Assembly (NCBI GenBank): GCA_009840595.1
Contig: VXNK01000106.1
Span: forward strand, 2,252-36,175
DNA: 33,924 nucleotides
Reading direction: 5' to 3'
Source of the DNA: Rhodospirillaceae bacterium
Lineage (GTDB): Bacteria > Pseudomonadota > Alphaproteobacteria > Bin65
Of the stretch, positions 1 through 33,924 are shown piece by piece. The first letter of the stretch is position 1. Every line of letters begins with the position of its first letter. The notes beneath the pieces were generated by a model that did not search any database, was not told where the DNA came from, and saw nothing but the letters and a program-made list of their open reading frames with translations. The translations under genes were made by a program, and so were the position numbers.

Positions 1-143
1 TCAGTATTTTTTTTCACTCCCGCTCCTTCCTGTGCGTCGGGTTGCGGTTGCTGGGGGGGGGGTGTGGGGGCCCGGCGCGCCCGGCCACCCCGCGCGGGCG
101 CCCCCCGCGCCTCAAGCCGCATGCGCGGGGCGCAGGGCAGGCG
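1..143. other. Low-quality contig edge, no gene
   Basis: The stretch holds an eight-base T run, a ten-base G run at 53-62 and very GC-rich simple sequence. No convincing gene is seen, and the GC-rich palindromic bits just after the first binding-protein gene are too degraded to call a terminator. It resembles a sequencing or assembly end artefact, like the other end of the window. Confidence 0.6.
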
Positions 144-1319
144 TCAGTAGGAGAGCGGCCTGGTCAGCGTCTTCCAGCGCGCGTTCTCCACGACGGCCAG
201 GTAGGCGTCGGTCGAACCCTGGTGATCGTTCGGACCGAAGGTGAGCGGCGGGCCGCCGAGCGTCATCTCGAAGCTCTTGATGCTCTCCATCGCCTTGATG
301 AAGCCGTCGGTCGTCAGGTTCCTGCCGGCGCGTTTCAGGGCCTCCAGGAACAGAATGCCGCTGCCGTAGCCGAGCTGGGCCGCGCCGTTGTGCGGCTTGC
401 CGGCGTATTTCTGGTAGGCGTCGGCCCAGGCCTTGTGCTCCGGGTTGGTGGTATCCGGATAGATCATCTCGAACGACGTCATGGCGTAATAGCCGTTCAT
501 CAGGCCCTTCTTGAAGCCCGAGACGATCAGGTCGTAGGTCGCAATGTTGCCGACGAAGGTCGTCTTCCAGCCCAGTTTCTTCGCGGTCAGGAACGGGCCG
601 ATGGTGTCGGTGATGATCGTTCCCATCATGGTGACCTGGCAGCCCGCCTTGCGCAGCTTGGTGATCGCGCCGACGAAGGATTTTTCGCGCGGGTTGTGCG
701 CGGACTCGCCGGCGAGCTTCAGGTTCAGCGCCTTCAGCTCATCGTTCACCGCCTGGGAGATTTCGCGCCCGTAGTCCGTGTCCTGATACATGGCGCAGAC
801 TTTGTTGAAGCCCTTTTCCTTGACGAAATAGTTCGTCGCGGCGCGCATCTGGTCGTAGTAGCTGGCGAAGGCCAGGAACTTCATCTTGTGAAAGGGCTCG
901 ATCATCTGCCGGGACGCCGTGAACGGCACGAAATTCGGCACGTTCGCCTTGATCTGGCGCGGCAGGACGGCGTTGTTCATCGGCGTGCCGAGCGCGCCGA
1001 CCATCGCGAAGATATTGTCGCGGTTGAGCAGCTTGTTCGCCGCCTGGACGGCCTTCGGCACCTGGTAGCCGTGGTCCTCGACGATAAACCTGATCTTGCG
1101 GCCGTGGACGCCGCCCTTTGCGTTCGCTTCGTCGAACGCCATCCGCGTGCCGGTGGTGGCGCCGACGCCCCAGGGTGCGACCGGGCCGGTGAGCGCCGTA
1201 TGGCTGCCGACGACGACTTCCTTGTCGGTCACGCCGCGGGTCTGGGCGGAGGCGGCGCCCGATGCGATCAGCGCGGCGCCCGAGACGCCGGCCAACAGCG
1301 CTTTCATCTTTAGTTTCAT
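144..1319 (-). CDS. ABC transporter substrate-binding protein (LivK-like), set C
   Basis: This is a 391-residue periplasmic binding protein of the branched-chain amino acid/amide (Peripla_BP_6, LivK) family, which captures a small ligand and delivers it to a LivHM permease. A signal peptide with a hydrophobic core at about residues 5-22 ends in an Ala-rich cleavage region (GAASA-Q). The mature start (VVVGSHTALTGP) and the HGRKIRFIVEDHGYQ block are typical of the family. The start is supported by GGGAGG seven bases upstream of ATG; a second ATG at codon 5 is possible. It is the last gene of the set C operon, 90 bp after the acyl-CoA synthetase. Its relatives are often annotated as leucine/isoleucine binders, but the ligase next door suggests an organic acid ligand. 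That is inference. Confidence 0.9.
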   Translation of the reverse strand: MKLKMKALLAGVSGAALIASGAASAQTRGVTDKEVVVGSHTALTGPVAPWGVGATTGTRMAFDEANAKGGVHGRKIRFIVEDHGYQVPKAVQAANKLLNRDNIFAMVGALGTPMNNAVLPRQIKANVPNFVPFTASRQMIEPFHKMKFLAFASYYDQMRAATNYFVKEKGFNKVCAMYQDTDYGREISQAVNDELKALNLKLAGESAHNPREKSFVGAITKLRKAGCQVTMMGTIITDTIGPFLTAKKLGWKTTFVGNIATYDLIVSGFKKGLMNGYYAMTSFEMIYPDTTNPEHKAWADAYQKYAGKPHNGAAQLGYGSGILFLEALKRAGRNLTTDGFIKAMESIKSFEMTLGGPPLTFGPNDHQGSTDAYLAVVENARWKTLTRPLSY

Positions 1320-1409
1320 GGGGTTCCTCCCTTTGACAGGCTTGTTCAGGAGCGGGCGGCGCCGCGGCTCGTCGGGCCGGATTTCGCCGCACGGTATGTG
1401 GATCGCAGG

Positions 1410-3260
1410 TTACGCCGCCTCATACATCGAGTCGATCAAATCCTTGTATTTGGCGCTCACGAAACTGCGCTTGAGCTTCATGGTCGGCGTCAGCTCGTCG
1501 TCTTCCGGCATCAGCACCTGTTCGATCAGCCGGAAGGCCTTGATCTGCTCGACCCGGGCGAAATCCCGGTTCACCGTGTCGATCTCGGCCTGGATCAACC
1601 GCTGCACCGCGTCGGCGCGGCACAGGCTGGCGTAATTCGAGAAGGGCACGTTGTTGTCCTGCGCGAATTTCATCACCGTGTCTTCGTCGATCATCACGAG
1701 GCAGGACAGGAATTTGCGCTGGTCGCCGACTATGACCGCATCGGCGATGTAGGGCGAGAATTTCAACTGGTTCTCGATTTCCGACGGCGTCACATTCTTG
1801 CCGCCGGCCGTGATGATGATGTCCTTGATGCGGTCGGTGATGCGGAAATAGCCCTGGTTGTCGACCGAGCCGACGTCGCCGGTGTGCAGCCAGCCGTCGA
1901 CCACGGTTTCCGCCGTCTTTTCCGGGTTGTTCAGGTAGCCCTTGAAGACGTGGGGGCCCTTGATCAGGATCTCGCCCCGTTCGGAGATTTTCACTTCGGT
2001 GTTCGGCAGGGCCAGGCCGACGGTGCCGACCTTGAATTCGTCGGGCCGGTTGCTCGTGGCGACTCCGGTATTCTCGGTCTGGCCGTACAGTTCGACCATG
2101 TTGATGCCGAGCGCGAGATACCAGCGGATCAGGTCCGGCGAGATCGGCGCCGCGCCGGTGGCGGTCCAGCGCGTGCGGCGCAGGCCGATCATGGTCTTGA
2201 CGTTGTTCAGCACCAGAAATCCGGCGATTGCGTAAAGCAGGCGGTCCCGGATACCCGGCGCGCTGCCTTCGATGCGGTGCTCGGCCAGGCGCGTGCCGAC
2301 GCCGATCGCCCAGTCGTAGAGGCGCTTGCCGATCCAGGTCGCGTCCTGCATCCGGATCGTGAAGGTGGAATAGAATTTTTCCCAGACGCGGGGTACGGCG
2401 AACAGGTAGTGCGGCGCCACTTCGCGGACGTTTTCCGCCACGGTTTCGGGGCTTTCGGCGAAGTTGACGACCGTCTTGTAGGCGATCGACAGGAACATGG
2501 AAAACCCGCGCTCGGCGATATGGCACAGGGGCAGGAAGGCGAGCTGGTTGTCGCCCTCCCGGAAGTGCAGCATCGCGCTCGCGTTGCTGACCTGGAAGAT
2601 GACGTTCCGGTTGGAGATCATGGCGCCTTTCGGCGGGCCGGTGGTCCCGGAGGTGTAGACCAGGATGGGCGTATCGTCCGGCGCGGAGCCGTCGATCCGC
2701 TCGTCCCAGGCGGCCGGGTTGTCGCGTCCGTACTGCCGGCCGAGTTCGAGCAGGTCGTCCCAGCTCATGGTCATCGGATCGTCGAAGTCCCGCAGGCCTT
2801 CGAGATCCATGATGATGACTTTCCGCAGCGTCGGCACCCGGTCCCGGACCTGGAGATACTTGTCGAGCTGCTCCTCGTTCTCCACGAACAGGAAGGCCGA
2901 GCTTGAATCGTTGACGATATATTCGAGCTGTTTGGCCGAATCCGTCGTGTAGACGCCGCTGCTCGACGCGCCGGCGCAGATCGCGCCCAGGTCGGCGAAC
3001 ATCCATTCCTTGTTGGTCTCGGACAGGATCGAGACGACCTCGCCGCGCGCCAGCCCCAGCGCCATCAGGCCCTGGCCGGCGTTGCGGGCCGCCTCGCCGT
3101 AATCCGCCCAGGAGATCGAGCGCCAGATGCCGAGGTCCTTCTCGCGCATCGCGACCTTGCCGGCCTCTTCCGTGTAGCGCTTGCGGAACAGTCTGGGCAG
3201 CGTATCGCAGCCGTCGAAGAGGATGCTCTCTGGTGTCGTCGTACCGGTTGGGCCGTCCAT
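1410..3260 (-). CDS. AMP-dependent long-chain acyl-CoA synthetase/ligase
   Basis: A 616-residue ANL-superfamily enzyme predicted to activate a carboxylic acid to acyl-AMP and then to the CoA thioester in the cytoplasm. Visible motifs are the phosphate-binding loop YTSGTTGPPKG, the adenine/substrate motif YGQTEN, the hinge-side TGDVGSVDNQGYF...DRIKDII and the C-terminal GKNVTPSEIE. A lysine-rich PTMKLKR motif near the C-terminus fits bacterial FadD/ACSL-type enzymes, as does the length. I chose ATG at 3260 because the family similarity begins there; an upstream extension would overlap livF. The gene lies 37 bp after livF and before the binding-protein gene, in one apparent operon. Coupling to uptake suggests metabolic trapping of an imported fatty or aromatic acid, but the substrate cannot be read from the sequence. 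Confidence 0.9.
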   Translation of the reverse strand: MDGPTGTTTPESILFDGCDTLPRLFRKRYTEEAGKVAMREKDLGIWRSISWADYGEAARNAGQGLMALGLARGEVVSILSETNKEWMFADLGAICAGASSSGVYTTDSAKQLEYIVNDSSSAFLFVENEEQLDKYLQVRDRVPTLRKVIIMDLEGLRDFDDPMTMSWDDLLELGRQYGRDNPAAWDERIDGSAPDDTPILVYTSGTTGPPKGAMISNRNVIFQVSNASAMLHFREGDNQLAFLPLCHIAERGFSMFLSIAYKTVVNFAESPETVAENVREVAPHYLFAVPRVWEKFYSTFTIRMQDATWIGKRLYDWAIGVGTRLAEHRIEGSAPGIRDRLLYAIAGFLVLNNVKTMIGLRRTRWTATGAAPISPDLIRWYLALGINMVELYGQTENTGVATSNRPDEFKVGTVGLALPNTEVKISERGEILIKGPHVFKGYLNNPEKTAETVVDGWLHTGDVGSVDNQGYFRITDRIKDIIITAGGKNVTPSEIENQLKFSPYIADAVIVGDQRKFLSCLVMIDEDTVMKFAQDNNVPFSNYASLCRADAVQRLIQAEIDTVNRDFARVEQIKAFRLIEQVLMPEDDELTPTMKLKRSFVSAKYKDLIDSMYEAA

Positions 3261-3297
3261 GCCGTCTTCGTCTCCCGTCCTCGTCTGCCGGGCCGGC

Positions 3298-4095
3298 TCA
3301 GCGCCAGGTCTTCTTGCGGCGCCAGCGTTTCTTGCCGCGCACCGCGTCCTTCTTGACGCCGAGATAGAACTCCTTGATGTCGTCGCTCTCGAGCAGGCGG
3401 CCGCATTCGTCATCCATCACGATGCGCCCGAGCTCCAGGACATAGCCGTAGTTGGCGGTTTGCAGGGCCATGTTGGCGTTCTGCTCGACCAGCAGCATGG
3501 TGACGCCCTGTTCCTCGTTCAGGCGCCGCACGATGCCGAAGATTTCCTTGACCAGGAGAGGCGACAGGCCGAGCGACGGCTCGTCGAGCAGCATGAGCCG
3601 GGGCCGCGCCATCAGGGCGCGGGCGATGACGAGCATCTGCTGCTGGCCGCCGGAAAGATAGCCGGCCTGCTGTTCCGCCCGCTCCTTCAGGATCGGGAAG
3701 TAGCCATAGACCATGTCCAGATCTTCCGCGACGGCGGCCCGGTCGCTGCGGGCGAAGGCGCCCATCAGCAGGTTCTCGCGCACCGTGAGGAAGGGAAACA
3801 CCTCCCGGCCCTCGGGGACATGGGCGATGCCGCGGCGCGCCACCCAGTCCGGATCGCGGCCCTGGATTTCGGCGCCTTCGAAGGTCACGCTGCCCTTTTG
3901 CGGGTCCATGACGCCGCTGATCGTCTTCAGGATCGTCGTCTTGCCGGCGCCGTTGGCGCCCAGGACGGTCACGATCCGGCCTTTGGGCACGTCCAGGCTG
4001 ACGCCGCGGATCGCCATGATCGGGCCGTAGTAGGTCTCGATGTTGCGCACGCTCAACAGGGGATCGGGCAGGGAATCGGGCAGGGTTTCGGCCAT
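3298..4095 (-). CDS. livF: LivF-type ABC transporter ATP-binding protein, set C
   Basis: A 265-residue cytoplasmic ATPase that powers the set C permease. It has Walker A GANGAGKT at about residues 47-53, the Q-loop region, the signature LSGGQQQ, Walker B LLLDEPSLGLSP and the H-loop area LLVEQN typical of LivF. The N-terminus contains a tandem 12-bp duplication that gives LPDSLPDP before the domain begins. The C-terminus has an unusually basic tail (KKRWRRKKTWR) after the usual LivF end (FYLGV). It starts four bases after the livG stop, so translation is probably coupled. Substrate is not encoded by this subunit. Confidence 0.92.
   Translation of the reverse strand: MAETLPDSLPDPLLSVRNIETYYGPIMAIRGVSLDVPKGRIVTVLGANGAGKTTILKTISGVMDPQKGSVTFEGAEIQGRDPDWVARRGIAHVPEGREVFPFLTVRENLLMGAFARSDRAAVAEDLDMVYGYFPILKERAEQQAGYLSGGQQQMLVIARALMARPRLMLLDEPSLGLSPLLVKEIFGIVRRLNEEQGVTMLLVEQNANMALQTANYGYVLELGRIVMDDECGRLLESDDIKEFYLGVKKDAVRGKKRWRRKKTWR
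4064..4087 (-). repeat. 12-bp tandem duplication in the start of livF (set C)
   Basis: Two nearly identical 12-bp units (CTGCCCGATTCC and CTGCCCGATCCC on the minus strand) lie back to back and encode LPDS-LPDP. The unit length keeps the reading frame. It is one of several short tandem duplications in this window. Confidence 0.7.
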
Positions 4096-4099
4096 CGCC

Positions 4100-4861
4100 T
4101 CACGCTCCCAGATAGGCGCGCAGCACGTCGGGATGGTTCTGGACCTCGTCCGACGTGCCTTCGGCGATGGTCCGGCCGTCGTTCATCGCCATCACCCGGT
4201 CGGAAACCTCCGTCACCAGCGACATGTCGTGTTCGACCATGAGGATCGCGATCCCCAGGTCGTTCTTGATGTCGTCGATCCAGAAGGCGACGTTTTCCGT
4301 TTCCTCGACGCTGAGGCCCGAGGCCGGCTCGTCGAGCAGCAGCAGCTTCGGTTCGGTGCACAGGGCGCGCGCCAACTCGACGACCTTGCGCACGCCGTAG
4401 GGCAGGTTGGCGATATACTGCTCGCGGTAGGGCTGGAGATCGAGAAAGTCGATCACCTCCTCGACCTTCTCGCGGTGCTCGTATTCGGCCCGGCGCACCT
4501 TCGGCAGGAAAGCCAGCTCCTCGAACACGTTGGTCCGGCTCTTGCAATGCCGCCCGACCAGAAGGTTGTGCAGCACGGTGGCGTGCTCGAACAGCTCGAT
4601 ATTCTGGAAGGTCCGGGCGATGCCGAGGCCGGCGATCCGGTGCGCCGGCGTTTCGGTGATGTCCTCGCCGCCGAAGCGGATCCGGCCTTCGGTCGGGTCG
4701 TAGATCCGGCTGATCAGGTTGAAGATCGTCGTCTTGCCCGCGCCGTTCGGGCCGACGATGGTGTAGACCTCGCGTTCGCGCACCTCGAACGACACGCTGT
4801 CGACCGCGGTCAGCCCGCCGAAGCGGATCGTAAGATCGTCGGCTGACAGAACCGCACTCAC
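4100..4861 (-). CDS. livG: LivG-type ABC transporter ATP-binding protein, set C
   Basis: A 253-residue ATPase partner of LivF. Walker A GPNGAGKT sits at about residues 37-44, the LivG-type signature reads LPYGVRK, and Walker B is LLLLDEPASGLS followed by the MVEHDM H-loop. I chose the GTG at 4861 because it overlaps the livM stop as GTGA and gives a normal LivG N-terminus (SAVLSADDLTIRFGG). A longer upstream reading would lie antisense-free but out of frame over livM and has no homology. It is translationally coupled to livM and followed within four bases by livF. Confidence 0.9.
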   Translation of the reverse strand: MSAVLSADDLTIRFGGLTAVDSVSFEVREREVYTIVGPNGAGKTTIFNLISRIYDPTEGRIRFGGEDITETPAHRIAGLGIARTFQNIELFEHATVLHNLLVGRHCKSRTNVFEELAFLPKVRRAEYEHREKVEEVIDFLDLQPYREQYIANLPYGVRKVVELARALCTEPKLLLLDEPASGLSVEETENVAFWIDDIKNDLGIAILMVEHDMSLVTEVSDRVMAMNDGRTIAEGTSDEVQNHPDVLRAYLGA

Positions 4862-5940
4862 CGCATCCGCTCCGTCTTCAGATAGGCCTTCTGCCGCCGG
4901 AACGTCGCCTTGCGGTAGACCGGGAAGATATCGAAGAACAGCTTGATCTTGCGCCAGCGGCCGTAGATGCCCATCGGCTCGAACAGGATGAAGGCGACCA
5001 GGATCAGGCCGAAGATGCCGGGCTCCAGGCCGGGCTGGTGGCCGATCGACGGCGGCAGGTAATCCTTCATGATCGTGATCGCCTGGGGCAGCAGGATCAC
5101 GACCAGCGCGCCGAGGATCGCCCCCTGCAGGGAGCCGAGCCCGCCGACGACGATCATCAGCAGGAAGGTGATCGAGATGATCAGGTTGAAACCGTCGGGC
5201 GCCAGATATTGCAATTTGTGGGCGAACAGGGCGCCGCCCAGGCCGGTGATCGCCGTGCTGATGCCGAAGGCGGTGATCTTGGTCCGGGCGATGTTGACGC
5301 CCATGCTGCGCGCCGAGACCTCCGAATCGCGCACGGCGACCATCGCCCGGCCGGTCGGGCTGCGCAGCAGGTTGGCGCACAGCGCCAGCACGAGGATCAG
5401 GATCGCCAGGGCGACATAGTAGAAGTCCCAGCTGTCCGGGTTGAACTGGTAGCCGAGCAGGGACGCCGGCTCGACCGCCTTGCCGTCGAACCCGCCGGTG
5501 ACCGATTTCCACGATTTCAGGATCTGCTCGAGCACGATGGACAGCGCCAGCGTTCCGATGGCGAGATAGATGCCCGTCATGCGCAGGAGCGGGATCGCCA
5601 GCAGGAGGCCGATGAGGCCGGTGAAGACGGCGGCGATCGGCATGGCGACGAGGAAGGCGATGTCGAACGTGGCGAGCAGCCAGGCCTGGGCGTAGGCGCC
5701 GATGCCGAAAAAGGCGGCGTGGCCGAGGCTGACCTGGCCGGTGAAGCCGACCAGCAGCATCAGGCCCAGCCCGGCGATGGCGAAGCTGATCGCCTGGGTC
5801 AGCTCGGAGATTTCGAAATTGCCGAGATAGAGCGGCGCGGTGACCGCGGCGATGAACAGGAAACCGTAGGATTGCCAGTATCCCGCATGCTTGAAAAAGC
5901 GGACGTCCTGGTCGTAGCCGGTCTTGAAGACGAAGCGCAT
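4858..5940 (-). CDS. livM: LivM-type branched-chain ABC permease, set C
   Basis: A 360-residue inner-membrane permease with about eight to ten hydrophobic segments. The LivM hallmarks are GLGLMLLVGFTGQVSLGHAAFFGIGAYAQA near residues 37-66 and LGGLGSLQGAILGA-like loops (here VVGGLGSLQGAILGALVV) in the second half, which is the EAA-like loop that contacts the ATPases. After the last membrane segment it has a basic cytoplasmic tail of about 40 residues (from RWRKIKLFF), so it is longer than the roughly 300 residues of the other two LivM copies. It starts seven bases after the livH stop and its own stop overlaps the livG start. Confidence 0.92.
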   Translation of the reverse strand: MRFVFKTGYDQDVRFFKHAGYWQSYGFLFIAAVTAPLYLGNFEISELTQAISFAIAGLGLMLLVGFTGQVSLGHAAFFGIGAYAQAWLLATFDIAFLVAMPIAAVFTGLIGLLLAIPLLRMTGIYLAIGTLALSIVLEQILKSWKSVTGGFDGKAVEPASLLGYQFNPDSWDFYYVALAILILVLALCANLLRSPTGRAMVAVRDSEVSARSMGVNIARTKITAFGISTAITGLGGALFAHKLQYLAPDGFNLIISITFLLMIVVGGLGSLQGAILGALVVILLPQAITIMKDYLPPSIGHQPGLEPGIFGLILVAFILFEPMGIYGRWRKIKLFFDIFPVYRKATFRRQKAYLKTERMR

Positions 5941-5947
5941 GGCCCGG

Positions 5948-6847
5948 CTACACCTTCTTGCGCTGGATCTGCGCGAACAGGCCGTCGGGCCGGATCAGCA
6001 GCACGACCAGCATGATGATGAAGCCGGATACCGGCGCGATGCTGCGGGCATACTCGCCGGGCAGATAGGCCTGGGCCAGTTGCTCGGTAATGCCGATGAT
6101 GAGTCCGCCCAGCACGGCGCCGGGCAGGCTGCCGAAGCCGCCGATCACCGCCGCCGCAAAGGCCGTGATCGCCAGAAAGCCGACGTCGGGATCGAAGGTG
6201 GCGATCTTGGGCGCCAGCAGGATGCCGGCGATGCACGAAACCGCGGCGCTGATGCCCCAGATCAGCGAGATCACATACTTGACCGGGATGCCCATATAGT
6301 AGGCCGCAAGCTGGTTCTGCGACGACGCCTGCATCGCCACGCCGATCCGGGTGAAGCGGAAAAAGGCATAGAGCGCGCCGACCAGCACGACGGTGCCGAG
6401 GATGATCGCCAGTTCGGCCACGTCGAGGACCGTCCGGCCGGTCTCGTTCTCGTCGATCGTGATGACCATGCCGCCGTAGGGCGTGTCGAAGGAGACCGGA
6501 TCGGCGCCCCACACGCCGCCGGCGACCGACCGGAAGATGAACCCCACGGCGATCGTCAGGATGATGACGGCAAACTGCGGCTGGCCGATGATCCGGCGCA
6601 GCACGGCGGCGTCGAGGCAGAAACCGAACAGACCCGTTATCGCGATGCCGATGAGCGCGCCGAGCCACCAGGGAAAGCCGGCGATCGCGATCAGCGTGAA
6701 GGCCGCGAACATGCCGAGCATCATGATGTCGCCCTGGGCGAAATTCACCTGCTCGGTCGCCTTGTAGATCAGCACGAAGCCGAGCGCGATCAGGCCGTAG
6801 ACACAGCCTTGCGCAATCCCGGCGACCAGAACCTGGATCAGTTCCAA
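5948..6847 (-). CDS. livH: LivH-type branched-chain ABC permease, set C
   Basis: A 299-residue multi-pass inner-membrane permease. It shows the LivH pattern GCVYGLIALGFVLIYKATEQVNFAQGD at the N-terminus and IGGFGSLPGAVLGGLIIG in the ATPase-contact loop. I prefer a TTG start at 6847: GGGAGG lies six bases upstream and the protein then begins directly with the family's first membrane helix (LELIQVLVAGIAQG). A GTG at 6907 would add 20 Arg-rich residues with no family match. It is the first gene of the set C operon; the sulfatase gene upstream ends 128 bp before it. Confidence 0.9.
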   Translation of the reverse strand: MELIQVLVAGIAQGCVYGLIALGFVLIYKATEQVNFAQGDIMMLGMFAAFTLIAIAGFPWWLGALIGIAITGLFGFCLDAAVLRRIIGQPQFAVIILTIAVGFIFRSVAGGVWGADPVSFDTPYGGMVITIDENETGRTVLDVAELAIILGTVVLVGALYAFFRFTRIGVAMQASSQNQLAAYYMGIPVKYVISLIWGISAAVSCIAGILLAPKIATFDPDVGFLAITAFAAAVIGGFGSLPGAVLGGLIIGITEQLAQAYLPGEYARSIAPVSGFIIMLVVLLIRPDGLFAQIQRKKV

Positions 6848-6853
6848 CGAGCG

Positions 6854-6859
6854 CCTCCC
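6854..6859 (-). promoter_or_regulatory. Shine-Dalgarno deciding the TTG start of livH (set C)
   Basis: On the minus strand GGGAGG is followed by six bases and TTG. It is the strongest ribosome-binding site near this gene, and it excludes the upstream GTG as the likely start because that codon has no comparable signal. Confidence 0.65.
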
Positions 6860-6975
6860 GTTACGGCTGCCGCAGCGTTGTCGACCCCGCCGGTGCAGCG
6901 CGCGCACTTAAGCCGAGGCCACCGGCACTGTCTAGGGCAGTTTGGGGCGTGCCCGGCGGTCCGACGAAATTGTGA

Positions 6976-8637
6976 CTACGGCTTTGCCGCCGGCGCCTTC
7001 CGGAAGCCCGGGCGCTCGTCGAACGGGTGGCCGAACGCGGCTTCGTAGTCGGCTTCGTCCCAGATGCCGATCAGGATGTTGCGCGGTTCGCCGCCGGCGA
7101 TCCGGTCGAGTTCGGCGTGGGTCTTCGTGGTGCGCGCGTGGAAGCGGGTCGCCCATTCCAGGATCGCGTCGGTCATGCGGGCGCGGATGTCGGCATGGTC
7201 CGGGTCGTCGCCAAGATCGACGAGTTCCTTCGGATCGTTCTCCAGATCGAACAGGATCGGCCGGTGTTCCTTGCACCAGACGAACTTCCAGCGCGTGTCG
7301 CACACCATGACGAGCCGGGAGTCGTTCGCATGTTCGCCGAGCGCAACCCGGGCCGGGCGGGTGGCATAGTCGTATTCGGCGAAGGCGTATTGCCGCCAGC
7401 CGGAATCCGCGCCGAACAGCAGCGGCGACAGCGAACGGCCTTCGAGGATATGCGGCAGGTCCGGGCCGCCGAAATACTCCAGGAAGGTCGGCACCAGGTC
7501 GATTCCTTCGACCAGGGCGCTGCTGGCGCTGCCCCGGGTCGCGTCCGCCTCCGGGCGGGGATCGTAGAGAATGAGCGGCGTGCGGATCGACGGCTCGTGG
7601 AACAGGTCTTTCTCGCCCATCCAGTGGTCGCCCAGATAGTCGCCGTGATCGGAGCAGAACACGATCATCGTGTTCTCCGTCAGGCCCCTTTCTTCCATCC
7701 AGGCGAACAGCCGGCCCAATTCGTCGTCGATCTGTTTGACCAGGCCCATATAGGCCGGGATGACCGCGCGCCGGACATCGTCGCGCGCCATCGTCTGGCA
7801 GATGCGCGAATCCTGATAGGCCCGGTAGAGCGGATGGTCCGTCTGCCGCTCGGCGTTGGAGCGCACCGCCGGCAGGATATCGTCGGTGTTGTACATGGCG
7901 TGGTAGGGCGCCGGCGCGATATAGGGCCAGTGCGGCTTGATGAAGCTGAGATGGAGCAGCCAGCTCCGGTCCGGCTCCCTTGCTTCCGCCCCGGCCATGA
8001 ACTCCATGGCGCGGTTCGTCATGTAGGCGGTTTCGGAATGCTCGGCCGGGATGCGCGCCGGCAGGCCCGAGTTTTTCAGCAGCCAGCCGGAGAGGATCTC
8101 GCCGTCCGGCCCTTCGCCGGAATTGGCCCATTCCTCCCACGGATTGTCGGCCTCGAAGCCGAGCCGGCGCAGGTATTCGTTGTAATCCGGCGCCTTGTCG
8201 ACCGAGGCGAAGGGGTGCAGCCCGTCGTCCCGCTCGAACGGCTCGAAGCCGCATTCGGCGATGCTGCGCCCGATCGGCGAGTCCGGATCGATGCCGAAGC
8301 GCGCCATGCCCTCCCGGTCCGGCACCATGTGGGTCTTGCCGACCAGGGCGCAGCGCACGTCCAGGTCGCGCAGATGGTCGCCGAGCGAGAGTTCGCCGAC
8401 GCGCACCGGGAACGCATTCCAGGTCGCGCCGTGGGACCGGCAGTAGCGCCCGGTATAGTAGCTGGCGCGCGACGGGCCGCAGAAGGGCGACTGGACGTAG
8501 GCGCGGTCGAAGCGGACGCCGCGCGCGGCGAGCGCATCCAGATGCGGCGTGTCCAGCGTCGGGTGCCCGGCGCAGGACAGATAATCGAAGCGCAGCTGGT
8601 CCGCCATGATCCACAGGACGTTGCGTTTTCGGCTCAT
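6976..8637 (-). CDS. Sulfatase / phosphonate monoester hydrolase family protein
   Basis: A 553-residue alkaline-phosphatase-superfamily hydrolase. The N-terminal metal motif NVLWIMADQLRFDYL and the sulfatase signature C53-G-P-S-R57 are intact, so Cys53 is a candidate for conversion to formylglycine. The C-terminal metal site reads CSDHGDYLGDH, followed by the K of GEKD. The blocks APAPYHAMY and RTPLILYDPR resemble the phosphonate monoester hydrolase branch as much as the arylsulfatases, so either a sulfate ester or a phosphate/phosphonate ester could be the substrate. No signal peptide is visible, which suggests a cytoplasmic enzyme. ATG at 8637 is chosen because homology begins there. No maturase (FGE or anSME) gene is in the window. 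It may be co-transcribed with set C livH downstream. Confidence 0.88.
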   Translation of the reverse strand: MSRKRNVLWIMADQLRFDYLSCAGHPTLDTPHLDALAARGVRFDRAYVQSPFCGPSRASYYTGRYCRSHGATWNAFPVRVGELSLGDHLRDLDVRCALVGKTHMVPDREGMARFGIDPDSPIGRSIAECGFEPFERDDGLHPFASVDKAPDYNEYLRRLGFEADNPWEEWANSGEGPDGEILSGWLLKNSGLPARIPAEHSETAYMTNRAMEFMAGAEAREPDRSWLLHLSFIKPHWPYIAPAPYHAMYNTDDILPAVRSNAERQTDHPLYRAYQDSRICQTMARDDVRRAVIPAYMGLVKQIDDELGRLFAWMEERGLTENTMIVFCSDHGDYLGDHWMGEKDLFHEPSIRTPLILYDPRPEADATRGSASSALVEGIDLVPTFLEYFGGPDLPHILEGRSLSPLLFGADSGWRQYAFAEYDYATRPARVALGEHANDSRLVMVCDTRWKFVWCKEHRPILFDLENDPKELVDLGDDPDHADIRARMTDAILEWATRFHARTTKTHAELDRIAGGEPRNILIGIWDEADYEAAFGHPFDERPGFRKAPAAKP

Positions 8638-9029
8638 GGGCGGCTTTCGGGTCGGTTGTCGGGAAACGGGGCAGGGCCGGCAATCGCACCTTCGGCAGGG
8701 AAGGGCAAGGGCGCGTATGGCGCCGGCCCCCGGCCGGCCCGGCAAACGAGAGGGATCGAGCCTGCGGGCGCCACGGAGGGGAGAAAATTCGCGGCCCGGC
8801 AGTCAGTCGGTTTGGAATCGTGCGATACGCCGCAGCCCGGCATCCCTCTTATTGTCACCCCGGACGGAGCGGAGCGACGATCCGGGGCCCAGGGGCCACA
8901 GGCTGAAGTCTTTCGGATCGGCCCTGGGCCCCGGATCAAGTCCGGGGCGGCAAAACTGGATTCCTGGGCATCGACGAACTGGCGACGCTTGCAGTTTTCA
9001 CCGTCTGAGAAATATCGGGTGCTGCTACC
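8638..9029. other. Intergenic stretch between the sulfatase and hicB
   Basis: This is the divergent spacer between the minus-strand sulfatase and the plus-strand hicB promoter. It contains the palindromic repeat at 8854-8947. I see no convincing reading frame, RNA gene or clear sulfatase promoter in the rest. Confidence 0.5.
8854..8947. repeat. Palindromic intergenic repeat element
   Basis: A nested inverted repeat. The inner arms at 8879-8897 and 8920-8937 are complementary apart from one extra C, and the outer arms CCCCGGAC (8858-8865) and GTCCGGGG (8940-8947) match perfectly. The wording (CCCCGGAC..GATCCGGGG and CCCGGATCAAGTCCGGGG) resembles short dispersed palindromic repeats seen between genes in many alphaproteobacterial genomes. 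It would fold into a long hairpin if transcribed. Only one copy is in the window. Confidence 0.75.
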
Positions 9030-9058
9030 TTGAAAATTAATTTTACACCTTGTAAATA
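9030..9058 (+). promoter_or_regulatory. hicBA promoter with overlapping palindromic operator
   Basis: A -35-like TTGAAA (9030-9035) and a -10-like TAAATA (9053-9058) are separated by 17 bp. The spacer carries a perfect 12-bp palindrome AAAATTAATTTT (9033-9044) and a dyad TTACA-CCT-TGTAA (9043-9055) that touches the -10. The AT-rich block stands out in GC-rich surroundings. Autorepression by the antitoxin complex, as known for hic loci, is inferred. Confidence 0.65.
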
Positions 9059-9094
9059 ATGCAGGTTCAAAACTGCTCTTCGACCGGAGGCGTT

Positions 9095-9700
9095 ATGGCC
9101 GATCGCATCGGACCCGAAACCCGGAACCCGCCGATCCATGCCGAGGTGCTCGCCGCGGCGCAGCTCTTGTGCGGGACGGCGGATTGGACATTCAGGCTTG
9201 TGGATGTCGTTCGCGCTCTTTCCCATCTGAACGAACGCTCGGTCCGCACCCATGTCGCCAGCCGGTGTTGCGAGAACGCGCCGGAAAATCATGCCCATCG
9301 CTGGCCGTATTTCCGCCGGGTGGGCAGGGGCGTTTACGAGATCCTGCCGGCGTATCGCGGAAGCCGGCCCGGCGGCACGGTAACCTACGACCGGTCCGTA
9401 ACCGACGACCCAACCGGCTATCCGCTCGCAGCCCGCGATTCGGCGCAAAGCGAGGGAAGGTCCGCCATCCATGCCGTCGTCGCAGAGAGCGAGGGATGGT
9501 TCGTCGCCGAATGCCTGGAAGTGGCGGTCGTAACGCAGGGCCGGACGCTGGATGAGACGCTGGCGAACCTGCGGAGCGCGCTGGCGCTGCATCTCGACGA
9601 CGAAGAACTTTCGCGGACCGGCCTCTCCCCGGCGCCGCGTCTCGCGGTCAGTTACGAAACCTCCGCCGTCGCCCCCGAATGGCGCGCCCGAAGCGGCTGA
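9095..9700 (+). CDS. hicB: HicB-family antitoxin with N-terminal DUF7669-like domain
   Basis: A 201-residue two-domain protein. Residues about 14-86 look like a DUF7669-type winged-helix module, with the pattern SVRTHVASRCCENAPENHA..FRRVGRGVYEI. Residues about 124-190 are HicB-like: a partial RNase-H fold strand pattern AVVAESEGWFVAECLEV, then TLDETLANLRSALALHL. A proline/glycine-rich linker joins them. ATG at 9095 is preferred: GGAGG lies four bases upstream, and an ATG at 9059 would precede the expected transcription start. The gene overlaps hicA by 22 bp, so the pair is coupled with the antitoxin first. The N-terminal domain may provide DNA binding for autoregulation in place of the RHH or HTH domain many HicBs carry at the C-terminus; this is inference. 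Confidence 0.8.
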   Translation: MADRIGPETRNPPIHAEVLAAAQLLCGTADWTFRLVDVVRALSHLNERSVRTHVASRCCENAPENHAHRWPYFRRVGRGVYEILPAYRGSRPGGTVTYDRSVTDDPTGYPLAARDSAQSEGRSAIHAVVAESEGWFVAECLEVAVVTQGRTLDETLANLRSALALHLDDEELSRTGLSPAPRLAVSYETSAVAPEWRARSG

Positions 9701-9924
9701 CCTCGCGGGAGGTGCTGCGCATCCTCCGGGGTTTCGGCTTCGAGACCGTTTCGATCCGAGGCAGCCATGCCAAGCTGGTGCGCGTAACGGCGGCAGGCAC
9801 GCGACAGGTCCTGACGGTTCCGATCCATTCGGAATTGTCGGTCGGCACGGTCCGGGCGATCTACCGGCAGGCTTCCCGGTTCATCGATAGCACAGAATTA
9901 CAGCGCAAATTCTATTCCGGTTGA
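9679..9924 (+). CDS. hicA: HicA-family mRNA interferase toxin
   Basis: An 81-residue protein with the double-stranded-RNA-binding-like HicA fold: LTSREVLRILRGFGFETVSIRGSHAKLVR followed by LTVPIHSELSVGTVRAIYRQ. His30 in RGSHAKL corresponds to the catalytic histidine of HicA ribonucleases, so the toxin looks intact. Translation begins inside the end of hicB. HicA cleaves mRNA and is held inactive by HicB. The antitoxin-first order is the reverse of the classical hicAB arrangement. Confidence 0.88.
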   Translation: MARPKRLTSREVLRILRGFGFETVSIRGSHAKLVRVTAAGTRQVLTVPIHSELSVGTVRAIYRQASRFIDSTELQRKFYSG

Positions 9925-9948
9925 GGCGCGGCAGCGCCCGGCCCGCGG

Positions 9949-10317
9949 CTACTTCCGGAACTCGATCTTCTGCACGACGATGTCGCGCAGCGGGCCGGTG
10001 ACGGTCACCTTCAGGGCCCAGATGCCGTACATGTCGAGCTTCATCCGGAAGCCGTAGGCGCCGGGCGTGCCGGCCGGGGTTGCGGTCGACGCGCGGATAT
10101 TGTGGGCGCCGGGCATGGTCGGCATGTCGGGTTTCACGGCCACCCTGGCGCCTTCGATAGGCTTCTCGCTCTTCCTGCCGCTCAGGTGCAGCATGCAATC
10201 GTAGACCAGGTTCGTCGCGGTCTCCTTGCACTCGATCTTCACCGCGGCCCGGTCCTTGGCGAGCGCCGGCCCGGCCGAAAGGGCGATGGCGGCCAAACCC
10301 GCAAAAACGATTCTCAT
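9949..10317 (-). CDS. Small exported FixH/YtkA-like protein
   Basis: A 122-residue protein with a clear signal peptide (hydrophobic residues about 4-18, cleavage after ALA at about 20). The mature part shows the FixH/YtkA-like pattern: a conserved PDMPTMPGAH segment near the middle, then PGAYGFRMKLDMYGIWALKVTV, which suggests a small periplasmic beta-sandwich. Two cysteines about 11 residues apart (IEC...DC) could form a disulfide. Its ATG overlaps the livF stop as ATGA, so it is the last gene of the set B transporter operon. Function is unknown; a role in ligand handling or metal binding would be a guess. Confidence 0.7.
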   Translation of the reverse strand: MRIVFAGLAAIALSAGPALAKDRAAVKIECKETATNLVYDCMLHLSGRKSEKPIEGARVAVKPDMPTMPGAHNIRASTATPAGTPGAYGFRMKLDMYGIWALKVTVTGPLRDIVVQKIEFRK

Positions 10318-11048
10318 GGCGTTTCCTCCCTGGGCGTTTCCTCCCTGCTGACGCCGAGATAGGCGTCGTGCAGATGGCGGTCCGCGGCCAGTTCCGCCAC
10401 CGTGCCTTCCAGAACGATGCGGCCGCTCTCGATCACATAGGCCCGATCCGCGATTTTAAGGGCCTGGCGCAGATTCTGTTCGACCAGCATGATCGTCAGG
10501 CCGCCGGCGCGCAGCCGGCGGATGATAGCGAAGATTTCGCCCGCCGTCTTGGGCGCCAGCCCGAGCGTCGGCTCGTCCAGCATCAGGAGGCGCGGCCGGG
10601 CGATCACGCCGCGGGCCAGCGCCAGCATTTGCGCCTGGCCCCCGGACAGTTCCGAGCCCGGCGCCTCCAGCCGGTCCTGCAGGATCGGGAAAAGGGCGGC
10701 AACGTCGGCAATGGCGGCGTCGATCTCGCCGGCCGAACGCAGATAGGCGCCGAGGCGGAGATTTTCGCGCACGCTCAGCCGGCCGAAGATATGACGGCCT
10801 TCCGGCACCTGGGTGATCCCGGCTTCGATGATCTCGTGCGGCGGCCGGCCGGCGATGTCCCGGCCCTCGAAACGGATCGTGCCCCCGGCCGGCTTCTCGA
10901 TGCCCGAGATCGCCCGCAGGGTCGAACTCTTGCCCGCGCCGTTGGCGCCGATCAGGGCGACGATCTCGCCGGCGGCGACATCGAGGTCGATGCCCTGCAC
11001 CGCCCTGATATTGCCGTAGCTGACGGCGAGGCTGCGGACCTCAATCAT
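10314..11048 (-). CDS. livF: LivF-type ABC transporter ATP-binding protein, set B
   Basis: A 244-residue ATPase. Walker A GANGAGKS is at about residues 34-41, the signature reads LSGGQAQM, and Walker B is LLMLDEPTLGLAP, followed by IMLVEQNLRQAL. ATG at 11048 gives the normal LivF N-terminus and overlaps the livG stop by eight bases. The protein ends in a tandem REETPREETP tail created by an exact 15-bp duplication, which goes beyond the usual LivF end (AYLGV). The duplicated DNA also holds the ribosome-binding site for the FixH-like gene. Confidence 0.92.
   Translation of the reverse strand: MIEVRSLAVSYGNIRAVQGIDLDVAAGEIVALIGANGAGKSSTLRAISGIEKPAGGTIRFEGRDIAGRPPHEIIEAGITQVPEGRHIFGRLSVRENLRLGAYLRSAGEIDAAIADVAALFPILQDRLEAPGSELSGGQAQMLALARGVIARPRLLMLDEPTLGLAPKTAGEIFAIIRRLRAGGLTIMLVEQNLRQALKIADRAYVIESGRIVLEGTVAELAADRHLHDAYLGVSREETPREETP
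10318..10347 (-). repeat. Exact 15-bp tandem duplication carrying a Shine-Dalgarno
   Basis: Units 10318-10332 and 10333-10347 are identical (minus strand CAGGGAGGAAACGCC). They encode the last REETP pairs of livF and lie directly before the ATG of the FixH-like gene. Each unit contains GGGAGGAAA, so the downstream gene has two stacked ribosome-binding-site copies, the nearer one well spaced. Confidence 0.85.
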
Positions 11049-11802
11049 CGCCGTCCTCGCGGCCGAGATAGACGTCGAGGACTTTCGGGTCGCCGAGCAC
11101 GCGGCCGGGCGGGCCCTCGGCGATCTTGCGGCCGAAATCGAGCACGCACAGCCGGTCGCAGATGTCGGCAATCAGGTCCATCTTGTGCTCGATCACGATC
11201 AGCGTCCGGCCCGGCGCCGCCACCGTGCGGATCAGGTCGGCCATCTCGCGGGTTTCCAGCGGCGTCATGCCGCCGGCGGGCTCGTCGAGCAGGAGCAGCC
11301 GCGGCTGCCGGACCAGGGCCCGGGCGATTTCCAGCCGGCGCTGGTCGGGCAGGGGCAGGTCGCCGGCAAAGGTGTCGCGCCGGGCGGCCAGGCCGGTCTG
11401 TTCCAACAGCGCCTCGACCTCTTCGCAGCGCGCGCGCTCCCTGCGTCCGCCGACGGCCAGGATATCGCGCATCCCCATGCCGGGGCGCCGGTGCTGGGCC
11501 AGCCAGACATTGTCGAAGGCGCTCATATGCGGGACCAGGCGCAAATTCTGAAAGGTGCGGGCGAGGCCCATTCCCGCGATGCGCTCGGGCCGGACACCGC
11601 CGATCGGCGCGCCGTCCAGGCGGATTTCCCCCGCACTCGGCGGATAGACTCCGGTCAGCACGTTGAACAGGGTGGTCTTGCCGGAGCCGTTCGGCCCGAT
11701 CAGGCCGAAGACTTCGCCTTCCTCGACACTGAGGTCGATCGCGTCGAGCGCCTCGACCGCACCGAACCGCCGGCCGATCCCGCTAATTTCCAGCAGCGCC
11801 AT
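11041..11802 (-). CDS. livG: LivG-type ABC transporter ATP-binding protein, set B
   Basis: A 253-residue ATPase with Walker A GPNGSGKT at about residues 36-43, Walker B LLLLDEPAGGMTP and the H-loop IVIEHKMDL. The signature region reads DLPLPDQRRLEIARAL, where the usual LivG form has LxYGxQRR or LxFGxQRR. The conserved glycine is therefore replaced by proline, with Asp after it, although all other motifs are intact. This may be a subfamily feature rather than damage. It overlaps the LivM start region by 20 bp and the livF start by eight bases, so the set B genes are translationally coupled. Confidence 0.9.
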   Translation of the reverse strand: MALLEISGIGRRFGAVEALDAIDLSVEEGEVFGLIGPNGSGKTTLFNVLTGVYPPSAGEIRLDGAPIGGVRPERIAGMGLARTFQNLRLVPHMSAFDNVWLAQHRRPGMGMRDILAVGGRRERARCEEVEALLEQTGLAARRDTFAGDLPLPDQRRLEIARALVRQPRLLLLDEPAGGMTPLETREMADLIRTVAAPGRTLIVIEHKMDLIADICDRLCVLDFGRKIAEGPPGRVLGDPKVLDVYLGREDGDD

Positions 11803-12706
11803 GGGTTTCGGTCCGCCATCCGCGCAGCATCGTCCGCAGCCGGTGCACGCGGCGCTCGTCGAGGATGCCGCGCGGCATGAAGATCAGAAGGACGGCCACG
11901 AGCCCGCCGAACACGATCATCCGGTAGCCCTGGACCCATTCGACGGCTTCGAGAAACCCGACGTCGAGCAGCACGCCGAGGATCGGTCCGACCGCCGTGC
12001 CGAGGCCGCCGATCAGCCCGTAGGCGAGGCTGTGAACGCCGAGCATGACATCGAAATTCTCGGGATAAACGGTCGTCTGGATATGGGCGTAAAAGGCGCC
12101 GCCGATCGCTGCAATGGCGCCGGCAAGCCCCGCCACCAGGATCTTGTACCGGGTCACGTTGATGCCCTGGGTTTCGGCCAGCAGCCTGTCTGCGCCGATG
12201 GTCCGGACGATCGAGCCGAGGCGGCTGCGCTCCATCAGGAAGAAGAGAAGCAGCACGATGCCCAGCGTGCCGTAGATCATCCACAGGAAGTCGACCGGCT
12301 CGTATTCGTTGTCGAAGCCCCAGCGGATGTTGCCGAGCCCTTCCGAGCCGTTCGGGCCGACCGGTTCGCCGTCGACCTCGACCTGCCAGGTGGTCGCGAC
12401 CAGGATCAGGCGGATCGTTTCCGCAAACGCAAGGGTTGCGATGGCGAAATAGAGGCCGCGCAGGCGCAGCGTCAGGCCGCCGACGAGGGCCGCCGCCAGC
12501 CCCGAGACGAGCATGGCGAGCGGCAGGGCGAGCCAGAAGCTCATGCCGAACATGGCCGTCATGATCCCGGAGGCATAGGCGCCGATGCCGTAAAAGGCCT
12601 GCTGGCCGAAGGAAATCTCGCCACTGAGCAGAAGCAGATAGGCGGACAGCGCGATGAACGAAAAACCGCCGATATTGTTCAGCACCGTGATGACATGGTC
12701 GTCCAT
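11783..12706 (-). CDS. livM: LivM-type branched-chain ABC permease, set B
   Basis: A 307-residue multi-pass permease. Family blocks are SAYLLLLSGEISFGQQAFYGIGAYASGIM near the N-terminus and YGLIGGLGTAVGPILGVLLD in the ATPase-contact region. The loop between central helices (TWQVEVDGEPVGPNGSEGL) is the usual LivM periplasmic insertion. It starts 24 bp after the livH stop and ends inside the livG start. It forms the membrane channel together with the set B LivH. Confidence 0.92.
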   Translation of the reverse strand: MDDHVITVLNNIGGFSFIALSAYLLLLSGEISFGQQAFYGIGAYASGIMTAMFGMSFWLALPLAMLVSGLAAALVGGLTLRLRGLYFAIATLAFAETIRLILVATTWQVEVDGEPVGPNGSEGLGNIRWGFDNEYEPVDFLWMIYGTLGIVLLLFFLMERSRLGSIVRTIGADRLLAETQGINVTRYKILVAGLAGAIAAIGGAFYAHIQTTVYPENFDVMLGVHSLAYGLIGGLGTAVGPILGVLLDVGFLEAVEWVQGYRMIVFGGLVAVLLIFMPRGILDERRVHRLRTMLRGWRTETHGAAGN

Positions 12707-12730
12707 GATCCGGCTCCGCGCCCGCCGCTC

Positions 12731-13675
12731 CTAAACCCGCCTGAGCGCAGCCAGGTCGCGAGCCGCCGCCCCTTGCGCGAGCAGGCCGCCCGGTCGGAAG
12801 ATCAGGAACACGAACAGCAGCAGGAAGGCGGCGATGTCGCGCCAGACCGCGCCGGCATACCACTCCGCCTGTTTCTCGACCACGCCGAGCAGCAGCCCGC
12901 CGGCGATTGCGCCGGGAACCGATCCCATGCCGCCCAGCATCATGGCGATCAGCCCCTTGAAGGTCGCCTGCAGGCCGAATTTCGGCGTGATGACCTCTTC
13001 GGTCGCCATGATGAAATAGCCGGCGACGCCGCCGATGGCCGACGCCAGGATGAAGGCGAGAAAGATCACCCGCCCGGTGTTGACGCCCATGAAGAGCGCG
13101 GCATCGGGATCCTCGGAGACCGCCCGCACCGCCAGGCCGAAGCGCGTGCGGAAGAGCAGCTGATGCAGCGCGAAGACGAGGAGCGCCGCGATGCCCAGCA
13201 TGATCAGGTGCTCCTGGCGGACCGAAAGCTCGCCCAGTTCGATGAGTTCGAAATCGCCCAGCGCGGGGAACTCGTAGGTCCGGTCGGGAAAGGCGATGGT
13301 GACGGCCTCTTCGAGTTGCATCCAGACGGCGAAGCTCGAGACCATGGAGGCCACCGCCGCGCCCTTCTTGATCGCCCAGAAGCACAGCCGCTCGACATAG
13401 GCGCCGGCGATCACCGCGCCCAGGACGGTCGCCACCAATACGGCGTACCAACCGGCCTGGAACTGGAGGAACAGGAAGGTCCCGAAGAACACGCCGACCA
13501 TGATCGACGGGCCGTAGGACAGGTTGAGGCGGCGCAGGACGCCGAAAATCAGCGTGAAGCCGATCGCCAGCAGGGCGTAGCCCGAACCCACGGTGATGCC
13601 GTCGAGGGTGTTCTGGATGAAATCGAGAATCCGGTTTCTCCCCGCCCGGCTTCTCCCCGCCGGCTACTCCCCATC
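12731..13675 (-). CDS. livH: LivH-type branched-chain ABC permease, set B
   Basis: A multi-pass permease of about 286-314 residues. The hallmark is GSGYALLAIGFTLIFGVLRRLNLSYG at the N-terminus, and LGGMGSVPGAIAGGLLLG lies in the ATPase-contact loop. The start is uncertain. The GTG at 13591 would cut off the first helix (IQNTLDGITVGSGY) and has no Shine-Dalgarno. The only upstream start I find in frame is ATG at 13675, which adds an Arg/Gly-rich leader made largely by a 15-bp tandem duplication (RRGEA/GRGET). I list the longer form. It lies 19 bp downstream of the interrupted set A livF, so sets A and B could form one long transcript. Confidence 0.82.
13633..13662 (-). repeat. 15-bp tandem duplication at the start of livH (set B)
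   Basis: Units 13633-13647 and 13648-13662 differ at one base (CGGTTTCTCCCCGCC and CGGCTTCTCCCCGCC on the plus strand). Each carries GGGGAG on the minus strand. It is located between the set A livF and the first helix of the set B LivH, like the duplication at 10318-10347. Confidence 0.8.
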
Positions 13676-13694
13676 CCCCGGGGCTGCGCCCGCG

Positions 13695-14408
13695 CTATGT
13701 CTGTTCGGCCGACCCCAGATAGGCCCGCTGGATCACCTCGTCTTCCTCGAGGTCGCCGGGCGATCCGCCGAAGGTCACGCGGCCCTGTTCCAGCAGGTAG
13801 AAATGGTGGGCCACCTTGAGCGCCTGGTGGACATTCTGCTCGACGAGGAAGATCGACACGCCCTCGGCGTTGAGATCGCGGATGATCCGGAAAATCTCCT
13901 CGACGATCAGCGGCGCGAGGCCGAGCGACGGCTCGTCCATCAGCAGCAGCTTGGGCCGGGCCATCAGGGCGCGGGCGACCGCCAGCATCTGCTGTTAGCC
14001 GCCCGAGAGCGTCCCGGCATGCTGCAACTGGCGCTCGTGCAAGCGCGGGAACCGTTCGAACATGTGCTCGATATCGTCTTCGATCTCGTTGTCCGAACGG
14101 CTGTAGGCGCCGGTGCGCAGATTGTCGTGAACGGTCATGTCCGGAAAGACCAGCCGGTTTTCCGGGACCAGCGCGATACCGCTCTGCACGATATGGCCGG
14201 GATCGCGCCCGGTGATGTTCCGCTCTTCGAACGTGACGTTCCCGCGGCGCGGCTTGAGCAAGCCGGCGACCGTCATCATCGTCGTCGTCTTGCCGGCGCC
14301 GTTCGGGCCGAGCAGGCAGGTGATCTCGCCTTGCGCGACGGACAGCGAGACCCCTTTCAGCGCCTCGATCTTGCCGTAGGAGGTGACGATATCCGTGATC
14401 TCAAGCAT
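13695..14408 (-). pseudogene. livF: LivF-type ATP-binding protein, set A, interrupted by TAA
   Basis: The reading frame gives a normal LivF (Walker A GPNGAGKT at about 34-41; Walker B LLLMDEPSLGLAP; IFLVEQNVHQAL) except for a TAA at 13995-13997. The stop falls exactly in the ABC signature: LSGG-stop-QQM, where LSGGQQQM is expected, so a single CAA-to-TAA transition explains it. The two pieces would be 137 and 97 residues; the second begins with an in-frame ATG at 13988. No other damage is visible, which suggests a very recent mutation, a sequencing error or stop-codon readthrough. The start overlaps the livG stop by eight bases. As read, the product lacks Walker B and cannot be a working ATPase. 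Confidence 0.85.
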
Positions 14409-15162
14409 CGGACCCGCCTTCGCCGGCGCCGAGATAGGCGTCCATCACGGCCTGGTTCTGCTGCACCTCCGCTGGAGTGCCCTCGGCGATCTTGCGGCCG
14501 AAATTGAGCACGGCAATCCGGTCCGTGACCTCCATCACCAGCTCCATGACATGCTCGACCAGAAGGATCGTGACGCCGCGGTCCCGAAGCACGCGCAGGC
14601 GCTCGTCCAGTTCCTTGACCTCCTCCAGGTTCATGCCGGCCGCCGGCTCGTCCAGCAGCAGGAACTTCGGCTGCGCCGCGAGCGCCCGGGCGACCTCGAG
14701 CCGGCGCTGCTCGCCGAAAGCCAGGTTGCCGGCCAGTTCGTCGCGCTTGTGGGCGAGGTTGGAAAAGTCGAGATACTCCTCGACCGCAGCGGCGGCGCGT
14801 CGCGACCCGCCCATCCAGCGCGCGAGCGGATTGCCGGTCCGCTTCTGCTCGGCCGAGTTCTGGGCGACCCAGAGATTTTCCCAGACCGTCATGTTGTTGA
14901 ACAGGCGGATATTCTGGAAGGTCCGCGCGATGCCGGCGTGCAGCGTGACGTGCGGTGGCGCTTCCGTGATGTCCTCGCCGTCGAAGAAGATCTTGCCGTC
15001 GGTCGGCGCGAAGATACCGGCGATCATATTGACGGTCGTGCTCTTGCCCGAACCGTTGGGGCCGATCAGGCCGAAGATTTCCCCGGCCTCGACCGTGAAG
15101 TCCAGTTCGTCGACGGCGCGCACGCCGCCGAAATGTTTGGACAGGCTGGTGACCTCAAGCAT
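14401..15162 (-). CDS. livG: LivG-type ABC transporter ATP-binding protein, set A
   Basis: A 253-residue ATPase: Walker A GPNGSGKS at about residues 34-41, signature NLAFGEQRRLEVARAL with the glycine kept, Walker B LLLDEPAAGMN and H-loop LLVEHVMELV. A 40-residue helical insert with the QNSAEQKRTGNP segment is normal for LivG. ATG at 15162 overlaps the livM stop by eight bases. It should pair with the set A LivF, which is interrupted, so it may depend on LivF from set B or C. Confidence 0.92.
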   Translation of the reverse strand: MLEVTSLSKHFGGVRAVDELDFTVEAGEIFGLIGPNGSGKSTTVNMIAGIFAPTDGKIFFDGEDITEAPPHVTLHAGIARTFQNIRLFNNMTVWENLWVAQNSAEQKRTGNPLARWMGGSRRAAAAVEEYLDFSNLAHKRDELAGNLAFGEQRRLEVARALAAQPKFLLLDEPAAGMNLEEVKELDERLRVLRDRGVTILLVEHVMELVMEVTDRIAVLNFGRKIAEGTPAEVQQNQAVMDAYLGAGEGGSDA

Positions 15163-16066
15163 CGGACGTCTTTCCGAGGCCGGTCCATTCCCTCAGCTTG
15201 CGCACCACCTGGGCGCTGAACAGGCCCCGGGGCAGGAAGTTCATGACCAGGATGATCAGCGCGCCGAACATCAGGTTGCGCACGTCGCCGAGATCGCGAA
15301 GGACTTCGATCACGATCACCTGGATGAAGATCGCGGCGAACAGCGTACCCCAGACATTCGCGAGGCCGCCGAGGATCGGATAGGCGATCGCGAAGGTCGC
15401 CATGAGGATGTCGAAGTTCAGATGCTCGATGTGGGTCGTGTAGTGGGCATACAGGGCGCCCGCGATCCCGGCGATGAAACCGCCGGCGGTAAAGGCGGAC
15501 ACCTTCACCACGGTCAGGTTGATGCCCACGCTCTGGGCCGCCATCTCGTCTTCGCCGACCGCGCGCAGCACCTTGCCGGCGCGCGAACGGTCCATCCACC
15601 AAAGGGTGGCCAGGATGATCGCGGCGACAATCCATATGAAGGCTGCAACGTCCTGGGTCGTCCAGCCGTTTTCCGGGAAGAAGCGAATCTGCTTGAAGCC
15701 CTCACCGCCTTCCGGGCCGACGATGATATCGCCCTTGGCGATCCGGTAGTCGAAGTTGAACCAGAACAGGCGCACGAATTCGCCGAACGCGATGGTCGCG
15801 ACGACCAGCATGAGCCCGCGGACCCGCAGCGCGGGGAAGCCGACGATGCAGGCCAGCACGGCCGCAGCGAGCCCGCCGGTGATCATGGACGGAATGATGT
15901 GCCATTCGGCGAGCACCGTGAGCATGCCGGCGACATAGGCGCCGATCGCCACGAAGCCGGCCTGAGCCATCGAGACCTGGCCGGTCAGAAGGATCACATA
16001 GGCCGACAGGCCCAGGATGGTGTGGACCCCGACGATCTGGACCAGGCCCCAGGTAAAGTCGTCCAT
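15155..16066 (-). CDS. livM: LivM-type branched-chain ABC permease, set A
   Basis: A 303-residue multi-pass permease. Family blocks are LSAYVILLTGQVSMAQAGFVAIGAYVAGM at the N-terminus and YPILGGLANVWGTLFAAIFIQ in the ATPase-contact region. The periplasmic loop around DYRIAKGDIIVGPEGGEG is in the expected position. It starts four bases after the livH stop, and its own stop overlaps the livG start. Confidence 0.92.
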   Translation of the reverse strand: MDDFTWGLVQIVGVHTILGLSAYVILLTGQVSMAQAGFVAIGAYVAGMLTVLAEWHIIPSMITGGLAAAVLACIVGFPALRVRGLMLVVATIAFGEFVRLFWFNFDYRIAKGDIIVGPEGGEGFKQIRFFPENGWTTQDVAAFIWIVAAIILATLWWMDRSRAGKVLRAVGEDEMAAQSVGINLTVVKVSAFTAGGFIAGIAGALYAHYTTHIEHLNFDILMATFAIAYPILGGLANVWGTLFAAIFIQVIVIEVLRDLGDVRNLMFGALIILVMNFLPRGLFSAQVVRKLREWTGLGKTSDA

Positions 16067-16070
16067 CGCC

Positions 16071-16985
16071 TCAGTCCCTCAACACCTTCTTGCCGAACAG
16101 CCCCTGCGGACGGAACGCAAGGAACAGGAACAGCAGGAGCATGACATACATGTCGCGCTCGGTGATGCCGCGCAGGGCAAGGAATACGTTTTCCAGCCCG
16201 CCGACCAGGAGGCCGGCGACGATCGCGCCCGGAATGCTGCCCAGGCCGCCCATCACGGTGACGATCAGGCCCTTGACGGTTAGCGGAACGAAGAGCAGCG
16301 GCGACAGGACGCCGACAGCCGCGCCGATCATGGCGCCGGCCAGGCCGCCCAGGACGCCGGCGATGATGAAGGTCGTCGCGTTGGTCCGGTCGACGCTGAT
16401 GCCGCAAAGCTGCGCCGCGGTCCTCTGCTGCGCGACCGCCCGGGTCGCCAGGCCGAGCCTGGTCCGGTACAGCAGCGTGAGCAGCAGCCCCATCGCGATC
16501 AGGGCGAGCAGGAAGATCGTCAGCAGGTCGCCGCGGACCGCGAAGGCGTCGCTGAATTCGATCATCGGATCGTCGATGATGCCCTGCAGCACCTCCGGGA
16601 AATCCATCGGTTCCCCGTCGGTGGCGTGGACGGCGATCTCTTCAATCAGGAAGAATGCGCCGACCGTCGCCATCAGCGTGGCGAGTTCGTAATGGTCCGG
16701 CGTGAATCGGAAGCAGATCGTATAGACGACCCAGGCGAACAGGCCCGCGGCGACCGCCGAAACCAGGAACATAAGCAACGGCGGCAGGCCGAAATCGTCG
16801 CCGGTGCCGATCAACGCCGCGACGCCGAGGCTGGCGTAGGCGCCGCCGAACGCGGCCGCAGCGTAGGCCAGGTTGATCTTGTTCATCACGCCGAAGATCA
16901 GCGTGAAGCCGATCCCGATCAGCGCGTAATACGCGCCCTGCATCACGCCGTCGGTGACCGCCTGGAGATAATCGACAAATTCCAC
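16071..16985 (-). CDS. livH: LivH-type branched-chain ABC permease, set A
   Basis: A 304-residue multi-pass permease. The N-terminal block GAYYALIGIGFTLIFGVMNKINLAYAAAAFGGAY and the loop VMGGLGSIPGAIVAGLLVGG define it as LivH. It begins with GTG (VEFVDYLQAVTDG). The gene follows the set A binding protein after a 105-bp gap that holds a strong hairpin, and runs straight into livM. Confidence 0.92.
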   Translation of the reverse strand: MEFVDYLQAVTDGVMQGAYYALIGIGFTLIFGVMNKINLAYAAAAFGGAYASLGVAALIGTGDDFGLPPLLMFLVSAVAAGLFAWVVYTICFRFTPDHYELATLMATVGAFFLIEEIAVHATDGEPMDFPEVLQGIIDDPMIEFSDAFAVRGDLLTIFLLALIAMGLLLTLLYRTRLGLATRAVAQQRTAAQLCGISVDRTNATTFIIAGVLGGLAGAMIGAAVGVLSPLLFVPLTVKGLIVTVMGGLGSIPGAIVAGLLVGGLENVFLALRGITERDMYVMLLLFLFLAFRPQGLFGKKVLRD

Positions 16986-17041
16986 GGGGCCGCCCTTCTT
17001 CCCGAACGGGAGCGGATGGAGTGGAGATTAAATGCGAAAGG

Positions 17042-17077
17042 AATCCGCCGGCGCCTTGTGTGGGGCGCCGGCGGATT
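17042..17077 (-). terminator. Perfect 14-bp hairpin after the set A binding-protein gene
   Basis: Arms 17042-17055 and 17064-17077 are perfectly complementary (AATCCGCCGGCGCC and its reverse complement) around an eight-base loop. On the minus strand the stem is followed by a modestly T-rich stretch (CCTTTCGCATTTAATC). It lies 13 bp after the binding-protein stop and before livH. It could be a partial terminator or a 3' mRNA-stabilising hairpin that keeps binding-protein levels above permease levels. Confidence 0.75.
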
Positions 17078-17090
17078 TCAGTCTCTCAGC

Positions 17091-18287
17091 CTATTTGCGC
17101 GGGTCGTGGAGAATCTTCCACTCTTTCCCTTGCGCATGGACATAGACATACGGCTTGACGGCTTCGCCTTCTTTCGTGCGCTGGATGCCGCCGATCAGGC
17201 CGCCGGTCGACTTCAACGCGGCCAGTCCGTCGCGGATCTTGCGGCGGTCGGCCTGCACCGTGTCGGCCTTGGCCATGACGCCGGTTTTCTCGATGACGCT
17301 CTTCAGGATGAACATGTTCTCCCAGGCCGCGGCGCTGTGCAGGTCGGCGCTGCCGTTATACTTGGCTGCTCCGGCTGCCGCTTCCTTGGCCGCCGGGGTT
17401 ACCGGCGCGTAGCTGGTCGGGATGATGATTCCGGCAGCCTGGCGCGAGCAGCCCCTGAGGGTCTCCATGCTCGACGAGCTGGTAAGGCCGATCAGCATCT
17501 TATACTTCACGCGCTGGCGCTTCATCTCCTTGAGCACGCCGCACAGGGTGAACGGGTGCGAGGAAATGGAGATGACGTCGGCTTTCGCCTTCTTCATCTG
17601 CCGCACCTGGGTGGTGAAGTTGGTGTCGTTGAGCAGCCACTTGACCCGGCCCTTAACCTCGAAGCCGGCTTCCGCGGCGCGCTTTTCCATGACCTGATAC
17701 CAGGTGAAGCGCGAGTGGGCGAAATCCTCCTCCACGCCGCCGAAGACGGACTTGAAGCCCGGGTTTGTCTTCTTCACCCATTTGAACAGGCTCTGGTACA
17801 TCTGGCTTTCGTTCGGCACGTTGCGGAACGCCCATTCCGAAATCTTCGCCAGGCCGCCCTTGATGGCCGTGTCGGTGAAGATCGGGAACTGGAGGCCCGT
17901 ATCCGAAGCGTCGCCGGCCTTCTTCTGCAGGACGCCGAACAGCGGCTCGGCGACGTTCGAGCAGGTCGGGCCGATCGCCACGACGGCCTTGCCCGACGCG
18001 ATGCGGCGGACGACGGAGATGCCTTCCTCGGCCTTGCAGCGGTCGTCGTAGAAGGTCACGACCACCTTGCCCTTCGTGCCGTCGCCGAGCTTGATTCCGC
18101 CTTCCTTGTTGATCTTCTCGGCCGCGGCGCGCATCACCGCTTCGGTGTTGACGCCGAACGAGCGGACGACGCCGGACTTGGCGCCGAAACCGGCGACATG
18201 GACTTCGCGATCGGCCGACACGGCGGCGCTCTGCGTTCCGGTGAACGCAAGCGCGCCGGCGGCAACTAACATGATTTGGCGTTTCAC
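17091..18287 (-). CDS. ABC transporter substrate-binding protein (LivK-like), set A
   Basis: A 398-residue Peripla_BP_6-type periplasmic binding protein. A signal peptide spans about residues 1-25 (hydrophobic MLVAAGALAFTG, cleavage near AVSA-DRE). The mature part has the expected lobes: FGVNTEAVMRAAAEKINKEGGI, VVVTFYDDRCKAEEGISVVRRI and IGPTCSNVAEPLFGVL. Four cysteines suggest disulfides. The start is GTG at 18287, supported by GGGAGG seven bases upstream. It is the first gene of the set A operon and is only distantly similar to the set C binding protein, so the two probably bind different ligands. Confidence 0.9.
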   Translation of the reverse strand: MKRQIMLVAAGALAFTGTQSAAVSADREVHVAGFGAKSGVVRSFGVNTEAVMRAAAEKINKEGGIKLGDGTKGKVVVTFYDDRCKAEEGISVVRRIASGKAVVAIGPTCSNVAEPLFGVLQKKAGDASDTGLQFPIFTDTAIKGGLAKISEWAFRNVPNESQMYQSLFKWVKKTNPGFKSVFGGVEEDFAHSRFTWYQVMEKRAAEAGFEVKGRVKWLLNDTNFTTQVRQMKKAKADVISISSHPFTLCGVLKEMKRQRVKYKMLIGLTSSSSMETLRGCSRQAAGIIIPTSYAPVTPAAKEAAAGAAKYNGSADLHSAAAWENMFILKSVIEKTGVMAKADTVQADRRKIRDGLAALKSTGGLIGGIQRTKEGEAVKPYVYVHAQGKEWKILHDPRK

Positions 18288-18501
18288 GATGCTCCTCCCT
18301 TTCCGTCGGGCCGCGGCGCGACTGCCGCTGCAACGCCCGATCAAAGTATCGATTTATCGGCCCGGAGGCAGAGCGGCCTCCGCGCAGCCGGCCGCCAGCT
18401 TACAAGGAGTGCCGCAGCTGCGTCAAATGAAGCATGGCGGCGCCATCGGAGAAACGAGGGCCGCGGCTGTCCCGGATCCGGGTTTTGCGAAGCGCCGGGG
18501 C

Positions 18502-18575
18502 TGGCTGGGGAACCTGGATTCGAACCAGGACCGACGGAGTCAGAGTCCGCTGTTCTACCGTTAAACTATTCCCCA
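18502..18575 (-). tRNA. tRNA-Gln (anticodon CTG)
   Basis: The minus strand folds as a full cloverleaf. The acceptor TGGGGAA pairs with TTCCCCA, the discriminator is G and CCA is encoded (18502-18504). The D-arm holds TTAACGGTAGA. The anticodon stem GCGGA/TCCGT encloses loop CTCTGAC, giving anticodon CTG (CAG codons, Gln). The T-arm is CCTGG-TTCGAAT-CCAGG. It lies upstream of the set A binding-protein gene and is transcribed in the same direction. Confidence 0.93.
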
Positions 18576-18823
18576 GGCGTCCGTCAGGCATTCGGTCCCG
18601 GGCGCACCGCCGCACGGTTTGCCCGGCCGCTCGGACCGGTGCCAGATAGCGCCGGCAATCCCGAATCTCAAGCCCCTTGCAGCCGCACGGTACCGGCGGC
18701 GCCTGGGCCGCCCCCGGGGCCGCCCCAGCCGCGCCCTGCCTGTCACAGGTTCGTCATACGGCCTTTGAAAACCCGGCCATAAGCCTTTAGATTTTCGGCA
18801 ACAGGCCGGGTCGGAGAACAACA

Positions 18824-19861
18824 ATGACAAGCCCGCGTGCGCGGCAGTTCAACGGGAAAAGGAACCAGGCGCCCCGCACGCGACGGACCAACCGGCCGGC
18901 CTACGCGGCCATCGATCTGGGCACCAACAATTGCCGTCTGCTGGTGGCGGAGCCTTCCGCCAGGGGCTTCCGGGTGATCGATTCCTTTTCGCGCATCGTG
19001 CGCCTGGGCGAGGGCGTGGCGACGACCGGCCGCCTGTCCACGGAAGCGATCGACCGGACGATCGAGGCGCTGCGCATCTGCACCGCCAAGATGCGCCGGG
19101 CCGATGTGATCCGCGTCCGCAGCGTCGCGACGGAGGCGTGCCGGCAGGCGGCGAACTGCGACGACTTCGTGGCGCGGGCGCTGAGCGAAACCGGCCTCGA
19201 TTTCGAGGTCATCAGCCCGACCGAGGAGGCGCGCCTGGCGTTGCGCAGCTGTTCGCCGCTGTTCGATCCGCGGATTCCCGGGTCCATGGTTTTCGATATC
19301 GGGGGCGGCAGCACCGAGATCGTCTGCCGGCCCGACCGGGACGCGCCGATCCGCGTCCTGTCGCTGCCGTTGGGGGTGGTCAACCTGTCCGAACGCTACG
19401 GCGTCGACCGGATCGCCCCGGCCGACTACGAGCGCATGGTCGGGGAAGCGAGCGGCCTGCTCGCCGGCTTCGAGCGGGACGAGCGGTTTCTGCCCAGCGT
19501 TTCCGCCGGCCGGATGCAGATGGTCGGGTCGTCCGGCACGGTGACGACCCTGACAAGCGTGCATCTCGGCCTGCGCAGATATGCCCGCTCCCGGGTCGAC
19601 GGCGCCACCATGCGGTTCGACGATCTGCTCCGCATCGGCGGGATGCTGGCCGGGATGAGCCGGGACGAGCGCGCGGCCATCGCCTGCATCGGCGCCGAAC
19701 GGGCCGATCTCGTGGTCGGCGGCGTGGCGATCCTCGAGGCGATCGTCCGGACATGGCCGGTCGGGCGCATGCGCATCGCCGACCGCGGCCTGCGCGAGGG
19801 CATCCTGCTCGGCCTGATGGCCCAGGACGGCCACCGCATCGGCGAGCGGGCGGTGCACTGA
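18824..19861 (+). CDS. Ppx/GppA family phosphatase
   Basis: A 345-residue ASKHA-fold enzyme that hydrolyses inorganic polyphosphate and/or the alarmone pppGpp. The phosphate-1 motif is AIDLGTNNCRLLV at about residues 27-39, the phosphate-2 region is VFDIGGGSTEIV, and the SPTEEARLAL segment and VGSSGTVTTL complete the nucleotide site. The length matches the short, single-module alphaproteobacterial form, without the extra C-terminal HD domain of the long enzymes. ATG at 18824 has GGAG about eight bases upstream. In many alphaproteobacteria rlmE follows this gene; here it is followed by an antisense orphan antitoxin. Confidence 0.92.
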   Translation: MTSPRARQFNGKRNQAPRTRRTNRPAYAAIDLGTNNCRLLVAEPSARGFRVIDSFSRIVRLGEGVATTGRLSTEAIDRTIEALRICTAKMRRADVIRVRSVATEACRQAANCDDFVARALSETGLDFEVISPTEEARLALRSCSPLFDPRIPGSMVFDIGGGSTEIVCRPDRDAPIRVLSLPLGVVNLSERYGVDRIAPADYERMVGEASGLLAGFERDERFLPSVSAGRMQMVGSSGTVTTLTSVHLGLRRYARSRVDGATMRFDDLLRIGGMLAGMSRDERAAIACIGAERADLVVGGVAILEAIVRTWPVGRMRIADRGLREGILLGLMAQDGHRIGERAVH

Positions 19862-19905
19862 TCGTCGGGATCGGCGGTCGGGCTACACGCCGAAAGGGAT
19901 CGCGC

Positions 19906-20139
19906 TCAGGCGCGGCCCCGATCCCTGGCCGCACGGATTTCCACAGCCGAAACTCGGGGTCGCCGGGTCCGTTCCTTGCGCAGCAGCGCGATCGTTTCTG
20001 CGACCGGGCGGTTCAACGGCGCGATCCGGGCAATCGGCACGCCATTCCGCACGATGACAATATCCGCGCCGATCTCCGCCTGGGTGACAAGGTCGGAGAA
20101 CTGCGCCTTTGCATCTGCGATATCGATTGTCCGGGACAT
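19906..20139 (-). CDS. Orphan Phd/YefM-type antitoxin
   Basis: A 77-residue protein with the Phd/YefM N-terminal DNA-binding fold (TIDIADAKAQFSDLVTQAEIGADIVIVRNGVPIARIAPL) and a basic C-terminal tail (SAVEIRAARDRGRA) of the kind that neutralises PIN or RelE toxins. No toxin gene follows: only 44 bp separate its stop from the convergent ppx stop. It is either an orphan antitoxin, the remains of a pair, or a partner to a toxin elsewhere. Its ATG at 20139 is clear. Confidence 0.8.
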   Translation of the reverse strand: MSRTIDIADAKAQFSDLVTQAEIGADIVIVRNGVPIARIAPLNRPVAETIALLRKERTRRPRVSAVEIRAARDRGRA

Positions 20140-20259
20140 GCGAGCCGGCTCCGGCGACAGTTTCGGAATATCCCGTTCTTGGGGTTCGCAGCACGCCCGG
20201 TCAAGGCCCGGTCCGGGTCGTTTTTTACACGGATCGGTTCCCCGCCGGCTGTGCGGCGG

Positions 20260-21051
20260 CTACGGCCCGGCACGGCCGTAGAAGTCCAGCCTCTCCTGTT
20301 TGCTGAACGCAACGTCCGGTTCCTCGAAATAGGAGAAGACGGCGACGATGCGCGCCCGGTCTCCTTCGACCGGCGTGACCCGGTGGGCCGTGTTCTTTCC
20401 CTTGAAGACGTTGAGGGTGCCGGGCGTCAGCGGCAGGGACCGGACGAAACCGTCCTCGCCGGCGAGCAAGCGGCCGACGCCCTCGTAGTTCGGGTCCGTG
20501 TCGCTCCGCAGACCGCTGCGATACTGGAACACGCCGCCGGCGAGCGGCGCCTGGAGCAGGCAGGTCGTGGTGAACTCGGCCCGGTCGAAATGCCAGTTGA
20601 GTTGTTCGCCCGCGCCGTAGGCCATGACGTTGATCCGCGCCAGCGGGTCGGCCATCTCGTAAAGGCGGGCTTTTTCCAGCGTCGCTGCAAGAAAATCGAT
20701 CAGCGGCTGCCACCCGTAAACCTGCGCGATCGGGCTGTGCGGGATCTGGTCGGCGCAAACCGTATGGTTGATCGTGTCGAAGCGGCGCAGGGCGGGGTGG
20801 TCCGGCGCGACGCCCCGGATCGCGTCGTCGAAATAGATGTTGTGCTGCCGGCTGTGGGTGAAGGCGGCCGTTTCGAACAGCGGTTCGAGATCGGCGACGC
20901 AGCGCGCCAGCGCCTCGGGCCGTATCAGCCCGGGAAGGCTGAACATGCCGGTTTCGTCCAGATCCCGGCGGCACCGGTACAGCAGGTTCCGCCCGGGCGG
21001 GCTGTCGGGCCTGTCGAGCGGAAACCGGTCCAGATCGAGAATGTGTCTCAT
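20260..21051 (-). CDS. 2-oxoglutarate/Fe(II)-dependent oxygenase (BesD/HalD-like family)
   Basis: A 263-residue double-stranded beta-helix protein. The iron ligands are visible as His154-x-Asp156 (LNWHFDRAEF) and His223 (TAHRVTP), with Arg234 in DRARIVAVFSY as the likely 2-oxoglutarate carboxylate binder. The overall pattern (GAGEQLNWHFD, AGGVFQYRSGLRSDTDPNYEG, GTLNVFKGKNTAHRV, FYGR end) is that of the family that includes the amino-acid halogenase BesD. Halogenases replace the Asp with Gly to make room for chloride; here Asp is kept, so hydroxylation or another oxidation is expected. The substrate is unknown, perhaps a free amino acid. It seems monocistronic, about 70 bp downstream of hemB. 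Confidence 0.82.
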   Translation of the reverse strand: MRHILDLDRFPLDRPDSPPGRNLLYRCRRDLDETGMFSLPGLIRPEALARCVADLEPLFETAAFTHSRQHNIYFDDAIRGVAPDHPALRRFDTINHTVCADQIPHSPIAQVYGWQPLIDFLAATLEKARLYEMADPLARINVMAYGAGEQLNWHFDRAEFTTTCLLQAPLAGGVFQYRSGLRSDTDPNYEGVGRLLAGEDGFVRSLPLTPGTLNVFKGKNTAHRVTPVEGDRARIVAVFSYFEEPDVAFSKQERLDFYGRAGP

Positions 21052-21119
21052 TCCCCCGGTCGTTCCCGAATGCCGTGCGCGGAACGGGCGGCGGTCGCGA
21101 GACCGGCCGCGGGGCCGCG

Positions 21120-22148
<1,029 letters not shown>

Positions 22149-22205
22149 CTAGGCGATCCGGGGCCGGGCGGAAATTAAGAGCGCTGTCGCACGCCTCGGC
22201 CCCGG

Positions 22206-23168
22206 TTAGGCCGGCGCGCCGCAGACCATGCCGAAACCGATGCCGTATTCCAGCGTATCGGCATAGACTGCGGTTTGCGGCCGGCCGCCGCGCGCTTCGG
22301 CGTGGGCTGCGGCGGCGGCGATCCAGGTGTGGAGTTCGAGGCTGCCGACGCCCGCTTCGGCCATCACGTCTTCCGGTTTCCAGCTGTCGAAGGATTCCAG
22401 GTTGCCGTTCGTCAGGACGTCGAGAAAGAACCGGTCGAATTCGGGATTGAGGCAAATGTCCTCGCGCGTCCGGCTGCCGTCGATCAGCATCTGCGCGCCT
22501 TCGAGATGCATGACCCGCAGGCGCTCCAGCCATTCCGCCTCGGTGAACGTCCCGCCGCGCTCGCCGGCGAGCTGCCAGCGCGTCACCTCGTCGGAGCCCT
22601 CGCCGATCATGGGAAAATAGCGCGTCGGATGGTGGGACATGCCGCCCGAGCCCATCAGCAGCACGCGTTTGCCCTCGAGCGCCGGCGCGGCGCCGATGGC
22701 CTGGCCGAACCGGCGCGACCGGGAGAAGCGCTGCAGGGGCGGCGCCATGACGTTGATGAAGACCGGGATGACCGGAAAGGCGTCGAGCGCGCCCAGGATG
22801 CGGTGCGCCGGCTGGGAAAAGCCGTGATCGACGGTCATGGTGTGGGAGACGCCGGGATCGAACCCGGCCGCGCGCAGATGGTCGATCAGGGCCAGGGCTT
22901 CCGTATGCGGCACGTCGAACTGTCCGGGGAAGCCGCCGATGTCGTTCACCGCCCGGCAGCTCAGGCCGATGCAGGTCGCCGGCATCCGGTCGAGATGGAA
23001 TCCGCTGTAGTGGTCGGTGCCGAACAGGATGACGAGCTCGGGATCGAACGCCCGGACAGCCGCGGCCTGCTCGGCGTAGACGGCCTGGATCGCCGCATGC
23101 TCCGGCGGCTCCTTGGCGTAGCACATCAGGATCGGCGAATGGGGCAGGCAGAGAAGATAGCTGCTCAT
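22206..23168 (-). CDS. Extradiol ring-cleavage dioxygenase, MhpB-like (LigB superfamily)
   Basis: A 320-residue protein alignable by eye with E. coli MhpB (2,3-dihydroxyphenylpropionate 1,2-dioxygenase) from LCLPHSPIL to the C-terminal GFG region. His115 (VDHGFSQP) and His179 (GSGGMSHHP) fall at the same positions as the catalytic His115 and His179 of MhpB, and TDHYSGF near residue 51 is also kept. It is predicted to cleave a catechol next to a hydroxyl with Fe(II) and O2. The true catechol is unknown, and some related proteins act on non-catechol substrates. ATG at 23168 overlaps the SnoaL-gene stop as ATGA, so it is the third gene of a coupled operon. Confidence 0.88.
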   Translation of the reverse strand: MSSYLLCLPHSPILMCYAKEPPEHAAIQAVYAEQAAAVRAFDPELVILFGTDHYSGFHLDRMPATCIGLSCRAVNDIGGFPGQFDVPHTEALALIDHLRAAGFDPGVSHTMTVDHGFSQPAHRILGALDAFPVIPVFINVMAPPLQRFSRSRRFGQAIGAAPALEGKRVLLMGSGGMSHHPTRYFPMIGEGSDEVTRWQLAGERGGTFTEAEWLERLRVMHLEGAQMLIDGSRTREDICLNPEFDRFFLDVLTNGNLESFDSWKPEDVMAEAGVGSLELHTWIAAAAAHAEARGGRPQTAVYADTLEYGIGFGMVCGAPA

Positions 23169-23626
23169 GCGGTCGCCCCCAGCGGCAGGACCGGCGCGAA
23201 GTTCTCCCCGACGAAGACCTTGGCGACCGACCGGCTGGCGAACAGCCAGCGGCCGCCGGTCCGCCGGTAGGTGTCGTCGTAGTCCTGCACCAGCAGCGGC
23301 ACCGCCGGATGGGGCGGCGGGCCGTCGGCGGCGAACAGCAGCAGGATGCAGCTGCCGGCGGCGCTGTCCGCGTCGAGCCGTTCGAGGCGCAGGTTGGTGA
23401 ACAGGTGGCGGGCGGTGCGGACGCCCGCTTCGGCCTGGCGTTCGGCCCGCGCGGCATAGGCGGCCCGGATGGCGTCGCGCCCGACGCTGCGTTCGCCGGC
23501 GCTGCGGCCGTACCAGCCATCCGGCGTGAACAGGTCGGCCACGGCCGCCGGATCGCCGCGGTCGATCCGCCAGGCGAACTCCGCGATCAGGGCCTCGATT
23601 TCCAGGCGAAGCAGGGGGTCGGTCAT
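23165..23626 (-). CDS. SnoaL-like / NTF2-fold protein
   Basis: A 153-residue protein with the NTF2-like cone fold pattern: LRLEIEALIAEFAWRIDRGDPAAVADLFTPDGWY at the N-terminus, VGRDAIRAAYAAR, RHLFTNLRLERLDADSA and the strand DYDDTYRRTGGRWLFASR. In aromatic catabolism such proteins appear as small isomerases, hydratases or accessory subunits of ring-hydroxylating dioxygenases. Start and stop both overlap the neighbouring genes by four bases (ATGA), which implies fixed stoichiometry with the FAH hydrolase and the dioxygenase. No catalytic residue can be assigned confidently. Confidence 0.82.
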   Translation of the reverse strand: MTDPLLRLEIEALIAEFAWRIDRGDPAAVADLFTPDGWYGRSAGERSVGRDAIRAAYAARAERQAEAGVRTARHLFTNLRLERLDADSAAGSCILLLFAADGPPPHPAVPLLVQDYDDTYRRTGGRWLFASRSVAKVFVGENFAPVLPLGATA

Positions 23627-24624
23627 CGCGGCAGGCGCCAGTCGGTCGCCGGCGCCGGCAGGCGCCGCACCGGGTTCGACAGCCGTCCCAGCCCGGAAAT
23701 CGCAACCTCGACCGGGCCGTCGAACCGGCTGAGATCGGCGGCGTGCAGCGGCCGGCCGCCGGTCTTTGCCGCGCGGAAGGCGGTGCCCATGGAGATCATG
23801 TCGCCGGCCTCCAGGGTCATGAAGCGGGAGACGAAGGCGAGCACCTCCTCGACCCGGTAGGTGTAGTGGCGGGTATTGTCGTCGGTGAAAACCTCGCCGG
23901 CCAGGCTGCACGATATGTCCAGATCGTGCGGGTCGGGCACCTCGTCCGCCGTCGCCAGCCACGGCCCGGCCGGGCCGAAGCCGTCGGCGCCCTTGTAGCG
24001 CGCGGTGTAGGAGAGGTGCTGCTCGACCTTCTGCACCTTGTCCGGGTCGTCCGGATCGGGATAGAGCGCCCAGTAGTGGACCCGGTCTTCGCCGCGCATG
24101 TCGTTGCCGGTCATGTCGTTGAAGATGGTGTAGCCGAAGACGTGGTCCATGGCCCGGGCGGGGTCGATGTCCTTGCCGTCCCGGCCGACGACGACCGCCA
24201 GTTCGGGCTCCGGATGCAGGCGGCCGTAGTGGGGGCGGACCGGGATCGGCTCGCCGTGGCCGACCAGGCAGGTCGCCGGCTTCATGAAGATCGTCGGATG
24301 GTCCGGCGCGCTGATCTTGCGGTCGTCGGCCGCCGAATTGTTGAGCGCGACGCCGATAATCTTGCCCGGCCGGCGCACCGGCGGATGCCAGGTCACCGCA
24401 TAGGCCGGAATCGGGGCAAGGCCGTCCGGATTGTCCCGCGCCCAGTCCAGGGCGCGGCGCGCCCGGTTCAGGGCTCCGGGCCCGCCGCGGACGAGGTCCA
24501 GCATCGAACCGAACGCCGGGCCGCCGGTCGCTTCGAGCGCCAGGTTGAGATCGACAAGCGCGTCCTCGCCGGCCGCCGCGGCGATCCGGTCCTGTCCGTC
24601 CCAATGGATACTGGCGAGGCGCAT
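23623..24624 (-). CDS. Fumarylacetoacetate hydrolase family protein
   Basis: A 333-residue FAH-fold hydrolase/isomerase. The metal-binding signature HPEPELAVVVGRDG (Glu-x-Glu) and later GYTIFNDMTGNDMRGED supply the acidic ligands; the N-terminal pocket strand is GKIIGVALNNSAADDRK. Family members hydrolyse or isomerise ring-fission products such as 2-hydroxyhepta-2,4-diene-1,7-dioate or fumarylacetoacetate. A long insert (about VHYWALYPDPDDPDKV) distinguishes it from the shortest forms. It is the first gene of the operon with the SnoaL protein and the MhpB-like dioxygenase, so it probably processes the dioxygenase product. Confidence 0.88.
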   Translation of the reverse strand: MRLASIHWDGQDRIAAAAGEDALVDLNLALEATGGPAFGSMLDLVRGGPGALNRARRALDWARDNPDGLAPIPAYAVTWHPPVRRPGKIIGVALNNSAADDRKISAPDHPTIFMKPATCLVGHGEPIPVRPHYGRLHPEPELAVVVGRDGKDIDPARAMDHVFGYTIFNDMTGNDMRGEDRVHYWALYPDPDDPDKVQKVEQHLSYTARYKGADGFGPAGPWLATADEVPDPHDLDISCSLAGEVFTDDNTRHYTYRVEEVLAFVSRFMTLEAGDMISMGTAFRAAKTGGRPLHAADLSRFDGPVEVAISGLGRLSNPVRRLPAPATDWRLPR

Positions 24625-24739
24625 GGCGGGCCATCCGGTTTTTCGGAGCGGCCGGATGCTTTCCGCATGGCCGTCCGCCTGTCAAGAATCGGCTGTCAAG
24701 AAGCGGGTCTGCGCCAGCAGGCGGTGGCCGGTGACCGGG

Positions 24740-25054
24740 CTATCCGGCCGAGGGCCGGGAATCGCCGCCGGCCGCCGGCGCAACGGAGAGCCTGTAACCG
24801 AGCGCCTTCATTACGCTGGCAAGGGTAGCAAGCGTCGGATTGCCGCCCGGCCGGAACGCCTTGTATAGCGCTTCGCGGCTGACGGACGCGGAACCGGCGA
24901 CCGACGACATTCCGCGCGCCCGTGCGACATCGCCGATCGCTGCGACGATAAGATCGGGGTCGCCGTCCTCAAAGGCCGCTTCGAGATAGGCCGCCTGGGC
25001 TTCCGGAGCGGATAGCCGGTCGGCCAGATCCCAGGGTTCGGTTTCAAGCGCCAT
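24740..25054 (-). CDS. HigA-like addiction-module antidote protein
   Basis: A 104-residue antitoxin of the family paired with Gp49-like HigB toxins. The N-terminus (PWDLADRLSAPEAQAAYLEAAFEDGDPDLIVAAIGDVARARGM) and the helix-turn-helix (GSASVSREALYKAFRPGGNPTLATLASVMKALGYRLSV) are typical. ATG at 25054 overlaps the toxin stop by 11 bases, so it is the downstream, coupled member of a toxin-first operon. The short C-terminal Gly/Ser/Ala tail is unremarkable. It should neutralise the toxin and repress the promoter. Confidence 0.88.
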   Translation of the reverse strand: MALETEPWDLADRLSAPEAQAAYLEAAFEDGDPDLIVAAIGDVARARGMSSVAGSASVSREALYKAFRPGGNPTLATLASVMKALGYRLSVAPAAGGDSRPSAG

Positions 25055-25343
25055 CGTCAACTTCCTTCGCCATTTGCCGCGCCCGCGCAATGTCGGCGCG
25101 CTGCCGCCTCTTGTCGCCGCCGCACAGGAGAATGACGGTCCCGTCCGGACGCCGCGTAAAATAGACCCGGTAACCGGGACCGACGTCGACACGCAATTCG
25201 CTCACGCCGCCGCCGACCGGACGCACGTCGCCGGGATTGCCCAGCGACATTCGGCGGATTCGCAGGTCAATCCGCGCAACCGCCTGTAAATCGCGAAGTT
25301 TTTCCAGCCAGTCGGAAAAGGCGCGGGTCTGCCTGATGTCCAT
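25044..25343 (-). CDS. HigB-like (RelE/ParE superfamily) toxin
   Basis: A 99-residue toxin of the phage Gp49-like branch of RelE/ParE: FSDWLEKLRDLQAVARIDLRIRRMSLGNPGDVRPVGGGVSELRVDVGPGYRVYFTRR, then VILLCGGDKRRQRADIARARQMAKE. The GDxRPVGGGVSELR and GYRVYF strands are the usual family core, so the toxin looks complete. It probably acts as a ribosome-dependent mRNA endonuclease by analogy. ATG at 25343 follows directly on a dyad-bearing promoter region, and the gene lies divergent from mnmA with a spacer of about 78 bp. Confidence 0.88.
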   Translation of the reverse strand: MDIRQTRAFSDWLEKLRDLQAVARIDLRIRRMSLGNPGDVRPVGGGVSELRVDVGPGYRVYFTRRPDGTVILLCGGDKRRQRADIARARQMAKEVDDGA

Positions 25344-25348
25344 TGAAA

Positions 25349-25364
25349 TGTAAGATATAGTACA
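25349..25364. promoter_or_regulatory. Dyad upstream of the higBA-like pair
   Basis: The 16-bp sequence TGTAAGATATAGTACA has TGTA and TACA ends as inverted repeats around an AT-rich centre, starting six bases upstream of the toxin ATG. It stands out in GC-rich surroundings and probably overlaps the -10 or transcription start. It is a candidate operator for the HigA-like HTH. Confidence 0.5.
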
Positions 25365-25421
25365 CAGACGGTCGGCGCAAACTGCGTTGCGTTCCCTGCG
25401 ACCCCGCCTATATCCGGCCCC

Positions 25422-26570
25422 ATGGCTGCGCAAACCAACAGTCTCGGCTTTGCCAAAGCGCCCGCGCAGACGCGGGTTGCGGTGGCGATGTCCGGCGGTG
25501 TCGACAGTTCCGTCACCGCGGCGCTTCTGCACGCCGAAGGCTATGACGTGATCGGCGTCACCCTTCAGCTCTACGACCACGGCGCGGCCGTAAACCGGCC
25601 GGGCGCCTGCTGCGCCGGGCAGGACATCCGCGACGCCCGCCGGGTCGCCGAAGAGGCCGGTTTCCCGCACTATGTCCTTGACTACGAATCGCGCTTCCGG
25701 GAGAGCGTGATCGACGATTTCGCCGACAGCTACCTGCGCGGCGAGACCCCGCTGCCCTGCGTGCGCTGCAACCAGACGGTCAAGTTCACCGATCTCTTGC
25801 AGATGGCCCGCGACCTCGACGCCGACTGCCTGGCGACCGGCCACTATGTCCGCCGGATCGAGGCGGAGAACGGCCCGGAGCTGCACAAGGCCGCCGACCC
25901 GGCCAAGGACCAGAGCTATTTCCTGTTCGCCACCACGCGCGAGCAACTCGATTACCTGCGCTTTCCGCTGGGCGGCCGGCTGAAGGAGGAAACCCGCCGC
26001 GTCGCCGGCGAACTCGGCGTGCCGGTGGCCGACAAGCCCGACAGCCAGGACATCTGCTTCGTACCGGACGGCGATTATGCGCAGGTGGTGGAAAAGCTGC
26101 GTCCCGGCGCCTGCGAGCCCGGCCGCATCGTCGATCTCGACGGCAGGACGCTGGGGCGGCACGACGGCATCGTGCGCTTCACCGTCGGCCAGCGCCGCGG
26201 CCTCGGCGTGGGCGGTGCGGCGGCGCCGCTCTACGTCGTGAAGATCGACGCGGAAAACCGGGAGGTCGTCGTCGGGCCCCGCGAGGCGCTGGCGCGCCGC
26301 CGCATCGCCATCCGCAGCCTGAATTGGCTGGGCGACGGTGCGCTTGAAGACAGGGCGCCGGAGGACGGGGCGCCCGAGGAGGGGGCGATCCGCGCCGAGG
26401 CCCGCATCCGCAATACCGGCGCCGCCATGCCCTGCCGGGTCGAGGCCGGCGCGGACGGCGGGGCGACGCTGACCTTCGACGAACCGCAATACGGCGTCGC
26501 GGCCGGGCAGGCGGCCGTGCTGTACGACGGCACCCGGATGCTCGGCGGCGGCTGGATCGGCCGGGCCTGA
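25422..26570 (+). CDS. mnmA: tRNA-specific 2-thiouridylase MnmA
   Basis: A 382-residue enzyme that installs the 2-thio group on U34 of tRNA-Lys, -Glu and -Gln. The PP-loop SGGVDSS is at about residues 24-30, the first catalytic Cys lies in LPCVRCNQ, and the second lies in DSQDICF. The GHYVR, KDQSYFL and VGQRRGLGV blocks are also present. The C-terminal domain carries an acidic Pro/Ala repeat ([16 protein letters not shown]) at about residues 306-321 that arose from 15-bp tandem copying, and which standard MnmA proteins lack. ATG at 25422 is the only good start. It is divergent from the higBA-like pair. Confidence 0.95.
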
Positions 26571-26607
26571 GGCGCGGCCGGCGCGTTTCGATACGGCGCG
26601 GGCGCGC

Positions 26608-27384
26608 CTAGCCGGAAAGGGAAGGAAGTGTCCGCGATGCGCCCCGCTCCGACGGCGCCTCCCGCGCGGCGGCCGGCCGGACCGGCGCGGGCAGGATGCG
26701 GAAGGGCGAGCGCGCCGGCAACGCGACGGCGGAATAGACCTGCTTGGTCGCCTCGGTGAGGATCGCGCCGGCGATCAGCCCGAGCCAGCGCTCGCCGGCC
26801 CGCTCCCAGGCCCGCGCGGTCGACAGGATGGCGCGCCGGCGGATCGGCGGGGCGAACAGGGCGGCCTCGCTGCGCACGGGGGTGAACTGGGTCTCGCGCA
26901 GCAGCCGGCGGATCTGGCCTTCCGAGAACGGCCGGCCCTGGCCGAAGGGCGTGCGCTCCAGCCGGGCCCAGATGCCGCGCCGGTTCGGCGCCACGACGAT
27001 CATCCGGCCGCCGTCGGACATGACGCGCCAGCATTCGGCCAGCATCGGGCGCAGGGCCTCGCTCGCCTCGACGGCATGGATCAGCAGCAGCCGGTCGATG
27101 CAGCGGTCGGGCAGGGGGAACATCGTTTCGTCGGCGAGGCCCGCGGCGACCTTGCCGCCCAGGGTCCATTGCAGGATGCCCTGCTGCGGCGGCATCAGGG
27201 CGCAGACCCGCACCGCCTCGCGGTGGAAGGTGCGCAGATAGGGCGTCGCATAGCCGAAGCCGAGCACCGTCGCGCCGCCGACATTGGGCCACATCAGGCG
27301 CAGCTTGCGCCGGATCAGCCGCCGCGCCATCAGGCCGGTCGGCGAGGCGTAAAATGCATGCAGGTCGGCAACGTCGGTCCACAT
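26608..27384 (-). CDS. Class I SAM-dependent methyltransferase
   Basis: A 258-residue protein with a Rossmann-like methyltransferase domain. Motif I is ATVLGFGYATPYLRTF at about residues 38-53, the DRLLLIHAVEAS stretch is motif IV-like, and CWRVMSDGGRMIVVAPNRRGIWARLERTPFGQGRPFS is typical of the alphaproteobacterial family often found divergent to gloB. It ends with a Pro/Arg-rich C-terminal tail. ATG at 27384 is where the similarity begins. Substrate is unknown. It converges with mnmA (38-bp gap). Confidence 0.85.
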   Translation of the reverse strand: MWTDVADLHAFYASPTGLMARRLIRRKLRLMWPNVGGATVLGFGYATPYLRTFHREAVRVCALMPPQQGILQWTLGGKVAAGLADETMFPLPDRCIDRLLLIHAVEASEALRPMLAECWRVMSDGGRMIVVAPNRRGIWARLERTPFGQGRPFSEGQIRRLLRETQFTPVRSEAALFAPPIRRRAILSTARAWERAGERWLGLIAGAILTEATKQVYSAVALPARSPFRILPAPVRPAAAREAPSERGASRTLPSLSG

Positions 27385-27428
27385 GGGCGGTCCAATGCGG
27401 GGCCGGGCGGCAAAACCTCCGCGAGCCT

Positions 27429-27859
27429 CTATCGTCCTTCGTTGTGCGCTATCGCCGGCGCGTCGATGCCCGCCGCCTGTCCGGCGGCGCGTAGCTTCCG
27501 GTCCAGCGTGGCAAGCGGTATCTGCAATCGTACCGCGAGTTCGAGATACATCGCATCGTATGCGGACAAGTCGTGCGTGACGGCTAGCTCGAGAGCAGTG
27601 CCCCAGGTGCGGGACGGGGAGACCGGGTCGATTTCGATGGGAAGCGCTTCCAGGTTCGCGCAAATCAGCGGCCATTCCGCGACGCCGATCCGCCCCCTCC
27701 GGGTCGCGGCGAGCAAGACACTGCCGACTTCGACGGGCCAGAGAGACGGGACATACGCGCGATTATCGACGAGAGAATCCCGCAACCGGGCGGTTGCCTC
27801 GGTGGCTTCGTCGGGAAAAACCCATGCCATTGCGACCGAGCAATCGAGAACGAACGCCA

Positions 27860-27860
<1 letters not shown>
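27429..27860 (-). CDS. vapC: VapC-like PIN-domain toxin
   Basis: A 143-residue PIN-domain ribonuclease. The four acidic metal ligands are visible: Asp6 (FVLDCSV), Glu44 (PVEVGSVL), Asp102 (SAYDAMYLELA) and Asp120 (LATLDRKL). The toxin therefore looks intact. Its ATG overlaps the antitoxin stop as ATGA, the standard antitoxin-toxin coupling. PIN toxins of this group cleave specific tRNAs or rRNA; the target cannot be predicted here. Confidence 0.92.
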
Positions 27861-28154
<294 letters not shown>

Positions 28155-28338
28155 CTGAACTAAAAGCGCGGTCAAGCAGTAGCCGCTAAACCGGCCTCCA
28201 TAGTACTCCAATCCGGCGTTCCGAATTCCCGCCGGTCGCTGGCCGTCCTGTTCTTTCCCGATCAGCAGGCTGAGCGATTCCAATCTGATGCAACAAAGCA
28301 TCGGGACATTGCTGTCTCTTTTTGTTAGGTCTTCAGGC

Positions 28339-28566
28339 ATGAGAACGACGCCGAATATCGATGACGATGTCCTCGAAGCGGCGAGGTCGATTGCGGGAGA
28401 GCGAAATCTATCGGTGGGCGCAGTATTGTCGGAACTGGCCCGCCGCGGACTGCATCGGTCGGAGACTGATCGGCGGCGTCAAAAGGGATTCCCGGTATTC
28501 GAGGTCTCCAACGACAGCACGCCCCTGACGCTCGATCATGTAGAGCGGTACAGGGACATGCCTTGA
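28339..28566 (+). CDS. Orphan VapB-like (ribbon-helix-helix) antitoxin
   Basis: A 75-residue protein: a short RHH-like N-terminus (MRTTPNIDDDVLEAARSIAGERNLSVGAVLSELARRGL) and a flexible C-terminal tail ending PLTLDHVERYRDMP, as in VapB antitoxins that precede PIN toxins. ATG at 28339 is where the fold starts; an upstream ATG at 28288 would add 17 unrelated residues. No intact toxin follows. The 112 bp to the next gene hold only a degenerate frame, beginning at TTG 28563, that loosely recalls a PIN start. Confidence 0.78.
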   Translation: MRTTPNIDDDVLEAARSIAGERNLSVGAVLSELARRGLHRSETDRRRQKGFPVFEVSNDSTPLTLDHVERYRDMP

Positions 28567-28678
28567 CCTTTCCGCCCGATCTCAGTCTCCTGCCCGCCCT
28601 CGCGCGAGCATGGAGTGGTCGGACGGGAAGGTCCGCTCTGGCATCGGCGATTTCATTTCGCCCGGCCGATTCCCGTGG
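28567..28678 (+). other. Possible remnant of a VapC-like toxin start
   Basis: After the orphan antitoxin, a frame from TTG 28563 reads LTFPPDLSLLPALARAW. VapC partners of such antitoxins often begin with a short strand, Asp and a Leu/Ala-rich helix (like TFLLDVNVLLALA). The match is loose and the frame soon loses any PIN features before it runs into the convergent gene. It may be chance. Confidence 0.25.
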
Positions 28679-29512
28679 CTACCCGCGCATGAATCCGGCG
28701 ATGTCCGGCGTCGACATCGAGGTGTCGACGTAGGAGAAACTCCCCTTTTCCAACGCCTCGGTCGCTGCCGCCGCCATGCCGGTCATCGCCGCGCGATAGA
28801 GCGAGGTCGCCAGGCTGATGCGCTTCGCGCCGGCCGCCGCGACGTCGGCCGCGGGAAACGACCTGCCGCCGACGCCGACCATGAAATTGACCGGTTTCGA
28901 CACGGCCTGGCACACGGCGCGGACCGCGGCGAGGTCCGGCAGCGCCGGCGCCATCAGGACGTCGGCCCCGGCGCGTTCGTAGGCCTGCAGCCGGGCGATG
29001 ACCTCGTCGAGGTCCGGAAGGCCGCGGATGAAACATTCGCTCCGCCCGGTGAGCGTGAAGCGGAAGCCCACGGAACGGGCGGCTTCGGCCGCCGCGGCGA
29101 TGCGTTCGGCGGCCAGGCTGCGGTCGTAGAACGGGTTGTCCGGGTCGCCCGTGAAATCCTCGATCGAACAGCCGACCAGGCCCGCCTCGGCCGCCCGCGT
29201 GACGGTCCGCGCAGCGTCTTCGGGCTCGTGGCCGAAGCCGTTCTCCAGATCGCCCGACACCGGGAGATCGACCGCGTCCGCGACCGCGCGGGCGTGGTCC
29301 ATGGCCTCGTCGCGCGTCACGTCGCCGTCGCGTCGGCCGAGGGTGCCGGCAAAGCCGCCGCTCGTGGTCGCCAGCGCCTCGAAGCCCAGACCGGCCAGGA
29401 TGCGGGCCGAGCCGGCGTCGAACGCGTTGGCGAGGATGAAAGGTTCGTCGCCCATGTGCAGGGCATGGAAGCGCTCGGCCTTTTCGGCCTGGGTGGGACG
29501 GTCGTCGGTCAT
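28679..29512 (-). CDS. Isocitrate lyase / PEP mutase family protein
   Basis: A 277-residue TIM-barrel enzyme of the ICL/PEP mutase superfamily. Visible blocks are FILANAFDAGSARILAGLGFEALATTSGG (substrate and metal loop), LPVSGDLENGFG (metal-binding acidic residues), GLVGCSIEDFTG and VNFMVGVGGRSF. It lacks the KKCGH catalytic loop of true isocitrate lyase and is short, so it resembles the carboxyphosphonoenolpyruvate mutase / oxaloacetate hydrolase / methylisocitrate lyase-like branch. C-C or P-C bond chemistry on an oxo acid is likely, but the exact reaction is unknown. ATG at 29512 is where homology begins. Confidence 0.87.
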   Translation of the reverse strand: MTDDRPTQAEKAERFHALHMGDEPFILANAFDAGSARILAGLGFEALATTSGGFAGTLGRRDGDVTRDEAMDHARAVADAVDLPVSGDLENGFGHEPEDAARTVTRAAEAGLVGCSIEDFTGDPDNPFYDRSLAAERIAAAAEAARSVGFRFTLTGRSECFIRGLPDLDEVIARLQAYERAGADVLMAPALPDLAAVRAVCQAVSKPVNFMVGVGGRSFPAADVAAAGAKRISLATSLYRAAMTGMAAAATEALEKGSFSYVDTSMSTPDIAGFMRG

Positions 29513-29621
29513 GGGTGCGACACTCTCTGAAGGAAACGGACCGGTTCGAGGGTTGCCGCGCCGATGCCCGTCTGTCAACGGATCGCGCGGCCCGCTTCCG
29601 GCGCCTGCCGAAGAAGTTTGG

Positions 29622-29677
29622 CCCACGAAGGTCGGCCCGCGAAGGTCGGCCCGCGAAGGTTGACCCACGAAGGTTGG
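29622..29677. repeat. Four tandem 14-bp repeats upstream of gloB
   Basis: Units at 29622-29635, 29636-29649, 29650-29663 and 29664-29677 are variants of CCCRCGAAGGTYGR with one to three differences each. They fill most of the divergent spacer between the PEP-mutase-family gene and gloB. They could be a slipped-strand mutation hotspot or repeated protein-binding sites. Confidence 0.85.
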
Positions 29678-29737
29678 CCCCGTCCCGGCGCGGTGCTAGA
29701 TAGCGGCGGCGTCCCCTGCGCTACCGGATAGGCCGCG

Positions 29738-30514
29738 ATGTCGAAGCTGGAAATCGTCCGCATACCCGTGCTGAACGACAACTATGTCTGGCTGGCCCAC
29801 GAGCCGGAGCAAAATCTGACGGCGGTCGTCGACCCCGCGGTCGCCGACGCGCCGCTCGCCGAGGCCGCGCGGCGCGGCTGGGCGATCACCCACCTCCTCA
29901 ATACCCACCATCACGGCGACCATACCGGCGGCAACCGCGAGATCAAGGCTGCGACCGGCTGCACCATCGTCGGCCCGCGCGCCGACCGCGACCGGATTCC
30001 CGGCATCGATATCGAGGTCGGCGACGGCGACACCTACGATTTCGGCAACGCCCGCGCCGAGGTCTTCGACGTGCCGGGCCACACCCGCGGCCACATCGCC
30101 TATTGGTTCGCCGGCAGCGACGCCCTGTTCTGCGGCGATACCCTGTTCCTGCTCGGCTGCGGACGCCTGTTCGAGGGCACGCCGGCGCAGATGTGGAACA
30201 GCCTGGGCAAGCTGCGCGCCCTGCCGGACAGTGCCATCGTCTATTGCGCCCACGAATACACCCAGGCCAACGCGCGCTTCGCCGTGACGGTCGATCCGCA
30301 GAACGCCGACCTGACCGCCCGGGCCGCCGAGATCGATCGGATGCGCGCCGCCGGCATCGCGACCGTGCCCGGCCGGCTCGGCGTCGAGAAGCGCACCAAT
30401 CCCTTCCTGCGCGCCGACGACGCCGGCGTCGCCGCCGCGGTCGGCCTCGCCGGCGGCTCGCCGGTCGAGGTCTTCGCCGAAGTCCGGCAGCGCAAGGACG
30501 TGTTCCGGGGCTGA
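29738..30514 (+). CDS. gloB: Hydroxyacylglutathione hydrolase (glyoxalase II)
   Basis: A 258-residue metallo-beta-lactamase-fold hydrolase that splits S-lactoylglutathione to glutathione and D-lactate, the second step of methylglyoxal detoxification. The binuclear metal motif THHHGDHTGG lies at about residues 56-65, and later ligands are in DVPGHTRGHIAYW, FCGDTLFLLGCGRLFEG and YCAHEYTQ. The C-terminal HAGH domain with KRTNPFLR is the glutathione-binding part, so assignment as true glyoxalase II is strong. It leads a plus-strand run with two GST genes, a fitting glutathione-linked context. Confidence 0.95.
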   Translation: MSKLEIVRIPVLNDNYVWLAHEPEQNLTAVVDPAVADAPLAEAARRGWAITHLLNTHHHGDHTGGNREIKAATGCTIVGPRADRDRIPGIDIEVGDGDTYDFGNARAEVFDVPGHTRGHIAYWFAGSDALFCGDTLFLLGCGRLFEGTPAQMWNSLGKLRALPDSAIVYCAHEYTQANARFAVTVDPQNADLTARAAEIDRMRAAGIATVPGRLGVEKRTNPFLRADDAGVAAAVGLAGGSPVEVFAEVRQRKDVFRG

Positions 30515-30568
30515 CCCGGCCCTTTCCCTAACCCCGACAGGCTCCCACAGCCGCTACAGGATCGATCC

Positions 30569-31189
30569 ATGAAACTGTTCGCCGCCCTGGCCTCCCCCTT
30601 CGTGCGCAAGGTCCGCATCGTCGCCATGGAATGCGGCCTCGCCGACCGGATAGACCTCCAGGTCCTCGCGACCGCTCCGCACCAGCCGGACGCAGCGCTG
30701 GCCGCCGCCAACCCGGTGAAGAAAATCCCGACGCTGGTGACCGACGACGGGGCGGTGCTCTACGATTCCGGCGTCATCACCGACTATCTGAACGCCGAAA
30801 GCGGCCATCGGCTGGTGCCGGAGTCGGGCGCGGCGCGCTGGACGGCGAAGCGGCAGGAGGCGCTGGCCGACGGCCTGCTGGATGCCGCCGTACTGTGCCG
30901 CTACGAAACCTTCGTGCGGCCCGAAGAGAAACAGTGGGACGGCTGGATCGACGCCCAGATGGGCAAGATCGACGGGGCGTTGGAACAGATGAACGCGGAA
31001 GTGCCGGACCTCGGCGACCCGGCGGCGGCGGAAACGGGCCTGGGCGCGATCGGCTTCGGCTGCGCCCTCGGCTATCTCGATTTCCGTTTCCCCGACCGGG
31101 ACTGGCGCGGCGGACGGGGCGCGCTGGCGGACTGGTACGCGGCCTATGCCCGGCGTCCGGCCATGCAGGCCACAGTGCCGAGCGGGTAG
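30569..31189 (+). CDS. Glutathione S-transferase family protein, YibF-like (copy 1)
   Basis: A 206-residue GST. The N-terminal thioredoxin-like domain shows ASPFVRKVRIVAMECGL (Ser near residue 9 as the candidate thiol-activating residue), NPVKKIPTLV with the cis-proline, and YDSGVITDYL (Glu/Asp-Ser glutathione motif). The all-helical C-terminal domain (EALADGLLDAAVLCRYE...LGYLDFRFPDRDW) matches E. coli YibF in pattern. Substrate is unknown. It ends in a 17-bp tandem duplication that contains its own stop codon, and a second GST follows. Confidence 0.9.
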   Translation: MKLFAALASPFVRKVRIVAMECGLADRIDLQVLATAPHQPDAALAAANPVKKIPTLVTDDGAVLYDSGVITDYLNAESGHRLVPESGAARWTAKRQEALADGLLDAAVLCRYETFVRPEEKQWDGWIDAQMGKIDGALEQMNAEVPDLGDPAAAETGLGAIGFGCALGYLDFRFPDRDWRGGRGALADWYAAYARRPAMQATVPSG

Positions 31190-31206
31190 GGGTGCCGAGC
31201 GGGTAG
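31175..31206 (+). repeat. Duplicated 15-bp block across a GST stop codon
   Basis: GTGCCGAGCGGGTAG occurs at 31175-31189 and again at 31192-31206, with a 17-bp period. The first copy contains the TAG stop of GST copy 1, so the spacer carries a copy of the gene's last codons. It looks like a recent slippage event. Confidence 0.85.
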
Positions 31207-31226
31207 AGGCACAAGCGGGGCGGCCC

Positions 31227-31901
31227 GTGCCCGGCGCACTCACCCTCTACTGGGCGCCGACCTCGCCCTTCGTCCGTCTGGTCATGGCGGCGGCCCACGA
31301 GTTGGGCGTCGCCGGCCGGTTCCGCCTGATCGAGGCGACGGTGGACAACATCGTCGATGTCGTATCGCCGGTAAATCCGCTGGCGCAAATCCCGACCCTG
31401 GTGCTCGAAGACGGCGCCGCGATCTACGATTCCGCCATGATCGTCGCCTGGCTCGATGCCCGGTACGGAGGGGCCCTTGCCGAACCGCTGGGCGGCCGGG
31501 GCGCGGACAGGTGGCGCATCGCCACGCGGACCGCGGCGGCAACCGGCCTGATGGACGCCGCGGTCGCCGAACGGCATCTGGCGCTGCAGCCCGACGGCCA
31601 CCGGCCCGACGGTTTCATCGAACGGTTGCGTGCCCGCCGGATACGCGTGCTGGGCCATCTCGCTGGCGGCGTTGCGCCCGCCGATGCGCCGGTGACGACC
31701 GACGCCCTCGCGGCGGCCTGCGCGCTCGGCTATCTCGACTTCCGTTTCCCGTCGGAGGACTGGCGCGGGGCGCATCCCGCCCTGGCGGATTGGTTCGCCG
31801 CGTTCGGCCGGCGCCCCTCGATGCAGGCGACCGCGCCGGACGCGCCGGATGCGCCGCCGGCCCCGACTGCGGCCTCGGCGGCGGCAAAAGCACCGGGCTG
31901 A
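31227..31901 (+). CDS. Glutathione S-transferase family protein (copy 2)
   Basis: A 224-residue GST, a diverged tandem paralogue of the gene before it: APTSPFVRLVMAAAHELG, NPLAQIPTLVLEDGAAIYDSAMIVAWLD, TGLMDAAVAE, and ALGYLDFRFPSEDWRG...LADWFAAFGRRPSMQATAP are all recognisable in both copies. GTG at 31227 gives the correct N-terminal strand (GALTLYWAPTSPF). An upstream GTG/ATG would overlap GST copy 1. It has a 20-residue Ala/Pro-rich tail that copy 1 lacks. The next gene starts two bases after its stop, so the run is an operon. Substrate is unknown. Confidence 0.87.
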   Translation: MPGALTLYWAPTSPFVRLVMAAAHELGVAGRFRLIEATVDNIVDVVSPVNPLAQIPTLVLEDGAAIYDSAMIVAWLDARYGGALAEPLGGRGADRWRIATRTAAATGLMDAAVAERHLALQPDGHRPDGFIERLRARRIRVLGHLAGGVAPADAPVTTDALAAACALGYLDFRFPSEDWRGAHPALADWFAAFGRRPSMQATAPDAPDAPPAPTAASAAAKAPG

Positions 31902-31903
31902 TC

Positions 31904-33924
31904 GTGCCGGCGCCGCAATCCGGATGGCGCCTCGGCGTCGATATCGGCGGCACCTTTACCGATCTCGTGCTCGCCGCGCCCGACGGCGCCCTGCACACCC
32001 ACAAGCTGCTCTCCACGCCCGACGACTACGGCAGGGGCATCCGCGACGGCGTTGCGGCGCTGCTCGACCGGCGGGGGCTCGAACCGGCCGCCGTCGGCCG
32101 GGTCGTCCACGGCACGACCGTCGCGACCAACGCCGTACTGGAAGGCAAGGGTGCGCTGACCGGGCTCGTCACCACGCGCGGCTTCCGCGACGTGCTGGAG
32201 ATGCGCCGCCTGCGCATCCCGGAGATGTACACGCTGAACTATCGCCGGTCGGAGCCGCTCGTCCCGCGCCGGCTGCGTCTGGAGGCGGACGAACGGATGG
32301 GGCCGGAAGGCCAGGTCTGGCGGCCGCTCGACGCGGCGAGCGTGGAAGCCGCGGCCGGGCGGCGGGCGGCGGCCGGGGTCGAGGCGGTCGCGGTCTGCCT
32401 GCTCCACGCCTACGCCAACCCGGACCACGAGCGCCGTGTCGCGGCCATCCTGCGCGGCCGGCTCGGGGAGGAGGTGTTCCTCACCTGCTCCAGCGATCTC
32501 CTGCCGGTCATCCGGGAATACGAGCGGACCAGCACGACGGTCATCAACGCCTATCTCGGCCCGGTGATCCGCGGCTATCTCGGCCGGCTCCGGGAGCATC
32601 TGGACGGCATCGGCGTGACTGCGCCGATCCTGGTGATGAAATCCGACGGCGGCATCATGAGCGCCGCGGCCGCGGCGGAGAAACCGGCCTATATCGTCGA
32701 GTCCGGCCCGGCCGCCGGCGTGATCGGCGCGGCCCACGCCGGCGCGCGCGACGGGATCGCCGACTGCATCACCCTCGACATGGGCGGCACCACGGCCAAG
32801 GCCTCGATCGTCGAGGCCGGCGAGGTCGCCCGGACCGGCGACTACGAGGTCGGCGCCGGCATCAACCTGTCGAGCAAGCTGGTCATGGGCGGCGGCCACG
32901 CGCTCAAGCTGCCGGTCATCGACATTTCGGAAATCGGCGCCGGCGGCGGCAGCCTGGTGCGGGTCGACGCCGGCGGGCTGGTCCGGGTCGGGCCGGACAG
33001 CGCCGGCGCCGTACCCGGTCCGGTCGCCTACGGGCAGGGCGGCACGGAGCCGACCTTCTGCGACGCGGTGCTGACCCTCGGCTGGCTCAACCCGGACTAT
33101 CTGGTCGGCGGCGGCCTCGCCATCGACGCCGGGGCTGCGGCGCAGGCGGTCGCCGAGCGGATCGCCGCCGTGCTCGGCCGGGACGTGCCGGACGCCGCCC
33201 ATGGCATCCTGGAGGTCGCCTGCGGCACCATGATGCGCGCGGTCAAGGCGGTCTCGACCTACCGCGGCCGCGACCCGCGCGATTTCGCCCTGTTTGCCTT
33301 CGGCGGCAACGGCCCGGTCGTGGCGGCGGCGATCGCCGACCTGCTCGAAATGACGACCGTGGTCGTGCCGCCCAATCCCGGCGTGTTCAGCGCCTACGGC
33401 CTGCTGCTCTCCGACATCGAGCAGGAAGCGGCGCGCAGCCATCTCGCGCTGCTTTCCGAAACCGGGCCGGCGGCGCTGGACGCCCTGTTCCGGGATCTCG
33501 AATCCGGGCTGACGGTGGACATGGCGGCGGAAGGGTATGCCGCCGGCGACTATGCCCTGCGCCGTCTCGCCGAACTGCGCTACGAGGGCCAGGCGCACGA
33601 GCTGGCGGTTCCGGTGCCGGCGGGGCCGGACGGACTGCCCGACACCGCGGCGATGGCCGCCGCCTTCGGCGCCGAGCACGAGCGGACCTACGGCCACCGC
33701 GCCGATGCCGTCGCCGTGGAAAGCGTCACCCTGCGCGCGGTCGCGACCGTTGCGGTCGACAAGCCCGCGCCGAAGCCGAAACCGGGCGGTGCGAATGCCG
33801 GCAGCGCCCGGCCGGCCTTTTTCGGCGCGGCCCGGCGGGCGGCCGGCCCCGGGGGGGCGCGCGGCGGGCGGGCCGGGCCGGCCCCGCGGGGGGCGCCCGG
33901 GGGGGGGGGGGAAGAACCGCGCCG
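31904..33924 (+). CDS. Hydantoinase/oxoprolinase family protein, subunit A (3' end poor)
   Basis: At least 673 codons run off the window end. It is an ATP-dependent amide-ring hydrolase of the HyuA/N-methylhydantoinase A/5-oxoprolinase type. The first ASKHA-fold motif is LGVDIGGTFTDLVL at about residues 10-23, then VVHGTTVATNAVLEGKGA, MKSDGGIMS, VESGPAAGVIGAA, LDMGGTTAKAS, and the later ALFAFGGNGP block. GTG at 31904 is the likely start, two bases after the GST stop. It normally pairs with subunit B (HyuB), which would lie beyond the window. From about 33840 the translation (RPAFFGAARRAAGPGG...) loses the conserved HyuA C-terminus, so the end is unreliable. Confidence 0.87.
   Translation, partial: MPAPQSGWRLGVDIGGTFTDLVLAAPDGALHTHKLLSTPDDYGRGIRDGVAALLDRRGLEPAAVGRVVHGTTVATNAVLEGKGALTGLVTTRGFRDVLEMRRLRIPEMYTLNYRRSEPLVPRRLRLEADERMGPEGQVWRPLDAASVEAAAGRRAAAGVEAVAVCLLHAYANPDHERRVAAILRGRLGEEVFLTCSSDLLPVIREYERTSTTVINAYLGPVIRGYLGRLREHLDGIGVTAPILVMKSDGGIMSAAAAAEKPAYIVESGPAAGVIGAAHAGARDGIADCITLDMGGTTAKASIVEAGEVARTGDYEVGAGINLSSKLVMGGGHALKLPVIDISEIGAGGGSLVRVDAGGLVRVGPDSAGAVPGPVAYGQGGTEPTFCDAVLTLGWLNPDYLVGGGLAIDAGAAAQAVAERIAAVLGRDVPDAAHGILEVACGTMMRAVKAVSTYRGRDPRDFALFAFGGNGPVVAAAIADLLEMTTVVVPPNPGVFSAYGLLLSDIEQEAARSHLALLSETGPAALDALFRDLESGLTVDMAAEGYAAGDYALRRLAELRYEGQAHELAVPVPAGPDGLPDTAAMAAAFGAEHERTYGHRADAVAVESVTLRAVATVAVDKPAPKPKPGGANAGSARPAFFGAARRAAGPGGARGGRAGPAPRGAPGGGGEEPR
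33840..33924. other. Low-quality 3' contig edge
   Basis: The last 85 bases are almost only G and C, with several G runs including a 13-base run at 33899-33911. The protein frame of the hydantoinase gene stays open but no longer resembles its family. This pattern suggests sequencing or assembly artefact rather than true sequence. Confidence 0.65.

Follow-up and report, generated by a model that had tools for sequence, protein, structure and literature searches.

How an antitoxin of the HicB family comes to control its own operon is the question that this locus raises. Known HicBs repress their own promoter via palindromes that can overlap the −10 element, and they cover the active site of HicA (PMC11594946). 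The small HicBs without a DNA-binding domain described in Gerdes 2024 leave operon regulation unexplained (PMC10865869). In the window, that is, the whole stretch of 33,924 nucleotides that was analysed, from a Rhodospirillaceae bacterium, there is a two-gene module on the + strand in which the antitoxin gene comes first: hicB runs from the ATG at 9095 to the stop at 9700 (201 aa) and hicA from the ATG at 9679 to the stop at 9924 (81 aa), with an overlap of 22 nt. Ahead of its HicB core, this antitoxin carries a domain, DUF7669, of which no mention was found in the literature searched. What does DUF7669 do there? The answer for which we argue, with a probability of about 0.7, is that the locus is a type II hicBA module whose DUF7669 would supply the missing DNA-binding domain and autorepress the operon; repression, dimerisation, toxicity and neutralisation are what we infer. 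The features concerned are the following:

9030–9035, + strand: −35-like hexamer TTGAAA (TTGACA in most relatives), within a CTTGA(C)A that 16 promoters conserve some 20 nt upstream of the centre of the palindrome.
9043–9055, no strand: palindrome TTACA-CCT-TGTAA, candidate HicB operator over the spacer and the −10, proposed from its uniqueness and its symmetry across loci.
9053–9058, + strand: putative −10-like TAAATA after a 17-nt spacer, from its position and the conservation of TGTAAAT across loci.
9086–9090, + strand: ribosome-binding site GGAGG, read directly, 4 nt 5′ of the ATG at 9095.
9095–9700, + strand: hicB, the DUF7669-HicB antitoxin of 201 aa (open reading frame, Pfam, homologue alignment).
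9134–9343, + strand: predicted winged-helix DUF7669 domain, residues 14–83 (AlphaFold2, winged-helix structure matches).
9359–9451, + strand: variable linker, residues 89–119 (identity 4–58%, dN near dS, pLDDT mostly below 50).
9452–9673, + strand: predicted HicB partial RNase H core, residues 120–193 (DUF7387; 1wv8, Z 8.0; 6g1c, Z 5.8).
9679–9924, + strand: hicA toxin of 81 aa, starting inside hicB by 22 nt (PF07927, E 4.4e-14; HicA of PDB 9svk, E 9e-5).
9766–9768, + strand: codon of the predicted catalytic His30 in the RGSH motif, read directly.

The module is present once in the 4.1-Mb genome, and the neighbouring genes that were scanned are sulfatase and transporter genes, with no defence genes among them. 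An upstream start for hicB, the ATG at 9059, was discarded on two grounds: it is not conserved, and it sits where the −10 region ends. Other members of the genus also have, near this locus and in both orientations, the intergenic repeat found at 8853–8898 of the window (around CCCCGGACGGAGCGGAGCGACGATCCGGGG).

Pfam assigns residues 44–82 of the antitoxin to DUF7669 (PF24706, E 5.6e-6, 26.9 bits against a cut-off of 23), and the score exceeds the gathering cut-off in all five fusion proteins scanned. The HicB half falls slightly below the cut-off for DUF7387 when the whole protein is searched (PF24113, 26.0 bits against 27.9, residues 115–169), and it matches TTHA1756 (2yzt) in phmmer with an E of 4e-4. 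The toxin belongs to the dsRBD family of HicA and has its conserved His (PF07927, 52.8 bits against a cut-off of 27; His30 in the motif RGSH). A reading of the sequence alone had proposed both an N-terminal DUF7669 on a 201-residue HicB and an intact, overlapping HicA with His30, and these matches bear it out. The genes of HicBA/HicAB systems are adjacent, overlapping or tightly linked; they overlap by 22 nt here and by at least 1 nt in 15 other fusion loci. Neither NCBIfam nor PADLOC gave a match for the HicB fusion or for HicA.

The structure of the antitoxin was modelled with AlphaFold2 from 20 sequences, including viral HicB rows, an earlier run with 11 sequences having left the HicB half unresolved. 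The N-terminal part of the model has helices at residues 14–25, 35–41 and 47–54 and strands at 32–34, 73–77 and 80–83 (pLDDT mostly 84–92), and the resulting order, helix-strand-helix-helix-strand-strand, is that expected of a winged helix. The same sequence-only reading had named structure prediction beforehand as a possible refutation of a winged-helix fold in the N-terminal module; the fold predicted is a winged helix. In the C-terminal part, strands at 124–132, 135–140, 146–149 and 182–188 and helices at 152–166 and 169–175 (pLDDT mostly 77–91) correspond to the partial RNase H core of HicB (b-b-b-a-b). The linker between the two folds is modelled as disordered, with a pLDDT mostly below 50. 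The loop at 58–67, around an invariant Cys-Cys and His66, has a low pLDDT and is not resolved in the model. Residues 58–70 (9266–9304 of the window) include C58, C59, H66, H68 and W70, invariant in 11 of the 11 aligned fusions, and are a possible metal site or recognition loop, at low model confidence.

The VIA-align scores, which at this size can by themselves reflect merely a common arrangement, were, for the N-terminal part, Z 7.8 with IdeR (4o5v; rmsd 2.7, 66 aligned), Z 7.0 with MntR (2hyf) and about 6 with MarR, Fur, forkhead and DpnI and, for the HicB part, Z 8.0 with TTHA1013 (1wv8; rmsd 2.8, 68 aligned), Z 6.5 with the SWOL_0700 antitoxin (3k6q) and Z 5.8 with the N-domain of B. pseudomallei HicB (6g1c). 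It is the consistency of the list of matches, together with the Pfam and PDB sequence matches, that carries the fold assignment.

Chance does not account for the fusion: four more genomes of the genus keep its reading frame and both domains, as do Acidobacteria at about 50% identity. Patterns from the N-terminal half retrieved 11 fusion loci from 84,980 species genomes (Alphaproteobacteria, two Pseudomonadales MAGs and three Acidobacteria), all of which align across both domains, and among 247 genomes of the Acidobacteria phylum eight have the full-length fusion, five of them new. With the four other genomes of the same genus, which have the fusion and hicA, the DUF7669-HicB fusion was found in 18 genomes in all, from Alphaproteobacteria, the two Pseudomonadales MAGs and Acidobacteria. 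Sixteen of the 18, that of the window included, have an overlapping hicA; in the other two, the Pseudomonadales, HicB is fused to VapB and vapC follows. The fusion HicBs are about 173–201 aa long. Because the N-terminal half is conserved in homologues, a HicB starting near residue 110 is refuted for the DUF7669-HicB family. No full-length fusion was found in phage records, viral contigs or plasmids; of the five plasmid matches, two are confined to the HicB part and three to the DUF7669 part. On a plasmid of Alicyclobacillus curvatus (L105:1268–1946), a separate small HTH gene, a small HicB and HicA, in that order, make up a split counterpart of the fusion. Among the HicA proteins of the fusion loci, only that of L032 (4666–4917) lacks the His of RGSH; it has RGSD (catalytic His to Asp), which may point to an inactive toxin or to an error in the sequence.

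Identity to the window protein is 50–99% over residues 13–88 and 51–97% over the HicB part, against 4–58% over the linker. Between the window and four members of the genus, dN is 0.006–0.132 versus a dS of 0.155–1.104 in the winged-helix part, and 0.013–0.103 versus 0.134–0.957 in the HicB part; in the linker, dN is of the same order as dS. For the N-terminal domain, dN/dS between genus members is about 0.03–0.12. Both domains are under purifying selection and the linker is not.

If DUF7669 binds DNA, where would it bind? An AT-rich block lies upstream of hicB in this GC-rich genome. A strict sigma-70 scan and a terminator scan at the locus found nothing, the −35-like hexamer not being reported, so the promoter claim rests on conservation. 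With at most one mismatch, the palindrome has one copy in the window (0.04 expected), and the exact TTACA-N3-TGTAA occurs once in the whole 4.1-Mb genome, upstream of hicB; 9030–9058, earlier proposed as the likely operator, contains this genome-unique palindrome, which supports the proposal at the level of sequence. The exact pattern occurs in four of the ten other fusion genomes, once in each and always at the hicB promoter, whilst L025, L027, L028 and L030 have the palindrome with one mismatch and L026 has it with a two-base spacer. In L054 (AAAATTAC-CCTT-GTAATTTT) and L055 (AATAAAC-AA-GTTTATT), the half-sites are changed and still symmetric. Palindromes are weak in L052, L053 and L031, several Acidobacteria have weak or different ones, and L032 (the same gene as L049) has no promoter of the TTACA-N3-TGTAA type. 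About a fixed centre, the 16 promoters average 6.19 of 9 paired positions versus 5.00 (SD 0.24) after shuffling of the sequence to the left of the right arm, and none of 2000 shuffles reached as high, an optimistic test in that the loci are related and the shuffles overstate their independence. In L054 (1041–2281, reverse complement of the locus), a PIN-domain-like toxin gene lies directly upstream of the fusion operon, whose promoter is at the end of that gene.

One simple explanation, to which we give very little credence, is that the upstream block is simply a strong AT-rich promoter that came down with the module, its symmetry being incidental: conservation of one half-site would be expected anyway, as TGTAAAT overlaps the −10, and close relatives share ancestry. 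However, the other half-site is no promoter element and yet matches, and the distant loci alter both halves while keeping the symmetry. Another explanation, itself quite improbable, is that DUF7669 acts in the oligomerisation or turnover of HicB, as a dimer interface or a degradation handle, without binding DNA, and that the palindrome serves another regulator. Winged helices can mediate protein–protein contacts, and structure matches at Z 6–8 perhaps share only a common arrangement, but a regulator of other genes does not fit with a palindrome that occurs a single time in each genome, and each time at the hicB promoter.

Neither four hicBA relatives without a DNA-binding domain (L057, L060–L062) nor ten DUF7669 genes without HicB have the palindrome upstream; because of the latter, a universal DUF7669 site is unsupported. 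Moreover, the helix motif (S/T)-(V/I)-R-T-H-x-x-S-R-C-C-x-N-A also occurs in DUF7669 proteins that do not have the palindrome, whether stand-alone, fused to GIY-YIG or of another kind, and STIRTHIVSRCCxNAPxxHH is nearly the same in L102 (stand-alone), L103 (GIY-YIG) and L065 (Mrr-like), all without it. Operator specificity is therefore not readable from the helix: either proteins of the L102, L103 and L065 type bind sites of their own elsewhere, or the helix motif does not read the hicB operator.

This shared motif is the main reason for keeping alive an unlikely alternative, in which DUF7669 is mainly a sensor, of foreign or damaged DNA or, via the invariant Cys-Cys...His-x-His loop, of metal or redox state, and frees HicA on a signal, as in an anti-phage abortive system. 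The possibility is also kept because DUF7669 is joined to several types of nuclease elsewhere (NucS_C, HNH, GIY-YIG and Mrr-like). Moreover, the NucS-type protein matches PADLOC candidate defence families, and C58, C59, H66 and H68 do not vary in the 11 aligned fusions. These Cys and His residues are not, however, kept in all DUF7669 proteins; PADLOC does not match the HicB fusion, the neighbours scanned are sulfatase and transporter genes rather than defence genes, phage records and viral contigs yielded no full-length fusion, and autoregulation accounts more simply for the palindrome. Of the earlier suggestion of a distinct hic subfamily or a sensing domain, then, the subfamily is supported, and sensing has a low probability. 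A still more doubtful idea would combine the two functions: DUF7669 would be a recognition module shared by nucleases and antitoxins, and the HicB fusion would repress its own promoter, answer a signal (foreign DNA or Cys/His-bound metal) and release HicA, in a device that could be re-armed with other toxins, as DUF7669-HicB-VapB/VapC suggests.

In the autorepression that we favour, HicA would be a small mRNA interferase of dsRBD fold, its active site covered by the HicB core, and the DUF7669 winged helix, on its flexible linker, would give HicB the operator binding that is missing in relatives without a DNA-binding domain. HicB dimers, alone or with HicA, would bind TTACA-N3-TGTAA over the promoter spacer and the −10 and repress the operon, and translational coupling through the 22-nt overlap, with which the antitoxin-first order agrees as well, may keep the toxin below the antitoxin. 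Since classical HicB both covers the active site and represses, the two jobs are most simply given to the HicB core and to DUF7669.

In a HicA tree, the partners of the fusion group together (80/89), with the class-2-like L060–L062 and the viral L079 and L081 outside; L057, which is without DUF7669, falls inside the fusion group. The simplest reading of these sequences would be one fusion event followed by one loss, with modest support. In G401, of the same genus, a decayed copy lies at the same chromosomal place (L099:1240–1472): hicB is gone and hicA is without its first 13 codons, as expected if an unguarded HicA is harmful. The two Pseudomonadales MAGs (L027:5968–7260 and L028) are 99% identical over the locus. 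In both, a full VapB (NF040493, 92.8 bits, cut-off 60) continues the reading frame of DUF7669-HicB, and the gene that follows encodes a tRNA(fMet)-endonuclease-type VapC (NF010285, 193.5 bits, cut-off 143); the promoter palindrome is kept with one mismatch (TCACACGTTGTAA), and no convincing hicA or hicA remnant was found near these vapC loci. This VapBC form shows one route by which a toxin can be swapped for another while the control region stays.

How does the module compare with known systems? Gerdes 2024 lists 14 HicA contexts, with the B-A order in classes 2 and 5–8 (PMC10865869). Class 2 has a small HicB of 63–103 codons without a DNA-binding domain (PMC10865869); it shares with the module the gene order, the overlap of the genes, the HicB core and the type of HicA, and the nearest relatives of this kind (L060–L062 and the viral L079 and L081) fall just outside the fusion group in the HicA tree, but the HicB fusions, at 173–201 aa (201 aa in the window), have in addition a predicted N-terminal winged helix and a palindromic promoter, which sets them outside class 2. 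In classes 5 and 6, an N-terminal Phd/YefM DNA-binding domain precedes the HicB core (PMC10865869), so the N-terminal position of the DNA-binding domain, which the sequence-only reading had taken as the novelty, has a precedent. Antitoxin first and closely linked or overlapping genes are likewise common to both; unlike these classes, the module has DUF7669 where Pfam finds no Phd/YefM family at the N-terminus of HicB, and it is without the HicA 'Shared Domain' of class 6. Class 7 HicBs (216–233 aa) have two DUF1902-like domains (PMC10865869), whereas the 201-aa protein has one HicB-like domain and a winged helix. Classical hicAB (E. coli HicAB with HTH, YpHicB3 and BpsHicB with RHH) shares the catalytic His of HicA, the partial RNase H core of HicB and, in some cases, a palindrome over the −10, but has the A-B order and a C-terminal DNA-binding domain of HTH or RHH type.

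The DUF7669 nucleases (NucS_C, HNH, GIY-YIG, Mrr-like) share the Pfam domain and, in some (L065, L103), the helix motif; they differ in having a nuclease effector, no HicB and no upstream palindrome. NucS_C-like, HNH-like and GIY-YIG nucleases of this sort are found in L009 (1459–2280), L010, L011, L013, L015 and L103, the NucS-type one matching PADLOC PDC-S02/PDC-S11. In L065, from the Acidobacteria phylum search, DUF7669 fused to an Mrr-like domain of PD-(D/E)XK type is encoded directly after an HNH nuclease; going by sequence motifs only, the two may form a restriction-type pair.

The word "winged" is absent from the main text of Gerdes 2024, and no DUF7669 HicB was found named there, although members could sit in its supplementary tables (PMC10865869), and a literature search for HicB fused to an N-terminal wHTH gave a match that concerns another system. 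The N-terminal DNA-binding domain and the B-A order being already known, what is new is the DUF7669 winged helix on HicB. One lineage of small-HicB modules gained both a winged helix and a palindromic promoter that is unique, which makes it a testable case of an antitoxin gaining autoregulation and gives DUF7669 a first candidate function.
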